Positions 1 to 64,000 of a DNA stretch of 64,000 nucleotides are shown here, piece by piece (the first letter of the stretch is position 1; every line of letters begins with the position of its first letter). The DNA is taken from NCBI RefSeq assembly GCF_009883635.2, contig NZ_CP026115.2, forward strand, positions 5,394,001 through 5,458,000. Reading direction: 5' to 3'. The position numbers and the translations under genes were made by a program. The stretch is from Pseudomonas putida. Its GTDB lineage: Bacteria; Pseudomonadota; Gammaproteobacteria; Pseudomonadales; Pseudomonadaceae. The notes under the pieces are model-generated. The model saw nothing but the letters and a program-made list of their open reading frames with translations. It was not told the origin of the DNA and searched no databases.

Positions 1-284
1 CGTTCGGCGGCCTGGGAGATGTTGACGAACGACAACTGCACCGCATCGAAGAAGATCGAGCCGGCCACGGTCAGCTCTACCGCCCGACCCACCCGGGTGA
101 ACAGTTCGGCGCCCAGATACGTTTCCAGCTCGCGGATCTGCCGGCTGACGGCGGCCTGGGTCACGCACAGGGCTTCGGCGGCGCGGGTGAAGTTCTGGTA
201 CTTGGCGGCGGCAACGAAGACTTTCACGGCGCGCAACGACGGCATCTTGATCAGGGTCTGATCGGGTTCGGAGTGTCTGACCAT
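1..284 (-). CDS. LysR-family transcriptional regulator, N-terminal part
   Basis: The reverse strand encodes about 94 residues from an ATG at 282-284 and runs off the left edge of the window. The N-terminal winged helix-turn-helix typical of LysR proteins is visible (LRAVKVFVAAA, then FTRAAEALCVTQAAVSRQI, then LYTVGRAVELT-like wing), of the GcvA-like type. The effector domain lies outside the window. It is divergent from the quaternary-amine transporter operon starting at 646, so it may control that operon, although GlxA-type regulators normally do so and one is present downstream. The family is certain and the target is inference. Confidence 0.85.
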   Translation of the reverse strand, partial: MVRHSEPDQTLIKMPSLRAVKVFVAAAKYQNFTRAAEALCVTQAAVSRQIRELETYLGAELFTRVGRAVELTVAGSIFFDAVQLSFVNISQAAE

Positions 285-645
285 GGTGGTGGAGGGCGGT
301 CCTTCGTCTAGCCAAGTGATTCACTCTAGCCTGTAAACGGTCCATGGGTAAATGCAGCAGCGGTCTAGCACCGCGCTTGCAGGCCGATTGATAACTTCAG
401 GTAATGGTTTGGGCGATACAAATGTCGTTGGACCAGCTCTGGATCAGGGCCTAACGTAAAACCCACACGGCGCGGCATTCGCGACAGCGATGTCGAATAA
501 TTTTGAAGCAGGACATTCTGCGTGCCGGTTTTGACTCACGTTCGAATTTGAACGGACTGCCAAGCGTACTCGCACTGATCTCTACCCGCCTTATTGAAAG
601 TGCGACGTTCAAAGATTGGTTAATAAGCATAATAAAGAGGGTCGT
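285..645. promoter_or_regulatory. Divergent intergenic region between lysR and ABC transporter operon
   Basis: This is 361 bases without a gene. It must hold promoters for the leftward LysR gene and the rightward transporter operon. The 3' part (about 540-645) is richer in A+T. A possible TTG start at 616 for the ATPase was set aside because the ATG at 646 is preceded by an AAAGAGGG-type ribosome binding site. I could not assign a specific operator. Confidence 0.4.
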
Positions 646-1806
646 ATGAGCCATGCCGATGAGATTCTTTCGGTAAAAAACATCTTCAAGGTTTTCGGGC
701 CCAACCCCGACATGGCCATGGAGATGCTCCGCAAGGGTGCCGACAAGAACGAAATCTTCAGCAAGACCGGCCACGTCGTCGGCGTGTTCGATGCAAGCTT
801 TTCCGTCAAGCGTGGCGAGATCTTCGTCATCATGGGCCTGTCCGGTTCGGGCAAGTCGACCATGGTGCGGCTGTTCAACCGCTTGATCGAACCCACCTCC
901 GGCAGCATCCATCTCAACGGCAAGGAAATCACCGGGCTCTCCGACAAAGCCCTGCTCGATGTGCGCCGCAAGGAAATGGGCATGGTGTTCCAGTCCTTCG
1001 CCCTGATGCCGCACATGAGCGTGCTGGAAAACACCGCTTTTGGCCTGGAGATTGCCGGCGTGCCCGAAGCCGAGCGCCACAGCCGTGCCCGTGAAGCATT
1101 GAGCCAGGTGGGCCTGGCTGGCCACGAGCACAGCTACCCGCACCAGCTCTCCGGCGGCATGCAGCAGCGCGTGGGCCTGGCCCGGGCGTTGGCCAACGAC
1201 CCGACGATCCTGCTGATGGACGAAGCGTTTTCCGCCCTCGATCCACTGATCCGCAGCGAAATGCAAGGCGAACTGATGCGCCTGCAGGCCGAGCAGCAGC
1301 GCACCATCATCTTCATTTCCCACGACATCGAAGAAGCCATCCGCATCGGCCATCGCATCGCGATCATGGAAGGCGGGCGGGTGGTGCAGATCGGCACCCC
1401 GCAGGAGCTGATCAACCAGCCGGCGAACGACTACGTGCGCACCTTCTTCAAGAGCTTCGACAGCTCGCGGGTGCTCAAGGCCGGAGACCTGGCCAAGTTC
1501 GACCCGGCCGTGGTGTGCAAGGTCAATGGCAAGGCGCCGAGCTTCCAGGCCGGTGTGCCTTACGGCTACCTGGTGGACGACCGCGGGCAGTTGCTCGGCG
1601 TGGTCGACACCGATGCCAATGGCGCCAGTGCCAGTGAACGCTACAGCCTGCACGAGCAGCAGCCGGTGTACACCGATACGCCACTGCATGAAGTACTGGG
1701 CATCGCGGCCGACCTGCCGTATCCGGTGCCAGTGCTCGACCGCCAGGGTGCCTTCAAGGGCACCGTGTCGAAAAACGAGCTGCTGCAGACCCTGAGCCGC
1801 CACTAA
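646..1806 (+). CDS. Quaternary-amine (betaine/choline/carnitine-type) ABC transporter ATP-binding protein
   Basis: This 386-residue ATPase is of the ProV/OpuAA/ChoV family and powers uptake of betaine-like compounds at the cytoplasmic membrane. Visible motifs are Walker A (GLSGSGKST), the Q-loop (VFQSFALMPH), the signature LSGGMQQR, Walker B (ILLMDEAFSALDP) and the H-loop (ISHDIEEA). The N-terminal extension before the core (FKVFGPNPDMAMEML...) is the ProV hallmark, and the C-terminal 110 residues correspond to the CBS-type tail of the family. The ATG at 646 follows a good ribosome binding site. It is followed 22 bases later by the permease gene. The exact substrate cannot be read from the sequence. 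Confidence 0.93.
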   Translation: MSHADEILSVKNIFKVFGPNPDMAMEMLRKGADKNEIFSKTGHVVGVFDASFSVKRGEIFVIMGLSGSGKSTMVRLFNRLIEPTSGSIHLNGKEITGLSDKALLDVRRKEMGMVFQSFALMPHMSVLENTAFGLEIAGVPEAERHSRAREALSQVGLAGHEHSYPHQLSGGMQQRVGLARALANDPTILLMDEAFSALDPLIRSEMQGELMRLQAEQQRTIIFISHDIEEAIRIGHRIAIMEGGRVVQIGTPQELINQPANDYVRTFFKSFDSSRVLKAGDLAKFDPAVVCKVNGKAPSFQAGVPYGYLVDDRGQLLGVVDTDANGASASERYSLHEQQPVYTDTPLHEVLGIAADLPYPVPVLDRQGAFKGTVSKNELLQTLSRH

Positions 1807-1828
1807 GTACAAGAAGAGGTAAGCCCTC

Positions 1829-2782
1829 ATGTCCGAATTCAGCCTTCTCGACCCGTTCCAGGCGGCCACCATCCCCCTGGGTGACTGGGTCACCGCAACC
1901 CTCAACTTCCTCGTGCACAACTTCCGCGAGGTGTTCCGCGCCATTCGCTGGCCGATCGACCAGGTGCTCAATGGCATCGAGTTCACCTTGCAGAGCATTC
2001 CGCCGACCATCGGCATCCTCCTTTCGTCGCTGCTCGGCTGGCAGCTGGCAGGCAAGCGCATGGCGCTGCTGTGCTTCATCACCTTGACGTTATTGGGCTT
2101 GATCGGGGTCTGGTCCGAGTCGATGACCACCCTGGCGCTGGTGCTGACCTCGGTGTTCTTCTGCGCGGTGATCGGCATTCCGCTGGGCATCCTGTGTGCC
2201 CGCAGCAACCGCCTGGAAAGCATCATCCGGCCCTTGCTCGATGCCATGCAGACCTTGCCGGCGTTCGTCTACCTGGTGCCGGTGGTGATGCTGTTCGGTA
2301 TCGGTAACGTACCAGGTGTACTGGTGACCATCGTCTTCGCGCTGCCACCGCTGGTGCGCCTGACCAACCTCGGTATCCGCCAAGTCCCTGAAGACAAGAT
2401 CGAAGCCGCCCGCGCCTTCGGCTGCACCCCGCGGCAGATGCTGACCCGCGTGCAACTGCCGCTGGCCACCTCGACCATCATGGCCGGCCTCAACCAGACC
2501 CTGATGCTGTCGCTGTCGATGGTGGTGATCGCCTCGATGATCTCGGTGGGTGGCCTGGGCCAGATGGTACTGCGCGGCATCGGCCGCCTGGACATGGGCC
2601 TGGCCACCGTCGGCGGTGTCGGCCTGGTGCTGCTGGCGATCTTCCTCGACCGCCTGACCCAGGCCATGGGCGCTCGCACCAGCGCCGACCCGAGCCTGCG
2701 CTGGTACCACACCGGCCCCGTGGGCGTGGTAATGCGCCTGTGCGGCGCGGCGCAACCCCAAGGGCGGCGCAAGACTGCCTGA
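1829..2782 (+). CDS. Quaternary-amine ABC transporter permease (ProW/ChoW family)
   Basis: This 317-residue inner-membrane protein has several hydrophobic segments. It carries the binding-protein-dependent permease EAA-type loop ([24 protein letters not shown]) that contacts the ATPase. The segment [22 protein letters not shown] matches the ProW family. The gene lies between the ATPase and the binding protein and is preceded by an AAGAGG ribosome binding site. Length and composition fit a complete family member. Function follows from the family and the operon. Confidence 0.93.
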
Positions 2783-2847
2783 GCAATCCCCTGGATACAT
2801 TCGATCTGCCGCACTTGAAGATAAAAATCAGAAGAAGGTAAGCGACG

Positions 2848-3876
2848 ATGCACGAATCCAAGTTCTCCCGCAGCATTCTCAAATGCGCCACCGCACTCAC
2901 GCTGATAGCCGCCGCGCTGTGTGCCCATGCCTCGGCCGACAAACCGGGAGAAGGGGTCAAGGTCACCCCGATCTTCCCCTCCATCGCTGAAGAGCGCTTT
3001 CGTGGCGAAGTGGCCATGGAAGGCCTGCGCGAGCTGGGTTACAACGTGCAGGAGCCGAAGGAGACCGAGTACGGCGTGATGATGGTGGCCCTGGCCAACG
3101 GCGACGCCGACTTCACCGTGCACCTGTGGGAAAAACTGCATGACAAGTTCTACCAGCAGGCCGGCGGCGACGATGTGATGGTCAAGACCGGCAACATTCT
3201 GCCGGGCGTCGCCCAGGGCTACCTGATCGACAAGAAAACCGCCGACCAATACAACATCAAGTACATCACCGACCTGAAGAAACCCGAGATCGCCAAGCTG
3301 TTCGACACCGACGGCGACGGCAAGGCCGACATGACCGGCTGCAACCCGGGCTGGGGTTGCGAGCTGGTGATCTCCCACCACATGAAGGCCTACGACCTCG
3401 ACAAGACCGTGACCGTCAACCAGGGCTCGTACTTCGCGCTGATGGCCGACACCATTACTCGCTACAAGGAAGGCAAGCCGATCTTGTACTTCACCTGGGT
3501 GCCGCAGTGGATCGCCAGTGTGCTGGTCGAAGGCAAGGACGTGGTCTGGCTGGAAGTGCCGAAGACCGACCTGCCGGATGGCAACAACGATGTCGATACC
3601 ATGTACCACGGCAAGAACCTCGGCTTTGCCATCGACAAGGTGGTGGCGGTGCTGAACAAGGACTTCGCCAAGGAAAACCCGGCGGCCACCAAGTTCCTGT
3701 CGCTGGTGCAGATCAGCACCGATGACGAGAGCAACCAGAACCTGAAGATGCAGAAAGGCGAGAAAAAGCCTGCCGACATCACCCGCCATGCCAAAGAGTG
3801 GGTCGCCGCGCACCGTCAGCAGTTCGATGAGTGGCTGCAGGCCTCCCGCGCTGCGGCTACCCAGGCCAGCAAGTAA
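2848..3876 (+). CDS. Periplasmic quaternary-amine binding protein (ProX/ChoX/CaiX-like)
   Basis: This 342-residue protein has a signal peptide (hydrophobic core TALTLIAAALCAHASA) followed by a ProX-type ligand-binding domain. It delivers betaine, choline or carnitine to the permease. A DTDGDGKADMTGCNPGWGCE segment with two cysteines is present, as in ProX relatives. Aromatic residues in HLWEK and YFTWVPQW are candidate members of the cation-pi ligand cage. An AGAAGG ribosome binding site precedes ATG 2848. It is the third gene of the operon; a REP hairpin separates it from the next gene. Ligand identity is not deducible by eye. Confidence 0.92.
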   Translation: MHESKFSRSILKCATALTLIAAALCAHASADKPGEGVKVTPIFPSIAEERFRGEVAMEGLRELGYNVQEPKETEYGVMMVALANGDADFTVHLWEKLHDKFYQQAGGDDVMVKTGNILPGVAQGYLIDKKTADQYNIKYITDLKKPEIAKLFDTDGDGKADMTGCNPGWGCELVISHHMKAYDLDKTVTVNQGSYFALMADTITRYKEGKPILYFTWVPQWIASVLVEGKDVVWLEVPKTDLPDGNNDVDTMYHGKNLGFAIDKVVAVLNKDFAKENPAATKFLSLVQISTDDESNQNLKMQKGEKKPADITRHAKEWVAAHRQQFDEWLQASRAAATQASK

Positions 3877-3898
3877 TCCTGTTCCATCAATGTTGACC

Positions 3899-3957
3899 CC
3901 TTCGCGGGACAAGCCCGCTCCTACAGAAATCGTGTAGGAGCGGGCTTGTCCGCGAAG
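3899..3957. repeat. REP inverted pair (putida type)
   Basis: Two near-complementary REP units face each other around a 7-base loop: TTCGCGGGACAAGCCCGCTC and its reverse complement, each ending in CTACA/TGTAG at the loop. The element sits just after the ABC operon stop codon, where it could act as an mRNA 3' end or terminator. A degraded relative occurs at 13141-13235. Confidence 0.9.
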
Positions 3958-3993
3958 AATCCACCGCGTTCTTCCCGCCGTTGAGTCACCGCC

Positions 3994-5049
3994 ATGAGCC
4001 ATTTCGAAAGCATCCTCAAGAACGCCAACCTGGCCCACCTCGACCCTGCCGGCCGCACCACCCTGGGGCTGCCATGCCGCCGCGTGGCCTTCGTCCTGCA
4101 CGAGCACTTCTCGATGATGGCCTTTACCGCCGCCATGGACAGCCTGGTCACCGCCAACCTGATGAGCGCCACGCCGCTATTCGACATCCAGGTGGTGGGC
4201 GAGGGTACGCAGGTAATGAGTGACCTCGGCATCGCGCTGCCGGTCAATACCGCGCTGGCCGAGCTTGATGTGCACGGGCTTGACTGTCTGCTGGTGTGCG
4301 GTGGTTTCCGCGTACGCCTGGAGGCGTCGGCGCTGCTGCGAAGCAAGTTGCGCCAGGCCGACCACCTGGGGTGCCAGCTCGGTGGGCTGTGGAATGGCGC
4401 CTACTTCCTGGCCGAAGCCGGGCTGCTCAACGACCATGACTGTGCTTTCCACCCGGATGGCCGGGCGATGATGAGCGAGTTGTTCCCCAAGGTCCGTGTC
4501 AGCCGCCAGGCGCACATGCTCGACAGCCGGCGGATGAGTTGTGCCGGGGCCAGCAGTGCGCTGGACATGATGCTGGCGCTGCTGGAGTTCAAAGCCGGCG
4601 AAGCACTGCGTCGGGCTGTGGAGCAGATGCTGGCGTGTGACCGCTCGCGGGTGCTGAGCGACGTGCCGTCGATCACGCCGGAAGTCGACCCGAGCCTGCC
4701 CCGTGGGGTGCGCCTGGCGCTGGAGTTGATGCATGCCAATATCGAAGACCCGATCGCCATCGACGAAATCGCCGAGCATGCCGGGCTGTCGCGGCGCCAC
4801 CTGGAGCGCCTGTTCCGCCGCCATGTGCAGGCCACGCCGCCACGGTATTACCTGGAACTGCGCCTGACCCATGCGCGGCAGTTGCTGCAGCACACCAGCA
4901 AGTCGCTGACCGAGGTGGCTGTGGCCAGTGGATTTGTGAGTTTCCCGCATTTCTATCGGCGTTTTCGCGAGTTGTTCGCCATTGCCCCGCGCCAATTCCG
5001 CGCGCGCAGCCAAGGTTGGGCAGGGTGGCAGGAAGTGGCGGTACATTGA
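3994..5049 (+). CDS. GlxA-type AraC-family regulator (DJ-1/GATase1-like sensor domain)
   Basis: This 351-residue regulator has an N-terminal class I glutamine-amidotransferase-like domain (about residues 20-190) and a C-terminal AraC double helix-turn-helix (about 245-340; IAIDEIAEHAGLSRRHLERLF and LTEVAVASGFVSFPHFYRRF). The architecture matches GbdR and CdhR of Pseudomonas, which sense betaine or carnitine derivatives. Its position just downstream of a quaternary-amine transporter supports the same kind of role, controlling that transporter and a matching catabolic pathway elsewhere. Family assignment is secure; the inducer is inference. Confidence 0.92.
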   Translation: MSHFESILKNANLAHLDPAGRTTLGLPCRRVAFVLHEHFSMMAFTAAMDSLVTANLMSATPLFDIQVVGEGTQVMSDLGIALPVNTALAELDVHGLDCLLVCGGFRVRLEASALLRSKLRQADHLGCQLGGLWNGAYFLAEAGLLNDHDCAFHPDGRAMMSELFPKVRVSRQAHMLDSRRMSCAGASSALDMMLALLEFKAGEALRRAVEQMLACDRSRVLSDVPSITPEVDPSLPRGVRLALELMHANIEDPIAIDEIAEHAGLSRRHLERLFRRHVQATPPRYYLELRLTHARQLLQHTSKSLTEVAVASGFVSFPHFYRRFRELFAIAPRQFRARSQGWAGWQEVAVH

Positions 5050-5339
5050 TAGCTTGATGTTGACTTGTAGGGCCTCTTCGCGGGCAATACAAGCATCAAC
5101 TATGTTCGATAATCGCCCAGGCACCGGTAGTCCATTGTCCGCTATTCGCCCGCCCAATCCGAACATCTCATTGCCCAACCCCCGCCTTTTTGCTTAGTGT
5201 GTCACTTATGCGCCAGTGGTCAGCTGCCCCCAGATACCTCACCCTGGCCCGATACAATGACCGTGAACGACCGCAACCACAGCCCCTGGGCCAGTAGGAA
5301 GCGGCGCCCAGAACAATAACGATGCCGAGTGCCTAGCCT

Positions 5340-6296
5340 ATGGAAAGCCGCCTGCTGAGCGAGCGCAGTAGCGTGTTCCATCACGCCGACCCCTATGCGG
5401 TGTCCGACTACGTCAACCAGCACGTCGGCCAGCACTGCATCGGCCTGTCGCGTACCACCCACCCCCAGGCCAGCCTGAGCCACCGCAAGTTCGCCGAACT
5501 CGACCTGTGCCGCATCAGCTACGGCGGCAGCGTGCGGGTTACTTCGCCGGCGCTGGAAACCATCTACCACCTGCAAGTGCTGCTCAACGGCAACTGCCTG
5601 TGGCGCGGACACCAGCGCGAGCACCACCTGGTGCCTGGCGAATTGCTGCTGATCAACCCGGACGACCCGGTCGACCTGACCTATTCCGAAGACTGCGAGA
5701 AATTCATCCTCAAGGTGCCGACCCGGCTGCTCGACACCATCTGCGAGGAGCAGCGCTGGCAACGGCCGGACGGCGGCGTGCGCTTCCTGCGCAACCACTA
5801 CCGGCTGGAGGAGCTGGATGGCTTCGTCAACCTGCTGGCCATGGTCTGCCACGAAGCCGAGGTCAGTGATTCGCTGCCGCGGGTGCAAGGGCACTACAGC
5901 CAGATTGTCGCCAGCAAGCTGATGACCTTGATGAGCACCAACATCCGCCGCGAAAGCCTGGGCACGCCGGGTGCGAGCCTGGAGCGGATCCTCGATTACA
6001 TTGACCGCAACCTCAAGCTGGAGCTGACCGCCGAGGCGCTGGCGGAGCAGGCCTGCATGAGCCTGCGTTCGCTGTATGCGCTGTTCGATCGCCAGCTGGG
6101 CACCACGCCCAAGCAGTACGTGCGCCAGCGCAAGCTGGAGCGGGTGCATGCGTGCCTGAGCGATGGCAGCTGCGCGGTGCGCAGCGTGACCGAGCTGGCC
6201 ATGGATTACGGCTTCCTGCACCTCGGGCGGTTCTCCGAAGTGTATCGCCAGCGCTTTGGCGAGCTGCCTTCGGAAACCTTCAGGCAGCGCCAATGA
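5340..6296 (+). CDS. AraC/XylS-family activator, BenR/XylS-like
   Basis: This 318-residue protein resembles XylS and BenR along its length: HADPYAVSDYVNQHVG near the N-terminus, DLCRISYGGSVRVTSP, YHLQVLLNGNCLWRGH, LLINPDDPVDLTYSEDCEKF, and a C-terminal AraC DNA-binding domain ending in HLGRFSEVYRQRFGELPSET. XylS and BenR activate benzoate or toluate dioxygenase operons with benzoate-type effectors. No benzoate genes are present here; the neighbours are acyl-CoA enzymes on the opposite strand, with only 6 bases between stop codons. It may be BenR acting at a distance or a paralogue with another ligand. The start aligns with the XylS start. Confidence 0.88.
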   Translation: MESRLLSERSSVFHHADPYAVSDYVNQHVGQHCIGLSRTTHPQASLSHRKFAELDLCRISYGGSVRVTSPALETIYHLQVLLNGNCLWRGHQREHHLVPGELLLINPDDPVDLTYSEDCEKFILKVPTRLLDTICEEQRWQRPDGGVRFLRNHYRLEELDGFVNLLAMVCHEAEVSDSLPRVQGHYSQIVASKLMTLMSTNIRRESLGTPGASLERILDYIDRNLKLELTAEALAEQACMSLRSLYALFDRQLGTTPKQYVRQRKLERVHACLSDGSCAVRSVTELAMDYGFLHLGRFSEVYRQRFGELPSETFRQRQ

Positions 6297-6302
6297 CAGG
6301 GC

Positions 6303-7454
6303 TTACAAGGGGTAGTGCTTGAGTTCGCGCGCGATCAGCATGCGCTGGATCTCGCTCGACCCTTCGTAGATTTGCGTGATACGCGCATCGCGGTAATAAC
6401 GCTCGACCGGGTAGTCCTCCAGATAGCCATACCCACCGTGTACCTGGATCGCCATCGAGCACACTCGCTCGGCCATTTCCGAGGCGAACAGCTTGGCCTG
6501 CGAAGCCTCCGACAGGCACGGCTTGCCTGCCGTGCGCAGCCGCGCGGCATGCAGGATCAGCAACCGCGCAGCATTCACCTGGACCTGCATGTCGGCCAGC
6601 AGGTTGGCGATGCTCTGGTGCTCGTTGATCGGCTTGCCGAACTGGATGCGGTCCCGCGAGTACACCAGCGCCGCCTCGAACGCGGCACGGGCGATGCCCA
6701 GGGCCTGAGCGGCGATGCCGATGCGCCCGCCTTCGAGGTTGGAAAGGGCGATGGCCAGGCCCTTGCCACGCTCACCGAGGATGTTCGCCGCCGGAATGCG
6801 GCAGTTGTCGAAGGTCACCGCGCAGGTGTCGGAGGCGCGGATGCCCATCTTGTGTTCGCTGCGGTCAACCTTGAACCCGGGGTTGTCGGTGGGCACCAGG
6901 AAGGCCGACAGGCCTTTCTTGCCCAGCTCCGGGTCGGTGACGGCGAAGACGATGGCCAACCCGGCACGGCGGGCGTTGCTGACGAACTGTTTGGACCCAT
7001 TGATGACCCATTCGCCATTGACCAGCTCGGCGCGGGTACGCAGGTTGTGCGCTTCGGAGCCTGCCTGTGGTTCGGTCAGGCAGAAGCAGCCGATCACCTC
7101 GCCAGTGGCCAGGCGCGGCAGCCAGGCCTGCTGCTGTTCAGGGGTGCCGTAGGCCAGCAGGGGGCCGCAGCCAACCGAGTTGTGGATGCTCATCATCGCG
7201 CCGGTGGCGCCGCAGCCAGCGGCGATTTCCTCGACGGCCAAGGCATAGGCCACGTAGTCGGTGTAGCTGCCGCCGAAGTCTTCGGGCACGACCATGCCGA
7301 GCAGGCCCAGCTCGCCCATCTTGCGCACCACGCCATCGTCGATCCAGCCGGCCTTTTCCCAGGCCTGGGCATGCGGCGCGATCTCGCCACGGGCGAAGTC
7401 CCGGGCCATGTCGCGGATCATGATCTGTTCTTCGCTCAGTTCCAGGTCTTGCAT
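6303..7454 (-). CDS. Acyl-CoA dehydrogenase (short/branched-chain, isobutyryl-CoA type likely)
   Basis: This 383-residue FAD enzyme has the family landmarks [22 protein letters not shown] (flavin and substrate loops) and the C-terminal [10 protein letters not shown], whose glutamate (about residue 364) is the catalytic base of short-chain members. It would introduce the alpha-beta double bond into an acyl-CoA. It lies 16 bases downstream of the 3-hydroxyisobutyryl-CoA hydrolase gene in the same operon, which points to valine degradation and isobutyryl-CoA as substrate. Substrate is inferred from context. Confidence 0.9.
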
Positions 7455-7470
7455 CTGTGTACTCCCGGGC

Positions 7471-8541
7471 TCACAGGCCTTCGAAGAATTGGTCGACCCG
7501 CTGGCGCGACAGCCCGGCCAGGGTCGGCGGGTTCCAGCGCGGCTGCTTGTCCTTGTCGATGATCAGGGCGCGCACGCCCTCGATGATGTCGCCGTACTGG
7601 AACCACTGGCGGTCGATGTGCAGCTCCATGGCGAAGCAGTCTTCCAGCGCCAGGTGGCGACCGCGGCGCAGCATCTCCAGAGTAACCGCCATGGCCAGCG
7701 GCGAGCGGCTTTCCAGCTGTTCGGCAGTCGCCAACGCCCATGGGTGGCTGTCGCCGATGCGCACGGCGCGCAGTTGCTCGATGATCGCCGCCAGGTCGGG
7801 CTGGGCGAAGAAGTGGTCGATGACCGGGCGCAGCTTTTCCAGCGGCGCATCGTCCAGCACCTGGCTGCCGAGCTTGGCCAGCAGGTTCTGCAGGTCCTTG
7901 AGCGGATGGTCGCCGAAGCGCAGCGTATCCAGGCCTTCATCCAGCGCGGCAAGCTTGTCGCTGGTCAGGTACCAGTCGGCCAGCCCGCAGTACAGGGCGT
8001 CGGCAGCCTGGATCTGGGTGCCACTGACGCCCAGGTAGGTGCCCAGTTCGCCCGGGATGCGCGAGAGGAAGTAGCTGCCGCCTACGTCCGGGAAGTAACC
8101 GATGCCAACCTCGGGCATGCCCAGGCGGCTGCGTTCGGTGACGATGCGCAGGTCGCAGCCCTGGGCCAGGCCCATGCCGCCACCGAGGGTGAAACCGTCC
8201 ATCAGCACCAGCACCGGCTTGCGGTAGCGGTGGATGGCCAGGTCCAGGGCGTATTCCTCGACGAAGAAGTCTTCGTGCAGGGTTTCGCCGGCCTTGTAGC
8301 TGTCGTGCAACGAGCGGATATCGCCGCCGGCGCAGAAGCCCTTGGGGCCTTCGCCGCGCAGTACCACGGCCTGCACCTGTGGGTCTTCGACCCATTGGTC
8401 GAGGTGCTGGCGCAGGCTGCGCACCATGTCCAGGGTCAGGGCATTGAGGCCGGCAGGGCGGTTGAGGGTGAGGTGGCCAATCTGGTTGCGGACCTCGGCC
8501 AGTACATGAGCCGTTGCCGAGGTATGAGCGTGCGCGGTCAT
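7471..8541 (-). CDS. 3-hydroxyisobutyryl-CoA hydrolase (enoyl-CoA hydratase/isomerase fold)
   Basis: This 356-residue protein belongs to the ECH_2 type of the crotonase family, longer than ordinary enoyl-CoA hydratases. Landmarks are [14 protein letters not shown], the oxyanion segment [23 protein letters not shown] and [19 protein letters not shown], all typical of 3-hydroxyisobutyryl-CoA hydrolases. The enzyme releases 3-hydroxyisobutyrate from its CoA thioester in valine catabolism in the cytoplasm. It is the first gene of the two-gene operon with the acyl-CoA dehydrogenase. Missing here are mmsA/mmsB-like genes, which would act next. Confidence 0.9.
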
Positions 8542-8908
8542 CGCGTTCTCCCTGCTTTGTTATTGATTTTCCAAGTGAAGTCTGGAGTGCGCTGGAGGAT
8601 CGCTGGATCCTGGCATGCGAATTTATCTTACGCAATGGACAAATCTGCAGGGGGATCGTGCGTTTATGCCTTGAGTTGTTCCTGGCTTGGGTTCTGCAGC
8701 GTCTGTGAGATCGAGCGCCGCCCGCGCGGCGCATCGCGGGCAAGCCCGCTTGAATGGTTAGACTTGAAGGGGGGAGCAGCTTCAGCGCCCACCGAGATGT
8801 GCTTGATAGGTATGAGTGTGCCACGCTTCACTCCGCTGCTTTGATATCCAAACACCGTTCACCCCGTGATAAAAACCGGGCACTCGATAAAAACAATTGG
8901 AATGCCTG
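8542..8908. other. Intergenic region with a REP-like block
   Basis: These 367 bases lie between the divergent hydrolase gene and the MFS gene. They contain the repeat at 8702-8751 and presumably the two promoters. I see no supported gene: open frames here are short and unlike any family I recognise. Confidence 0.4.
8702..8751. repeat. REP-like block of the GAGATCGAGCGCCGCCCGCG family
   Basis: The block starts TGTGAGATCGAGCGCCGCCC and continues GCGCGGCGCATCGCGGGCAAGCCCGCT. The first part is shared with the arms of the long inverted repeat at 21734-21974 and with the hairpin at 49491-49520; the last part matches the putida REP core. It therefore looks like a hybrid or single half of the larger element. 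Confidence 0.8.
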
Positions 8909-10105
8909 ATGTTTTCCCGTCAACCACCTGCCAACGGCCTATTCGCCACTTTTTGCCTGAGCAGCTACCTGCTTTCGCTTTCCTACGGCACGACCTTTCT
9001 GCTGGCCATGACGCTGCGCGCACACGGTGCCAGCGAAGCCGATGCCGGCACGGTGATCTGCGCCGCCATGCTCAGCACCTTTATGGCGGTGATCTTCTCC
9101 GGCCACCTGACCGACCTGATTGGCGCACCCAAGGCCGTGGCCGGCGGCGCGGTGTTTCTTGCCGCGGCCTGCCTGGGCTTTGCCACCGCCCCAGGGTTCG
9201 GTACGGCCATCTTGCTGTGCGGCCTGCTGCTGGGCTTCGGTTGGGGCCTGTTCTACACGCTGGGGCCGATCATCGTGGCGATGCTCATCGAGCCAGAACG
9301 GCGGGTCAAATACTTTGCCTTGCTCTCGGGCAGCATGATGACCGGCATCGGCACCGGGCCGTTGCTGGGGCGCGCGGCGCAGGCGTTGGGTTACCCGGTG
9401 GAGGCGGCCTTCGTCGCTGCAGCCGTGGCGAGTGTGCTGGGTGGCGTGATGTTCCTGCTGATGGGGCCGCGCATACAGCAGCTGAAGACCGGCGCCGTGG
9501 TGGTGTGCAAGATCACCCCGGCAGCCACGCGTGCGGTGCTGTCTTCCAAGGCGGCGTTCGCCATCCTGATGGTTGGCCTGGGCGGCGCGATCTTCGGAGG
9601 GCTGTCGAGCTTCCAGACTTCCTATGCCAGCGCCAGGCAGCTGGACTACTCGCTGTTCTTCCTTGGTTTCATGTCGGCTGCGATCTCCTGCCGCTTGCTG
9701 ATTGCCGGTTTCATCGTCAAGCGTGACCCGTACCGCATGGCCTGTCTAATGACGGCATTGATGGTGCTGTCGGTGCTGATGTTCATGTACGGCGTCGACA
9801 GCACGGCGACCTACGTGCTGGCGGCCGTGGTGCTGGGTGTCGGCTATGGCCTGACCTATTCGGTGATCAACGGCCTGGCGGCCAACGAAGCCCCCGCCGG
9901 GCAGACAGCCCAGTCGCTGGTGCTGTTCAGCCTGGCCTATTTCGTTGGCGTGTTCGGCTTCCCGCTGCTGGCCGGCAAGGTCATCGTCCAGGCAGGCATG
10001 CCGGCACTGCTGAACATACTGCTGGTGATTGCCCTGGCCAACTGGTCGATCACTTGCGGCCGCCTGGTCTGGCGCCGCTTGGGCGGGCGTGCCGTGGCAG
10101 CGTGA
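8909..10105 (+). CDS. MFS transporter
   Basis: This is a 398-residue membrane protein with about twelve hydrophobic segments and the MFS cytoplasmic loop after TM2 (GHLTDLIGAPKAVAGG). It probably exports or imports a small organic molecule; the substrate is not evident. I chose ATG 8909 rather than an in-frame TTG at 8897 because an ATG is available and the protein then begins directly before the first hydrophobic segment. The gene stands alone, followed by the DUF1289 gene. Confidence 0.85.
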   Translation: MFSRQPPANGLFATFCLSSYLLSLSYGTTFLLAMTLRAHGASEADAGTVICAAMLSTFMAVIFSGHLTDLIGAPKAVAGGAVFLAAACLGFATAPGFGTAILLCGLLLGFGWGLFYTLGPIIVAMLIEPERRVKYFALLSGSMMTGIGTGPLLGRAAQALGYPVEAAFVAAAVASVLGGVMFLLMGPRIQQLKTGAVVVCKITPAATRAVLSSKAAFAILMVGLGGAIFGGLSSFQTSYASARQLDYSLFFLGFMSAAISCRLLIAGFIVKRDPYRMACLMTALMVLSVLMFMYGVDSTATYVLAAVVLGVGYGLTYSVINGLAANEAPAGQTAQSLVLFSLAYFVGVFGFPLLAGKVIVQAGMPALLNILLVIALANWSITCGRLVWRRLGGRAVAA

Positions 10106-10159
10106 GTATGCCCGGCAGCTTCCACAGGGTATGATCCGCGGCCGTGATTGGAGCCCGCC

Positions 10160-10360
10160 ATGGCCAAAGACATCGAAAACCCCTGCGTCTCGCTCTGCCA
10201 GCTCAACAGCGAGCTGTGCGTGAGCTGCGGCCGCACCCGTGAAGAAATCCGCAAGTGGCGCGGCATGAAACGCCCTGAGAAGATGGCTGCCGTGCAACGC
10301 GCGGCCACGCGGATGAAGGCCATTACCAAGAAGAACGCCAAGCGCCAGGGTAACGACTGA
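10160..10360 (+). CDS. DUF1289 small Cys-containing protein
   Basis: A 66-residue protein with the DUF1289 signature: NPCVSLCQLN followed by CVSCGRTREEIRKWRGM. The four cysteines suggest a small metal-binding or Fe-S-type site. The tail is lysine- and arginine-rich. ATG 10160 is preceded by GGAGCCC at the right distance, which decides the start against an upstream TTG. Members are common next to unrelated metabolic genes in proteobacteria, and the function is unknown. Confidence 0.88.
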   Translation: MAKDIENPCVSLCQLNSELCVSCGRTREEIRKWRGMKRPEKMAAVQRAATRMKAITKKNAKRQGND

Positions 10361-10413
10361 AGCCGCTGCGCTTATGTAAGATGCACGCTTCGAAACGTTC
10401 CCGAGCCTGCCAT

Positions 10414-11049
10414 ATGGATACCCACTCGCTTCTCGCCTTCACCCTGGTGGCTGCAATCGCCATTGCCAGCCCAGGGCCTGCCACCCTGATGGCCATCAAC
10501 AACAGCCTCGCCCACGGCCAGCGCAGTGCCGTGTGGTCGTCACTGGGCAATGGCTCGGGCCTGTTCTGCCTGTCGGCGGCCGCCATGCTTGGCCTGGGAG
10601 CGTTGCTGGCCAGCTCCGAAATGCTGTTCAACGCGGTCAAGCTGATCGGTGCCGGCTACCTGTTCTACCTCGGCGCCCGGCAGTTGCTCAAGAAAAGCCC
10701 GATGCTGGTGGATCAGGCGGCGGCCGAGGTCAGCAAGCCGACCCCCTTGAAGTTGTACAAGTCGGCGTTCCTGACTGCCGTCACCAACCCCAAGGCGACC
10801 ATGTTCTTCACCGCGCTGTTTCCGCAGTTCATCGACCAGGGCGCGGCGCTGCTGCCGCAGTTCCTGACCCTGACCGGGATCTTCGTGGCGTTGTCGCTGA
10901 CGTCGTTGAGCCTGTATGCCGCGCTGGCCTCGCGGGCCAAGGGTGTGCTGACCCGGCCGGCGCTGTCGCGTTGGGTGAGCCGGGTAGTCGGCACGACGTT
11001 CATCGGTTTTGGTGCGGCGATTCTGACCATGCGCCGGCAGGCCGGTTAA
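10414..11049 (+). CDS. LysE/RhtB-family amino acid exporter
   Basis: This 211-residue membrane protein has the LysE-family N-terminus (FTLVAAIAIASPGPATLMAINNSLAHG) and the loop KLYKSAFLTAVTNPKATMFFTALFPQF. It has about six transmembrane segments. Such proteins export amino acids or homoserine lactone-type compounds. ATG 10414 is preferred; an upstream in-frame ATG at 10381 would add a polar tail unlike the family. The substrate is unknown. Confidence 0.88.
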   Translation: MDTHSLLAFTLVAAIAIASPGPATLMAINNSLAHGQRSAVWSSLGNGSGLFCLSAAAMLGLGALLASSEMLFNAVKLIGAGYLFYLGARQLLKKSPMLVDQAAAEVSKPTPLKLYKSAFLTAVTNPKATMFFTALFPQFIDQGAALLPQFLTLTGIFVALSLTSLSLYAALASRAKGVLTRPALSRWVSRVVGTTFIGFGAAILTMRRQAG

Positions 11050-11185
11050 GAGCGTTCTCGGGCCCTATGTACTGAGTACCGGTGTTGCACTGGTCTTGCT
11101 GCTCTGTGCCGGCCAGTTTGCGATGATCCGCGGTTTTCGCTGGGCCATATGGCTGACCCTGCCGAGCTTGATCGTGCCTGCAGCA

Positions 11186-11446
11186 CTGCCGCGGCGCGTG
11201 CACCGTGCGCCAATCCTGGCGTTGGCTGCGCGCCATGGTGTGCCGGTCACGGCAGTCTGGGTGCAGGCTCCGGTCGAGCAGGCATTGGCACGCAATGCCT
11301 TGCGCCGGGTCGATCATCAAGTGCCGAGGGCGAGTATTGAGGCGGTGGCGGCTGCGTTCGAGCCACCTTGCAGGTCCGAGGGGTTTGTCGAGGTTATCGA
11401 AGTGAACGCCAGCCAAAGTGGGCACGAGAAGGCTGCAAGGCTTTGA
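11186..11446 (+). pseudogene. C-terminal remnant of a P-loop kinase/AAA ATPase
   Basis: From about 11186 the forward frame reads RRVHRAPILALAARHGVPVT, AVWVQAPVEQALARNALRR and IEAVAAAFEPP, ending at the stop at 11444-11446. This resembles the C-terminal half of small polynucleotide-kinase-like P-loop proteins. No Walker A motif, no plausible start and no N-terminal half exist upstream, where the sequence abuts the LysE gene. I therefore read it as the tail of a deleted gene. Family assignment is from memory. Confidence 0.45.
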
Positions 11447-11672
11447 GTGTCGGTGCAGGACCGCGAAGGTGATGCCTCGACGCGCGAACTCGGCGTCAGC
11501 AGCTTGCATCAATGGCATCTATTAATGAGAAGGCAGCCTATGGCAGCTTCGGGCGTATTTGCAATGGCACCGAGATCCGAAGCGAACATTCGCCCATGGC
11601 TACAATGAGTGCCTGCGAACCCAGCCATTGCGGTTACGATCAATCTCGGCCCATGAAAAGGAATTCAAGAAA
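11447..11672. other. Decayed intergenic region
   Basis: This stretch holds no intact gene. On the reverse strand 11452-11510 encodes MQAADAEFARRGITFAVL before losing sense, which looks like a short scrap of a circularly permuted ATP-grasp type protein (weak, from memory). The chorismate mutase ribosome binding site, AAAAGGAATTC, is at the right end. Confidence 0.3.
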
Positions 11673-11987
11673 ATGGAAGTAACGTGCACCTCTCTGGATG
11701 AAGTCCGGCAGCGCATCGATGTCATCGATCGAAGCCTCGTTTCACTGCTCGCTCAACGCGGCAAGCTCGTGACGCAGGCCGCGCGCTTCAAGAAAACCAC
11801 CGATGACGTACGCGCGCCGGCGCGGGTCGAGCAAGTCATCGAGAAGGTGCGGGTAATGGCAGGCGAGGCGGGTGCTTCGCCTGCGGTGGTGGAACAGGTC
11901 TACCGGGCCATGATATCGGCGTTCATCGCCGAAGAGCTGAACGTTCACGCCACGCTGACTGCCACTGATCCAGCGGGCAATGCGTGA
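11673..11987 (+). CDS. Stand-alone chorismate mutase type II (AroQ fold)
   Basis: This 104-residue all-helical protein has the CM_2 pattern: LDEVRQRIDVIDRSLVSLLAQRGKLVTQAARFK (Arg and Lys active-site positions), then the RVEQVIEKVR segment and a VYRAMISAFIAEEL helix. It would convert chorismate to prephenate or act as an isochorismate-pyruvate-lyase-like protein. No signal peptide is present, so it is cytoplasmic. ATG 11673 follows AAAAGGAATTC. The leader and 5' end are echoed by a decayed copy at 16984-17080. Two hairpins follow the stop codon. Confidence 0.85.
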   Translation: MEVTCTSLDEVRQRIDVIDRSLVSLLAQRGKLVTQAARFKKTTDDVRAPARVEQVIEKVRVMAGEAGASPAVVEQVYRAMISAFIAEELNVHATLTATDPAGNA

Positions 11988-12021
11988 GCATTCAACGGAG
12001 CAGCGTGCATCAGGCGGGCAG

Positions 12022-12055
12022 GGCGCCTCAACCTTTCACAAAAGATCGAGGCGCC
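12022..12055. terminator. Hairpin after chorismate mutase gene
   Basis: GGCGCCTC (12022-12029) pairs with GAGGCGCC (12048-12055) around an 18-base loop. It lies 35 bases after the chorismate mutase stop. No T-run follows, so a role as terminator is tentative. Confidence 0.4.
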
Positions 12056-12079
12056 TCTGGGTAATGACTACAGCGACAG

Positions 12080-12117
12080 CGCGGTCACCCGCGAAGATTT
12101 GGCGTTGGGTGACCGCG
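12080..12117. terminator. Second hairpin between convergent genes
   Basis: CGCGGTCACCC (12080-12090) pairs perfectly with GGGTGACCGCG (12107-12117). It lies just beyond the stop of the leftward lipoprotein gene and after the rightward chorismate mutase gene. A bidirectional terminator is plausible, although T-runs are absent. Confidence 0.5.
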
Positions 12118-12122
12118 GTCGG

Positions 12123-12452
12123 TCAGTCCACCCGCACGAACACGTTCTTGGCCATGTTGCTGCCGCCAATGGCTTCCAGACGCTTACCGCCGTCCAGTAC
12201 GCGCACATTGATCAGTGCCTGGCCATCCTTGTCGCGCGCGACGACCTCATCATCCTTGCGCTCCCACTCCTCGACCTTGAACTTGTTGCCGTTGGCAATG
12301 ATGTAGTCCTTGGCGAACTCGACTTTCTGTTTTGGGCCCTGGATGCCCATTACCGTGGTGGTCTGTTCATAGGTGCCTTCCAGGGCATCGTTGCCGCAGC
12401 CGGCCAGTACACAGAAGGGCAATGCTGCGAGCACGAGTTTGATTTGACGCAT
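12123..12452 (-). CDS. Small lipoprotein, unknown function
   Basis: A 109-residue protein with a lipoprotein signal peptide and lipobox LAGC near residue 19, so it is predicted to be lipid-anchored in the envelope. The mature part (about 90 residues) is polar, with a predicted beta-rich pattern and no motif I recognise. It is transcribed alone, divergent from the DUF6124 gene. Confidence 0.75.
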   Translation of the reverse strand: MRQIKLVLAALPFCVLAGCGNDALEGTYEQTTTVMGIQGPKQKVEFAKDYIIANGNKFKVEEWERKDDEVVARDKDGQALINVRVLDGGKRLEAIGGSNMAKNVFVRVD

Positions 12453-12867
12453 GGGATTTCCTTATCGATTGGCTTTGATCGAACAACCAGGCGCGAGTCT
12501 GGGCGCCGGTCCTTCGGCTACCGCACGGGGTGCGGTTAACGCCGCGGGATTATACAGACCGTTTAGAAAAAATCAGATTTTGCCCCTTTCTTGTAGTCCA
12601 TTTCCCAAAGATACTCTTCCCGCATATTTTCCGTTGCGGCTGCTCTGCCGAGGGCTTTAGTCTCGGCCTGTCGCTGCTCATCAGCGACACGGCTTTGACA
12701 GGCCGTAACGGTATTATGCATGTGGCTCGCCTGATATGGCGGCTGTACGTGGGGCACGCTTGCGTGCGCCGGAACTTGCATAGTCCGCCGGTCTGTCAAC
12801 CCATGTACAGCTGCCACCCGACTGTTTGACAGCAGGCAGGTGGAAGCCCCAGGAAAGGTACTATGCG
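12453..12867. promoter_or_regulatory. Long leader upstream of the DUF6124 gene
   Basis: These 415 bases separate the lipoprotein gene from the rightward DUF6124 gene. A+T-rich sequence at 12560-12630 is a likely promoter zone. A perfect short stem, GCACGC-TT-GCGTGC, occurs near 12757-12770, followed by GTCTGTCAACCCATGTACAG. A structured 5' leader is possible. No gene is supported. Confidence 0.35.
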
Positions 12868-13110
12868 ATGTTGAAGATTGTCCCCGATCCACCCCACGAT
12901 ATTCATTCCCTTGAAGACACCCTGATCCAGGCTACGGACTACGCGTTGTGTGCGTCCACGGTGGTGCATCAGGCGTTGCTGCTGCAGCCCAAGTCACCGG
13001 CGTCGATCCTGATGATGGCCTCGATGCATGAGATGGAGGCGTTGCGGGCTTTGCTCGAAGCGGCGTTGATACAGGTGCAGATGCCTACTAAGCCTCGGAC
13101 CTTGCACTAA
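12868..13110 (+). CDS. DUF6124 family protein
   Basis: An 80-residue protein beginning MLKIVPDPPHD, with an internal helical segment ATDYALCASTVVHQALLLQP and SPASILMMASMHEMEALRALL. This pattern is the Pseudomonas DUF6124 family, whose role is unknown. It is typically found with DUF3077 genes, as here (next gene). ATG 12868 is chosen over an upstream in-frame ATG at 12826; AGGAAAGG lies about 12 bases before it. A cytoplasmic helical protein is expected. Confidence 0.75.
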   Translation: MLKIVPDPPHDIHSLEDTLIQATDYALCASTVVHQALLLQPKSPASILMMASMHEMEALRALLEAALIQVQMPTKPRTLH

Positions 13111-13140
13111 GGCTCAGGTGATGTGCTGGCTGGTCTGGCC

Positions 13141-13235
13141 CTTTCGCGGGTCAAGCCCGCTCCTACAAGGGTTCGCGATTCCCTGTAGGAGCGGCGGTGC
13201 GGCGATCCGACTTGTCCCGCGAAGAGGCCAGCCCA
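13141..13235. repeat. Degraded REP inverted pair
   Basis: The left unit TTCGCGGGTCAAGCCCGCTC followed by CTACA is intact. The right unit (TGTAGGAGCGG...TTGTCCCGCGAAG) is interrupted by about 18 extra bases (GCGGTGCGGCGATCCGAC region). It sits between the DUF6124 and DUF3077 genes and so may separate their messages. Confidence 0.8.
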
Positions 13236-13265
13236 GGCAAAGCAAATTTTCAGGGAGATTGACCA

Positions 13266-13529
13266 ATGACCACAGACGACACCCAATGCACCGTCGGCAA
13301 GACCACCTTCTTCCAAGGTGAAAACCAGAGCCACCCATTGTTCCGCATCGAACCCGGCATCCCCTGCCGCGACGCGCGAGAGCAGGCTTCGGAACTGATG
13401 GGCTATGTGCGCGAACTGACCATCCTGGGCCTGATGGATGAAAAGCCGATGATGATCTGGGCCTCGCACTACCTCAGCGCGATGGCCAAGGCGTTGATGG
13501 ATGATGCCGAACTAGGCATGACCCAATAA
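13266..13529 (+). CDS. DUF3077 family protein
   Basis: An 87-residue protein typical of DUF3077: FRIEPGIPCRDAREQASELMGYVRELTILGLMD, followed by WASHYLSAMAKALMDDAE. It is predicted to be helical and cytoplasmic, with no known activity. A CAGGGAGATTGACC ribosome binding site precedes ATG 13266. It follows the DUF6124 gene across a REP element. The family is common in multiple copies in putida and fluorescens genomes. Confidence 0.85.
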   Translation: MTTDDTQCTVGKTTFFQGENQSHPLFRIEPGIPCRDAREQASELMGYVRELTILGLMDEKPMMIWASHYLSAMAKALMDDAELGMTQ

Positions 13530-13702
13530 GCCAAGATTGCGTCAGCAGGGAAGTCTGGATGCTGCAGGTCAGCCTTGAGCGGCAGAGGCATCAGTGTCAG
13601 CAGCCGAAGCAATCGCTTGGGCACGGCTGACCCGGAGCGGTTCGATGCGTTGCTGCGTGGCAAGGGCTCGCCGGTCTGAGCGCACACGCCTGAACGCCGC
13701 AA

Positions 13703-15004
13703 TCAGTGTTCGCCCATGATTTCCCGCGCCAGGGTCAGGCGGCGCGTGTGGAAGTCGTACTCATAGAGTTCGGCATAGCGCCCCCACTCGATGGCCACCT
13801 TGAGCACACGCTCGGCTTCCTCGGCGTCCATGTACTCCGTCAGGCGGTCGAGCACGGTCTTTTCCAGCAGGCCGGCGGGCTCCAGCTGGAGGCTGTCGAG
13901 GATGTAGCTGATCAGCGACACGCGCCCCTTGCACTGGCGCGCGAACAGGTCTTGGCGCCGCGCCTGGCGGGCCGTCACGTAGTTGCGGCCCTGGCGTGTG
14001 AGGCGGATGTCGCCCTCGATCACCTGGGCAAAGCCAAGCAGGCCGAGGGCCTCGTAGATCGGGAACAGCACCTCGTCGGGCAACGCGGTTTCCTCGGCCA
14101 GGTGCGGCAGGTCGGCTTCGCCGTTGAAGGGCTCGCCAGCGATGAGCTCGAGCACGCTCTCCATCCGCGCGATATCGGCATCGGGCAGCCGGTAGCCCAG
14201 CTCCACGGCCGGTGGCGCACCGGCGGCGGCGATGGCTTCGGGGCCCCGGGTCATGAGCGCGTAAACGTCGTCGATCAGCGCGCGGACTTCCGCTGAGTCG
14301 GCATTGCGCGGGCGCGGCAGGTCGATGTGCAGTTCCGAGCGCACCCGGCCCGGGTCGCTGGAGAGGATGAGGATGCGGTCGGCCATCATCACCGTCTCCT
14401 CGATGTTGTGCGACACCACCAGGATGCTGCGGGTAGTGATGCGGCGTTCTTCCCAGAGTTCGAGCATGTCGTCGCGCAGGGTTTCGCCGGTGAGCACGTC
14501 GAGCGCCGAAAAGGCCTCGTCCATCAGCAATACCTCAGGGTTCATCACCAGGGCGCGGGCGATGCCCACGCGCTGGCGCATGCCGCCGGAGAGTTCGCGC
14601 GGCAGGGCGCCACCGAAACCGGACAGGCCGATCAGCTCCAGCGCCGTGTCGGCCAGGCGCTGGCGCTCGGCCGGGTTCATGCCCTGGGCCTCCAGGCCTA
14701 GCTCGACGTTCTGCTGCACGGTCAGCCACGGGAACAGTGCAAACGACTGGAAGACCATGGCCACGCCGCCTACCGGGCCGTGGATCGGCTGGCCGCGGTA
14801 GGTGACGGTGCCGCGGTCGGCGCCAACCAGGCCGGCGATGATCCGCAACAGGGTCGACTTGCCCGAACCGGAGCGCCCGAGCAGGGCGACGATTTCACGC
14901 TCGCGCAGGTTCAGGTCGACCCCTTCGAGGACGGTGCGCGGGGTGCCGTCGGAAGCCTGGAAGGCCTTGCTCACGCTCTTGAGTTCGATCAGCGATGGTT
15001 TCAT
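13703..15004 (-). CDS. ABC transporter ATPase with C-terminal AAA-associated domain (nitrate/sulfonate/bicarbonate type)
   Basis: This 433-residue protein has an N-terminal ABC ATPase (Walker A LLGRSGSGKST, signature LSGGMRQRVGIARAL, Walker B VLLMDEAFSALD, H-loop VVSHNIEE) and a long C-terminal region (about 290-433) matching the AAA-associated domain found in nitrate/sulfonate-type transporters. It pairs with the fused permease 9 bases upstream in the same operon. No periplasmic binding protein gene is adjacent, so the substrate is unknown. Confidence 0.88.
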   Translation of the reverse strand: MKPSLIELKSVSKAFQASDGTPRTVLEGVDLNLREREIVALLGRSGSGKSTLLRIIAGLVGADRGTVTYRGQPIHGPVGGVAMVFQSFALFPWLTVQQNVELGLEAQGMNPAERQRLADTALELIGLSGFGGALPRELSGGMRQRVGIARALVMNPEVLLMDEAFSALDVLTGETLRDDMLELWEERRITTRSILVVSHNIEETVMMADRILILSSDPGRVRSELHIDLPRPRNADSAEVRALIDDVYALMTRGPEAIAAAGAPPAVELGYRLPDADIARMESVLELIAGEPFNGEADLPHLAEETALPDEVLFPIYEALGLLGFAQVIEGDIRLTRQGRNYVTARQARRQDLFARQCKGRVSLISYILDSLQLEPAGLLEKTVLDRLTEYMDAEEAERVLKVAIEWGRYAELYEYDFHTRRLTLAREIMGEH

Positions 15005-15013
15005 GGCAAGTCC

Positions 15014-16735
15014 TCAGCGAAGGTTTTCGGCAAGCAGGTACAGGCGGCGCCAGAACACGCGGTTTACCAGCATCACGTAGATGCACATCACGCCGATCCC
15101 TAAGGCGATGCGGTGGAAATCACCGGCGTCGGTCATCTGCTTGATGTAGCTGCCCAGGCCGTCGGCCACCAGCGAGGTGTCGCCCCAGCTGACGTACTCG
15201 GCGACGATGCTGGCGTTCCACGAGCCGCCGCTGGCGGTGACGGCGCCGGTGATGAAGCTGGGGAACACCGCCGGCAGGTATACGCGTTTCCATTTCAGCC
15301 AGCCGCGCAGGCCGAGGTTGTCGGCGGCCAGGCGCAGTTCGTAGGGAATGGTCGCGGCGCCCGCAACCACGTTGAACAGGATGTACCACTGGGTGCCGAA
15401 GACCATCAGCGGGCTGAGCCAGATGTTCGGGCTGAGCTGGAAGTGCACCAGCACCAGGACCACCAGCGGGAACAGCAGGTTGACCGGGAAGGCGGCGAGG
15501 AACTGCGCCAGCGCCTGGACCTTCTGCGAATAGCGGGGCCGCAGGCCAATCCAGATCGACAGCGGCACCCACACCAGCGAGGCGAGGGCGATCAGCAGCA
15601 TCACCCGGCACAGGGTGATCAAGCCCAGCCCGAGCACGTGCAGGGCCTCGCCCCAGCCGACGTCCTGGTGCACGAACAGTCCCAGGCGGATGAAGGCGAA
15701 GGCGCAAGCCAACGGCAGGGCCGCGTCCCAGGCGCGTGACCACCAGGTGGGCAGGCGCAGCCAATGGCGCCGCGCCACGGTGCCGTCATGGCGTTGGGCA
15801 AACCAGCCCATGGCGCTTTGGAACCCCTTCGCCAACAACGCGCTGAAGCCGCTCAGCCAACTGCTGTGGCGGCCCCAGTCGAGCAGCCAGGAGCGCTGCG
15901 CGGTGTCGCCCTGGGTGTCTTCGAAGCGGAAACGGTCGGCCCAGGCCAGCAACGGACGGAAGAACAGCTGGTCGTAGAGCACGATGCCGGTGAGCATCGC
16001 GGCGATGGCCCAGCCGATCGCGCCGAGGTTGCGTTGGTCGATGGCCACGGCGATATAGGAGCCGATCCCGGGCAGCTTGATATCCTGCCCGGCCACCGAG
16101 ATGGCCTCGGCGGCAACCAGGAAGAACCAGCCGCCAGACATCGACATCATCATGTTCCACAGCAGGCCAGGCATGGCGAACGGCAGTTCCAGGCGCCAGA
16201 ATCGCTGCCAGGCCGAGAGGCGGAAGATCCGTGCGGCCTCGTTCAGTTCTGGCGGTACGGTGCGGAACGACTGGTACAGGCTCAGCGCCATGTTCCACGC
16301 CTGGGAGGTGAAGATGGCAAAGATCGCCGCGCATTCCACACCCAGCAGATTGCCCGGGAAGAGTGCGATGAAGGGCGCGATGGCAATGGCCTGGAAGCCC
16401 AGGATGGGCACCGACTGCAGCACGTCCAGCAGCGGGATCATGGCCTTCTCGGCGGCACGGTACTTGGCCGCCAGCGCGGCGAAAAGGAAGGCGAACAGCA
16501 GCGAGAAGCCCAGCGCGGTGAACATCCGCAGCATGGTGCGCAGCAGGTAGTAGGGCAGGTAGGCCGGGTCGAGAGAGATCGACAATGCCTCGCCGACCAC
16601 GAACGGCCGGCTCATCTGCATGGCGCCATAGGCGGCGAGCACCAGCAATACCAGCACCAGCGGCAGGAGGATCCAGTCCCAGCGATTGGGCACGGCGTTA
16701 CGCAGGCCTGACGACGGGGTGAACAGGCGGGCCAT
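15014..16735 (-). CDS. Fused double ABC permease
   Basis: This 573-residue inner-membrane protein contains two permease units in tandem: an N-terminal half with an EAA-like loop (PPELNEAARIFRLSAWQRFWRLELP) and a C-terminal half with YELRLAADNLGLRGWLKWKRVYLP. One chain therefore supplies both membrane halves of the transporter. ATG 16735 is chosen because MARLFTPSSG directly precedes the conserved NRWDW and first TM segment; a longer frame upstream lacks support. It forms an operon with the ATPase. Confidence 0.88.
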   Translation of the reverse strand: MARLFTPSSGLRNAVPNRWDWILLPLVLVLLVLAAYGAMQMSRPFVVGEALSISLDPAYLPYYLLRTMLRMFTALGFSLLFAFLFAALAAKYRAAEKAMIPLLDVLQSVPILGFQAIAIAPFIALFPGNLLGVECAAIFAIFTSQAWNMALSLYQSFRTVPPELNEAARIFRLSAWQRFWRLELPFAMPGLLWNMMMSMSGGWFFLVAAEAISVAGQDIKLPGIGSYIAVAIDQRNLGAIGWAIAAMLTGIVLYDQLFFRPLLAWADRFRFEDTQGDTAQRSWLLDWGRHSSWLSGFSALLAKGFQSAMGWFAQRHDGTVARRHWLRLPTWWSRAWDAALPLACAFAFIRLGLFVHQDVGWGEALHVLGLGLITLCRVMLLIALASLVWVPLSIWIGLRPRYSQKVQALAQFLAAFPVNLLFPLVVLVLVHFQLSPNIWLSPLMVFGTQWYILFNVVAGAATIPYELRLAADNLGLRGWLKWKRVYLPAVFPSFITGAVTASGGSWNASIVAEYVSWGDTSLVADGLGSYIKQMTDAGDFHRIALGIGVMCIYVMLVNRVFWRRLYLLAENLR

Positions 16736-17067
16736 GATCAGATCTCTATCGTCAGGGGCTGGGAAGGGCAGCTGTCGCCACGTGAGCCAGTATGGTTCAG
16801 TTGGCTGACAGGGCAAAGGCAGTGCCAGTCGCAAGCAACTGGCTAGAGGGCGGCAAATGCCTGAGAGACATTAAGATTTGTTTAATCGCCACTGACGGAG
16901 AGGGACGTGACGAGGCATGCGCTCAATGCGGCATGGGGAGGGTGTGTAGCTGGACCAGCAACTGCGTAGACGATCAATCCCGCCGTCATGAAAAGGAATT
17001 CACGAAAATGATCAGACTTTTCTTGATGAAATATCGCAGACGCAGCGTTGATCGAGCCTGTCGGTGC
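16736..17067. other. Intergenic region holding a chorismate mutase-like scrap
   Basis: This region contains the promoter side of the leftward ABC operon and, from 16984, a decayed copy of the leader and start of the chorismate mutase gene (see separate entry). Nothing else is supported. Confidence 0.4.
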
Positions 17068-17080
17068 TCAGGCGATTGCC
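16984..17080 (+). pseudogene. Decayed partial copy of the chorismate mutase leader and 5' end
   Basis: GTCATGAAAAGGAATTCACG followed by AAAATGA matches CCCATGAAAAGGAATTCAAG followed by AAAATGG at the chorismate mutase start (11649-11675). Downstream, GATGAAATATCGCAGACGCA and TGATCGAGCCT parallel GATGAAGTCCGGCAGCGCAT and CGATCGAAGCCT of the intact gene. The reading frame is lost within about 30 codons. It overlaps the 3' end of the DUF2986 gene on the other strand. Confidence 0.5.
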
Positions 17081-17250
17081 TGGGCCGCCGGTGTGTCTGA
17101 ATCGTTCTGTACAACTGCCGCTTCAGTTTCAAGCTTCAGCCGGTCGGCCTTGCTGATGTACTTGGGCTTGTTGCTCTTGGGCGCCAGCTTGGCATTGGCC
17201 TTTTTCTGGTGGGCCTTGAGCAGCTGTTTGAGTTTCTTCTGGCGGTTCAT
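17068..17250 (-). CDS. DUF2986 small basic protein
   Basis: A 60-residue protein starting MNRQKKLKQLLKAHQKKANA followed by KLAPKSNKPKYISKADR, the DUF2986 pattern. It is very lysine-rich and presumably cytoplasmic, perhaps nucleic acid-binding (inference). The internal ATG at 17250 matches the family start; the frame is open further upstream but without family similarity. Its 3' end overlaps the chorismate mutase scrap, so its last residues may have been altered by that event. Confidence 0.8.
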   Translation of the reverse strand: MNRQKKLKQLLKAHQKKANAKLAPKSNKPKYISKADRLKLETEAAVVQNDSDTPAAQAIA

Positions 17251-17549
17251 TGTCCATCTCTGATGTGCAGCGTAGGTCGCGCATTGTACCTTGGGGATTT
17301 CATTCTGCGGGCCCGGCCTGCAGCCTCTCTCTGAATTCACCTGACACTCGAGCGCAATCGCAACATCTGGCTGATCTAGGCCGCGCAGACGGCCCGGAAT
17401 TCGACAGCGTATCCGTGGCCGACAGAAGCCGGTGACCGTGAAGAGGCTGAAAGGATTGATGAATTCAGTTCCGTTGATACGTGAGAATTGGCCAATAATT
17501 GTATTTTATGGAATGAATAAACTGGGAGGCCATCAACAGGAGCCTCTCA

Positions 17550-18740
17550 ATGTCTGCTTACGAATCAGCCGCACAGGTTGCTTCCACTTCCAGAAACGCA
17601 GGAATCAGCATCGCGATCCTGGCTTTTTCCGCCTTTCTCATCGTCACCACCGAGTTCCTGATCGTCGGGCTGCTTCCCGCGCTGGCTCGAGACCTGAACA
17701 TTTCGATTGCCGCTGCCGGGCAACTGGTGACGCTGTTTGCCTTCACCGTGATGGTTTTCGGTCCGCCCCTGACGGCGGCGCTGTCGCATCTGGAGCGGAA
17801 AAAACTGTTCATCGGGATCTTGCTGCTGTTCGCCGCAGCCAACGCCGTTGCGGCCGCTTCGAGCAACATCTGGTTGCTCGGCGTGGCCCGCGTGGTGCCT
17901 GCCTTGGCCTTGCCGGTGTTCTGGGGCACGGCCAGCGAGACCGCCGGGCAACTGGCCGGGCCGCAGCGGGCGGGCCAGGCTATTTCAAGGGTCTACCTGG
18001 GGATCTCGGCGGCCATGCTGCTGGGTATTCCGCTAGGTACTGTGGCGGCCAATGCGATCGGCTGGAGAGGGGCTTTCTGGCTGCTTGCCGGGCTGTCGTT
18101 GATCATGGCTGTGGCCATGTGGGTCTACATGCCGAGCGTGGCGCGCACGGCCAAGGTGGATTTCCTCAAGCAGGCACGGATTTTCAGGGAGCCATGCTTC
18201 CTGGCCAATGTGCTGCTTTCGGTGGTGGTGTTCAGTGCCATGTTCATCGCCTACACCTACCTGGCCGACATCCTCGAGCGTGTCGCGGGGGTGGCACCTG
18301 CCAATGTTGGCTGGTGGATGATGGGCTTTGGCGCGATTGGCCTGGTGGGTAACTGGATTGGCGGCAGGGCCGTCGACCATTCGCCGATCAAAGCCACCAT
18401 CGGCTTTCTCGCGCTGCTTGCTCTGGGCATGGGGGCGGCCGTTCCGCTGGCTCAAGGTGGCTGGCTGTTCTGTGTAGCGCTTGGGCTGTGGGGCATCGCC
18501 AATACAGCGCTTTACCCGATCAGCCAGGTGCGGGTCATGCGTTCGGTTACCCACGCACAGGCGCTGGCGGGCACCAGCAATGTTTCGGCAGCCAATGCCG
18601 GCATTGGCGCTGGCGCCATCATCGGCGGCATGACCGTGTCTAACCTGGGCATCGGCTACCTCGGCTATGTGGCCGCTGCCGTTGCGGTGCTCGCGCTGCT
18701 CCTGGCGTTGGCCGTTCGCAACCTCGCGCCTGAGCGTTAG
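17550..18740 (+). CDS. MFS transporter, DHA1 family (NepI/AraJ-like)
   Basis: A 396-residue protein with twelve predicted TM segments and the DHA1 pattern TTEFLIVGLLPALARDLNIS near the N-terminus, as in AraJ, NepI and YdhP-type drug or nucleoside exporters. An AACAGGAGCC ribosome binding site precedes ATG 17550. It converges with the LysR gene at 18751 (10 bases between stops). It probably exports a small molecule; the substrate is unknown. Confidence 0.88.
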   Translation: MSAYESAAQVASTSRNAGISIAILAFSAFLIVTTEFLIVGLLPALARDLNISIAAAGQLVTLFAFTVMVFGPPLTAALSHLERKKLFIGILLLFAAANAVAAASSNIWLLGVARVVPALALPVFWGTASETAGQLAGPQRAGQAISRVYLGISAAMLLGIPLGTVAANAIGWRGAFWLLAGLSLIMAVAMWVYMPSVARTAKVDFLKQARIFREPCFLANVLLSVVVFSAMFIAYTYLADILERVAGVAPANVGWWMMGFGAIGLVGNWIGGRAVDHSPIKATIGFLALLALGMGAAVPLAQGGWLFCVALGLWGIANTALYPISQVRVMRSVTHAQALAGTSNVSAANAGIGAGAIIGGMTVSNLGIGYLGYVAAAVAVLALLLALAVRNLAPER

Positions 18741-18750
18741 GGCAGGGCAG

Positions 18751-19683
18751 TCAGCTGTCGCCGGGCCGGCTGCCATGGGGCGCCAACCGTGGCAGCAGGT
18801 AGTCCAGCAGGGCGCGGACCTTGGGCTGGTTCTCGCGGCTTTTCAGCCAGACCAGGTTCATGGGCAGGCCGTCCGTTGCCAGCTCAGGCAGCACCTCGAC
18901 CAGTGTGCCCTGGTCGATGTGCTGCTGGGTCAGCCAAGTCGGTAACTGGCCGATGCCATGCCCAGCGAGCACGGCGGCCACTTCGCCCTCGCCATCGCCG
19001 ACAGCGATGCGCGCCTGCGGCGTACGCCGCTCCATTTCTCCCGGCTGGCGGCCTTTGAAGAACCATGGGCTGACTTGACCATCGCCGTGCCCATAACCGA
19101 CACAGTGATGCTGATCGAGATCACGCTCGCTTTGCGGGACGCCGTGCTGGGCAAGGTAGGTGGGTGAGGCACAGAAGATCAGGCGCTGGGCGCCGAAATA
19201 CTGGTGGCCCAGGCTGGTTGGCCAGGCATCAGGGCCGCCGATGCGCACGACGATGTCGATGCCTTCGTGCTGCGGGTCGATAAAGCGGTCGGTAAACGAG
19301 ATGTGCGGTTGCAGCAGCGGATGCTGGTGGATGAAATCCAGGATCAGCGGCAGCACATGCAACCGGCCGTACGAGGCCGGCAGGTCTATTCGCACCTTGC
19401 CGTGGGGCTCGTCGCCCTCGGCGCTGAGGGCATGCTCAACCTGCTCCAGGTCGGCCAGTACCGAGGTACAGGTGCGGTAGAAGGTGATACCCGCCTCGCT
19501 CAGCGCCAAGGTGCGGGTGGTGCGGTTGAACAGCCTTACTCCAAGGCGTTCCTCGAGGCGCGCCACACTCTTGCTCACTGCAGATCCTGTGAGGTTCAGC
19601 CGTTCGGCTGCGGCAGTGAAACTGCCCAGGTCCGCGACGGCGACGAACACGTCGAGACCCTTCAGCCGTTCAGATGAAAACAT
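18751..19683 (-). CDS. LysR-family transcriptional regulator
   Basis: A 310-residue LysR protein with the N-terminal winged helix (LKGLDVFVAVADLGSFTAAAERLNLTGSAVSKSVARLEERLGVRLF) and a C-terminal type 2 periplasmic-binding-like effector domain. It is convergent with the MFS gene and divergent from the short peptide gene at 19761. A regulatory link to the MFS gene is possible but the arrangement is not the usual divergent one. Confidence 0.9.
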   Translation of the reverse strand: MFSSERLKGLDVFVAVADLGSFTAAAERLNLTGSAVSKSVARLEERLGVRLFNRTTRTLALSEAGITFYRTCTSVLADLEQVEHALSAEGDEPHGKVRIDLPASYGRLHVLPLILDFIHQHPLLQPHISFTDRFIDPQHEGIDIVVRIGGPDAWPTSLGHQYFGAQRLIFCASPTYLAQHGVPQSERDLDQHHCVGYGHGDGQVSPWFFKGRQPGEMERRTPQARIAVGDGEGEVAAVLAGHGIGQLPTWLTQQHIDQGTLVEVLPELATDGLPMNLVWLKSRENQPKVRALLDYLLPRLAPHGSRPGDS

Positions 19684-19760
19684 TCGTTACTCCCTTTTAG
19701 CGCCATTGGAACAGGAATTGCTCGCAATGCTGAAAAGCTGACCAGACAGGGGATACGCCA

Positions 19761-19859
19761 ATGCTCGTGGAGGATCACTACTTCATGTTCCTCGTTGTGG
19801 CGATCGTGCTGGCCGTGGATGTGGTGGCGGTCACCCTGTATTGGCGCAGCAAACCCTGA
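19761..19859 (+). CDS. Candidate 32-residue single-span membrane peptide
   Basis: ATG 19761 opens a 33-codon frame ending in TGA at 19857-19859. The product starts MLVEDHYF, continues with the hydrophobic stretch MFLVVAIVLAVDVVAVTLYW and ends RSKP. That is one transmembrane segment with a short basic tail, as in many bacterial small membrane proteins. CAGGGGATACGCCA upstream offers a ribosome binding site. It lies between two LysR genes. Family unknown; coding status is inferred from composition and start context. Confidence 0.45.
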   Translation: MLVEDHYFMFLVVAIVLAVDVVAVTLYWRSKP

Positions 19860-19986
19860 ACCCACCCCCGGGGGCAGAATACCCCTAGTCGGGGCTTTTG
19901 CGATGGATCATCGACTGGCACCGCTTCCAAACCCCAGGTGATGTCGGTAGCCTCAGGAGACCTTGACCGATAGAAAATCCATTCCC

Positions 19987-20880
19987 ATGCCTGCTGGTTT
20001 CCCCGGGTTGCCGTCACTCAATGCGCTGCGTGTGTTCGAAGTGGTGGCGCGTCAGTTGAATTTTCGCCTCGCCGCCGAGGAGCTGGGCGTGACCCAGGCG
20101 GCGGTCGCCCAGCAGGTGCGCGGGTTGGAGGCCAGCCTGCAGGTGCGCCTGTTCGAGCGCCTGCCACGGGGTGTTGGCCTGACCGATGCCGGGCGTGGCT
20201 ATGCGGCGAGTATCCGCATCGCCCTGGGGATGATCGATGAAGCCACCCAGCTGCTGCGCCCGGCACCGTCCCAGCTCACGGTCAGCGTGACGCCTACTTT
20301 TGCCTCGAAGTGGCTGATTCCAAGGCTCGGCCATTTCGCTGAGGCCCACCCTGACATCGACCTGCGCCTGCTGGCCACCGACCGGCTCTCGCATTTCCAT
20401 ACCGATGGCGTCGACATCGCCGTGCGCTACGGTCAGCCGCCGTTCGGGGGCGGGCTGAACGTCGAGCTGCTGATGGAGCAACGGATCGTCGCGGTGGCGA
20501 GCCCGGCGTTGTTGTCTGAAATGGGCAAGCCAGAGAGCTTTGCGGCCTTGCAACGCTATGTCGCCTTGCACGACGGGCACAATTTCTGGCCGCAATACAC
20601 GGCTGCCTTCTTCCCTGAACATTCGAAGCCGACGGCGAAGAGTGTGCGTTTCAACCAGACATCGCTGGCCATCGACGCCGCCATTGGCGGGCAGGGCATT
20701 ACCCTTGCCAGCTACGCCTTCGTCAAGGTCGACATCGCTGCCGGCAGGCTCGAGCAGGTCTTTCCCCAGCAGCTGAGGCTGGACAAGGCGTTCTACCTGG
20801 TATGGCCACGCAAGGCGCAGGAGGCAGCAGCGCTAGGCCTTGTCAGGGAGTGGCTCAATAGCCAGGTAGGCGATAGTTAA
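19987..20880 (+). CDS. LysR-family regulator, GcvA-like
   Basis: A 297-residue LysR protein with the GcvA-type N-terminus (PSLNALRVFEVVARQLNFRLAAEELGVTQAAVAQQV) and the effector domain signatures PTFASKWLIPRLGHFAEAHP and GVDIAVRYG. I chose ATG 19987 over a TTG at 19963 because MPAGFPGLPSLNALR places the usual short lead before the helix-turn-helix. The SDR gene follows 101 bases downstream on the same strand and may be a target. Confidence 0.9.
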   Translation: MPAGFPGLPSLNALRVFEVVARQLNFRLAAEELGVTQAAVAQQVRGLEASLQVRLFERLPRGVGLTDAGRGYAASIRIALGMIDEATQLLRPAPSQLTVSVTPTFASKWLIPRLGHFAEAHPDIDLRLLATDRLSHFHTDGVDIAVRYGQPPFGGGLNVELLMEQRIVAVASPALLSEMGKPESFAALQRYVALHDGHNFWPQYTAAFFPEHSKPTAKSVRFNQTSLAIDAAIGGQGITLASYAFVKVDIAAGRLEQVFPQQLRLDKAFYLVWPRKAQEAAALGLVREWLNSQVGDS

Positions 20881-20981
20881 TCTACTGGCTTGGCCAACTT
20901 TGCCTGCCTCCCTCGATCAGCTGCCGGCTGCTAGTGTGATGAAACTTGCAACAGCACGGTTCCATTACCCAAGGAGGCAAC

Positions 20982-21686
20982 ATGTCTGTAGAAAAAGTGG
21001 CAATCATCACCGCCGGTGGCAGCGGCATGGGGGCTGCAGCGGCACGTCGGCTGGCCGCTGACGGTTTCAAGGTCGCCATCCTGTCCTCTTCAGGCAAGGG
21101 CGAGGCGCTGGCCGCCGAACTGGGCGGCATCGGCGTCACCGGCAGCAACCAGTCGGTCGAGGACCTGCAGCGCCTGGTGGATGCTGTGGTGGAGCAATGG
21201 GGCCGCATCGACGTGCTGGTCAACAGCGCCGGCCACGGCCCTCGCGCGCCAATCCTGGAGATCAGCGACGAAGACTGGCACAAGGGCATGGATACCTACC
21301 TGCTCAATGTCATCCGCCCGACACGGCTGGTGACGCCTTACATGCAAAAGCAGAAGGGCGGGGTGATCATCAACATCTCTACCGCCTGGGCGTTCGAGCC
21401 TGTTGACTTGTTCCCCACATCGGCCGTGTTCCGTTCGGGTCTGGCGGCCTTTACCAAGATCTTCGCCGACCAGTTCGCTGGCGATAACGTGCGTATCAAT
21501 AATGTGCTCCCCGGCTGGATCGACAGCCTGCCGGCCACCGAGCAGCGCCGCGACAGCGTGCCACTCAAGCGCTACGGCACCAGCGAGGAGATCGCCGCCA
21601 CCATTGCCTTCCTGGCCAGCGATGGTGCTGCCTACATTACTGGGCAGAACATCAAGGTCGATGGTGGCGTGACGCGTAGCGTCTGA
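20982..21686 (+). CDS. SDR-family oxidoreductase with altered catalytic residues
   Basis: A 234-residue Rossmann protein: nucleotide site TAGGSGMGAAAA, NSAGHG (variant of NNAG), and a C-terminal GQNIKVDGG. In classical SDRs a Tyr-x-x-x-Lys pair precedes the helix; here the aligned segment is SAVFRSGLAAFTK, giving Ser and Arg in those positions. The INIST serine position is present. It may be a divergent reductase or a non-catalytic homologue. AAGGAGG directly precedes ATG 20982 and fixes the start. Confidence 0.85.
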   Translation: MSVEKVAIITAGGSGMGAAAARRLAADGFKVAILSSSGKGEALAAELGGIGVTGSNQSVEDLQRLVDAVVEQWGRIDVLVNSAGHGPRAPILEISDEDWHKGMDTYLLNVIRPTRLVTPYMQKQKGGVIINISTAWAFEPVDLFPTSAVFRSGLAAFTKIFADQFAGDNVRINNVLPGWIDSLPATEQRRDSVPLKRYGTSEEIAATIAFLASDGAAYITGQNIKVDGGVTRSV

Positions 21687-21733
21687 GCAGTTTCGAGGGG
21701 GGAGGCCGGTAGGTGTTCGCCTTGAAGTTTTTG

Positions 21734-21974
21734 CCGCCTGTGAGATCGAGCGCCGCCCGCGCGGCGCATCGCGAGCTCTGCTCGCTCCTACGTTTGTTTC
21801 GGGCCAGTTATTCCTGTGGGATTTGCGCGCGAACGCCTTGGCGCCTGGCGGAATATCGCGTCGTACGAAAAGGCGGTCGCGCGCGCCTGCCACAGGCGTT
21901 ACTGGCCCGAAACAAACGTAGGAGCGAGCAGAGCTCGCGATGCGCCGCGCGGGCGGCGCTCCATCTCACAGGCG
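21734..21974. repeat. Very long inverted repeat (about 75-base arms)
   Basis: The left arm (about 21734-21810) contains GAGATCGAGCGCCGCCCGCG, GCATCGCGAGCTCTGCTCGC and TACGTTTGTTTCGGGCCAGT. The right arm (about 21899-21974) is its reverse complement with only a couple of mismatches. The inner 88 bases also pair in part (CCTGTGG with CCACAGG; GCGAACGCCTT with AAGGCGGTCGC). The whole could fold into one long hairpin. Related blocks occur at 8702-8751 and 49491-49520. Confidence 0.9.
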
Positions 21975-22020
21975 CCGCATCCCTTCCGACCTATCTTGAG
22001 GCCCAAATGCCAATTTTACG

Positions 22021-22060
22021 TTTTGCGACAAATTTTTTACATTTGTCGTTATAACGTTAC
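22021..22060 (+). promoter_or_regulatory. Candidate promoter and Zur-like site
   Basis: An A+T-rich patch upstream of the operon contains GTTATAACGTTAC at 22048-22060. Its GTTATA...TTAC layout partly resembles Zur boxes (GTTATA-N-TATAAC type), about 9 of 13 positions by eye, and it overlaps a possible -10 TATAAC (22050-22055). Zinc control would suit a metal ATPase operon. This is a motif match only. Confidence 0.3.
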
Positions 22061-22132
22061 GCTGCTCGTCGCCGGTGGCCGTCAGCTCCTTCGGCTCAAG
22101 ACTTGCGTAGCCTGGTATTTCCTGGAGTCTTA

Positions 22133-24112
22133 ATGAGAGTCGATCTAGACACTGAGGCCGTCGACCTCGATGGTTACCCCCGTTTTCAGCATGCGCTGAT
22201 CCATACCCGCAAGTTGAGGCAGCTGATGTACCTGTCGCTGGCGGTTGCTGTGCTGCTGGCGCTACTGCAAGGGCTGATCGGGATATTCAGCCCTGACTCC
22301 TACTGGCTGGTCCTGCTCGCCGTCAACGGCGCCGCTCTGCTTCTGTTGGCAGGCGCTGCACAGTCGGCCTGGCAGGTGGCCAGCTGGCGTGCGACTGCCA
22401 TGGGCCACATGCCCGTCCCGCTGCTGTTCTCTCGCGCTGGCGAAGAAACCGTCGAGCCTGAGTCGCTCAGCCGTTTCGATCGCTGGTGCCGGCAGGTCGC
22501 CGATGCCTGCCGACGGCAATGGCGCAGGCTTGGCGCAGAAACGCCATGGCTCATTGGCCTGGCGTGCCTGGCACTGCTGCTGGTCAAGGGGGCCTGGCGC
22601 TTCGACCTGCCGACACCGTCGGTGGCAGGGCAGGTGACGTGGGTTGCCATCGGCCTGTTGGCCGTTTTTGCGTTTTGCCTGGTCGTGCTCGAGCGCCACC
22701 TGATGGCTGAAAGCGAGGCGACCTGGCCCGAGGCTGCGGCGCTTGCCGCCACCTTGCGGCTGGTCATTGCCGTGCAGGTGCTGACCATTGCCTGCCTGGC
22801 CTGTATCGACGGCGAGCGCCTGTGGCCGGCCCGCCTGGCGGTGCTGATCGGCCTGTTGCCTGGCCTGGCAGCGCTCGAATTGCTGACCCGGGCGGTGCTG
22901 GCGATGTTCCGCCCCTCGCGCCTAGGTGAAGAGCCGGCACTGGTGGCGCGTAGCCTGGCGGGCGACTTTCTGCAGTGGCCACCCCGGCCATTGGCCGTGC
23001 TGCAAGATGAACTGCATGAACGCCTGGGCATCGATCTGCGCCAGGTATGGGCGTTCGCCTTCATGCGGCGGGCGTTCCTGCCGGTGGCGGCGCTGGTGGC
23101 GCTGGTCGGTTGGCTGCTGACCGGCATCGTCGAGGTGCCGACCAACAATCGTGGCGTCTACGAGCGCTTTGGCAACCCCGTGGCGGTGTACCCGCCGGGC
23201 CTGCATGTCGGCTTGCCCTGGCCCTTTGGCAAAGTGCTGACAGTGGACAACAGCATCATCCATGAAATGGCGACGACCACGGCCGAGGGTGTCAGCGAAC
23301 CGCTGGCGGCTGCCGACGGTGCTCCGCCGACCACCGCCAACCGGCTGTGGGACGCCACTCACCTGAGCGAGAACTCGCAGGTGATTGCCGGTGCCGATGG
23401 CGGGCGTCAGGGGTTCCAGATCGTCAACATGGACGTTCGCTTCATCTACCGCATCGGCCTGAGCGACGCGGCCGCCCTGGCGGCGGCGTATCACACGGCC
23501 AACGTCGAGCAACTGCTGCGCAGCATTGCCAATCGGGTGCTGGTCCACGACTTCGCCGGTCGCTCGCTGGATGGTCTGCTGGGCGCCGAGCGTGCCGAGC
23601 TCGGCCGTGACATCGGCCGTGCAGTGCAGGCGGACCTCGACCGCATGGATACCGGGGTAGAGCTGCTGGCGACCTCGGTGGAGGCCATCCACCCGCCCGC
23701 CGGCGCGGCCAATGCCTACCATGCCGTGCAGGCCGCGCAGATCACCGCCCAAGCGCTGGTCGCCCGTGACCGTGGGCAGGCCGCGCAGAAGCTTGACGAA
23801 GCCCGCCAGAGCGCCACGTCGTTGACCGACAAGGCCACGGCCGGCGCCCATGAAACCCAGACCAAGGCCGACACCGCCGCGCTGCGCTTCGATGCCGAGC
23901 ACACCGCCTGGCTGCACGCCGGCCAGGCGTTCATCCTCGAACAGTACCTGGAGCGTCTGTCCCAAGGGATGGCGCAGGCGAGCAGCCTAATCATCGACCA
24001 CCGGCTGGCGGCAAACCAGGCGCCGACCCTGGACCTGCGCAGCTTTGCCGCGCCTATCGACCCTTCACAATCGAAACCCGCATCCGGCCGTATCCAGGAG
24101 CGTAACCCGTGA
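22133..24112 (+). CDS. SPFH-domain membrane protein, HflK-like, with large N-terminal membrane region
   Basis: A 659-residue protein. About the first 330 residues hold several transmembrane segments (for example LSLAVAVLLALLQGLIGIF and LIGLLPGLAALELL). After a final TM (VAALVALVGWLLTGIV) comes VPTNNRGVYERFGNPVAVYPPGLHVGLPWP, the start of an SPFH/band-7 domain as in HflK, then a coiled-coil tail. SPFH proteins form membrane-bound oligomeric cages that organise proteases or transporters. ATG 22133 follows CTGGAG. Its stop overlaps the next gene by 4 bases. It heads a four-gene operon ending in a P-type ATPase. Confidence 0.82.
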   Translation: MRVDLDTEAVDLDGYPRFQHALIHTRKLRQLMYLSLAVAVLLALLQGLIGIFSPDSYWLVLLAVNGAALLLLAGAAQSAWQVASWRATAMGHMPVPLLFSRAGEETVEPESLSRFDRWCRQVADACRRQWRRLGAETPWLIGLACLALLLVKGAWRFDLPTPSVAGQVTWVAIGLLAVFAFCLVVLERHLMAESEATWPEAAALAATLRLVIAVQVLTIACLACIDGERLWPARLAVLIGLLPGLAALELLTRAVLAMFRPSRLGEEPALVARSLAGDFLQWPPRPLAVLQDELHERLGIDLRQVWAFAFMRRAFLPVAALVALVGWLLTGIVEVPTNNRGVYERFGNPVAVYPPGLHVGLPWPFGKVLTVDNSIIHEMATTTAEGVSEPLAAADGAPPTTANRLWDATHLSENSQVIAGADGGRQGFQIVNMDVRFIYRIGLSDAAALAAAYHTANVEQLLRSIANRVLVHDFAGRSLDGLLGAERAELGRDIGRAVQADLDRMDTGVELLATSVEAIHPPAGAANAYHAVQAAQITAQALVARDRGQAAQKLDEARQSATSLTDKATAGAHETQTKADTAALRFDAEHTAWLHAGQAFILEQYLERLSQGMAQASSLIIDHRLAANQAPTLDLRSFAAPIDPSQSKPASGRIQERNP

Positions 24113-25125
24113 GTTCCCATACCGCACATGGTCATGACCACGACCACGACCACGACCACAATCATGATCACGATCATGCCGATAATCACGGCCGTGCCCG
24201 ACCCGCCTGGCTGCGTGTCGGGGTAGCGCTGCTGCTGGTCCTGATCATGGCCGCGACGGCCTGCCTCGTGCAGGTTCGTGTCGGCGAAGCAACCGTCATC
24301 ACACGTTTCGGCAACCCGTCGCGGGTGCTGATCGAACCTGGGCTCAACTGGCGCTGGCCCGTGCCGTTCGAGGCCGCGGTACCGGTCGACCTGCGCTTGC
24401 GCACCACCTCAAGCGGGCTGCAGGATGTCGGCACGCGGGATGGCCTGCGCATCATCGTGCAGGCCTATGTCGCCTGGCAGGTGGCGGCCGATCCGCAGAG
24501 CATCCAGTTGTTCATGCGCGCGGTGCAGAATCAGCCCGACGAGGCGGCGCGGCAGATTCGCACCCTGGTAGGTTCGGCCCTGGAAACCACGGCCAGCGGT
24601 TTCGAACTGGCCGACCTGGTCAACGTCGATGCCAGCCGGGTGCGCATCGACGGCTTCGAGCAACGCTTGCGCGAGCAGATCGAGCAGCAACTGATCAACA
24701 GTTATGGGGTGCGGGTGGTGCAAGTGGGTATCGAGCGTCTGACCTTGCCCAAGGTCACCCTCGAAGCCACCGTTGACCGCATGCGCGCCGAACGCGAGAC
24801 CATCGCCACCGAGCGCACGGCCGAAGGCAAGCGCAAGGCGGCCGAGATCCAGTCGGCCGCCGAGCGTGATGCCCGTATCCTGCAGGCCGATGCCAGCGTG
24901 AAGGCCGCGCAGATCCAGGCGCAATCCCAGGTGCAGGCGGCGGACATCTACGGCAAGGCCTATGCCGGTGCGCCGCAGCTGTACACCTTGCTGCGCTCGC
25001 TCGACACCCTTGGCTCGGTCATCAACCCCGGCACCAAGCTGGTGTTGCGCACCGACGCGGCGCCGTTCCGCGCCCTGGTAGAGGGGCCTGTGCTGCCAGC
25101 GGGGGCTGACCATGGCCAGCCGTGA
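24109..25125 (+). CDS. SPFH-domain protein, HflC-like, with His/Asp-rich N-terminus
   Basis: A 338-residue protein starting at GTG 24109, inside the stop of the previous gene. The first 28 residues are almost all His and Asp (MSSHTAHGHDHDHDHDHNHD...), a likely metal-binding tail on the cytoplasmic side. One TM follows (VGVALLLVLIMAATACLV), then VRVGEATVITRFGNPSRVLIEPGLNWRWPVPFE, the HflC-type SPFH domain, and a helical region rich in Ala, Glu and Gln. Tight overlap implies coupled translation and a complex with its neighbours. Confidence 0.85.
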   Translation: MSSHTAHGHDHDHDHDHNHDHDHADNHGRARPAWLRVGVALLLVLIMAATACLVQVRVGEATVITRFGNPSRVLIEPGLNWRWPVPFEAAVPVDLRLRTTSSGLQDVGTRDGLRIIVQAYVAWQVAADPQSIQLFMRAVQNQPDEAARQIRTLVGSALETTASGFELADLVNVDASRVRIDGFEQRLREQIEQQLINSYGVRVVQVGIERLTLPKVTLEATVDRMRAERETIATERTAEGKRKAAEIQSAAERDARILQADASVKAAQIQAQSQVQAADIYGKAYAGAPQLYTLLRSLDTLGSVINPGTKLVLRTDAAPFRALVEGPVLPAGADHGQP

Positions 25126-26152
25126 GCCGTTGTCGGCCATGCTGCCCGCCGGCCCCTGGCTACAATCGGGGCGCATCGGCTTCCTGGCGTTGTACGTGGT
25201 GGTGGTGCTGGCGGCGGTGGGCTGGCTGTTTGGCAATGTGCGCCAGATAGGCCCGGAAAACCGTGCGGTGGTCTTGCGCCTGGGGGCCGAGGAGCGCATC
25301 CAGAATGCCGGCCTGTTGCTGGCCTGGCCTGAGCCCTTCGAGCAAGTGGTGATGTTGCCCTCGGCGGCGCGGGTCACCGAACGCCGGGTGGAGTTGCTGC
25401 TGCGCTCGGCGCTTGCGCAGAAATCCGACAAGGACGGCACCCTGGCCAGCGATGCCACTGCAGGTTCCGGCTATCTGCTGACCGGCGACGCCGGGGCCGT
25501 GCAGCTGGACGTGCGGGTGTTCTACACGGTGAGCGACCCCTACGCCTATGCGCGCCAGGGGCAACATGTGCAACCCGCGCTGGACCGCCTGGTGGAACGT
25601 AACGCCGTACAGATCTGCGCCTCGCGCGACATGGATGCCATCCTGGTCGCGCGCCCGGAGCTGGTCGGCGGCGATGCCCGTCTGGCCGATCAACGCGAGC
25701 GGCTGCGCGGTGACCTGCAGCAAGGCATCAATGGCAGCCTGGCTCGGCTGCAGTTGGCCGGCGCCAGCCTGGGCATCGAGGTGGTGCGGGTCGACATCCA
25801 GTCTTCGCTGCCATGGTCGGCGGTCAGCGCGTTCAACGCGGTGCTCACTGCCAGCCAGCAGGCCGAGCAGGCGGTCGCCAAGGCCCGTAATGATGCTGCG
25901 CGCCAATTGCAGCAGGCCACCCAGGCCGCCGACCGCACCGTGCAAGTGGCCCAGGCCGAAGCCAGCGAGCGCTTGTCCCGCGCCCAGGCCGCCACCGCGA
26001 CGATCGTCGGCCTGACCCAGCAGCAGGATCCGCAGTTGCTGCTGCGCCTCTACCGTGAGCGGGTGCCGGCTATCCTGGCGCGTGCCGGGTCGGTCACCAC
26101 CGTCAACAAAGATGACGCCGGGCACATGATCCTGCAGGGCCCTGCGCAATGA
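25112..26152 (+). CDS. Third SPFH-domain protein of the operon
   Basis: A 346-residue protein overlapping the previous gene by 14 bases. One TM near the N-terminus (IGFLALYVVVVLAAVGWLFG) precedes VRQIGPENRAVVLRLGAEER and GLLLAWPEPFEQV, which follow the HflK/HflC band-7 pattern, then a long Ala/Gln-rich helical segment (about 240-310). With the two upstream genes it would give a three-subunit SPFH assembly, more than the usual HflK-HflC pair. The His/Asp tail is absent here. Confidence 0.82.
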   Translation: MASREPLSAMLPAGPWLQSGRIGFLALYVVVVLAAVGWLFGNVRQIGPENRAVVLRLGAEERIQNAGLLLAWPEPFEQVVMLPSAARVTERRVELLLRSALAQKSDKDGTLASDATAGSGYLLTGDAGAVQLDVRVFYTVSDPYAYARQGQHVQPALDRLVERNAVQICASRDMDAILVARPELVGGDARLADQRERLRGDLQQGINGSLARLQLAGASLGIEVVRVDIQSSLPWSAVSAFNAVLTASQQAEQAVAKARNDAARQLQQATQAADRTVQVAQAEASERLSRAQAATATIVGLTQQQDPQLLLRLYRERVPAILARAGSVTTVNKDDAGHMILQGPAQ

Positions 26153-26189
26153 CTACGATGCCTTTTTCCCAGTTCTGGAGCTGCTCGCG

Positions 26190-28154
26190 ATGAGTACTCA
26201 TCACTGTCATGGTCACGGGCACCATCACCATGCCCACACCCACCTCACGTCCGGCTTGCTATCGCAGGCCGAGCAACGCACTGCCGCACGCCAGCTGACC
26301 CTGGCGATGCTGGCCCTGGGGTTGCTGGCGCTGGGGCTGGCCTGGCGCTGGCTGGCGCCGACCCAAGAGGGCGTCAGCCAACTGCTGCTGGGCGCTGCCT
26401 CGCTGCTGGTGGCGGTGCCGGTACTGCGCTCGGCCTGGTTCAGCCTGCTGCACCCCAGCCTGCACGGCATTACCGATCAGCTGATCGCCCTGGCCATGCT
26501 GGGCGCCTGGGCAACCGGCGACCTGGCCACTGCGGCACTGCTGCCGATCATCATGATCTTCGGGCACATGCTCGAAGAGCGCAGCGTGCTGGGCTCGCAA
26601 GAGGCCATTGCCGCGCTGGGGCAGTTGACCCGCAGCCATGCGCGGCTGATCGATGCCGATGGCCAGGTGCGCGAGGTCGACAATGCCAGCCTCAAACCAG
26701 GTGACCAGGTCGAGGTACGTGCCGGTGACCGCGTGCCGGCCGACGGCCGTGTCCTGCAGGGGCAGGCCAGCCTCGATACCGCGCCGATCACCGGCGAGGC
26801 GCTGCCGCTGGAAGTGGCCAGTGGCATGGATATCCATGGAGGTTCGATCAACCTGGACGGTTTGCTGCGGGTAGAGGTCACGCGCGTCGGCGATGACTCT
26901 ACCTTGGGCAAGGTCATCGCCCTGATGCAGCGCGCCGAGCAAGCCAAGCCGCCCATTACCCGGCTGCTCGAACGCCACGCCGGGCGCTACCTGGTACTGG
27001 TGTTGCTGATTGCCGCCGTGACCTGGTTCATCACCCGCGATGCCCAGGCCATGCTGGCCGTGCTGGTGGCTGCCTGCCCGTGCGCCCTGGTGCTGTCGGC
27101 GCCGGCGACTGCAGTGGCGGGGATTGCCGTCGCTGCCCGGCATGGCATCCTGATTCGCGGTTCGGCCTTCCTCGAGGAACTGGCCGACCTGTCTTCGCTG
27201 GTGATCGACAAGACGGGCACGTTGACCTATGGCGACCTGCGTCTGCGTAGCGTGGTCGGCACTGCGGCGGGCTTGCCCGAGGCCGATATCGTCAACCTTG
27301 CGGCCGGCCTCGGCGCTGCCAGCAGCCATCCGGTCAGCCGGGCCCTGGCGGCGCTGGTGCCCCATGAGCAGCATCTGGCCCTGCTGGACGTCCACGAACG
27401 CCAGGGCTTTGGTGTGGTGGCGCACACCGCCGAGGGTGAAGCGGCCCTGGGGCGCCCGGAGCTGTTCCGCCAACTGGGCCTGCAGGTGCCGCCCGTGCCC
27501 GAGCATGACGGCCCGATTGCCGGCCTGGCGCTGAACGGGCAGTTCCTCGCCTGGCTGCTGCTGGCCGACCATGTGCGGGCAGAGTCTGCCGAGGCGATGC
27601 AGCAGCTGCGCGAGCTTGGCCTGCAGCGCCAGTTGCTGCTGACCGGTGACCGCAGCCGTGTCGCCGAAGCCATTGCCGAGCAGGTCGGCATGACGCAGGT
27701 GGTGGCTGAAGCCCTGCCTGAAGACAAGATGCACCACGTCAACCAGGAGTTGCAGCTGGGCTTTCGCCCGTTGGTGGTGGGGGATGGCATCAATGATTCG
27801 CTGGCGCTGAAGGCCGGTGTGGTCGGGGTGGCCATGGGCGCCAACGGTGCCGACATTGCCCTGGCCGCAGCAGATATCGTGCTGATCAACGGCGACCTGC
27901 GGCGCCTGGCCACCTGTATCCGCCTCAGCCGCGAGTGCCGACGCACACTCCAGGTGAATGTGCTGATCGGCCTCGGTTGGACCTTGGCGATCGTGGTTGC
28001 CGCCGCATTCGGCCTGCTGGGCGCGGCGGGGGCCATGGTCGCCGCGCTGCTGCACAATCTCAGCACGCTGCTGGTGCTGACCAACGCCGGGCGCCTGTTG
28101 CGCTATGACGAACGGCTCGGGCAGAGCAATGCGGTACCGGCGCTGCAGCCCTAG
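26190..28154 (+). CDS. P1B-type heavy-metal ATPase (Cu/Zn class, HmtA-like)
   Basis: A 654-residue pump with a His-rich N-terminus (MSTHHCHGHGHHHHAHTH) in place of a folded metal-binding domain. Motifs: TGE (201-203), ACPCAL with CPC at 296-298 in the metal site, DKTGTLT with phosphorylated Asp 340, SSHPVSRAL, GDGIND (531-536), and a final TM with HNLSTLLVLTNAGRLL. The layout recalls HmtA of P. aeruginosa, reported to import copper and zinc, which I recall also has SPFH-type genes next to it. Direction and metal need testing. It lies 37 bases after the third SPFH gene. Confidence 0.88.
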   Translation: MSTHHCHGHGHHHHAHTHLTSGLLSQAEQRTAARQLTLAMLALGLLALGLAWRWLAPTQEGVSQLLLGAASLLVAVPVLRSAWFSLLHPSLHGITDQLIALAMLGAWATGDLATAALLPIIMIFGHMLEERSVLGSQEAIAALGQLTRSHARLIDADGQVREVDNASLKPGDQVEVRAGDRVPADGRVLQGQASLDTAPITGEALPLEVASGMDIHGGSINLDGLLRVEVTRVGDDSTLGKVIALMQRAEQAKPPITRLLERHAGRYLVLVLLIAAVTWFITRDAQAMLAVLVAACPCALVLSAPATAVAGIAVAARHGILIRGSAFLEELADLSSLVIDKTGTLTYGDLRLRSVVGTAAGLPEADIVNLAAGLGAASSHPVSRALAALVPHEQHLALLDVHERQGFGVVAHTAEGEAALGRPELFRQLGLQVPPVPEHDGPIAGLALNGQFLAWLLLADHVRAESAEAMQQLRELGLQRQLLLTGDRSRVAEAIAEQVGMTQVVAEALPEDKMHHVNQELQLGFRPLVVGDGINDSLALKAGVVGVAMGANGADIALAAADIVLINGDLRRLATCIRLSRECRRTLQVNVLIGLGWTLAIVVAAAFGLLGAAGAMVAALLHNLSTLLVLTNAGRLLRYDERLGQSNAVPALQP

Positions 28155-28329
28155 CTGAGCACGGCGTCAGTCCGTTTCGTGCGCACATGGATGATGGGGT
28201 AGAAGGGCGCTTTCATTCCGTCCATGCTTCAAGCCTCCGTTGGCCAGTCGATGCCCAGTGCGCGCAGGGTGGCAGGCCAACCACACCGTCGGCGACCAGG
28301 CGATGGGTTTTTTCTTGTCCGACTGCCAT
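28151..28329 (-). pseudogene. Remnants of a peptidoglycan-binding gene and a downstream gene
   Basis: On the reverse strand ATG 28329 opens VGQEKTHRLVADGVVG, then sense continues one frame over as ATLRALGIDWPTEA, ending at a stop at 28229-28231. A PG-binding domain would read GVVGPATLRALGI, so one C is missing near GGCCTGCC. Four bases later ATG 28225 opens MDGMKAPFYPIIHVR, resembling the N-terminus of a Pseudomonas alpha/beta-hydrolase-like family, cut off after 15 residues and ending at 28151. Both look like debris of a deleted locus. Confidence 0.45.
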
Positions 28330-28833
28330 GGTGTGTCCTCTGGAAGTGGTGTCGTTCAGTTGAGTGTCAAGGACGCGGGAGTCACACCTTCTCCATTCGG
28401 AACTTCAAGGGGGCAATGTTCAGCTTGAACGGGGTGAAATCGTTTGGTTGCATGCACCTGCGATCGACGGGCAGCGTTAGTTGCCTTCACCACCGTAGGT
28501 AGTCAGAAGTTTCAATAAGGGCTTTTTCGCACTTTTCAGGATGACAGTAGCCGGGGGGGAGCCAGTTGTCCAGTTTGAGTGGGGTGGCTGAAGCGGTCGC
28601 TTTCTTTATTTCGAAAGTGAATGATGGCTGACCTTTTTAATGCGCTGGCTGAGTGTTCCCTTGGTCAATAGGTGAATTGTATAAATGCTGTTCAGTACGC
28701 GAGGGTAAACGCATACGACCTGTACGCGCTGCAAAACTACACGCTCTGTCAGCGATGGACTATCGTGCAGTGAATGATTCCGTCCCGAGGGGCGCAAGCG
28801 TCTTGGTCTGTAGATACGGGTGCAGGAGGCTTT
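28330..28833. other. A+T-rich intergenic region
   Basis: These 504 bases lie before the secreted low-GC gene. The right half is distinctly A+T-richer than the chromosome average. No coding or RNA feature is supported; an insertion or deletion boundary with the remnants to the left is likely. Confidence 0.35.
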
Positions 28834-29829
28834 ATGAAACGGGTGATGTTTGCGTCTTTATTGTTTTTCCTGCTGGTAGAGAAGGTACTCGCAGTGGGTT
28901 GCGGGGAGGCGCCGCCAGTTAGTAATACTGCGCTTCAAGCGTCACTGAAGGGAGAGGCTGAGGTTTTGTTCAAGCAAATAGGCTCCGCTTCACTCGATGG
29001 CGCGATTGAAAAGTCAAAGACCGAAATTTTTTCCAAATATCCGGATGCGGAAAAATCACGTACGAATGCATTTTATCAATGGCAGATCTGTGTATTGATC
29101 ATGGACGACAAGACGATGTCTACGTCGGAAAAGATAAAAACTGTGAATGATGTATATGATCGAATCAACAAAATTGATCCCGTGCCTGACGCCTCCAAGG
29201 GCGTGGATCCGCAATCATCTTCGGGATCGACGAAAAGCCTGTCTGATATTCCGTATGGCACCAAGAGAAGCGATGTTGACCGCGATGGAAAGTGGGAGAG
29301 TGAAAAAGGGGTGCTGTATTTTTACAGCGTGCGAAATTTCCTGGGTTTCAAGTTCGATTCGTATACCAAATTCGTCGATGATGTCGCGGAATCTACATTC
29401 CTTACGTTGAAGAAGGAATTTTATACTTCATTCTGGGTAGGGCCTACTGGCGTTGCCGGTAAGAGAGTAGAAGAAGGTGATGATTCGACAGTCAAGGCGT
29501 ACTGTTATGGTGAGCGCTACGAGCGCTTCATGAGTAATATTCTTGGCGCCCTGGGAGCTACGGTGGCGCCCGTAGAGCGCGATGAGGAAGACAGAAGCGG
29601 TGAGTTGACACCGGTCGCTGGCTGGTGCTCGTCATCTTCCTATGCCAACTGTACTAAAGTCTGGAAGAGTTCCTACCGCACTGAAAGGTTCAAAAATGGC
29701 GTCGAGTTCGTCAGGTTCAAAGCAGCATTGAGCCTGGTGCGCAAGCAGGGAGATTGGCACCAGCAGCAAGCTGAACTCGAAAGCAATGACTGTAATTGGT
29801 ATGTGACCATCTCAACCAAGGAAAAATAA
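28834..29829 (+). CDS. Secreted protein of unknown function, low GC
   Basis: A 331-residue protein with a clear signal peptide (MKRVMFASLLFFLLVEKVLA), so periplasmic or exported. The mature part is polar, has several cysteines (VGCGEAPP, WQICVL, AYCYGERY, GWCSSSSYANC), and carries no motif I recognise. Codon use and GC are unlike its neighbours, suggesting transfer. CAGGAGGC precedes ATG 28834. No partner gene is evident on either side. Confidence 0.75.
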   Translation: MKRVMFASLLFFLLVEKVLAVGCGEAPPVSNTALQASLKGEAEVLFKQIGSASLDGAIEKSKTEIFSKYPDAEKSRTNAFYQWQICVLIMDDKTMSTSEKIKTVNDVYDRINKIDPVPDASKGVDPQSSSGSTKSLSDIPYGTKRSDVDRDGKWESEKGVLYFYSVRNFLGFKFDSYTKFVDDVAESTFLTLKKEFYTSFWVGPTGVAGKRVEEGDDSTVKAYCYGERYERFMSNILGALGATVAPVERDEEDRSGELTPVAGWCSSSSYANCTKVWKSSYRTERFKNGVEFVRFKAALSLVRKQGDWHQQQAELESNDCNWYVTISTKEK

Positions 29830-30011
29830 TTTCACCGGGTCGTTCTGTGATTTTCGTACGGCTCACGAATTTAGATTCCTGGTTAGCAGCATCATGAACG
29901 GCACCTAATTCCCAGAGGGTTTGCCTTTAGCCCGTGCAACAAAGCCTGCGCGTGACTAGGGCAGGCGTTGCCCACGCCTGCCGGGTGCTGGTGCAGTTCA
30001 GGGTCTGAAAC

Positions 30012-30308
30012 TCAACTTTCCTTGCCCAGCACGTAACGGTCGAACTGCTCGATGTACTCGTCGACGTTGTCTTCCAGCATCATCCGGTACTGTTCGCTGA
30101 AGTACTTCAGGATTTCCTCCCGCGCGGCGGCCATTTCGGCGCCGGACTTGAAGTTGCGGGCGCTGAGCCAGGCACTGAAGCGGCTGGCGGCGAAGGTCAT
30201 TGAGGCGCTGACCTTGCCGATGTCGGCGAGGGAGTCGAGCTGCTGGTTGGCCAGGTCGATATGCGCATCGGCGCGGTCGTAGAATGCCTGGTCGGTGGCT
30301 TGGGTCAT
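30012..30308 (-). CDS. DUF3144 family protein
   Basis: A 98-residue protein matching DUF3144: FYDRADAHIDLANQQL near the start, then KVSASMTFAASRFSAW and EYIEQFDRYVLGKES at the end. It is predicted to be soluble and helical. The ATG at 30308 (MTQATDQAFYDRAD) matches the family; upstream in-frame sequence does not. Function unknown. It lies downstream of the PAS-GGDEF gene on the same strand, 84 bases after it. Confidence 0.85.
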   Translation of the reverse strand: MTQATDQAFYDRADAHIDLANQQLDSLADIGKVSASMTFAASRFSAWLSARNFKSGAEMAAAREEILKYFSEQYRMMLEDNVDEYIEQFDRYVLGKES

Positions 30309-30392
30309 GGCGGGATACCTGTGTGGGCCTGTCGTGCGGGGCGCGCAGCATGCCACAGCGGGCACCTGCCGGCAGCAATTACCGGCAGCAGC

Positions 30393-31244
30393 TTATCGCG
30401 CCACGGAACGGCGCCGCTTGTTGCGGTACATGTCGTCATCGGCGCAGTTGAGCAGGATGTCGATGTCTGCGCCGTCGTCCGGGTAGCAGGCCACGCCGAT
30501 GCTGCAGGACGGCGTGGGCAGCGCACGCTGCTCGCTGGCCAACGGCGTTGCCATGGCGGCGAGGATCTGGGCCATCTTTTCGGCTACCGCGCCCGCCGAG
30601 CTCAAGTCGCTCAGCAGCATGGTGAACTCGTCGCCGCCCATGCGCGCCACCGTGTCCTGAGGGCCGACACAGCCCTCCAGGCGCCGCGCGACGGCGCACA
30701 GCACCTGGTCACCGATGGCATGCCCGTGCACATCGTTGATGCCCTTGAAGTCATTGATGTCCAGGAACAGCAGCGCAAACGGGCGCGCGTGGCGCAGGGC
30801 GCTGGCCAACCGCTCGTTGAACAGCGAGCGGTTGCACAGCCGGGTCAGCGGGTCATGGTGGGCGAGAAAGCGCAACTGCTGCTCGGCCTGGGTAAGCGCC
30901 GTGATGTTGCGCGCCACGCCGATGCGCGCGCCCACCTCTTCGGACCAGAAGGCCGACCAGAGGATGTGCACCACGCCACCGTCCTTGCGCAGGTAGCGGT
31001 TGCGGAAGTCGCTGTGCGACTGGCCGTTCATCACTCGAATGATCGACGCCCGTGTGGCGTCCAGGTCTTCGGGGTGCATGTAGCGGGTGATCGGGGTGCC
31101 GATCAGCTCGTCGGCACGGTAACCGAGCAACGCCTCGCAGGCATTGCTGACGAACACGATGGTGTTGTCCCGGTCGACCACGAACACCGTGTCGAGCATC
31201 AGCTGGATCAGCTTCGGGTAAAGTGCTTGCAGGTCAACAGGCAT
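30393..31244 (-). CDS. PAS-GGDEF diguanylate cyclase
   Basis: A 283-residue soluble protein with an N-terminal PAS domain (LMLDTVFVVDRDNTIVFVSNACEALLGY, then a PAC-like stretch) and a C-terminal GGDEF domain (HHDPLTRLCNRSLFNERL; active site RMGGDEF about residue 203). It should make cyclic di-GMP. The I-site Arg four residues before the Asp is replaced (GPQD in place of RxxD), so product inhibition through that site is unlikely. ATG 31244 is chosen because it sits just before the PAS domain; a longer start at 31316 is possible. Confidence 0.88.
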   Translation of the reverse strand: MPVDLQALYPKLIQLMLDTVFVVDRDNTIVFVSNACEALLGYRADELIGTPITRYMHPEDLDATRASIIRVMNGQSHSDFRNRYLRKDGGVVHILWSAFWSEEVGARIGVARNITALTQAEQQLRFLAHHDPLTRLCNRSLFNERLASALRHARPFALLFLDINDFKGINDVHGHAIGDQVLCAVARRLEGCVGPQDTVARMGGDEFTMLLSDLSSAGAVAEKMAQILAAMATPLASEQRALPTPSCSIGVACYPDDGADIDILLNCADDDMYRNKRRRSVAR

Positions 31245-31363
31245 AGGTGCGTCCGCTGCATCGGGCTCGGGCGTGGCCAGCATACACAGAGCAGGGTTGG
31301 TTCCACCAGCGGCCATTCAAACAGATATACTCCGCGGCCGTTTTGAGCATTCAGGAGTCGTTC

Positions 31364-31852
31364 ATGCAGCAGGTTCTGCTCATCGTTGATGTCCAGTCCA
31401 CCTTCAGCCCACCCGAATGGCTGGTGGACGGGATACGTCTGTTGTCAGCGAGCATTCCGTCGATCGCCTCGGTCGAACTGCACGATGAGCAGGTGACGCC
31501 GTTCCAGCGCCAGCTCGGCTGGCACCCGGCGGCCGAAGACGAGTGCCTGGTCGAGGTGGACCAGGTGTTCATCAAGCATGGCTATGGCCAGACCGCCGAG
31601 ACCATTGCCCACATCCGGCAGCTCGGCGTTGAACGCGTGCTGGTGTGCGGCATGCAGACCGAAACCTGCGTGCTGGCGGCAGGCTTCGCGCTGTTCGATG
31701 CCGGGCTCTGCCCGACCCTGGTGACCGACCTGACCGTCGGCTCATCGCTGGACCGCTCAGGCAAGCTGGGTACCGACCTCTGGAAGCACCACTTTGGCAA
31801 CGTGACCACTCGAGCCGAGGTGATGGCCGAGATCGCGCAGTCGGGCCGCTGA
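31364..31852 (+). CDS. Isochorismatase-like cysteine hydrolase
   Basis: A 162-residue enzyme of the isochorismatase/nicotinamidase fold. The catalytic triad is visible: Asp 9 (LLIVDVQ), Lys 71 (FIKHGYG) and Cys 102 (CGMQTETCVL), with the preceding cis-peptide region. Members hydrolyse amides or related bonds; the substrate here is unknown. CAGGAGTC ahead of ATG 31364 fixes the start. It is slightly shorter than most relatives (about 180 residues). Confidence 0.88.
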   Translation: MQQVLLIVDVQSTFSPPEWLVDGIRLLSASIPSIASVELHDEQVTPFQRQLGWHPAAEDECLVEVDQVFIKHGYGQTAETIAHIRQLGVERVLVCGMQTETCVLAAGFALFDAGLCPTLVTDLTVGSSLDRSGKLGTDLWKHHFGNVTTRAEVMAEIAQSGR

Positions 31853-31938
31853 GAAAACCGCGAAAAGCCAGCGCGCATCGTTTAGCATGGGGACGCCGAT
31901 GCACTTGGCCCCCTTTCTTTCGAAACGCGCTAGCCCCC

Positions 31939-32709
31939 ATGACTGCCTTTTACCTCAAGTTTCTCATCACCCCCACACTCATGCTGGCCATCTCGCTGGC
32001 GGCCAAACGCTGGGGCACGCAAATCGGCGGGCTGCTCTCCGGCCTGCCGGTCACTTCAGCCCTGGTCGTGTTGTTCCTGAGCCTCGAACAGGGCCCTGGC
32101 TTTGCCTTGCAGGCCGTGCCGGGGGCCTTGGCCGGCCTGGCGGCAGTCCAGGCGACCTATCTGTTCTATTACCGGGTGACGCGACGGATCGGCGCATTCC
32201 CCGGCTGCATCGCCGCGCTGGCGGTTTACGCTGCCATGGCGGCCTTGATGAGCCACCTGGGTTGGGTGGCGTTGTCGGTGGTGGTGACCCTGGCGCTGCT
32301 CAGCCTGATCATCGTCGTCACCTCGCAACCGGCGCCCACCGGCACCACCAAGGTGGTGCAACTGCCACGCTGGGTGATCCCGATGCGCATGCTCACGGCC
32401 ACCGCGCTGCTGGTGGCGATCACCGCCAGTGCCGAGTGGCTCGGGCCGGTGGCCAGCGGCCTGCTGGCGCCGATCCCGGTAATCGCCTGGCCGCTGGCGG
32501 TGTTCGCCCATGTCCAGGGCGGGCACCATGAGCTGGGGGCGATCGTGCGCGGCAACGCCATTGGTGGTGTGGGCGTGTTGGGTTTCTACCTGACGGTCAA
32601 CAGCTTCATCGAGCAGTGGGGCACCGTGCCGTCCATTGCCGCCGCCGTGGTGCTGGCAGTGGTGGCGACCTTCGCCCTGGCCAAGCTGCTGGACCGCCGC
32701 CGGGCATGA
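31939..32709 (+). CDS. Multi-span inner-membrane protein, unknown function
   Basis: A 256-residue protein with about seven to eight hydrophobic segments and two-fold internal similarity in pattern (RWGTQIGGLLSGLPVTSALVVLFL and EWLGPVASGLLAPIPVIAWPLAVF). The GLLSGLPVTS and GLLAPIPVIA motifs resemble each other and may mark an inverted or direct repeat. I do not assign a transported substrate. It follows the cysteine hydrolase by 86 bases. Confidence 0.75.
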   Translation: MTAFYLKFLITPTLMLAISLAAKRWGTQIGGLLSGLPVTSALVVLFLSLEQGPGFALQAVPGALAGLAAVQATYLFYYRVTRRIGAFPGCIAALAVYAAMAALMSHLGWVALSVVVTLALLSLIIVVTSQPAPTGTTKVVQLPRWVIPMRMLTATALLVAITASAEWLGPVASGLLAPIPVIAWPLAVFAHVQGGHHELGAIVRGNAIGGVGVLGFYLTVNSFIEQWGTVPSIAAAVVLAVVATFALAKLLDRRRA

Positions 32710-33040
32710 TCGTCGCGACACATGGCGCTTTCCGGCAGCGGCCGATCAATACATCTGGCGGTCATTTTGTAACTCCTTGATTCGGCGGGGCTGTTTGAAA
32801 GCAGATTTACTGATGTGCGAGGGCGAAGTGCCGGTCGGACGTGCATTCGCCGCAAAATAGCGCCATTGCTGGGCCGGCGCTCTTTCCCGGCGACGGGTAC
32901 TATCGCGCTGTGTAGGAATGTGCGAAATCACCCGGCTTCTCTGTCCTACACACACGTTTTTCCCTCAACACACCGTTCATTGTCAGCTCCTCGATCATTG
33001 CCCTAGCCTCCGAGCGCTTCTCGCCCTCAAGGACAACGCA
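32710..33040. promoter_or_regulatory. Intergenic region before the type VI cargo island
   Basis: These 331 bases have a patch of lower GC (32760-32815) and presumably the promoter of the vgrG fragment operon. No gene is supported. An in-frame open extension of the VgrG frame back to 32918 lacks family similarity. Confidence 0.35.
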
Positions 33041-33847
33041 ATGATCATGGACCTGGCAGAGCGCCTTTCGCCGCAGCATCGCCGACTGTTCAAGTTTCAC
33101 CACCTGGCCGACCCCGACCAGCCGCTGCTGCTGGAAAGCTTCAGGGGCGCCGAGGCCCTGTCGCAGCCGTTCGCCTATGAGCTGCTGCTGATCTGCGACG
33201 CACCGCAAATGCCGCTCAAGTCGATGATCGGCCAGCAGGTCAGCCTCGAGATCGAACTGGCCGATGCCGCGCCGCGCTTCATCAACGGCTACCTCACGCG
33301 CTTTGCCAGCCAGGGCAGCGACGGCGCGTTGGACCGCTACGGCGCGACCCTGAGTCCTTGGCTGACGATGCTCAGGCACCGCACCGACACGCGCATATTC
33401 CAGAACTGCACCGTCATTGACGTACTTGCGGACGTCTTCGCCTTGTACCCGGCCTATGCCGACTACGCCTTGCGCCTGAGCCAGCCGCAGAAACGCCACA
33501 CCTACCTCACCCAGTACCGCGAAAGCGACCTCAACTTCGTCCAGCGCCTGCTGGATGACGCCGGGCTGTTCTACTTTTTCGAACACAGCCGCGAAGGCCA
33601 TACCCTGGTCATCTGCGACGACTCTACGATGCTCGACGCGCTTCCCGAGCAAGCGCAGATCCGCTTCCACAGCACCTCCGTCACCGAAACCGCCGACGCG
33701 ATCACCCAGTGGTGCGGCCAGCGCCAGCTGCAGGCCGGGAGCATCGCCGCGCAAACCTTCGACTACCGCCAACCCCGCAACCGCCTGCCGGTGGCCCTGT
33801 GCAGCCTCAATGAGCAAGGCGACGTGCAGCGTTTTGAAAACCGGTAG
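33041..33847 (+). pseudogene. vgrG: Truncated VgrG (N-terminal gp27-like part only)
   Basis: 268 residues match the N-terminus of VgrG spike proteins: HRRLFKFHHLADPDQPLLLESFRGAEALSQPFAYELLL, GYLTRF, YATLSPWL-type segment, and the RESDLNFVQRLLDDAGLFYFFEH core. Normal VgrG has about 650 or more residues. Here the frame stops soon after FDYRQPRN, losing the gp5-like OB fold and beta-helix. GGACAACGCA precedes ATG 33041. It heads a cargo set (chaperone, PAAR effector), so it is probably a deletion remnant of a vgrG-effector operon. Confidence 0.75.
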
Positions 33848-33896
33848 CACCCTCATCAATTTGAACAAGAACTAGTCAGGGACAAGGAACAGTCTT

Positions 33897-34472
33897 ATGC
33901 ATCGTCCGAATATTTACGACCGTCTTTCACAGCGGCGTGAACAGCAAGAGCGACTTGAGCGTGAGCGGTTGGAACAGGAGGCGTTGAAAGCGATACCGCC
34001 TCCACGCTTCTTTACCAATGAACTGAGTTTTGTTCGGCCGGAAAGTTTGAAGGACAAGACATTTCAACTCTTGACCTTGACTGACATCGGGCCAAGCCCG
34101 TTCTCGCTGGTAATAGGCCGGTCGCAGGTCCCACCCGACGCAGATCTCGAAGCGCTTTCTCAGCAGGCATTGAAGGCGTTGGAAAAATCACTTTCCCATA
34201 TTCACTGGGTCGAGCCGGTTTCACCGGTCGAGGTAGCAGGCCTGGAGGCTCGACGGGCTGAGCTGCGCTGGCGTCAACAAGGCCAGCCCGTGCACCAGAT
34301 TCAAGTGATTTTCCTGCACCGGGACGAGCATGACCACCCGCTTCTGATACAGATCACCGCCACCAGCAACAACCCAAAAGGTATGACGGCCATTGAGCGC
34401 AGTGCCTTCGACGAGATGATCGGCAGCTTGGAGTTGCGTGGCGCCGCGGCTGAAAAGGCAGTCACCGCATGA
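33897..34472 (+). CDS. DUF1795 (Eag-type) T6SS effector chaperone
   Basis: A 191-residue protein with a charged N-terminal helix (YDRLSQRREQQERLERERLEQ) and a DUF1795/DcrB-like domain (FTNELSFVRPESLKDKTFQLL ... IQVIFLHRDEHDHPLLIQITATS). Eag chaperones of this fold shield the N-terminal transmembrane helices of prePAAR effectors before export. The next gene, overlapping by 4 bases (ATGA), encodes exactly such an effector, which supports the role strongly. Confidence 0.85.
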   Translation: MHRPNIYDRLSQRREQQERLERERLEQEALKAIPPPRFFTNELSFVRPESLKDKTFQLLTLTDIGPSPFSLVIGRSQVPPDADLEALSQQALKALEKSLSHIHWVEPVSPVEVAGLEARRAELRWRQQGQPVHQIQVIFLHRDEHDHPLLIQITATSNNPKGMTAIERSAFDEMIGSLELRGAAAEKAVTA

Positions 34473-35614
34473 CCGGCGCGGCTGCGCGACAGGATGATCC
34501 GATCGAGCATTCCAGCGCATTGAGCGGCTTATTGGCCGGCCTTGCCTTGGGTGCCGGCGCAGTATTGATCGGGATTGCCGTGGTCGGCACCGGAGGGCTG
34601 GGTGGTCTGGCAGTTGGCGCCATGATCGGCGCGGGGGCGGCAGCCGGTGCGGGCTTTGGCCAGTTGCTGGGGAGCCTCTCCCATGCTCAACGCGAAACAG
34701 GCTGGATTACTTCGGGCTCTGACAACGTGCATATAAATGGCAGGCCCGCTGCCAGGGCGCATGTCGATCAGGCGCTGTGCACCGATCATCCCGGAGTAAG
34801 CAAAACCCTGGCCCAGGGCAGTCGGTCTGTTTACATCAACGGGCAACCCGCAGCGAGGGCTGGGGATCGCACGGTATGTGATGCAAGGATCAGCGCCGGG
34901 TCATCAAACGTTTTTATTGGTGGTGGCTCTGAAACTACCGATGAGATCGATCCGGAAGTGCCGGGCTGGCTTGAGGCCACGGTAATAGGGTTTGGACTTG
35001 CCAGTGCCGTGGCGTTGGTGGGGCCGGAAATGGCGCTGTGGGGGATGTTTGGGGGTGTAGTTGGCGGTGAGGCGGGATATCGGTTTGGTGGACGTCATTA
35101 CGGCGAAGGGTCAGATCAACAGAAGCTAATGGCTTTTGGTAGTGCTGTCGTCGCGGGTGGAATGACTGCGAGGTACAGAATTCAACCAGTTGGTGGGCTT
35201 GGGTCGAACGGTGGAAATTTAAAGATCACCCAAAGAAGCTCAGCGGGCCTAAGCGCTTCAAGTGATGATTTTCAACCGCGAGCCACTTTTGGAAAAGCTA
35301 ATTCTGATGATTACAGAACAACCTTTTTCAATGCATATCCTGAGCAGCGCGGAAAGGTAATTGTTCATCACGCAGTTGAGCAACAGATTCAAAATCGATA
35401 TCCGGGACTCGTAAAAAATGAGGAGCTCCATTCGCTTGAAAACTTAAGGGGTATTCCCAAGGAGAAAAATTCAAGGCTACACCTGAGCGCAATTCGAAAG
35501 GAATGGAATAAGTTTTATATGGAATTCCCCAAGCCTACCAAGCATCAATTACTTGACAAGGCAACGGAGATAGATGGTATGTTTGGAGCTGAATTTACTC
35601 CACCAGTTAGATAA
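34469..35614 (+). CDS. T6SS prePAAR-PAAR effector with C-terminal HNH/EndoVII-like nuclease
   Basis: A 381-residue cargo effector. The N-terminus AARQDDPIEH fits the prePAAR motif AARxxDxxxH; glycine/alanine-rich TM helices follow (about 18-70), then the PAAR domain (about 75-155; VHINGRPAARAHVD, SVYINGQPAARAGDRTVC), another hydrophobic segment, and a C-terminal toxin (about 295-381) with VHHAVEQQ, ELHSLENLRGIP and LHLSAIRKEWN, as in HNH/EndoVII nucleases. There is no Rhs shell. The toxin part is lower in GC. The gene downstream is the likely immunity protein. Confidence 0.85.
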   Translation: MTGAAARQDDPIEHSSALSGLLAGLALGAGAVLIGIAVVGTGGLGGLAVGAMIGAGAAAGAGFGQLLGSLSHAQRETGWITSGSDNVHINGRPAARAHVDQALCTDHPGVSKTLAQGSRSVYINGQPAARAGDRTVCDARISAGSSNVFIGGGSETTDEIDPEVPGWLEATVIGFGLASAVALVGPEMALWGMFGGVVGGEAGYRFGGRHYGEGSDQQKLMAFGSAVVAGGMTARYRIQPVGGLGSNGGNLKITQRSSAGLSASSDDFQPRATFGKANSDDYRTTFFNAYPEQRGKVIVHHAVEQQIQNRYPGLVKNEELHSLENLRGIPKEKNSRLHLSAIRKEWNKFYMEFPKPTKHQLLDKATEIDGMFGAEFTPPVR

Positions 35615-35624
35615 GGTTGACTCT

Positions 35625-36044
35625 ATGCATTACTTTATTGGTCCAGAGGTCGCTGGAGGGCTTGGTGACGGAACCGTGATGGATACCTCTATGCACCCTC
35701 CAACTATTTCCTCTTTAGAATATGAATTTGACGACTGGCTTGGTGATCATCTGGTTGAATCTTTCCCTTGCTATATTGTTACCGAGGTGGCTGCATCTGC
35801 AATAAGAAAATCTGGCCTGTCAGGGTGCAGTTTCGGACCTGTTTTTATAAAAAAATCGGAAACATTTGAAGAGATCAATCCAGGCATGGCACTGCCAGAC
35901 TTTGTCTGGTTGAAAGTAGATGGTGTAGCTGGTGTGTCTGACTTCGGGCTAAGCCAGGATAACCGTCTGGTTATTTCGGAAGACGCAATTAGGGTCTTTA
36001 AAAAGTTTGGATTGGAGAATGCGGATTTTCAGGAGTTTAACTAG
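35625..36044 (+). CDS. Probable immunity protein for the PAAR nuclease
   Basis: A 139-residue acidic, soluble protein with no family I recognise. It begins 10 bases after the nuclease effector stop, has the same low GC as the toxin domain, and has no signal peptide, as expected for a cytoplasmic antidote to a DNase. Function is inferred from position. ATG 35625 is chosen as the first ATG after the effector stop. Confidence 0.6.
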   Translation: MHYFIGPEVAGGLGDGTVMDTSMHPPTISSLEYEFDDWLGDHLVESFPCYIVTEVAASAIRKSGLSGCSFGPVFIKKSETFEEINPGMALPDFVWLKVDGVAGVSDFGLSQDNRLVISEDAIRVFKKFGLENADFQEFN

Positions 36045-36127
36045 CACCTGTAGTTTGCTGAGCATGATGTTGAGCCCCTGCATACAGGAAACTTTCTGGG
36101 GTCATTGAATGGTTTTAGCCCTATAGG

Positions 36128-36856
36128 GTGTACGACCCCAGCGACGGCTGGCCTGCCCACACGATCAACGATGACAACTTCAAGTCCCGGTACCTGCGGT
36201 GGAACGCCCATGCCCAGGTCGAGCACTTTCAGGACTGCTCCGGCAAGAGCACCTACTACCGCTACGATGATCGCCAGCACCTGATCGCGGTGAGCGATGC
36301 GCTGAACCAGACCACCGCGCTGGAGCGCAAGCCGGACGGCGAGGTGCTGCGCATCCGCCATCCGGACGGAAGTGCGGAAACCTTCACCTACAACGCCCTG
36401 GGCCAGGTGTTGACCCACACCGACGGCAAAGGCCAGACCACGCGTCTGCAACGCACCCCGCGCGGCCTGCCGAGCCGCCGACAGGACGCCAAGGGCGAGT
36501 GGATCCGCTATGAATACGACGAGGCCCTGCGCCTGACCGCACTGGTCAAAGAAAACAATGCGGCCTACCGCTTTGCCTATGACGCGTCGGACCGCCTGAG
36601 TGAAGAAATACGGGTGGACAACCTGACCCGGCGTTTCAGCTACGACGTCAGTGGCCGTCTGATTCGCCTGGACGAAATCGGCTACGGCGAAAACGGCGAG
36701 CATCCTGAGCGACATACGCTGTTCGAACGGGATGTCATTGGCCGGTTGCTGGCCAAGGTCAACCGCGATGCCCGGCAAGACTTCGCCTACGACGAGGCCG
36801 ACCGGTTGCTGAGTATCCACAGGCAACCGAGTGATATCGGCAAGAAACTTGGGTGA
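36128..36856 (+). pseudogene. Rhs core fragment, 5' part before a frameshift
   Basis: 243 codons of Rhs/YD-repeat sequence (repeated pattern such as YRYDDRQHLIAVSDALNQTTAL, RFSYDVSGRLIRLDE, DFAYDEADRLLSIH). It has no N-terminal PAAR or plug region and begins at a GTG inside the YD repeats, so the 5' end of the gene is missing. It ends KLG-stop at 36854-36856. The next frame continues the same Rhs with VTEEKLAYAYDLLGRL, so one base (a G in the run before GTGACC) is missing relative to a continuous frame. Confidence 0.85.
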
Positions 36857-38496
36857 CCGAAGAAAAGCTGGCGTATGCCTACGACCTGCTGGGCCGGCTG
36901 ACGCAAGAAATCACACCCGATGGCAGCCTGGGCTACGACTACGACCGGCTCAACAACTTGAGCACGCTGACCATGCCGGATGGCCACCTGCACCAGTTGA
37001 ACCTGGATGGGCAGGTGATCAGCGACATGGAGCGCGACGACCTGCACCGCGAGGTCTACCGCACCCAGGGCAAGCTCACCAGCTGCTTTGGCTACGACGC
37101 CATGGGGCGCAAGGCTTGGCAGTTTGCCTCGACCTTGCCAGCCGACAAGCTGTCGCAGGTGCACAACGTCGGTATCAATTCCTCGTTGCTGGTGGAGCAT
37201 GCCTATAACCCGACTCACCGCCGATACCACTACGACCCGGCCGGCGAGTTGGTGCGCACGCTCGACAAGCTGCGCGGTGAGACCCGGTATGAATACGAAG
37301 CCAATGGCCAGTTGCGCGGACGCGATACCGGCTCACTGATCAGCAGTGAAGAATTTCGCTACGACGCAGCAGCCAACCGCCTGGACTTCAATGCTCGGCA
37401 GTTTGCCCAGGTCAACGACAACCGGATCAAGCGGTGGCGGGATCAGGAATACAGGTATGACCCCTGGGGCAATTTGATCGAGAAGCGCACGGGGTACGAC
37501 AAGCTGCAGAGTTTCAGTTACGACTGCGAAAATCGACTTGTCCATGCCGAGAAGTTGCGCGAGGGCACGCTGGAGAGTTGGGGTAAGTACCGCTATGACA
37601 GCCTCGGGCGGCGGGTGGCCAAGCAGACGGAGGTCAACGGTAAAACTCAGCAGAAACACTTCCTCTGGCAAGGTTTGAGGATGCTGCGCGAGGAGACGCC
37701 GGAGCAGAGCATCTTGTACCTGTATGAGCCGGGTAGCTACGCGCCGCTGGCGCGGGTCGATCAGGTGGAAGGCGACGATCAGAAGCTCTACTACTTCCAT
37801 ACGGACCAGATTGGTACACCGTTGGAGCTGACGGACAGCGACGGCACGATTGTTTGGCAAGCGACGTATCGTTCATGGGGGGCGATTGAGCATCTGGCAG
37901 TCGATCAGGTCCAGCAGAATCTACGGTTCCAAGGCCAGTATCTCGATGACGAAACGGGGCTGCACTACAATACGTTCCGTTTCTACGATCCCGAGGTCGC
38001 ACGCTTTACCACTCAAGATCCTATTGGGCTACTGGGTGGATTCAATCTTTACAAGTATGCTCCTAATTCTACGGGGTGGCTTGATCCTTTAGGATGGTGT
38101 GTCACCACACATGTTACCAAAGGGATGGCAGGCCAACCCTTGAAGGCGACCGCTACGATCACGAGGGGCGATCTGAGGTCAGGTACGGCAACCAATCAAT
38201 CTTCGAGAGCATGGGCTCGGTTGATGGGAAATCCAGACGATGACGCTGGACACATTATTGGTAAAATTTTAGGCGGTTCAGGAGCTAAAAATGGTGTCTT
38301 CCCTCAGCTGAAAGGGATAAATCGTGGGCAATTCAGAGTATTCGAATCTCAAGTTGCAAATGTGGTTCAGAAAAAGGGGGGTGTCGATGTTGAGCTTAAT
38401 TTCATATACGGTAGCGGCGGCACGCGCCCCACATCTATAACTTATGACGTCTATCATCAAGGCGTAAAAATTCTTGAGGGTATTTTTGGGAATTAA
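36853..38496 (+). CDS. Rhs core fragment with C-terminal DNA/RNA non-specific endonuclease tip
   Basis: From GTG 36853 the Rhs frame continues for 547 codons: YD repeats, the core end (FYDPEVARFTTQDPIGLLGG ... STGWLDPLGW, about residue 415), then a variable tip of about 130 residues. The tip has DDAGHIIGKILGGSGAKNGVFPQ, NRGQFRVFE and VDVELNFIYG, matching the NS_2 type of non-specific endonuclease. GC drops from about 38000 on. Whether it is translated alone from GTG 36853 is unknown. The neighbour at 38498 is the cognate immunity candidate. Confidence 0.82.
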   Translation: MTEEKLAYAYDLLGRLTQEITPDGSLGYDYDRLNNLSTLTMPDGHLHQLNLDGQVISDMERDDLHREVYRTQGKLTSCFGYDAMGRKAWQFASTLPADKLSQVHNVGINSSLLVEHAYNPTHRRYHYDPAGELVRTLDKLRGETRYEYEANGQLRGRDTGSLISSEEFRYDAAANRLDFNARQFAQVNDNRIKRWRDQEYRYDPWGNLIEKRTGYDKLQSFSYDCENRLVHAEKLREGTLESWGKYRYDSLGRRVAKQTEVNGKTQQKHFLWQGLRMLREETPEQSILYLYEPGSYAPLARVDQVEGDDQKLYYFHTDQIGTPLELTDSDGTIVWQATYRSWGAIEHLAVDQVQQNLRFQGQYLDDETGLHYNTFRFYDPEVARFTTQDPIGLLGGFNLYKYAPNSTGWLDPLGWCVTTHVTKGMAGQPLKATATITRGDLRSGTATNQSSRAWARLMGNPDDDAGHIIGKILGGSGAKNGVFPQLKGINRGQFRVFESQVANVVQKKGGVDVELNFIYGSGGTRPTSITYDVYHQGVKILEGIFGN

Positions 38497-38497
38497 T

Positions 38498-38917
38498 ATG
38501 TCTATTCAAAATGTGCCGGAGAGTCTCATTGCTTTCATGGGGGAGATGAAGGTGTGGGAGGTCGATTTTTTTGCCAAGCGCAAACTAACCCTTGGCGAGG
38601 GGGTTGATAAAGTTGGTTTGAAAGAGGAATATGCGCATGAATTAGAGCGCATTCTAAATAAGTACGCCATGAAGGACAAGTTTAACTATGGACGCCTTAT
38701 AGATTTGGGGTGCACAAAGCCTGCAACCTATGATCCCGATTCTGACAGATTTGAGATTCTGGAGAGCGATGAAAAAAACTTGACTGTGCGCGTGCAGCAA
38801 GTCAACGGGGCTGAAACTATTTCTCGGATTTATATGGCTCAAAAAGAAGGTGAGTGGAAAATAAAGAAGAGAGAGGTTTTGAATTTTGATGAAAAATGGC
38901 GTCGCGCTCCTTTGTGA
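38498..38917 (+). CDS. NTF2-fold immunity protein
   Basis: A 139-residue soluble protein starting 1 base after the toxin stop codon. Features SLIAFMGEMKVWEVDFFAKR, a YAHELERILNKYAMKDK helix and a strand-rich end (VRVQQVNGAETISRIYMAQKEGEWKIKKREV) agree with NTF2-like immunity proteins that neutralise polymorphic nuclease toxins. Low GC, like the toxin tip. Assigned by pattern and position. Confidence 0.7.
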   Translation: MSIQNVPESLIAFMGEMKVWEVDFFAKRKLTLGEGVDKVGLKEEYAHELERILNKYAMKDKFNYGRLIDLGCTKPATYDPDSDRFEILESDEKNLTVRVQQVNGAETISRIYMAQKEGEWKIKKREVLNFDEKWRRAPL

Positions 38918-38922
38918 GCTAA

Positions 38923-39360
38923 CTGACTCACACCGACGGCAGAGACCAGGCACCTGCAATGCACGTTACGCAGCTTGCCGAGCCGCGTAACGTGCGTTGC
39001 CAAGGGCAAGTGGATCCGCTACGAATACGACCGGCTCAGCAACCTGACCACGCTGACCCTGCCGGATGGCCGCAAGGTCAACCACCTGTGCTACGGCAGC
39101 GGCCACCTGCACCAGTTGAACCTGGATGGGCAGGTGATCAGCGACATGGAGCGCGATGACCTGCACCGCGAGGTCTACCGCCCCCAGGGCAAGCTCACCA
39201 GTTGCTTTGGCTATGACGCCATGGGGCGCAAGGCCTGGCAGTTTGCCTCGACCTTGCCAGCCGATCAGTTTTCACAGGTGCACAACAATGGCATCAATAC
39301 CTCGCTGCTGGTGGAACACGCCTACAACCCGATTCACCGCCGTTATCAGTACGACCCTTC
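38923..39360 (+). pseudogene. Orphan Rhs scrap, mosaic duplicate of the upstream Rhs core
   Basis: The sequence parallels 36411-36520 (CACACCGACGGC ... AGTGGATCCGCTA) and then jumps to material parallel to 36940-37230, which is nearly identical over about 240 bases (HLHQLNLDGQVISDMERDDL, TSCFGYDAMGRKAWQFAST, SLLVEHAYNP). It has no start, no toxin tip and ends YQYDP before unrelated sequence. It is homology left by displaced tips, and could serve in recombination that swaps toxin cassettes. Confidence 0.8.
38956..39000. repeat. Perfect quasi-palindrome inside the Rhs scrap
   Basis: GCAATGCACGTTACGC (38956-38971) pairs with GCGTAACGTGCGTTGC (38985-39000), one mismatch in 16, around a 13-base loop. 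The matching place in the upstream Rhs copy (near 36459-36510) is not palindromic. The hairpin therefore arose within the scrap. Confidence 0.75.
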
Positions 39361-39364
39361 GTGG

Positions 39365-39381
39365 CTGTATCTCACTGTATC
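39365..39381. promoter_or_regulatory. Direct repeat CTGTATC upstream of the hvfA operon
   Basis: CTGTATC occurs at 39365-39371 and 39375-39381, ten bases apart, exactly where the Rhs scrap ends. One helical-turn spacing is typical of activator binding half-sites. It is 167 bases before the hvfA start. No regulator gene is adjacent, so this is only a candidate site. Confidence 0.3.
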
Positions 39382-39547
39382 ATTGCGCCTGCCACAACAC
39401 TCACATACAAAACCTTCGCCCTCCTGATACGCCCGGGATACATCCCTGGGGCCAAATGGGCCAGCCCGAACGAACAAGCCCCACGGCCTGCGTTCCCTGG
39501 CTCTTTCGCCCTTGAGGCATGACCGTACGACTATCAGGAGAAACACC

Positions 39548-40075
39548 ATGTCCCGTATCCAGTTCCCCAACAAGACTCGTCTCGGCCTGCTGAGCATCGC
39601 CCTGGTAGGCGGTATCAACCTGGCTTCCTCGGCGTTTGCCGTCGAAGCGTTGCCACAAGGCTACCAACTGGCCGCCGCAGAAAAGGCCGGCGAGGGCAAG
39701 TGTGGCGAAGGCAAGTGCGGTGCCAGCGGCGCCAAGGCCAAGGCCACCCAGGCCGAGGGCAAGTGCGGCGAGGGCAAGTGTGGCGCCAGCGGTGCCAAGG
39801 GCAAGGTCACCCAGGCCGAAGGCAAATGCGGTGAAGGCAAGTGTGGTGACGCCTCGTTCGCCCGCACCGACGCCGACCATGACGGCCGCGTTTCCCGTGC
39901 CGAGCTGTTGGCAGTCGCCCCGAAGGCCGGTGCCGAGTTCGATGCGATCGACGCCAACCACGACGGTTACCTTTCCGAGGCCGAGGTATACCAGTTCCGC
40001 AAGCACCAGTTCGACGCCAATGGCAATCCATTCCCGACCGACCTGTACAGCAAACTGAGCCAGGCAAAGAACTGA
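39548..40075 (+). CDS. hvfA: HvfA-type RiPP metallophore precursor with EGKCG repeats and two EF-hands
   Basis: A 175-residue secreted precursor. Signal peptide about 1-29 ([20 protein letters not shown]). Residues 49-100 carry six EGKCG motifs as three [10 protein letters not shown] pairs in 21-residue repeats. HvfA-family EGKCG cysteines are converted to copper-binding heterocycles by the partner MNIO enzyme. Unlike short HvfA/bufferin precursors, a C-terminal domain adds two canonical EF-hand loops ([12 protein letters not shown], 108-119; [12 protein letters not shown], 135-146). AGGAGAAACACC precedes ATG 39548. Followed by hvfB and hvfC. Confidence 0.88.
39692..39850 (+). repeat. 63-base coding tandem repeat in hvfA
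   Basis: Two full 63-base units (39692-39754, 39755-39817) and a half unit (39818-39850) encode [10 protein letters not shown] plus the spacer ASGAKxKxTQA. Third-base differences between units show the peptide, not the DNA, is conserved, so this is selected protein repetition. Confidence 0.9.
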
Positions 40076-40139
40076 CCCTCGGCGGCATCCTCCCCAGGCC
40101 GTGGGCCGGGGAGGGCGCTGCACCACAAGGAACATGCCG

Positions 40140-40985
40140 ATGAACACTTCTTCTACCCTGCAGGGCGCGGGCCTGGGGTTGCGCCGTGGGCTGCTGCCCG
40201 AACTGCTGGCCATGGACGCCGGCGCCGTGGACTTTCTCGAATGCGCCCCGGACAACTGGATCGGCGTTGGCGGTGCCTTCGGCGAAGGCCTGGCGCAACT
40301 GGCCGAGCGCTACCCGCTGGCCTGCCACGGCCTGTCATTGTCGCTGGGCGGCCCGGCTCCGTTGGACCATGGCTTTCTGCGCCAGATCCGCGCCTTTCTC
40401 GACCGTCATCAGGTACCGCTGTTCAGCGAGCACCTGAGCTACTGTGCCGATGACGGCCATCTGTACGACCTCATTCCGATGCCGTTCACCGATGAAGCCG
40501 TGCGCCATACTGCGGCGCGTATTGCTGAGGTCCAGGATGCCCTCGGCCGGCGCATTGCCGTGGAGAACATCTCCTACTACGCCGCGCCGTATCAGGCGAT
40601 GAGCGAGATCGAGTTTCTCAAGGCGGTGTTGAGTGAAGCCGATTGCGACCTGCTGCTGGACATCAACAACATCGTGGTCAATGCCTGCAACCATCGCTAC
40701 GACGCTGCCGGGTTTCTCGCCCAGGTGCCGGCCGAGCGGGTGGTCTGCCTGCATGTGGCCGGGCACTACGATGAAGCGCCGGACTTGAAGATCGATACCC
40801 ATGGCGCCAGCGTCAGGCCTGATGTCTGGGGCCTGCTGGCCAGTGCCTACCATTACCTGGGGCCGGTGCCGACCCTGCTCGAGCGCGACTTCAACCTGCC
40901 ACCACTGGCCGAACTGCTGGCCGAGGTGGACCATATTCGCAGCCTGCAACCCGTGGCGCAGGCCCTGGCGGTGCGCCATGGCTGA
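40140..40985 (+). CDS. hvfB: HvfB: MNIO (DUF692) multinuclear non-heme iron oxidase
   Basis: A 281-residue TIM-barrel enzyme of the DUF692/MbnB-like family. Visible family ligands and motifs: [62 protein letters not shown] and [10 protein letters not shown]; conserved His, Asp and Glu bind two or three irons. The enzyme is expected to oxidise the cysteines of HvfA. I chose ATG 40140 because AAGGA lies 8 bases before it; an ATG at 40134 is too close. Overlaps hvfC by 8 bases. Confidence 0.9.
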
Positions 40986-41715
40986 CTCGCTGCGCGATCA
41001 GCAACTGCGCATGGCCGGGCATATCCGCGACCCGCAGGCCAATCCGCCGCCGCCCGGTATCGAAGCGCGGCGTCTGGCGGTGTATCGGCAACTGTTCTTC
41101 GGCAACCTGCAATCATTGCTGGCCGGCAGCTTCCCAGTGCTGCATGCCAGCCTCGCCACCGAACACTGGCAGGGGTTGTGTGAAGACTTCTATGCCCACC
41201 ATCGCTGCCACACGCCGCTGTTCACCGAAGTGGGCGGCGAGTGGGTCGAGTACCTGCAAGGGCGCACCGACCAACCCGAGTGGGTCGCCGAACTGGCCCA
41301 TTACGAGTGGATCGAAACGGCCTTGCTGCTGAGCGATGTCGCCGAACCTGAGCATGACCCTGAGGGTGATCTGCTCGAAGGCGTGCCTGTGCTGTCCAGC
41401 CTCGCCATGCCGCTGGCCTATGCCTGGCCGGTCAGCCACATTGGGCCGGAGCATCTACCGGTTGAGGCGCCAGACGTACCGACGCTGCTGCTGGCGCACC
41501 GAGGCGCGGGCCACAAGGTGAGCTTCTCGCGCCTGGCACCGCTGGCCCATGCACTGTTGGAGTCGTTGCAAGGCCAGCCATTGAGCGGGCGTGAACACCT
41601 GGCGGCGCTGGCCGCGGCGGCCGGCGTCGAACCCGCCGCCATCGAGGCCCCGGGCCTTGCGCTGCTGCTCAGCCTCAAGGCCCGGGGCGTGGTGCTCGGC
41701 ACGCGCTGCGACTAG
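40978..41715 (+). CDS. hvfC: HvfC: DUF2063 partner protein of the MNIO enzyme
   Basis: A 245-residue protein with the DUF2063 N-terminal domain ([14 protein letters not shown], then [25 protein letters not shown]). In MNIO systems (MbnC-type) it binds the precursor leader and activates the oxidase, so HvfB and HvfC act as one complex on HvfA in the cytoplasm. The start overlaps the hvfB stop by 8 bases, consistent with coupling. No DoxX-like fourth gene follows. Confidence 0.88.
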
Positions 41716-41799
41716 GCCGGCGCCAGCCCAGGCGGAAGCAGGACTGGGCGCCCATGGCGGTGCAGGCATGTAGCTCATGTGCAATCGGTCATGAGCGGC

Positions 41800-42213
41800 T
41801 TACTGGTACTTGATCACGATCGCCTTGAGCTTGCGCCCTTCGACCTTGTGGATATCGCGATCCCACAGCGGCCCTTCGACATAGGCGGCCACCGGTTGAA
41901 TGTGGTCATACACCACCACGGCAGCATCGCCGCCAATGGACGCCGCTTCCTCGCGCAGCTTCTGTTCCACTTCGGTGATTTCAGGTGGCGGCTCGACGCT
42001 GGCGTCGATCAGCACTTCACCGAGGCGTACATGACGGCGGATCGGTTCGCGGCGCAGTACCTCGACATTGGCGGCATTGCTTGGGGCAAAGTGCGGCGCG
42101 CCGACGTATTCGCTGGTATGGGCGTTGATCGAGCTGCAGCCGGCCAGTGCCAGCAGCGCTGCACCGGCCAGGCCGTGGAGGAGTGGGGAGAACCTGAAAA
42201 ACGTTGTTTTCAT
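41800..42213 (-). CDS. Small outer-envelope lipoprotein
   Basis: A 137-residue protein with signal peptide and lipobox LAGC followed by SSINAHTSEYVGAPHFAPSN. The mature part is a compact domain with REEAASIGGDAAVVVYDH, typical of small stress-related lipoproteins of unknown role. ATG 42213. It faces the hvf operon (convergent) and is followed upstream by the His/Arg-rich gene on the same strand. Family not named with confidence. Confidence 0.75.
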   Translation of the reverse strand: MKTTFFRFSPLLHGLAGAALLALAGCSSINAHTSEYVGAPHFAPSNAANVEVLRREPIRRHVRLGEVLIDASVEPPPEITEVEQKLREEAASIGGDAAVVVYDHIQPVAAYVEGPLWDRDIHKVEGRKLKAIVIKYQ

Positions 42214-42299
42214 GCCTGCAGTCCCTTCGCTGTCGAGCCAGTGGCTGGCTGCTGTGAACATAGTCGAAGGAACTGCAGGGCACAAATGGCCGCCAGGGC

Positions 42300-42707
42300 T
42301 TAGCGGCGATAGTAGCGGTGGTCGCGATCATAACGGTGGTCGCGATCGTAGTGGTGGGCGCGCTCGTTGCGGCGCTCCCATTCGTGGCGGCGTTCGGCTT
42401 CACGGCGTGCCTGTTCCCGGCGCCATTGCGCGCGACGCCATTCTTCGCGGCGGCGGTCTTCGCTGTGGTAGTGCCAGCGGCCGTCGCGCCAGTAGCGGTC
42501 GTCATGGGCGAGCAGCGGCCCTTGCTGGCCATCGGCGATGCTGGCCAGGTCTGGCCAGGGGCTTTGGGCTGGCTTGACTGGCGTGTGGAGGGCTGTGTCA
42601 GTGGCCTGGACCGGGTTCGGAGTGTGCATTTGCATCGCCGACGCCGAGCCTGCGGCCGCGAAAGCGAACAGGCTGGCGAACAGGAGCTTCGAAAAGTGGA
42701 GTTTCAT
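42300..42707 (-). CDS. Secreted His/Arg-rich protein
   Basis: A 135-residue protein with a signal peptide (KLLFASLFAFAAAGSASAMQ) and a C-terminal half made of Arg, Glu, His and Trp (RREEWRRAQWRREQARREAE) ending in DRDHRYDRDHRYYRR. It resembles small periplasmic proteins with basic tails, which may bind metals, polyphosphate or nucleic acids; I cannot say which. ATG 42707 matches the start of the signal peptide. Confidence 0.7.
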   Translation of the reverse strand: MKLHFSKLLFASLFAFAAAGSASAMQMHTPNPVQATDTALHTPVKPAQSPWPDLASIADGQQGPLLAHDDRYWRDGRWHYHSEDRRREEWRRAQWRREQARREAERRHEWERRNERAHHYDRDHRYDRDHRYYRR

Positions 42708-42849
42708 GATTACAGGCAATCCCCTGGTTATCATTGAACATACGGATGCGTTGCCTCTCGAAGCTGCGCATCCGCTCGCGTGAGCCTGCTCAGATAGACC
42801 AGTAATCGCGCAAAAGTTCAGCCTCCTCAGTGCTTTACTGCCTTCAGGG

Positions 42850-43212
42850 CTATTTGTAGGTGACCGGGCTGGGCGACAGCAAGCCAGTGAGGAAGCTGAT
42901 CACCGTCATGAGTACGGTGAGGATCGTGTCGGATTTCGTCACTGGGGTCTCAATGGTGCTTTCGCTGACACCACTCCCCAGTATCCAGACGGTATACAGC
43001 ATGACCAGCGTGAAAGAACCGACAATGACGATCCAGATTCGATTGGTGGTGGCATCGTTCGGACGTGCCAGGTGTGGTAGTTGTTGTACGGTTTCTTCCT
43101 TGAGTGCGGTGAGCGCGCTATGCGGATCTTCCTGAATCCTCTGCAGGACTTCAGGGTCTGACAGCGCATTCTTTACCAACAGCTCGGCAGAGCGGATTTG
43201 ATTGTCCATCAT
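42850..43212 (-). CDS. Membrane protein, third gene of an unknown operon
   Basis: A 120-residue protein with a soluble N-terminus (NALSDPEVLQRIQEDPHSAL) and two TM segments (RIWIVIVGSFTLVMLYTVWIL and ILTVLMTVISFLTGLLSP). AAAGGAAAACAC precedes the double-ATG start at 43212. It follows the 114-residue gene by 21 bases. Unknown family. Together with its two upstream neighbours it may form an envelope assembly. Confidence 0.7.
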   Translation of the reverse strand: MMDNQIRSAELLVKNALSDPEVLQRIQEDPHSALTALKEETVQQLPHLARPNDATTNRIWIVIVGSFTLVMLYTVWILGSGVSESTIETPVTKSDTILTVLMTVISFLTGLLSPSPVTYK

Positions 43213-43233
43213 GTGTTTTCCTTTGCAGACCGA

Positions 43234-43578
43234 TTATCGCATGTCATAGCCAAGTGCCCGGTAGATGGCCGACCTGAACACGGCAGTCATGGCGTTGAGA
43301 ATGGCCTCTGCAAGTTGCAGTGTGACAATGGCAATGGAGCGAAGGCGCAGGCGTGCCACTATCTTCTGGTCATCGAGGAATAGTCCGATATCGTTTTCAC
43401 TCAATGCGCCGTCTTGTTGCTGTTGATGAAGGATCATCATATCCCTGGCCATGCTGCGACCAAGGCTTTCCACTTCGGCCCGAATGACTGGCCAATCCGA
43501 GTGAATGATGGTTTTTGCGGCGTTGATCGCCTCAAGCAGGACCGCGTCGAGGTCCACGCCATTGATGATGGTGCTCAT
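43234..43578 (-). CDS. Small soluble/amphipathic protein, second gene of an unknown operon
   Basis: A 114-residue protein starting MSTIINGVDLDAVLLEAINA. It is helical, with a conserved-looking central stretch (FLDDQKIVARLRLRSIAIVTLQLAEAIL) that is amphipathic and ends FRSAIYRALGYDMR. I recall similar proteins in other Pseudomonas, all unannotated. Its start overlaps the stop of the upstream lipoprotein gene (ATGA), so translation is coupled. Confidence 0.7.
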   Translation of the reverse strand: MSTIINGVDLDAVLLEAINAAKTIIHSDWPVIRAEVESLGRSMARDMMILHQQQQDGALSENDIGLFLDDQKIVARLRLRSIAIVTLQLAEAILNAMTAVFRSAIYRALGYDMR

Positions 43579-44174
43579 GGGTTTATCCTCGAAGACGGTG
43601 TGTTGGCTGCCGCGGCCTGAATGGCCAGTATGCTGTCGAAGAGTGTGTTCTTGCGATTCTGCCAAATGGCTTTGTTCAAGACCTGATAGCTGGCTTGCTG
43701 GTGTTCGTGCTGCCACCTGCTGACCAGACATTTGAGATCTACATAGTTGCGCGTGGTCAGGTCGGCGTCGGGAAAGTCGCGCTGCAGCACATCGCATTGG
43801 TTGCCGAGCTGTTCTTCCAGCGACTGCTCGACGCGGGCGTGCAGCTGCTTGCCGGGCTCACTGAGCGCTCCTGCGTTGGTCAGCGCCCGCAGTATGAGGG
43901 TGTTGCTTTCGACCAGAAGCTCGTCGTACTCAGCCTGGAATCGGCTGAAATGCCCAGGATGCTGGCGTGCATCTTTTGCCCTCAAGGTTGAAAGTTGTTG
44001 TTTGCTGACAGGGCTTGCACGCTCCCCCTTGAGCAGTAGCGTTGCTGCGTTTTTGTAGAAGTCCTCAGTATTTTTATAAAGTTCGGCATCGTAGGGTTGA
44101 GCCAATGTCACCGTACAACCTGATAGAACGGCGGTACTGAGTAACGCGGAGGCGATCAGTCTTTTCTTTTTCAT
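43575..44174 (-). CDS. Lipoprotein, first gene of an unknown operon
   Basis: A 199-residue protein with a lipoprotein signal (ALLSTAVLSGC, cysteine near residue 20) and a helical mature region (for example YKNTEDFYKNAATLLLKGER, LLVESNTLILRALTNAG). No known domain is visible. ATG 44174 (MKKKRLIASALL) is chosen; an upstream ATG at 44216 precedes a non-signal-like stretch. It leads a tightly packed operon with the 114- and 120-residue genes. Confidence 0.72.
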   Translation of the reverse strand: MKKKRLIASALLSTAVLSGCTVTLAQPYDAELYKNTEDFYKNAATLLLKGERASPVSKQQLSTLRAKDARQHPGHFSRFQAEYDELLVESNTLILRALTNAGALSEPGKQLHARVEQSLEEQLGNQCDVLQRDFPDADLTTRNYVDLKCLVSRWQHEHQQASYQVLNKAIWQNRKNTLFDSILAIQAAAANTPSSRINP

Positions 44175-44495
44175 ATTCACCCAGCGGCTTGAATAGCGGT
44201 GACTGTTCATGCGCATCGTTGAGGCGCGTCGTTGCAGTCGAGGCTGGGAAATATATGAAAATAGATATTTCGCTGAACAGGTTTAAATGGTTACAGAAAG
44301 TTTGAGGCGCGCAGGGTTGTACGGCTTTTCTGAAAAGTACAGGAATGCATGGAAAGTATTGAGTTGCGATGCGGAAAGTTGTTGTGTTGAAGTTGAATAT
44401 TCAGCTTGACGTCAATGTGAAGGATGCAGTTTCAACAAGGTACTTGCGCGTCAAGGTGGAAACGTCAACGGTCCATGGCCACACCAGTGGCGCCA
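44175..44495. other. A+T-rich intergenic region
   Basis: These 321 bases separate two leftward genes and contain the promoter of the three-gene operon. The stretch 44250-44420 is distinctly A+T-rich. No gene or RNA is supported. Confidence 0.4.
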
Positions 44496-44852
44496 TCAGG
44501 CGCCATCTGAATCAGCCGGATCGCTGAGCCATACCAACGGTCGGGCCGGGTCGTCGCTGCCCATGTGGGCGAAGGTTTGCGATTCGAGCATGGCCTTGAG
44601 CTGCCCGCCGAGGGCCAGCAGCCGCTCGGCGAAGCGCGGGCCGATGCTGCCATTGTCCTCCAGCGACAGGCCGCTCTGGCTGTGCTGGATCGCCAGGTGG
44701 TAGTGGCTGGCGTCATCGCCACTGGCAGCGAGGATCACCGTGTAGCGTGGGCCCAGCATGGCGCTAAGGCGCCGTTGCACCAGGTCGAGCAGCGAAGCGG
44801 GGCTGTCTTCGTGCAATGCCGAGGCCAGGGCGGTGGGGGCGAAGGGTGGCAT
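44496..44852 (-). CDS. Small protein of unknown function under a GTAAA element
   Basis: A 118-residue soluble protein (ASLLDLVQRRLSAMLGPRYTVILAASGDDASHYHLAIQ...), with no signal peptide or recognised domain. Its upstream region (44915-44940) holds a GTTAA/GTAAA/GTAAT element matching the one between bamA and the two-component system. It is therefore a candidate member of the same regulon. Start ATG 44852. Confidence 0.7.
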   Translation of the reverse strand: MPPFAPTALASALHEDSPASLLDLVQRRLSAMLGPRYTVILAASGDDASHYHLAIQHSQSGLSLEDNGSIGPRFAERLLALGGQLKAMLESQTFAHMGSDDPARPLVWLSDPADSDGA

Positions 44853-44914
44853 GGGGGTACCTGCAAGGCATGTTCATATGTCTCTCAGCTTAGGCAAGGT
44901 GACTGTCAACTTGG

Positions 44915-44940
44915 GTTAAGCGAGGGTAAAAAGCGGTAAT
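44915..44940. promoter_or_regulatory. CpxR-box-like element, second copy
   Basis: GTTAA (44915), GTAAA (44926) and GTAAT (44936) follow the same 11- and 10-base steps as the copy at 47404-47429, and the flanks agree too (GGTTAAGCGAGGGTAAA versus GGTTAACCGAGGGTAAA). CpxR binds GTAAA-N(4-8)-GTAAA. The element lies 63 bases upstream of the leftward 118-residue gene and just downstream of bamA. Confidence 0.6.
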
Positions 44941-44954
44941 TTGTGCGCGCTCAG

Positions 44955-47318
44955 TCAGAAGGTCTGCCCCAGGGAGAACTGGAAGATCTGCGTCTCGGCG
45001 TTGTCCGGCTTTTTCAGCGGTGCCGCCAGGCTGAAACTCAGCGGCCCCATCGGGCTGTACCAGGTCACGCCCACACCCAGCGACACGGCCAGCTGGTTCA
45101 GGTCGACGTTGCCGCAACCCTGGGTGGTGGACAGGTAGCAGGTGTCGGCGTAGACGTTGCCGGCGTCGACGAACACCGAGCTGCGCAGCTGGCTCTGATT
45201 CTTGATGAACGGCATCGGGAAGATGTACTCGGCGCCGCCGGTGACCAGGATATTGCCGCCGAGCACGTCGGTGTCGCGGTCGGAGTAATAGGCCTGGCCA
45301 GCGCTTGAATAGGTGCCGGTGGCTGGGGTGCTGCGCGGGCCGAGGGTGCCGTCCTTGAAACCGCGTACCGAACCCTGGCCGCCAGCGGTGTAGCTTTCGT
45401 AGAAGGGCAGGCCGTCGGTGGAACCGTAGCCGTTGCCGTAGCCGAGGGTGGTGTGCAGGCGCAGGGTGGTGTCCTTGCTCACGGGCAGGAAGGTCTGGCC
45501 GTTGTAGTCGAGCTTGTAGAACGACAGGTCGCTGCCCGGCGTGGTGGCCATCAGGGTCAGGGCCTGAGAGTGACCGCGAGTGGCCAGCACCCCCTTGTTC
45601 AGGGTCGATTCGGACCAGCCGATCGAGGCCTTGAGGTTGTTGAAGCTCTTGCCTTCGCGCTGGATGAAATCGTAGATCTCGTCGGCGCTGTAGGTGCCCG
45701 GATTGATGTCGTCGTGCTGCAGGGTCAGGCCGTAGGTCAGGCGTGAGGTTTCGTTGATCGGGTAACCGAAGTTGACGCCCGCGCCGTAGCTGTTGATGGC
45801 GTAGTAGGACACGCCGTCATCGTAGTAGTCGCTGTAGTCGGTGCTGCTGTAGAACAGGTTGTAACCCAGGCTTACGCCGTCCTCGGTGAAGTAGGGGTTG
45901 ACGAAGCCGAAGTTGTATTTGGTCTGGTACTCCGAACGGGTAAGGCCGATGGACACCTTGTTGCCGGTACCGAGGAAGTTGTTCTGGCTGATCGAACCAC
46001 CGAGGATCAGGCCCGCGCTCTGGGCGAAACCGACGCTGGCGGTGATCGAACCGGAGGCTTGCTCTTCGACACTGTAGTTGACGTCTACCTGGTCGTCGGT
46101 GCCTGGCACCGCTGGGGTCTCGACGTTGACTTCCTTGAAGAAGCCCAGGCGCTCGAGGCGGGTCTTGGACTGGTCGATCAGGTAGGTCGAAGCCCAGCCA
46201 CCTTCCATCTGGCGCATTTCGCGGCGCAGCACTTCGTCTTCAGTCTTGGTGTTGCCGCGGTAGTTGATGCGGTTGACGTAGGCACGCTTGCCCGGGTCGA
46301 CCACGAACATGATGTCGACGGTGTGGTCCTGGTCGTTCGGCTGCGGTACGCCGTTGACGTTGGCGAAGGTATAACCTTCGTTGCCCAGGCGACGAGTGAT
46401 CAGCTCGGAGGTGGTGGTCATCACCTTGCGCGAGAACACCTGGCCCGGCTGCACCAGCAGCAGCGACTTGACCTGGTCTTCCGGCACCTTCAGGTCGCCC
46501 GACAGCTTCACGTCGCGAACGGTGTACTTCTCGCCTTCGTTGACGTTGACGGTGATGTAGACGTGCTTCTTGTCCGGGGTGATCGACACCTGGGTGGAAG
46601 CGATGTCCATGTTGATGTAGCCGCGGTCCAGGTAGTAGGAACGCAGGCGCTCCAGGTCACCGGAGAGCTTTTCACGGGCGTACTTGTCGTCGTTCTTGAA
46701 GAACGACAGCCAGTTGGTGGTCTTCAGCTCGAACAACTGCTGCAGTTCTTCATCGCTGAACACGGTGTTGCCAACGATGTTGATGTGCTGGATGGCGGCG
46801 ACCGTGCCTTCGTTGATCTTGATCTTCAGGGCCACACGGTTGCGCGGTTGCGGCACCACTTCGGCATCGACCTCGGCCGAGTAGCGGCCCTGGGCCACGT
46901 ACTGGCGCTGCAGCTCGTTGCGCACGCCTTCGAGGGTGGCACGCTGGAAGATCTCGCCTTCGGCCAGGCCCGACTGCTTCAGGCCCTTCATCAGGTCTTC
47001 GGTGCTGATCGCCTTGTTGCCTTCGATCTCGATGCTCGACACCGACGGGCGCTCGACCACGTTGATGATCAGGACATTGCCATCACGGTTCAGCTGGATG
47101 TCCTGGAAGAAGCCGGTCTTGAACAGCGAACGGGTGGAATCCACCAGGCGACGGTCGTCAGCCTGGTCGCCGACGTTGAGCGGCAAGGCGCCGAACACGC
47201 TGCCAGCGGACACCCGCTGCAGGCCATTGACGCGGATGTCGGCGATCCTGAACGACGCGGCCTGGGCCATGGAGGCATTGAGCAGCAGGATGGAGAGCAA
47301 CAGTCGCGGGTAATTCAT
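44955..47318 (-). CDS. bamA: BamA-family outer-membrane protein assembly factor (paralogue)
   Basis: A 787-residue Omp85 protein: signal peptide (LLLSILLLNASMAQA), five POTRA domains (about 22-420; FRIADIRVNGLQRVSAGSVF first), and a C-terminal 16-strand barrel with the VRGF lid motif (about 651-654) and a terminal Phe (FSLGQTF). Core BamA inserts outer-membrane proteins. The usual locus (rseP-bamA-ompH-lpxD) is not here; instead the gene is divergent from a two-component system. It is therefore likely a second, regulated BamA, unless this genome has moved its only copy. Confidence 0.85.
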   Translation of the reverse strand: MNYPRLLLSILLLNASMAQAASFRIADIRVNGLQRVSAGSVFGALPLNVGDQADDRRLVDSTRSLFKTGFFQDIQLNRDGNVLIINVVERPSVSSIEIEGNKAISTEDLMKGLKQSGLAEGEIFQRATLEGVRNELQRQYVAQGRYSAEVDAEVVPQPRNRVALKIKINEGTVAAIQHINIVGNTVFSDEELQQLFELKTTNWLSFFKNDDKYAREKLSGDLERLRSYYLDRGYINMDIASTQVSITPDKKHVYITVNVNEGEKYTVRDVKLSGDLKVPEDQVKSLLLVQPGQVFSRKVMTTTSELITRRLGNEGYTFANVNGVPQPNDQDHTVDIMFVVDPGKRAYVNRINYRGNTKTEDEVLRREMRQMEGGWASTYLIDQSKTRLERLGFFKEVNVETPAVPGTDDQVDVNYSVEEQASGSITASVGFAQSAGLILGGSISQNNFLGTGNKVSIGLTRSEYQTKYNFGFVNPYFTEDGVSLGYNLFYSSTDYSDYYDDGVSYYAINSYGAGVNFGYPINETSRLTYGLTLQHDDINPGTYSADEIYDFIQREGKSFNNLKASIGWSESTLNKGVLATRGHSQALTLMATTPGSDLSFYKLDYNGQTFLPVSKDTTLRLHTTLGYGNGYGSTDGLPFYESYTAGGQGSVRGFKDGTLGPRSTPATGTYSSAGQAYYSDRDTDVLGGNILVTGGAEYIFPMPFIKNQSQLRSSVFVDAGNVYADTCYLSTTQGCGNVDLNQLAVSLGVGVTWYSPMGPLSFSLAAPLKKPDNAETQIFQFSLGQTF

Positions 47319-47403
47319 CGAGGGTTCCAGGCGGGCGTAGAAGAGCAGCACGGGGCTGCCGGGAAGCGGGCGATGAGCATACGGGCGGGCTGTGTTCGGC
47401 GCG

Positions 47404-47429
47404 GTTAACCGAGGGTAAAGATGTGTAAA
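47404..47429. promoter_or_regulatory. CpxR-box-like element, first copy
   Basis: GTTAA (47404), GTAAA (47415) and GTAAA (47425): the last two give GTAAAGATGTGTAAA, which is GTAAA-N5-GTAAA, the CpxR consensus layout. It lies between the divergent bamA (start 47318) and response-regulator (start 47497) genes, so it could control both. The second copy is at 44915-44940. Confidence 0.65.
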
Positions 47430-47496
47430 GTTCGCCCACGGTCCGCCAAGACGGGGCGATCATGGCACTTTTGCAGAACCTGGCACTTTACCCATC

Positions 47497-48189
47497 ATGA
47501 TCCCCGTACTGCTGGTCGACGATGACCGCGAACTGACCGAAATGCTCGCCCTGTACCTGGCCCGCGAGGGCTTCCAGGCCACTGCCGTGGCCACCGGCGA
47601 GGAGGGCGAGACCCGCGCCTTGAGCGGGCTTTACCGACTGGTGGTGCTGGACGTGATGCTGCCGGGCATCTCGGGCATCGAAGTGCTGCGGCGCATTCGT
47701 GCCCGCAGCCAGGTGCCGGTGCTGCTGCTGACCGCACGGGGTGACAACATCGACCGCATCGCCGGCCTGGAACTGGGGGCCGACGACTATGTGCCCAAAC
47801 CCAGCTCACCGGGTGAGCTGGTGGCACGCCTGCGGGCGATCCTGCGCCGGGTGCATCCGCAGATGCTGGCCGAAAGCCAGGGTGCCGAGTCCATCGGCCG
47901 TGGCGCCCTGACCCTGTGGCCCGGTCGGCGCAAGGCGCAGTGGGGGCCGATTCCACTGGACCTGACCGGTACCGAGTTCAGCCTGCTCGAGGCCCTGGTC
48001 CGCCAGGCCGGCCAGCTGGTGAGCAAGCAGGACCTGTCGCTGAACGCCCTGGGCCGGCCACTGACCCGCTACGACCGGCGCATCGACGTGCACATCAGCA
48101 GCATCCGCCAGAAGCTCGGCCCACGCGACGATGGCAGCAGCTGGATCCAGAGCGTGCGAGGCATGGGCTACATGCTGATCGTCGAATGA
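47497..48189 (+). CDS. OmpR/CpxR-like response regulator
   Basis: A 230-residue regulator: receiver domain with acidic DDD (residues 8-10), phospho-acceptor Asp 52 (VVLDVMLPG) and Lys 101 (YVPKPSSP), then an OmpR-type winged helix (LTGTEFSLLEALVRQAGQLVSKQ ... RRIDVHISSIRQKLG ... SVRGMGYML). It should bind DNA as a phosphorylated dimer. Resemblance to CpxR is supported by the GTAAA element upstream. It overlaps the sensor gene by 4 bases. Confidence 0.9.
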   Translation: MIPVLLVDDDRELTEMLALYLAREGFQATAVATGEEGETRALSGLYRLVVLDVMLPGISGIEVLRRIRARSQVPVLLLTARGDNIDRIAGLELGADDYVPKPSSPGELVARLRAILRRVHPQMLAESQGAESIGRGALTLWPGRRKAQWGPIPLDLTGTEFSLLEALVRQAGQLVSKQDLSLNALGRPLTRYDRRIDVHISSIRQKLGPRDDGSSWIQSVRGMGYMLIVE

Positions 48190-49445
48190 TGCGCCGGCGC
48201 CTGTTCTGGAAGCTGTTCCTGGCTTTCTGGCTGGCCAACAGCCTGACCTTCCTGGTCGGTGCCGGGACCTTCATGCTTGATGACCTGCGCGGTGACACCC
48301 CTGGGCTGCGCTCGATGCTGGCCACCGAACTGAACCTGTTGCACCGCTATGGCGAACAGGCCGGCCGCCAGTACCTGCAGGTGTCGCCGCAGCCGCCGGA
48401 GGTGCAGGTGGGCCTGTATGACGGCACTGGCCACCTGCTGGCCGGCCGCGCCGTGGCCGAGCCGCGTTTTGAGCGGGCACTGCTCGACGAGGGTGGCCAG
48501 GCCCTGGTGTTGCGCGCTTCGGTGGCCACCCGCCTGGACGAAGCACCGCGGCCGCGGGGCATGGGCCCGTTACTGACCGGGACACTGATGAGTGCGGTGT
48601 TCGCGTTGCTCTGCAGCCTCTACCTGACCCGGCCGCTGACTTGGCTGCGCGAGGCCATGGGCCAGGTTGCCCAGGGCCGCTTCGACGTGCGCGTGCGCCC
48701 GCGCCTGGGGCGGCGGCGCGACGAAATCGTCGAGCTGGCCGAAGACTGCGACCGCATGGCCGGGCAGCTCAAGGCGCTGGTAGAAGCACAGCAGCAGCTG
48801 CTGCACGACATCTCCCACGAACTGCGCTCGCCGCTGACCCGGCTGCATGTCGCCATCGGGCTGCTGCGCCAGCAGCCCGAGCGCGAGGAAATGCTTGGGC
48901 GCATCGAACGCGAATCGCGGCGCATGGATGACCTGATCGAGCAACTGCTGACCCTGGCGCGGGTGCAGTCGCAGCAAGGCCAAAGCGAGCAGGGCGAACT
49001 GGATGCCGTCGAGGTGCTGGCGCAAATCGTCGAGGACGCCCGTTTCGAGGCGGGCATGAAGCAGGCGCAGGTCAGTTTGCAGGGCGCTGGTACTTTCGTC
49101 ACCCGCGGCCATGAGGAGCTGCTGTACCGCGCCTTCGAGAACGTGGTCCGCAACGCCGTGCGCTATACCGCGCCAGGTAGCGAAGTGCGCGTCGAGGCGA
49201 GGCTGGTGGGCGGCGGGGAACAGTTGCAGGTGCACATCGTCGATCAGGGCCCCGGGGTAGAGCCGGCGCGCCTGCAGAGCATCTTCGAGCCGTTCGACCG
49301 GGGTGGGCACAGCGGCGCCGATGGCTTCGGCCTGGGCCTGGCCATTGCCCGCCGCGCCATCGGGTTGCACCAGGGCAGTATCAGCGCGAAGGCTGGCGGG
49401 GCGGGTGGCTTGAGCGTGGACATTCTGTTGCCGCGCTTGGGGTGA
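48186..49445 (+). CDS. Sensor histidine kinase, CpxA-like
   Basis: A 419-residue inner-membrane kinase: TM1 (FWKLFLAFWLANSLTFLVGA), a short periplasmic sensor loop of about 100 residues, TM2 (GPLLTGTLMSAVFALLCSLYL), HAMP, a phosphorylated His 211 (HDISHELRSPL), and the ATPase boxes (AFENVVRNAVRYT, VDQGPGVEP, GFGLGLAI). It pairs with the regulator. CpxA of enterobacteria senses envelope damage; here the divergent bamA gene fits an outer-membrane-related signal. Confidence 0.9.
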   Translation: MMRRRLFWKLFLAFWLANSLTFLVGAGTFMLDDLRGDTPGLRSMLATELNLLHRYGEQAGRQYLQVSPQPPEVQVGLYDGTGHLLAGRAVAEPRFERALLDEGGQALVLRASVATRLDEAPRPRGMGPLLTGTLMSAVFALLCSLYLTRPLTWLREAMGQVAQGRFDVRVRPRLGRRRDEIVELAEDCDRMAGQLKALVEAQQQLLHDISHELRSPLTRLHVAIGLLRQQPEREEMLGRIERESRRMDDLIEQLLTLARVQSQQGQSEQGELDAVEVLAQIVEDARFEAGMKQAQVSLQGAGTFVTRGHEELLYRAFENVVRNAVRYTAPGSEVRVEARLVGGGEQLQVHIVDQGPGVEPARLQSIFEPFDRGGHSGADGFGLGLAIARRAIGLHQGSISAKAGGAGGLSVDILLPRLG

Positions 49446-49490
49446 GGGTGGGGGCAGAGGTGCCTGCCTTGAATTGTTAGTGAAGGCATA

Positions 49491-49520
49491 GATCGAGCGC
49501 CGCCCGCGCGGCGCTCGATC
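49491..49520. repeat. Perfect hairpin of the GATCGAGCGCCG family
   Basis: GATCGAGCGCCG (49491-49502) and CGGCGCTCGATC (49509-49520) form a 12-base perfect stem with a 6-base loop. It lies between the convergent sensor kinase and LysR genes, as a likely bidirectional terminator or REP element. The left arm is shared with 8702-8751 and 21734-21974. Confidence 0.8.
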
Positions 49521-49565
49521 TCATAGGCGCTGAAGCTGCCGCGGCGAACAACTTCCAGTCCTCAA

Positions 49566-50525
49566 TCACTTCAACCTAGGGGGCAGCGTGAACCCGTCAA
49601 TCCCCCGGCCGAGCCCAAGCGCCTGGCCATGCAGCACCCGCATCAGGTGCAGCGCCGACTGCGACGGCGGCTCGAAGCGCGAGTAGACGAAGCTGATGTC
49701 GAAATGGATCTCGTCGTCCAGAGGGACCACCTGCAGGCCGCTGTCCTGCGCGACGAACTCGTCGATCACACTGATGCCCATGCCCTGTTTGACCAGTGCC
49801 ACGGCTTCGTTGGCATTGGTGAACGACAGCAGGGAGTCAAGCTTCAGGCCACGCCGCTCGATGTGGCCGGCCAACAGCTGGCCGAACGGCATGTCCGGGC
49901 GGAACAGCAACAGCGCATGGCCTTGCAGTTGTTTCAGTGTCAATGACGGGGCTTGCGCCAGGGCATGCCCGGCCGGCATCACCACCACCATGCGCCCGCG
50001 CATGAAGGCCTGGGAGTGCAGGTGGTCGTGGATCACCGGCAACGCGGCGATCGACAGGTCGACAGTCTTCGACAGGATCTGGTTGGGCATGGCGTGCATC
50101 AGCGAGGTTTGCCACTCGATCTGCAGTGACGGGGCTTCGCGCTTGAGTTGGGCCAGCGCGGCGGGGATGACCACGGTTGATAGCGAGGCACTGCAGGAAA
50201 TGCGCAGTGTTCGGTGGCTGCCGGCGGCCAGGGAATGGGCGCACGCGTTCACCTGCAAGGCTGCCTGGTACACCCGCTCGACCTCGCGATACAGCACCTG
50301 CGCCTCGGCCGTGGGCACCAGGCGGTTGTTGATGCGCTCGAACAACCGGTAGGTCAGGCGCCCCTCGATATAGCCGATCAGCTTGCTCACAGCCGGCTGG
50401 GACACGTAGAGCATTTTCGCTGCTGCGCTGATCGAGCCGGTCAGCATCACCGCGCGGAACACTTCCATGTGCCGCAGCTTGAACACCATTGTCGTGCCGT
50501 CCGGGCTTTCCTCAGCGGGGGTCAT
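49566..50525 (-). CDS. LysR-family regulator of the adjacent catabolic operon
   Basis: A 319-residue LysR protein (HMEVFRAVMLTGSISAAAKMLYVSQPAVSKLIGYIEGRLTYRLFER) with an effector domain ending in FVYSRFEPPSQSALHLMR. It is divergent from the amidohydrolase operon beginning at 50672, the classic arrangement for an activator that senses the pathway substrate. AGAGGTAATATGC precedes ATG 50525. Confidence 0.9.
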   Translation of the reverse strand: MTPAEESPDGTTMVFKLRHMEVFRAVMLTGSISAAAKMLYVSQPAVSKLIGYIEGRLTYRLFERINNRLVPTAEAQVLYREVERVYQAALQVNACAHSLAAGSHRTLRISCSASLSTVVIPAALAQLKREAPSLQIEWQTSLMHAMPNQILSKTVDLSIAALPVIHDHLHSQAFMRGRMVVVMPAGHALAQAPSLTLKQLQGHALLLFRPDMPFGQLLAGHIERRGLKLDSLLSFTNANEAVALVKQGMGISVIDEFVAQDSGLQVVPLDDEIHFDISFVYSRFEPPSQSALHLMRVLHGQALGLGRGIDGFTLPPRLK

Positions 50526-50671
50526 GCATATTACCTCTGGTTATGGTCTTCGCCATCTGTGTATGAGCGCTCTGCAACTGCCCGCAGTATCGTGAACCCA
50601 GGCAAATCGCCCTGGCGGCGAACAATAACAAGATCTGCAGGCAAGCGCAGTGGCGCTTGGAGGAACCGCGC

Positions 50672-51499
50672 TTGAACATCTACGACGAACCCAAGATCGA
50701 CTGCCATAACCATTTGTTTGACCCCGCACATTTCGCTTACCACCCCAATGCCCCTTACGCGCCTTCCGGCCAGGAGGTCGCCACCCTGGCCCAGTTCAAC
50801 CAGGTGATGGACGCCTATGGCGTGCGCCATGCCTTGCTGGTGCAACCGAACAGTGGCTACCACACCGACAATGGCCTGCTGCTTCACGCACTGGCGGCTG
50901 GCCACGGGCGCTTCAAGGGGATTGCAGTGGTCGAGCGGCAGATCAGCCTGGACGCCCTGGCGGCGTTGCACGAGCAGGGCGTGGTCGGTGTCGCCTTCAA
51001 CCCGGCGCTGTACGGCGTGGCAAGCATGCGTGATGCCGAGCCGCTGTTCGGCAAGCTGGCCGAACTGGGCATGTTCGCCCAGGTGCAGGTCTGCGAAGAC
51101 CAGCTGCTGCACCTGCAATGGCTGGTCGAGGGGACCTCGGCGCGCCTGCTGATCGACCATTGCGGCCGCCCGGATGCTGCCGCCGGCGTGCGCCAGGCCG
51201 GCTTCCAGGCCCTGCTGCGGCTGGCCAGCAGCGGGCGGGCCAGCGTGAAGCTGTCAGGCATGCAGAAGTTCGCCAATGCCGATGGCCTGTATGAACAAAG
51301 CCACGCCTACGTGCGGGTGCTGCTCGAAGCGTTCGGCCCGGATGCCTGCGTGTGGGGCTCGGACTGGCCGTTCATCCGCCAGCAGGCGCGGGTCGACTAC
51401 GGCCCGCTGCTGAAACTGGCCGAACGCCTGATGCCGGACGCCCGCCTGCGCCGCAAGGTCATGTGGGACACACCGCGGTGCCTGTTCGGTTTTGCCTGA
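50672..51499 (+). CDS. Amidohydrolase-superfamily lactonase-like enzyme
   Basis: A 275-residue metal-dependent hydrolase of the amidohydrolase 2 type, which contains fuconolactonase and pyrone-dicarboxylate lactonase relatives. It shows KIDCHNHLFDP (HxH metal site), LIDHCGRPD and VWGSDWPFI near the end. Start: TTG 50672 follows GGAGG with 8-base spacing and gives MNIYDEPKIDCHNH. It heads an operon with an MFS carrier, an SDR and an isomerase-like gene, which suggests opening of a sugar or aromatic lactone. Substrate unknown. Confidence 0.85.
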   Translation: MNIYDEPKIDCHNHLFDPAHFAYHPNAPYAPSGQEVATLAQFNQVMDAYGVRHALLVQPNSGYHTDNGLLLHALAAGHGRFKGIAVVERQISLDALAALHEQGVVGVAFNPALYGVASMRDAEPLFGKLAELGMFAQVQVCEDQLLHLQWLVEGTSARLLIDHCGRPDAAAGVRQAGFQALLRLASSGRASVKLSGMQKFANADGLYEQSHAYVRVLLEAFGPDACVWGSDWPFIRQQARVDYGPLLKLAERLMPDARLRRKVMWDTPRCLFGFA

Positions 51500-51540
51500 T
51501 TCCCCGCACTTGCCAATCCAATAACAAGAGAGCAACCGCC

Positions 51541-52890
51541 ATGAGCACTGAGCAGCCAATCGGCGTCGGGGTATTCGACACCCCGGCGCGCGCGCAACAA
51601 CGCACCCGCACCCGGTTCATGATTCTTGCGCTGATTTCCGGTGGCACCATGATCAACTACCTGGACCGCAGCGTGATGGGCATCGCCGCGCCGAGCATCA
51701 GCGCCGACCTGGGCCTGAACGCGGCGATGATGGGGGTGATCTTCTCGGCATTTTCCTGGACCTACGCCGCAGCGCAGATCCCCGGCGGTATTCTCATCGA
51801 CCGCCTCGGCACCAAATTCACCTACTGGCTGGCGTTGACCCTGTGGTCGCTGTTCACCGGCCTGCAGGGCCTGGCCCAGGGCTTTCTGTCGCTGCTGGGC
51901 ATGCGCTTTCTGGTCGGCGTGACCGAGGCGCCGTGCTTCCCCACCAACAGTCGCGTGGTGGCGACCTGGTTCCCGCAGCGCGAGCGGGCCCGGGCAACCG
52001 GCATCTACACCTTTGCCGAATACACCGGGCTTGCGTTCCTGACGCCGTTGCTGTTCTGGGTGCTGCATGCCTATGGTTGGCGCTTCCTGCTGATGGCAGT
52101 GGGGCTGCTGGGCATCCTCTATGGCCTGGTGTGGTGGCGCAAATACCATGAGCCACACCAGTCGACGTCGGCTAACCAGGCAGAGCTCGATTACATCGCC
52201 GCCGGCGGCGGGGTGGTCGATGGCGGGCAGAAGGCCACGCAGTTCCACTGGTCACAGATCCCGGCACTGCTCAAGCACCGCAACATGCTCGGCATCTGCC
52301 TGGGGCAGTTTGCCTGCAACTCTACCAACGTGTTCTTCCTGACCTGGTTCCCCACTTACCTGGTCACCGAGCGGCACATGCCCTGGCTCAAGGTGGGTTG
52401 GGTGGCGGTGCTGCCGTTCATTGCCGCGTCGCTGGGTACGCTGGTTGGCGGCTGGATTTCCGATGCACTGCTGCGCCGGGGCCATTCGCTGAACCTGGCG
52501 CGCAAGCTGCCGGTGATCGCCGGGTTGCTGACCGCGTCGATCATCGTGCTGGCCAACTATGTCGAGTCGGACGCGCTGGTGATCAGCATTCTCTGCGTCG
52601 CGTACTTCGCCCAAGGCATGTCGGCCCTGGCCTGGATGATCGTGTCCGACATTGCGCCGAAAGGGCTGCTGGGCCTGAGCGGCGGCTTGTTCAACCTGTT
52701 CGCCAACGCCGCCGGCATCGTCACCCCGCTGACCATCGGCCTGATTGTCACTGCCACGGGTTCGTTCGTCTGGGCGCTGGCCTTCGTCTCGACGATCACC
52801 GCGCTGGGTGCGCTGTGCTACCTGTTCATGGTGCGCGACCTGCGTCGCCTGCCGGATATCCCTTCTGTTGAAAATGGAGCAAGACAATGA
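51541..52890 (+). CDS. MFS transporter, organic anion/cation symporter type
   Basis: A 449-residue protein of the anion:cation symporter (hexuronate/glucarate/phthalate-like) subfamily: INYLDRSVMGIAAPSISADLGL, SAFSWTYAAAQIPGGILIDRLGTK, TEAPCFPTNSRVVATWFPQRERARATGIY. It likely imports the substrate of the operon. AAGAGAGCAACCGCC precedes ATG 51541. The stop overlaps the SDR start by 4 bases. Confidence 0.88.
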   Translation: MSTEQPIGVGVFDTPARAQQRTRTRFMILALISGGTMINYLDRSVMGIAAPSISADLGLNAAMMGVIFSAFSWTYAAAQIPGGILIDRLGTKFTYWLALTLWSLFTGLQGLAQGFLSLLGMRFLVGVTEAPCFPTNSRVVATWFPQRERARATGIYTFAEYTGLAFLTPLLFWVLHAYGWRFLLMAVGLLGILYGLVWWRKYHEPHQSTSANQAELDYIAAGGGVVDGGQKATQFHWSQIPALLKHRNMLGICLGQFACNSTNVFFLTWFPTYLVTERHMPWLKVGWVAVLPFIAASLGTLVGGWISDALLRRGHSLNLARKLPVIAGLLTASIIVLANYVESDALVISILCVAYFAQGMSALAWMIVSDIAPKGLLGLSGGLFNLFANAAGIVTPLTIGLIVTATGSFVWALAFVSTITALGALCYLFMVRDLRRLPDIPSVENGARQ

Positions 52891-53627
52891 GCCAACCCCT
52901 GCACGGGCAAACTGCAATCGTCACCGGCGGCATGCGCGGCATCGGCCTGGCCATCGCTCAGCGCCTGCACCGGGCCGGCGCCCAGGTGGTGATCTGGGAC
53001 CTCGCGGTCGATGGCTGGAACACGGCTGAAAACGGTTTCCAGCCGGTGCTGCGCCAGGCGGTGGATGTGTCCTCGCTGGCGTCGGTGGAGGCGGCGTTCG
53101 GCGAAGCCCTGGCCCTGGTTGGCCAGGTCGAGATTCTGGTCAACAACGCCGGCATCAATGGCCCGGTGGTCGCCTCGTGGGAATACCCGCCGGAAGCCTG
53201 GGACAAGGTCATCGCCATCGACCTCAACGGTGTCTTCTATTGCTGCCGCACCGCCATCCCACACATGCGTGAGCGCGGTTACGGGCGCATCGTCAACGTC
53301 GCCTCGATGGCCGGCAAGGACGGCGTGCAGTACATCTCGGCGTACTCCGCGGCCAAGGCCGGTGTCATCGCCTTCACCAAGGCAGCAGCCAAGGAACTGG
53401 CCCAGGACGGCGTGCTGCTCAACTGCATCGCCCCGGCCATGGTCGAGACCCCGCTGATGGCGGAAATGACCCCGGAACACATCGCCGCCAGCAAGGCCAA
53501 GATCCCCATGGGGCGGTTCCTCAAGGTGGAAGAGATTGCCAACATGGTGAGCTGGATCGCCGGGCCGGAATGCAGCTTCACCACCGGGTTCGTGTTCGAC
53601 CTCAGCGGCGGGAGGGCGACCTATTGA
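52887..53627 (+). CDS. SDR-family dehydrogenase, 3-oxoacyl-ACP-reductase-like
   Basis: A 246-residue classical SDR: TGGMRGIG nucleotide site, NNAGINGP, IVNVASMAG, catalytic YSAAK (Tyr-x-x-x-Lys) and a C-terminal VFDLSGGRATY. It should oxidise a hydroxyl of the operon substrate with NAD(P). It overlaps both neighbours (4 bases each), implying coupled translation. The substrate cannot be told by eye. Confidence 0.9.
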   Translation: MSQPLHGQTAIVTGGMRGIGLAIAQRLHRAGAQVVIWDLAVDGWNTAENGFQPVLRQAVDVSSLASVEAAFGEALALVGQVEILVNNAGINGPVVASWEYPPEAWDKVIAIDLNGVFYCCRTAIPHMRERGYGRIVNVASMAGKDGVQYISAYSAAKAGVIAFTKAAAKELAQDGVLLNCIAPAMVETPLMAEMTPEHIAASKAKIPMGRFLKVEEIANMVSWIAGPECSFTTGFVFDLSGGRATY

Positions 53628-54415
53628 GGCCGCTGGGGGTTGCCCACTTGACGGCGCTGGACCTGGCGCCGGTGGGGTTGGTGCGTAAGGCGGCGCAGGC
53701 CGGGTTCAGTACCGTGGGGCTGCGGCTGCATCCGGTAATGCCGGGCGCGTTGGCCTACCCGCAACCGGTCGGCAGCCCCTCTGCCCGCGAACTGCAGCGG
53801 GTGCTGGCGGGTGAGGGCGTGCGGGTGAGCGATATCGAGTTCGTGTCGCTCACTGCGCAACTGCAGGTCGCCGAATGCGAGCCCTTGCTGGCTGCGGGCG
53901 CTGAGCTGGGGGCCGTCAGCCTCACCGTCTCGGGTGATGACGACGACCCGGTGCGGCTCACCCACACCTTTGCGGCGCTTTGTGAGTTGGCCAGTGGCTA
54001 CGGCCTGCGCGTGGACCTCGAGTTCATGCGCTGGCGGGCGGTGGCGAACGTGCAGCAAGCGGTGGCCGTTGTGGCCGGGGCCGGGCAAGGGAATGCCGGG
54101 GTGCTGGTGGATGCGCTGCACCTGTATCGCTCGGGTGGGGATGAGCAAGCGCTTGCTCAGGTTGACCCGCGTTACCTGCGGGCTATGCAGTTGTGCGATG
54201 CGCCGCTGCAGGCGCCGGTAGAGACGTTGATCATTCAGGAGGCACGGGAAGGGCGGTTGTTGCCGGGGGACGGGCAATTGCCGTTGGCGGCGCTGATTAA
54301 CGCTCTGCCAGCTGATGTGCAAGTCAGCGTGGAGACACCTTCGGCACTGTTTGCGCCTGAAATGCGCTTGAAAACCGCCTATGAAACAACCCGCACCTGG
54401 CTAAGCCGAGTGTGA
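53624..54415 (+). CDS. TIM-barrel sugar isomerase/epimerase-like protein
   Basis: A 263-residue protein from TTG 53624, which overlaps the SDR stop and follows GGAGG by 9 bases. Sequence RLHPVMPGALAYP ... YGLRVDLEFMRWRAVANVQQ ... VLVDALHLYRSG ... QLCDAP resembles xylose-isomerase-like TIM barrels (IolE/EboC type). It closes the operon, and may isomerise or dehydrate an intermediate. Sequence after it leads to a convergent glycine-zipper gene. Confidence 0.8.
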   Translation: MRPLGVAHLTALDLAPVGLVRKAAQAGFSTVGLRLHPVMPGALAYPQPVGSPSARELQRVLAGEGVRVSDIEFVSLTAQLQVAECEPLLAAGAELGAVSLTVSGDDDDPVRLTHTFAALCELASGYGLRVDLEFMRWRAVANVQQAVAVVAGAGQGNAGVLVDALHLYRSGGDEQALAQVDPRYLRAMQLCDAPLQAPVETLIIQEAREGRLLPGDGQLPLAALINALPADVQVSVETPSALFAPEMRLKTAYETTRTWLSRV

Positions 54416-54444
54416 AACCTGGGGCCGCAGAGCGGCCCCGATTC

Positions 54445-54921
54445 TCAAGGGTTGACCTGATAGCCACGCCCCTGCAGGCACCCGCTGTAGGCGCTGGCAT
54501 GCGCCGAACTTTGTGCCTCGCCCTGGTTGCGCCGGTCCTGGCGGCGCTCCTGGCGTTGCCGCGAGGCGCCTACCGCAGCACCGGCTGCAGCCCCTTGGCC
54601 AGCGCGGTTCTGCCGGTATTGCTGCTTGGCATCGTCGCCGACCCGGTCATACACCTCGTCATGCTGATTGCCCCGCACCTGGGCGCCAACCGCACCGGCT
54701 GCGGCGCCAGCCGCCGCGCCCTTGACCCTGCCGCCGACATGGCTGCCAGAAGTACTGCTGCTGGCGTTGTTCGCGGCGTTGGTCGCCACGGTGTTGCAGT
54801 CGTTGATGTCCAGCTGCATCTGCTGGCTGCTCTGGCCCTTGAGCGGCACCACCGACTGGGCCTGGGCTGCAGACGCCGCGCACAGCAGCATCAGCAGGTA
54901 ACTCCACGTGAACGTACGCAT
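54445..54921 (-). CDS. Secreted glycine-zipper protein
   Basis: A 158-residue protein with a signal peptide (LLMLLCAASAAQAQ), then GGRVKGAAAGAAAGAVGAQV and GQGAAAGAAVGASRQR, alternating Gly/Ala runs that fit a glycine-zipper membrane segment, and a charged Arg/Gln linker. Such envelope proteins may oligomerise in membranes. Function unknown. It converges with the catabolic operon. Confidence 0.8.
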   Translation of the reverse strand: MRTFTWSYLLMLLCAASAAQAQSVVPLKGQSSQQMQLDINDCNTVATNAANNASSSTSGSHVGGRVKGAAAGAAAGAVGAQVRGNQHDEVYDRVGDDAKQQYRQNRAGQGAAAGAAVGASRQRQERRQDRRNQGEAQSSAHASAYSGCLQGRGYQVNP

Positions 54922-54975
54922 CGCACACCTCCACCGGACGGGAATCGCATCTCACAGCATAGCTGGGTACTGCGC

Positions 54976-56532
54976 TCAATGAGCCGTACGCAGCGGTACC
55001 TCGCGCAGCAGCCAGGACAAGGCAAAGGCCACACAGGTAATCACCGCTGCCACCAGAAACACCCCATGCATGGCCCCCGAGAATGCCTCCAGATACGCCT
55101 GCTGCATCGGCGCCGCCAAGGCATGCACCGCCGTCGGCGAGAGGCTCGCGGCACCGCCACTGCTGGCCGCGAAATCGCTCGGCAGGCCATCGAGCAGCGC
55201 ATGGGAAAACAGCGCGCCAAACACCGACACCCCTACCGAGCCGCCAATCGAACGGAACAGCGTGGCCCCGGAAGTCGCCACGCCCATGTGGCGCCGTTCG
55301 ACGCTGTTCTGCACCGCCAGGATCAGTACCTGCATCACCATGCCCAGGCCTGCGCCAAGCAGCCCCATGTACAGGTTCATCCGCCACATCGGCGTGTCCA
55401 GCTCCAGGCGGCTGAGCAGTCCCAGGGCGAGCACCTGCAGCAGCGTGCCAACGATCGGGAACACCCGGTAGCGCCCCCAGCGGCTGATCAGCCGCCCGGT
55501 AATCGCCGACACCACCAGCAAGCCACCCATCAACGGCAGCATCTGCAGGCCGGCGCTGGTGGGCGAGGCGTCCTTGACCACCTGCATGTACAGCGGCAGG
55601 AAGGTCACCGAGCCGAACAGCGACACACCGACAATCAGCCCGATCAACCCGGCCAGCACGAAGGTGCGGTGGCGGAACAGGTGCAGCGGCATGATCGGTT
55701 CGGCCGCACGGCGTTGTTCGAACACGAAGCCGACCAGGCCGATGACGGCGAACAGCGCCAGGCACAGCACATCCAGCGAGGCCCAGGGCAGCAAGCTGCC
55801 ACCCAGGCTGGTGATCAGCACCAGCGCGCCCAAGGTGATGGTGAGGAAGAACGCACCGATGTAGTCGACCACATGCTTGACCGGGGCCACGTGCGGGCGG
55901 AACACGCTGCCGATCACCACGACGGCCAGCAGGCCCAGCGGCAGGTTGATGAAGAAGATCCAGTGCCATGACAGGTGTTCGACCAGAAACCCGCCGATCA
56001 ACGGGCCAACCACGGTGGCCAGGCCGAACACGCCACCGAACAGGCCTTGGTAGCGGCCCCGTTCGGCGGGTGGAATGACGTCGCCGATGGCCGCCATGGC
56101 CACCACCATCAGGCCGCCGCCGCCCAGGCCTTGCAGGGTGCGGAACAGGATCAGCTGGATCATGTCCTGGGCCAGCCCGCACAGCACCGAGCCGAGCAGG
56201 AACAAGGCAATGGCGATCTGCAGGACGCGCTTGCGCCCGTAGAGGTCGCCGAACTTGCCATACAGCGGCACGACCACGGTGGAAGCCAGCAGATACGCCG
56301 TGACCACCCAGGACAGCCAGCGCAACCCGCCGAGGTCGCTGACGATGGTCGGCAGCGCGGTGGAGACGATGGTCTGGTCCAGTGCGGCGAGGAACATCAC
56401 CAGCATCAGGGCGCCGAGCAGCAGCGGGATGGAGGCCTGTGTGCCCGGTTCGGCCTGTACGGGGGAGGGCGCGTCAGCGGATGTCGGTTGCATGCAGTTG
56501 CCTTGAGCCTGTGGGTGCGATTGAGCGTCCAT
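54976..56532 (-). CDS. DHA2-family MFS efflux transporter (EmrB/QacA-like)
   Basis: A 518-residue protein with about 14 TM segments and the DHA2 patterns LDQTIVSTALPTIVSDLGG and YGKFGDLYGRKRV. It exports toxic compounds by proton exchange. It follows the TetR gene by 6 bases and is presumably repressed by it. The first ATG at 56532 gives a polar N-terminal tail of about 30 residues; an internal ATG at 56493 is the alternative. Confidence 0.88.
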   Translation of the reverse strand: MDAQSHPQAQGNCMQPTSADAPSPVQAEPGTQASIPLLLGALMLVMFLAALDQTIVSTALPTIVSDLGGLRWLSWVVTAYLLASTVVVPLYGKFGDLYGRKRVLQIAIALFLLGSVLCGLAQDMIQLILFRTLQGLGGGGLMVVAMAAIGDVIPPAERGRYQGLFGGVFGLATVVGPLIGGFLVEHLSWHWIFFINLPLGLLAVVVIGSVFRPHVAPVKHVVDYIGAFFLTITLGALVLITSLGGSLLPWASLDVLCLALFAVIGLVGFVFEQRRAAEPIMPLHLFRHRTFVLAGLIGLIVGVSLFGSVTFLPLYMQVVKDASPTSAGLQMLPLMGGLLVVSAITGRLISRWGRYRVFPIVGTLLQVLALGLLSRLELDTPMWRMNLYMGLLGAGLGMVMQVLILAVQNSVERRHMGVATSGATLFRSIGGSVGVSVFGALFSHALLDGLPSDFAASSGGAASLSPTAVHALAAPMQQAYLEAFSGAMHGVFLVAAVITCVAFALSWLLREVPLRTAH

Positions 56533-56538
56533 GTGCGG

Positions 56539-57201
56539 TCAGCAGCCTTTGCCGTTGGCGTGCTGGCGGCCGGCTTCCTGCAGGCCGGCCAGGGCGAAGC
56601 TGAACAACTGGGCAGACACGTCTTCGGCCGGCATGCCGAGGATTTCGTGGAGGGTCCCGGTGGACCCGCGCGGGCCGATCAACAGCATCGCCCAGGGTGC
56701 GGTGACACAAAGGATGCAGCGGGTCAGGGCCGGGTCGTTCTGGGGGATGGCGGTGATCTCGCTGAACAGGCCCTTGAGCAGCGACAGCTTCAGCGGTGCC
56801 TCGGCTTGCATGTGGGCCTGGCCGTGCGGGCTGGGCGCGAGGATTTCCGCAGCCAGCACGCGCAGGTGCCAGTTGTCGCGGCGTTGCGTGGCCTTGCGCA
56901 CGACCAGTTCGACCAGTGCCCGCAACTTTTCCGCCGCCGGTTGCTCGCCGAGGGTGATCCGCTGCAGGTCGCTGATGTCCAGGAAGCGCCGCCGTGCTTC
57001 GTCGAGCACGGCCAGGTACAGGCCATTGCGGCTGCCGAAGTGGTAGTTGATCGAGGCGAGGTCTACCTCGGCCTTGGCGGCGACGGCCTTGTTGCTGGCC
57101 TCGGCATAACCCACGGCGGCGAACAGTTCGCCAGCGGCCTGGAGGATGCGTGTGCGGGTGGCTTCGCCGTCCTTGCGCGGTTCGCGGGGTGTGGTGGCCA
57201 T
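56539..57201 (-). CDS. TetR-family regulator
   Basis: A 220-residue repressor: helix-turn-helix at about 16-60 (RTRILQAAGELFAAVGYAEASNKAVAAKAEVDLASINYHFGSR) and a C-terminal ligand domain. It is the first gene of the two-gene operon with the DHA2 pump, which suggests autoregulation and induction by pump substrates. A palindromic operator candidate lies at 57255-57269. Confidence 0.9.
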   Translation of the reverse strand: MATTPREPRKDGEATRTRILQAAGELFAAVGYAEASNKAVAAKAEVDLASINYHFGSRNGLYLAVLDEARRRFLDISDLQRITLGEQPAAEKLRALVELVVRKATQRRDNWHLRVLAAEILAPSPHGQAHMQAEAPLKLSLLKGLFSEITAIPQNDPALTRCILCVTAPWAMLLIGPRGSTGTLHEILGMPAEDVSAQLFSFALAGLQEAGRQHANGKGC

Positions 57202-57254
57202 GATGTGATGCTCTCGATTCAGTGTTATGACACCGAGCGTGATCGTGTTTTAAA

Positions 57255-57269
57255 TTAAATTCAATTTAA
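57255..57269. promoter_or_regulatory. Candidate TetR operator palindrome
   Basis: TTAAATTCAATTTAA is a perfect 7+1+7 palindrome in an A+T-rich patch (57247-57280), 54 bases upstream of the TetR start. Position and symmetry fit an autorepression site for the TetR/efflux operon. Confidence 0.5.
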
Positions 57270-57348
57270 ATTTAATTATCGCGACCGCCCTGCGACAGAC
57301 GGTGTCGCTGCGTTGCACCCGGATGGCGCACGCCGCTAGGGGGAGAAC

Positions 57349-57373
57349 CCCGAGTTGTGGTATACAACTCGGG
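57349..57373. other. 10-base perfect hairpin in the leader of the gene at 57468
   Basis: CCCGAGTTGT (57349-57358) and ACAACTCGGG (57364-57373) form a perfect stem around GGTAT. It is flanked by two copies of CACCCGGATG (near 57316 and 57396). It could be a 5' leader structure or a terminator of upstream reads; no T-run follows. Confidence 0.45.
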
Positions 57374-57467
57374 AACTGACACCACCTTCGCTGGCACCCG
57401 GATGCGTCGCGGCGGGTTGGTGATTTCTTTGCACCTGCTCCTTTTACTGTGAAACGGAGATTCGAAG

Positions 57468-57788
57468 ATGACCGCCACCGACCGTCTGAGCCTGCTGCAG
57501 TATGAGCACCTGGGCCTGGACGATGCTGCCGCTGCCGAGTTCAAGGTGGCGCTGGAGGAACTGCGCAAACTGGCGCTGGAAGACCGCTACGAGCATCCAG
57601 CAGCCCTGCACCTGGGGGATATCGCCGACGCCGAGAACCGTCAGGAGCTGGCTGAAACCAAAGGCTGGGGTATCGGCTTCCTGCAGGGCCTGGCTTGTGC
57701 CAAGGCGTTGTCGCCCGAACAGCTGGAGGCCATGCGCACGGTGTTCCAGGCGGCCGCAGAGCGCGCCGTGAAGCGCATGTGCAGGTGA
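57468..57788 (+). CDS. Small helical protein of unknown function
   Basis: A 106-residue soluble protein (LSLLQYEHLGLDDAAAAEFKVALEELRKLALEDRY..., ending AVKRMCR). It is acidic and helical, with a single recognisable run GWGIGFLQGLACAKALSPEQ. ACGGAGATTCGAAG precedes ATG 57468. A strong terminator follows. I do not recognise the family. Confidence 0.7.
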   Translation: MTATDRLSLLQYEHLGLDDAAAAEFKVALEELRKLALEDRYEHPAALHLGDIADAENRQELAETKGWGIGFLQGLACAKALSPEQLEAMRTVFQAAAERAVKRMCR

Positions 57789-57825
57789 TCCAGGATCATT
57801 CGATCAGCAGGCTTGCCTGATCCAG

Positions 57826-57870
57826 AAGGCCGGGGATCGATGTAAAGCATCGGTTTCCGGCCTTTCTTCT
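57826..57870 (+). terminator. Intrinsic terminator
   Basis: AAGGCCGG (57826-57833) pairs with CCGGCCTT (57857-57864), followed by TTTCTTCT. It ends the message of the 106-residue gene and insulates the pqi operon downstream. Confidence 0.7.
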
Positions 57871-58009
57871 ATTACTGCCATTGGATCCGCGGTGCGCCCT
57901 CAGGCTCCGTAACGCAACTTTCCCGTCTACGCTTGCTCATGTCGACGCTCGGCCCTGCGTCAATCAACGGCTGACTGCACGCATAGAGACTTGCATCCGG
58001 GAATTCCGC

Positions 58010-58606
58010 ATGAGCCAGACCGAGCCCCTGATCATCTGCGAATATTGCGATGCTGTGTATCGGCGCACACCCCTGCAGCGCCACCAACGTGCCCTCTGCC
58101 CGCGCTGCGCGGGTGTCCTTTACCGGCATGGCAGCCTGACCATCCAGCAACGCCTGGCCCTGAGTGTCACGGGCGGTGTATTGCTGCTGTTGGCCAACCT
58201 TTATCCGGTGATGACCATCGGCATGCAAGGGTTGAGCAATTCCGCCACCCTGTGGGATTCGGTGCTGATCCTCAGCAGTGGCAGCATCACCTTCATCGCC
58301 CTGGTCATGGCGCTGGCGATCATCTTTGCGCCGGTGTTGCAAATCACCTTGCTGTGCTGGTTGCTGAGCTTTGCCCTGGCCGGGCGCAGGGCGCCAGGGT
58401 TTGCCGTGAGCATGCGCTGCCTGGAAGGCCTGCGCCCTTGGAGCATGCTGGAAGTCTGCCTGCTCGGCGCGTTGGTGGCGGTCATCAAGCTGGCCGGCCT
58501 GCTCGATGTCATTCCAGGTATCGGCTTGATCGCCCTGGCCGCCCTGAGCATGCTCATCATCTATATTGCCGGCCGCGATATTCGCGACCTTTGGGAGCAG
58601 GTATGA
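58010..58606 (+). CDS. pqiA: PqiA-like membrane protein, first half
   Basis: A 198-residue protein with an N-terminal rubredoxin-like zinc motif (ICEYCDAVYRR ... CPRCAGVLY) and four TM segments (LLLLANLYPVMTIGMQG family motif). It is one half of a PqiA protein, which in E. coli is a single polypeptide of two such units. PqiA acts with PqiB and PqiC in lipid trafficking across the envelope. It overlaps the next gene by 4 bases. Confidence 0.87.
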   Translation: MSQTEPLIICEYCDAVYRRTPLQRHQRALCPRCAGVLYRHGSLTIQQRLALSVTGGVLLLLANLYPVMTIGMQGLSNSATLWDSVLILSSGSITFIALVMALAIIFAPVLQITLLCWLLSFALAGRRAPGFAVSMRCLEGLRPWSMLEVCLLGALVAVIKLAGLLDVIPGIGLIALAALSMLIIYIAGRDIRDLWEQV

Positions 58607-59244
58607 GCACGCCCGTATTGGCCGATGACCTCGGCCTGTGCCTGTGCCACGGCTGCGGGCTGGCATGCGAACTGGGCAAGGCCCACACCTGCCCGCGCTG
58701 CGGTGCACCCTTGCACCGGCGCAAGGCCAACCCCATCAACCGTGGCTGGGCCTTTTTGCTGGCCGCGTTGGTGTTCTACGTCCCCGCCAATCTGTTGCCG
58801 GTGATGCACACCGAAATGCTCGGCAGTGGCAGCGACAGCACTATCGGTGGCGGCGTGCTGGAGTTCTGGGAGGCAGGCGCCTGGGACATCGCCCTGATCA
58901 TCTTCATTGCCAGTATCGGCGTGCCGGCGATCAAGTTCTGTTCCCTTGGCCTGCTGCTGTTCACTGCCCAGCGCCGCTCCAGCTGGGCACAACGGCAGCG
59001 CTCGCAACTCTATCGTGGCGTCGAACTGATCGGTTACTGGTCGATGCTCGATGTCATCGTCGTCGCACTGGTGGCCGCGCTGGTGCAGCTGCGCGGCCTG
59101 GGCACCATCGAACCGCGCCCGGGCATCCTGTTTTTCGGCATGGTCGTGGTACTGACCATGTTTTCGGCAATGAGCTTCGACCCACGCTTGATCTGGGATC
59201 ACCCTGGCAATGATGGAGGTCGCACTGATGGCGCAAGCGAGTGA
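58603..59244 (+). CDS. pqiA: PqiA-like membrane protein, second half
   Basis: A 213-residue protein with its own zinc-ribbon motif (CHGCGLACELG ... CPRCGAPLHRR) and four TM segments with the PANLLPVM motif. With the first half it reconstitutes the E. coli PqiA architecture as two genes. Coupled translation at both ends supports a single operon. The pqiB start lies 17 bases inside this gene's 3' end. Confidence 0.87.
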   Translation: MSTPVLADDLGLCLCHGCGLACELGKAHTCPRCGAPLHRRKANPINRGWAFLLAALVFYVPANLLPVMHTEMLGSGSDSTIGGGVLEFWEAGAWDIALIIFIASIGVPAIKFCSLGLLLFTAQRRSSWAQRQRSQLYRGVELIGYWSMLDVIVVALVAALVQLRGLGTIEPRPGILFFGMVVVLTMFSAMSFDPRLIWDHPGNDGGRTDGASE

Positions 59245-60868
59245 CGCGCGAAACGGGGCAGGGCAGGCAGAGGTACGTACCCGGCGCTGGAATATCTCAC
59301 TGGTGTGGATCGTGCCTATCCTGGCGATTCTGGTCGGGGCTTCGCTGGTGGTGCGCAACTGGCTGCAGGAAGGGCCGGTGATTTCGATTTCCTTTCGCTC
59401 CGGTGAAGGGCTGGTGGCGCACAAGACGCAGGTCAAGTACCGCAGCGTGGTGATTGGCGAAGTGACCACCGTGGACCTGGCGGAGGACCACAACAGCGTC
59501 ATCGTCAAGGTGCAGCTGGCCAATGATGCGCGTTCGTTCGCCACCGAGGGGGCGCGCTTCTGGGTGGTACGCCCACGGATTGGCGCGGGCGGGGTGTCCG
59601 GCGTCGATACCTTGCTGTCTGGCAGCTTCATTGGTGCCGATGCCGGTGAGTCGAAAGCCTCGGAAAAGAACTTCACCGGCCTGGAGCTGCCGCCTGCGAT
59701 CACCTATGGCGAGAAGGGCAAGCGTTTCCTGCTCAGTGCCGAAGACCTCGGCTCGCTGGATATCGGCGCGGCCATCTATTACCGCAAGATCCCGGTGGGT
59801 GAAGTGGTGTCCTATGGCTTGCAGGACGATGGCAAGGGCGTCGAGATCGGCATCTTCGTGCAGTCGCCCTACGACAACTTCGTCACAGGCGACACCCGAT
59901 TCTGGAATGCCAGCGGTGTCGACATGCAGATCGGCGCCAATGGCCTGAAGGTCGATACCGAGTCGTTGTCGTCCATCCTGATCGGCGGGCTGGCCTTTGG
60001 TTCTCCCGACTTTACCGCGGATGTTCAGCCGGCAGCGGACCAGACGCACTTCCAGCTGTTTGCCGATCGTGATGCGGCACTGGCACCGCCACACGGCAAG
60101 GGGCAGTACCTGCAGCTGCGCTTCGACCAGTCCATGCGCGGGCTGTCAGTGGGCGCTCCGGTAGAGTTCAAGGGCGTGGAGTTTGGCCGGGTCACTTCGA
60201 TCAAACTGGATTACGACCCGGTGAAACAGATCTTCCCGGTGGTGGTGGATGCGGTGATCTACCCGCAGCGGCTCGGCCCGGTGCATCAGAAGATGCTGGC
60301 GGTGTTCAAGCACACCGAGGGTGACCTCAACGGCGCACGGCAGCTGATCGGCACCTTCGTCGAGCATGGCCTGCGGGCGCAGGCGCGCAGTGGCAACCTG
60401 ATCACCGGGCAGATGTTCATCTCCCTGGACTTCTACCCGGGCGCCCCCAAGGTCGCGTTCGACAGGGAGGCTAACCCAATCGTCATTCCTACAATGCCCG
60501 GCAGCCTGGAGATGCTGCAGGAGCAGTTGCAGCATTTCGTCGAGCGCATCGGCAAGTTGCCGCTGGAAAGCATTGCCAGCAACCTCGATGGCACCTTGCG
60601 TGACCTGCGTGCCAACCTCAAGACATTCAACGGCCAGACGTTGCCTGGGGTGAAAGCCACCCTCGACGACATGCAGAAGACCTTGAAAACGGCCAATGCG
60701 ACCATTGCCGACGATTCGCCGGAGCGCGAACGGCTGGGCGAAACACTGGACGAACTGGAGCGCATGTCGCGTTCGCTGCGTGACCTGACCGACTACCTGG
60801 GGCGCCACCCCGAGTCGCTGATTCAAGGCCGGCCGAAGGCAGCCGGGGCGCAAGACTTGAGACCTTGA
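59228..60868 (+). CDS. pqiB: PqiB-like MCE-domain protein
   Basis: A 546-residue protein with one N-terminal TM (LVWIVPILAILVGASLVV) and three MCE (MlaD) domains (GEGLVAHKTQVKYRSVVIGEV, AIYYRKIPVGEVVSY, LSVGAPVEFKGVEFGRV), then a helical tail that in PqiB makes a periplasm-spanning tunnel to the outer membrane. The start ATG 59228 follows GGAGG by 8 bases; earlier ATGs at 59210/59213 lack such a site. It overlaps the upstream gene. Confidence 0.9.
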   Translation: MAQASDARNGAGQAEVRTRRWNISLVWIVPILAILVGASLVVRNWLQEGPVISISFRSGEGLVAHKTQVKYRSVVIGEVTTVDLAEDHNSVIVKVQLANDARSFATEGARFWVVRPRIGAGGVSGVDTLLSGSFIGADAGESKASEKNFTGLELPPAITYGEKGKRFLLSAEDLGSLDIGAAIYYRKIPVGEVVSYGLQDDGKGVEIGIFVQSPYDNFVTGDTRFWNASGVDMQIGANGLKVDTESLSSILIGGLAFGSPDFTADVQPAADQTHFQLFADRDAALAPPHGKGQYLQLRFDQSMRGLSVGAPVEFKGVEFGRVTSIKLDYDPVKQIFPVVVDAVIYPQRLGPVHQKMLAVFKHTEGDLNGARQLIGTFVEHGLRAQARSGNLITGQMFISLDFYPGAPKVAFDREANPIVIPTMPGSLEMLQEQLQHFVERIGKLPLESIASNLDGTLRDLRANLKTFNGQTLPGVKATLDDMQKTLKTANATIADDSPERERLGETLDELERMSRSLRDLTDYLGRHPESLIQGRPKAAGAQDLRP

Positions 60869-60896
60869 AAGTGAAAGGCCAAAGGAGTGTCAGCTG

Positions 60897-61433
60897 ATGC
60901 ATCGAGTGCGCAACCTGTGTGGGGCCAGCCTGCTGATCTGGCTGAGCGGCTGCAGCAGTACCCCGAACAACTACCATACCCTGGTTCCGGCGCAGCCGGT
61001 GCAAGGCGGTGGCCAGCACGTGCAGGTGAGCCGGGTCAGCCTGCCGCCGCAAGTGGACCGCCCGCAACTGGTGGTGCGTCAGGGCAGCAGCGGCCTCGCC
61101 ATCCTGGAAACGGAGTGGTGGGGCGCCAACCTGGTGGATGAGTTTCGCAGTGCCCTGCAGGACATGCTGGGCGGCCCGGCGCCCGGCACCAGCAGTGTGT
61201 TGAGGGTGGATGTGCAGCGCTTCGACAGCGTGCCCGGCCAATACGCCTCGCTCGATACCCTGTGGCGTCTGAAGCGTCCAGGCGAGCCCGAAATTACCTG
61301 CCGGACGTCGGTCCAGACCGCCGCCGACAACAGCATCAACAACCTGGTCAACGCCCATCAGGCCAACCTGCGCAAGCTGGCCGAGGCCGTGCGGGCAGCG
61401 GCGGCGCCAGGCAGGTCCTGCCCAAGCTCATGA
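60897..61433 (+). CDS. pqiC: PqiC-like outer-membrane lipoprotein
   Basis: A 178-residue lipoprotein (lipobox LSGC, cysteine at residue 19) of the PqiC/YmbA ABC-transporter-auxiliary family, with YHTLVPAQPV and RVSLPPQVDRPQLVVRQGSS as in relatives. It would anchor the PqiB tunnel at the outer membrane. It is the last gene of the pqi operon. Confidence 0.88.
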   Translation: MHRVRNLCGASLLIWLSGCSSTPNNYHTLVPAQPVQGGGQHVQVSRVSLPPQVDRPQLVVRQGSSGLAILETEWWGANLVDEFRSALQDMLGGPAPGTSSVLRVDVQRFDSVPGQYASLDTLWRLKRPGEPEITCRTSVQTAADNSINNLVNAHQANLRKLAEAVRAAAAPGRSCPSS

Positions 61434-61463
61434 AGCGGGTAAACCAGGGTACGGGGAGCCCGC

Positions 61464-63338
61464 ATGAAGTTACGCACGAGATTGCTCTGGCTGTTCGTAC
61501 CGCCGCTGCTGCTGGTGTTGTCGCTCGTCTACTTCGCGGCCCAGGGCATGCTGCTGGCGCGGCTGGACAAGCAGGACGAGCGGCTGCTGGTGGCCGAGGC
61601 CGAGCGCCTGCGCGCCTTGCTGGGCAACAGCTTCGAGCGTGACGCCAACCGCCTGCGACAATGGGCGCAGGCAGTTCCGGGGGCGGTGCCGTCGGCGTTC
61701 CCGCTCGATGCCGCCACGCTGGGCCGTAGTGGCTTCGATTTCATCCTTTACTTCGCCAATGGTGAGCAGCGGGTGAGCTGGCGGCCACTGGACCTGGCGT
61801 CGCTGGAGCGCCCGGCCGGAGCGCCGGCACTGAACCTGAAGGCGCTGCATGACGGCGTCGCCCAACAACTGGCGCGCCTGCTGCAGCCTCAGGATGTGGC
61901 GCCGCCAGCGCAATTGCTGGCCGTGCTCAGGGTGCCGCTGATTCTGGTGGCCGTGGATACTGCGCGCAGCGGCGACAGGGCCAGCGGTGTGCTGCTGGCG
62001 GGAACATTCCTGGACAGCAAGCGCATCGCCATGCTGCAACAGCAGTTGGGCGGTGAACTCACCTGGCTGCCATCGGCCACCGAGCAGCAGCGGCCGGTGC
62101 TGCAGGCCGAACTGATGAGCATTGGCAATCGTGAGGTGGTCGATGCCCGCCACCAGAGCATCGACCTGCTGTTCCAGGACAGTCTTGGCGAGCCGCAGCT
62201 GCGCCTGCAACTGACCCGCGAGCGCCATCTGTACCTGGAGGGCGAGCAGCAACTCAATGTGTTCCTCGGCGCGACGGGGGGGCTTATTGGTCTGGCCTGG
62301 TTGCTGATCTACCTCGCGCTGGACGTGACTTTGCTGCGGCGTATTGCACGCTTGCATCAGGAACTTCTGGCCATTGGCCCGACGGCGGCAGGGCGGCGCC
62401 TGACCGACGACGGGCGCGATGAGCTGGGCAAGCTGGCGCGCGAAGCGAACCGTGCGCTGGACCGCCTGGAGCAAAGCGAAGCGCGCGATCGGGCGATTCT
62501 CGACGCCATGGAAGACGGCTATTTCGAACTCGACGAGCTGGCCAGGATCGAGTCGGTCAACCCGGCTTTCTGCAGGCTGCTCGGTTACCCGGCGGCGCAG
62601 GTGATCGGGCGAACCGTTGCTTCTCTGCAGGAAGACCATGAGGCCAGCGCGGCAACGGAACCGGCAATCGCCGAGACCGAGCCCGGGGCGCCGCTCTCGG
62701 CCCGGCTGCGGCGCGCCGACGGCAGCATCGGCCACTTCGAGACCCAGATCTCCAGGCGGCACAATGCCGGGGGCCGTCTGATCGGCTATCGCGGCATCCT
62801 GCACGACGTCAGCGAGCATGTGCTTCATCAACAGCAACTGTTCGACCTGGCCTATCATGATGCCTTGACCGGGCTGGGCAATCGCAAGGCGTTCCATGAG
62901 GACCTTGCCCGGCACCTGAATGGCGATAGCCTGCCGCTGGCGCTGATCTTTCTCGATCTTGACCGCTTCAAGCAGGTCAATGACCGCTTTGGCCACGATA
63001 TCGGCGATGCCTTGCTGGTATGCATGGCCGAGCGCCTGGGCAATGCGCTGCGTCAACCGGCCAAGGCCTATCGCCTGGGGGGCGACGAGTTCACCGTGAT
63101 CGTCCCGATGACCGAGTTCCAGGCAGCCAATGCGCTGGCCCAGCGCTTGCTCAAGGTGCTGGGCGAGCCGGTCAGTGTCAGGGGGCTGAGCATCGACTTC
63201 GTTACACCAAGCATCGGCCTTGCCCTCGCGCCTGCCCATGCCAGCGAGGTGGACGCACTGGTCAAGGCCGCCGATCAGGCGATGTATGAAGCCAAGCGCC
63301 TGCGTGGGCGGGTCAGCGTTTTCCAGCCCGGCGACTAA
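61464..63338 (+). CDS. Membrane diguanylate cyclase (CHASE4-like, HAMP, PAS, GGDEF)
   Basis: A 624-residue protein: TM1 (WLFVPPLLLVLSLVYFAAQG), a periplasmic domain of about 230 residues of CHASE4 type, TM2 (GATGGLIGLAWLLIYLALDV), a HAMP-like region, a PAS domain (DRAILDAMEDGYFELDELAR) with PAC, and a GGDEF domain (YHDALTGLGNRKAF; GGDEF 539-543). The I-site is degenerate (RQPA instead of RxxD). It should make cyclic di-GMP in response to a periplasmic signal. It may share a message with pqiC (30-base gap). Confidence 0.88.
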   Translation: MKLRTRLLWLFVPPLLLVLSLVYFAAQGMLLARLDKQDERLLVAEAERLRALLGNSFERDANRLRQWAQAVPGAVPSAFPLDAATLGRSGFDFILYFANGEQRVSWRPLDLASLERPAGAPALNLKALHDGVAQQLARLLQPQDVAPPAQLLAVLRVPLILVAVDTARSGDRASGVLLAGTFLDSKRIAMLQQQLGGELTWLPSATEQQRPVLQAELMSIGNREVVDARHQSIDLLFQDSLGEPQLRLQLTRERHLYLEGEQQLNVFLGATGGLIGLAWLLIYLALDVTLLRRIARLHQELLAIGPTAAGRRLTDDGRDELGKLAREANRALDRLEQSEARDRAILDAMEDGYFELDELARIESVNPAFCRLLGYPAAQVIGRTVASLQEDHEASAATEPAIAETEPGAPLSARLRRADGSIGHFETQISRRHNAGGRLIGYRGILHDVSEHVLHQQQLFDLAYHDALTGLGNRKAFHEDLARHLNGDSLPLALIFLDLDRFKQVNDRFGHDIGDALLVCMAERLGNALRQPAKAYRLGGDEFTVIVPMTEFQAANALAQRLLKVLGEPVSVRGLSIDFVTPSIGLALAPAHASEVDALVKAADQAMYEAKRLRGRVSVFQPGD

Positions 63339-63501
63339 GTGTCGCGTAATGCGCAAATGGCGCACGAAAGGCTGGCGCACGGCCAATCCTGGGCCAGACT
63401 GTTGGAAGCACGCGGCCATCGATGCCGCCGTGGCCCACGGGATGTGGCAGCTTTCGCGACCACACCTGGCCGCTGAATGTCACAGCTTCCGAGGGGTGTA
63501 G

Positions 63502-64000
63502 ATGATCGTGCGCTGTCGTTGCCGGTCTTTGCTGCTGTCGCTCTTCATGCTGCTGCCGCCTGAACTTGCGGTGGCAGAGGCGTTGTGCGGCCAGCTGACT
63601 GCTACCGGCAACCCGGAGTATCCACCGTATCTTTGGCGTGACCCGAACAATCCTGAACGGTTGATCGGGGCCAATGCCGACCTGCTCGATGAAGTGGGCA
63701 AGGCGCTTGGGCTGGACGTGAAGGTGGTGTACGGCGGGCCCTGGTCAAGGGCGCAGGAGGAGGTGCGCACCGGGCGTATCGACCTGATGGCGGGGTACTT
63801 CCTGACCCACGAGCGCCAGCAGCGGATGGACTTCGTCAGCCCGGCGTTCCTGCATGTGCGCAGCGTGGTCTGGGTCCGTCAGGATGGCGGGTTTCCCTAC
63901 CACGACTGGGCAGACCTCAAGGGCCACAACGGCGGGACGCTGGTCAGCAACAGCCACGGCCAGCAGTTCGACGACTACGCCAGGGCAAACCTGCAGCTCG
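63502..64000 (+). CDS. Solute-binding protein family 3, partial
   Basis: The first 166 codons of a periplasmic protein that runs off the right edge. It has a signal peptide (LLLSLFMLLPPELAVAEA) and the SBP_bac_3 pattern (LTATGNPEYPPYLWRDPNNPERLIGANADLLDEVGKALGL ... GRIDLMAGYFLTHERQQRMDFVSPAF). It may bind an amino acid-like ligand for transport or for signalling to the neighbouring cyclase. Start ATG 63502 after GAGGGG. Confidence 0.85.
   Translation, partial: MIVRCRCRSLLLSLFMLLPPELAVAEALCGQLTATGNPEYPPYLWRDPNNPERLIGANADLLDEVGKALGLDVKVVYGGPWSRAQEEVRTGRIDLMAGYFLTHERQQRMDFVSPAFLHVRSVVWVRQDGGFPYHDWADLKGHNGGTLVSNSHGQQFDDYARANLQL

Follow-up and report, generated by a model that had tools for sequence, protein, structure and literature searches.

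The precursor, hvfB and hvfC genes in the window (the whole analysed stretch of 64,000 nucleotides from the Pseudomonas putida contig NZ_CP026115.2) are predicted, very likely correctly, to make an exported copper-binding protein with enzyme-rebuilt cysteines and a terminal two-site calcium-binding domain. The full explanation that we regard as best, with a probability of roughly 0.6, is that the product is a periplasmic thiooxazole copper buffer with a calcium-folded cap. The features of the locus are as follows:

39366..39381, forward strand: promoter box TGTATC-N4-TGTATC, 182 nt upstream of the precursor ATG
39426..39442, forward strand: second box, GATAC-N6-GATACA (TGTATC on the other strand)
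39548..40075, forward strand: hvfA-type precursor gene, 175 aa (open reading frame, family profiles, motif reading, alignment, AlphaFold2)
39692..39847, forward strand: EGKCG core, residues 49-100, with all six cysteines in three motif pairs
39869..39904, forward strand: EF-hand loop 1, residues 108-119 (D108-E119), 12 residues
39950..39985, forward strand: EF-hand loop 2, residues 135-146 (D135-E146), 12 residues
40140..40985, forward strand: hvfB, MNIO, 281 aa (PF05114 1.7e-100; HvfB NF003818 417.7 bits, cut-off 360)
40978..41715, forward strand: hvfC, DUF2063/RRE partner (PME1), 245 aa (HvfC NF050145 267.6 bits, cut-off 142; DUF2063)

The precursor gene is immediately preceded by a ribosome-binding-like AGGAG 5' of the ATG at 39548, and the N-terminus of its product, judged by eye, is hydrophobic and signal-like and is followed by AFA. 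The initial annotation had described six EGKCG motifs and two textbook EF-hand loops in this protein, and both descriptions are borne out. The motifs start at residues 49, 54, 70, 75, 91 and 96, with one pair per 21 residues, and hold every one of the six cysteines. The EF-hand pair, classed as C-terminal to the core, is recovered above cut-off by EF-hand_5 (PF13202; 1.5e-9, two stretches) and likewise by EF-hand_1, EF-hand_6 and EF-hand_7 in the profile search, and is followed by helices that form the C-terminus. The KCGExKCG_twice model (NF050137) matched the precursor at 4e-16 with 58.4 bits against a cut-off of 19.5, and the HvfA equivalog NF050188 reached 62.7 bits, below its cut-off of 95; going by this score the precursor is a chimaeric relative, with HvfA proper excluded. 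As computed from the sequence, its motif and family matches far exceed chance. In the AlphaFold2 model, which is weak as a whole (mean pLDDT 56.8), residues 5-98 have pLDDT <50, and residues 101 to 170 have a block mean pLDDT of 69-91 and contain the EF-hand helices, suggesting that the EGKCG core is probably disordered and the EF-hand part probably folded. A Foldseek search with the whole model gave zero matches at E <= 0.001 (best 0.041); the 50 matches displayed, all weak, are by title calmodulin-like or other EF-hand entries. The top profile matches to solved structures were 8fns (an EF-hand domain-containing protein) and 6mi5 (lanmodulin). Lanmodulin resembles the precursor in being a small EF-hand protein; its loops have typical features at positions 9 and 2, and the window loops differ from them, with a Ser at position 9 and a residue other than Pro at position 2. 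A lanthanide-type EF-hand was accordingly dropped as a candidate, since the loop chemistry differs and LanM (NCBIfam) gave 18 bits, far under its cut-off of 135, despite the weak profile similarity. The XopAW and transaldolase models, which were far under cut-off and matched the EF-hand region only, were set aside.

That MNIO and partner genes follow the precursor in the expected order and with overlap had also been stated earlier, and it stands: the order is precursor, hvfB, hvfC, and the latter two overlap by 8 nt. The MNIO gives a close alignment to 3bww, a DUF692 protein of solved structure (7.2e-78), and scores 266.4 bits with MNIO_BufB, under the cut-off of 310, while DUF2282, the domain of the bufferin Buf1, was unmatched in the profile search at E <= 1. 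The hvfC product combines DUF2063 with an NGO1945_C domain. A tblastn search with the DoxX of the same genome (E 1e-3) recovered no relative in the 64-kb window; the doxX gene is frequent but inconstant in HvfABC/oxazolin clusters and so is optional for membership. No tRNA was found in the window. Upstream, the stretch 39101-39357 repeats 36982-37238 with 91% identity and is Rhs-like by eye; its end lies 8 nt short of the precursor's promoter box, which places the cluster directly downstream of Rhs-like debris.

In the accessible text of PMC12452194 some 2,000 proteins make up a Buf_EGKCG/oxazolin family, which is divided into two types. The second type combines a short EGKCG core with two C-terminal EF-hand_5 domains (e.g. 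WP_187711723.1), and for it the text suggests a role in Ca2+ homeostasis or signalling; stand-alone precursor genes are mentioned there too. In a literature search this was the only work found to combine EF-hand, MNIO and RiPP. The expectation that an EF-hand bufferin would be new has consequently to be given up, as the C-terminal fusion is already published there and is common in Pseudomonas. Membership of the window precursor in the Buf_EGKCG|EF-hand_5 type, and of its cluster in the captophorin/oxazolin (HvfABC) kind, is well supported: the precursor shares with that type the short core, which lacks 17-residue repeats and is predicted to be unstructured, the hydrophobic N-terminus and the two C-terminal EF-hands, and the family's usual neighbours, MNIO and DUF2063 genes, are present in the window as well. 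No difference of weight was found from this type, the window core having its pairs every 21 residues. The HvfABC/oxazolin system of Haemophilus influenzae is alike in EGKCG motifs, MNIO HvfB, partner HvfC and gene order, and differs from the window locus in the EF-hand part of the window precursor and in the sub-cut-off NF050188 score. According to the portions available, EGKCG units are also shared by fontiphorin, gonophorin and the Microbulbifer peptide (PMC12538549), and fontiphorin and gonophorin have 5-thiooxazole and an MNIO with PME1 (PMC12668002); the latter work further indicates that HvfBC-like enzymes introduce 5-thiooxazoles into EGKCG cores and that cores so modified in general bind copper. 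The term EF-hand is absent from the main text of both PMC12668002 and PMC12538549.

The EF-hand domain is usual in the genus and rare in the class draw. EGKCG model matches were present in 125 of 298 genus genomes, in a match list that reaches about E 1.5e-4 and leaves out weaker places, and 100 of these 125 genomes yielded 107 loci with 108 precursors (L007, L009-L114), the window's own gene not being counted. With EF-hand classes assigned in the surveys by sequence pattern, not HMM, 65 of these precursors have C-terminal EF-hands, 7 have them inside the core and 36 have none, giving 72/108 with the domain. In the class draw at least 98 of 369 genomes had an EGKCG match; the 70 loci taken included 69 with a precursor-like frame (L282 had none), and EF-hands were found in 3 of their 75 frames, a few of which are pieces of one gene. 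The statement that HvfA-type precursors mostly lack such a domain therefore agrees with the class draw and fails in the genus; whether most homologues carry it depends on where one samples. A further named set, the best 80 of 353 found, is biased to relatives of the query, overlaps the survey genomes and was left out of the frequencies; among the matches listed in it the fusion occurs in Stenotrophomonas, Lysobacter, Luteimonas, Pseudoxanthomonas, Vulcaniibacterium, Steroidobacter and Rheinheimera, with single fusion records labelled Pantoea and Paucimonas. Among individual genus loci, L095 contains a nearly identical pair of EF-hand chimaera genes, which lie some 1.6 kb from each other and flank a gene that by eye is ParA-like; L096 appears to be a frameshifted chimaera with a damaged EF-hand part, counted as none in the genus survey; and L109 is a chimaera with a damaged EF-hand part in which one loop is a residue short.

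Alignment of 22 chimaeras shows both EF-hand loops to be invariant at positions 1, 5 and 12, loop 1 also at position 9 and loop 2 also at position 6; the EGKCG pair and D beside the EF-hand part are nearly invariant. These alignments were made independently of the loop pattern; the pattern search itself found two loops in 130 of 131 distinct chimaeras, a count that is partly circular as the pattern fixes position 1 as D and limits the residues allowed elsewhere. Nine relatives were compared over the 76 codons of the EF-hand part, with dN/dS values from 0 to 0.10; L056 and L145 among them gave equal values and are probably one genome. The nearest relative, L065, has zero amino-acid changes in this part, with 29% of synonymous sites changed. 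By these measures purifying selection on the EF-hand part is strong, and its acidic ligands are retained.

These observations, together with the published systems, allow a mechanism to be proposed. In the cytoplasm HvfB, an iron enzyme, and HvfC would, by analogy, convert the six EGKCG cysteines to 5-thiooxazoles. The Sec signal peptide might at the same time serve HvfB and HvfC as a leader, by analogy with PMC13419390, which in its available part reports that HvfBC prefers a precursor with a signal peptide and that the Sec signal peptide acts like a leader. The modified precursor would then be exported by Sec, and in the calcium-rich periplasm the EF-hand pair would most likely bind Ca2+ and fold. 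A disordered copper-chelating arm would in this way be carried on a small, stable, protein-sized EF-hand cap, and the mature product would buffer excess copper. An EF-less hvfABC paralogue in the same genome (L007, G000:C1:4815000-4822000; doxX on the opposite strand by eye), which has its own hvfBC, points to the EGKCG core as the metallophore and to the EF-hand as an add-on. For the calcium-binding domain we favour the putative role of a structural cap or anchor that would keep the chelator protein-sized and stable. The main rival, which may be entertained as a tentative possibility, is that the EF-hand pair is a calcium sensor, in which a Ca2+-induced shape change gates copper binding, release or partner contact, a mode of action put forward for EfhP of P. 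aeruginosa. In the accessible text of PMC9132961 this EF-hand protein is probably periplasmic, binds Ca2+ and changes shape; by description it is like the window precursor in having a signal peptide and EF-hands, and its paper mentions copper 0 times. The retention of the loop ligands under strong selection and the role in Ca2+ homeostasis or signalling suggested for the EF-hand type are consistent with a sensor. However, a two-loop pair could equally be a structural or buffering unit, and the Ca2+ state and the copper arm are unconnected in the present analysis, in which hvfBC and doxX were the conserved partner genes considered.

Points that weigh against the copper buffer with a calcium-folded cap are the weak model and Foldseek result, the NF050188 score under its cut-off, the EF-less precursors that nest among chimaeras in the tree described below, and the placing of MNIO genes across the genus. 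The genus survey's 65 C-terminal chimaeras divide into 34 whose MNIO gene follows directly, 5 in which it lies upstream with HvfC and 26 with no MNIO nearby; maturation of the 31/65 with no MNIO directly downstream must use genes elsewhere. The same 31 precursors are what speaks for an alternative with unmodified cysteines, the product being either a metallothionein-like thiol protein or simply a calcium-binding one. An MNIO is present in every one of the 29 genomes in which these 31 precursors or the frameshifted L096 occur (29/29, against 250/298 in the genus background; raw counts, kin included). In 20 of the 29 an HvfB-type MNIO with HvfC stands without a nearby EGKCG precursor, i.e. with none within 1.5 kb upstream nor downstream to the end of the stretch or contig; at one of these, L126, an opposite-strand frame met the loose motif but is devoid of EGKCG. 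In 5 of the 29 hvfBC precede the chimaera, in one (G025) they lie beside an EF-less paralogue, and in three (G011, G114, G204) their arrangement was not assigned. The unlinked loci are:

L117-L126, L128-L132, L134-L138: unlinked hvfBC (orphan chimaeras e.g. L019, L029, L076)

The orphan precursor state as such is already known from PMC12452194, as far as its text is accessible, and split systems of chimaera and hvfBC are undescribed in that text.

The promoter boxes of these loci provide a further link. The exact TGTATC-N4-TGTATC box has 1 copy in the 6.19-Mb genome as against 0 for the reversed control; a relaxed pattern gave 6 sites as against 4, which is uninformative. With 2 mismatches allowed the window had 1 match where 1.15 are expected, so the argument rests on the exact box and not on the mismatch count. 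GATACA occurs within 350 nt upstream of 25/25 orphan chimaeras examined (25 of 26, one L095 copy being left out) and within 400 nt upstream of 20/20 stand-alone hvfBC, as compared with 59/1477 random 350-nt windows of the same loci; it is also upstream of 13/14 EF-less orphans and 4/22 EF-less precursors with an MNIO. A TGTAYC pair was found at 17/25 orphan chimaeras and 8/20 stand-alone hvfBC versus 3/1477 random windows, at 24/34 chimaeras with an MNIO downstream, 5/5 with it upstream and 5/7 internal ones, at 2/14 orphan EF-less precursors and 1/22 EF-less ones with an MNIO, and at 8/21, 11/31 and 2/3 in the named set (L145-L198). These motif counts, in which many genomes are close kin, support joint control of unlinked loci. 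Both TGTATC and GATACA are missing from the 350 nt upstream of the genome's EF-less paralogue, and this, along with the partly kept TGTAYC pair, argues against a single regulon. A literature search for TGTATC with Pseudomonas, made with regard to the regulator, was unspecific, and a shared box of split loci is absent from the accessible text of PMC12452194. The presence of an MNIO throughout the split sample, the boxes common to the split loci and the hvfBC genes directly downstream in the window render unmodified cysteines improbable.

The history of the fusion was traced in an MNIO tree, built by a quick method from the 115 rows kept of 169 after near-copy removal plus an outgroup, in which 48 of 113 inner branches are open and the EF-less rows include long branches. 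One clade of 58 rows (support 99) holds 50/52 EF-hand rows and comprises 37 C-terminal, 13 internal and 8 without the domain. L247 and L274, internal chimaeras of a different family within the class, fall with L277 inside an EF-less group (support 98), so that two or more origins are the simplest account of the fusion; at least six switches between EF-hand and none are required by the starred branches, with gain and loss indistinguishable by the method. The EF-less L007 MNIO nests inside a group of C-terminal chimaeras (support 97), which suggests loss of the EF-hand domain in its lineage. Similarly placed within the chimaera clade are EF-less precursors at L080 and L083, which like that at L007 have their own hvfBC, and in these lineages the domain seems dispensable. 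This bears on the idea, raised at the outset, that the EF-hand is a recognition scaffold for HvfB and HvfC (a follower or leader-like element): the near-invariant EGKCG pair and D beside it and the concentration of EF-hand rows in one MNIO clade would suit such a role, but the nested EF-less precursors with hvfBC, the leader-like signal peptide reported in the available part of PMC13419390 and the mid-core position of the EF pair in other members make it quite implausible. Least credible is a neutral passenger, to which the absence of the domain from those nested precursors and its damage in a few (L109, L096) might point, given the low dN/dS and a domain that is in 72/108 genus precursors and was most simply gained more than once.

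In 22 precursors (7 from the genus survey, 13 from the named set and 2 from the class survey) the EF-hand pair is sandwiched between EGKCG blocks:

L084-L089, L097, L199, L202-L204, L207-L212, L218, L222, L223, L247, L274: sandwiched-layout loci (L084/L204 and L097/L218 are apparently the same contig, found by more than one search)

The accessible text of PMC12452194 has the C-terminal EF-hand fusion only, with no insertion between EGKCG blocks. Given the sandwiched layout, enzymes of one family would have to tolerate a folded domain either within the core or behind it, and from the box common to the split loci a single regulator of the unlinked parts is predicted. A wider reading, which we consider rather unlikely as a whole, would join these strands: Ca2+ coupling might be recurrent in thiooxazole copper buffers, in two layouts in which Ca2+ gates or shapes the chelator, with unlinked hvfBC maturing the chimaera in trans under one regulator of the shared box. 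If a copper-binding RiPP is indeed under calcium control, Pseudomonas would have a link between calcium and its copper homeostasis.

Some minor observations concern the wider set of loci. A third MNIO locus in the same genome (L008, G000:C1:64500-72000) contains, by eye, a Buf1-like precursor, a BufB-type MNIO, a partner and DoxX-like, sigma-like and anti-sigma-like genes. Near the chimaera, both in the window (42300-42734) and in L072 (3420-3921), lies a gene for a small protein that looks secreted and has a tail rich in R, H and W; it may be a common neighbour or a chance one. Finally, 13 very short precursors of 65-69 aa with two EGKCG motifs (L090, L091, L094, L099, L101-L106, L111-L113) have no nearby MNIO, and a DoxX relative is present in the fetched stretch of all 13.
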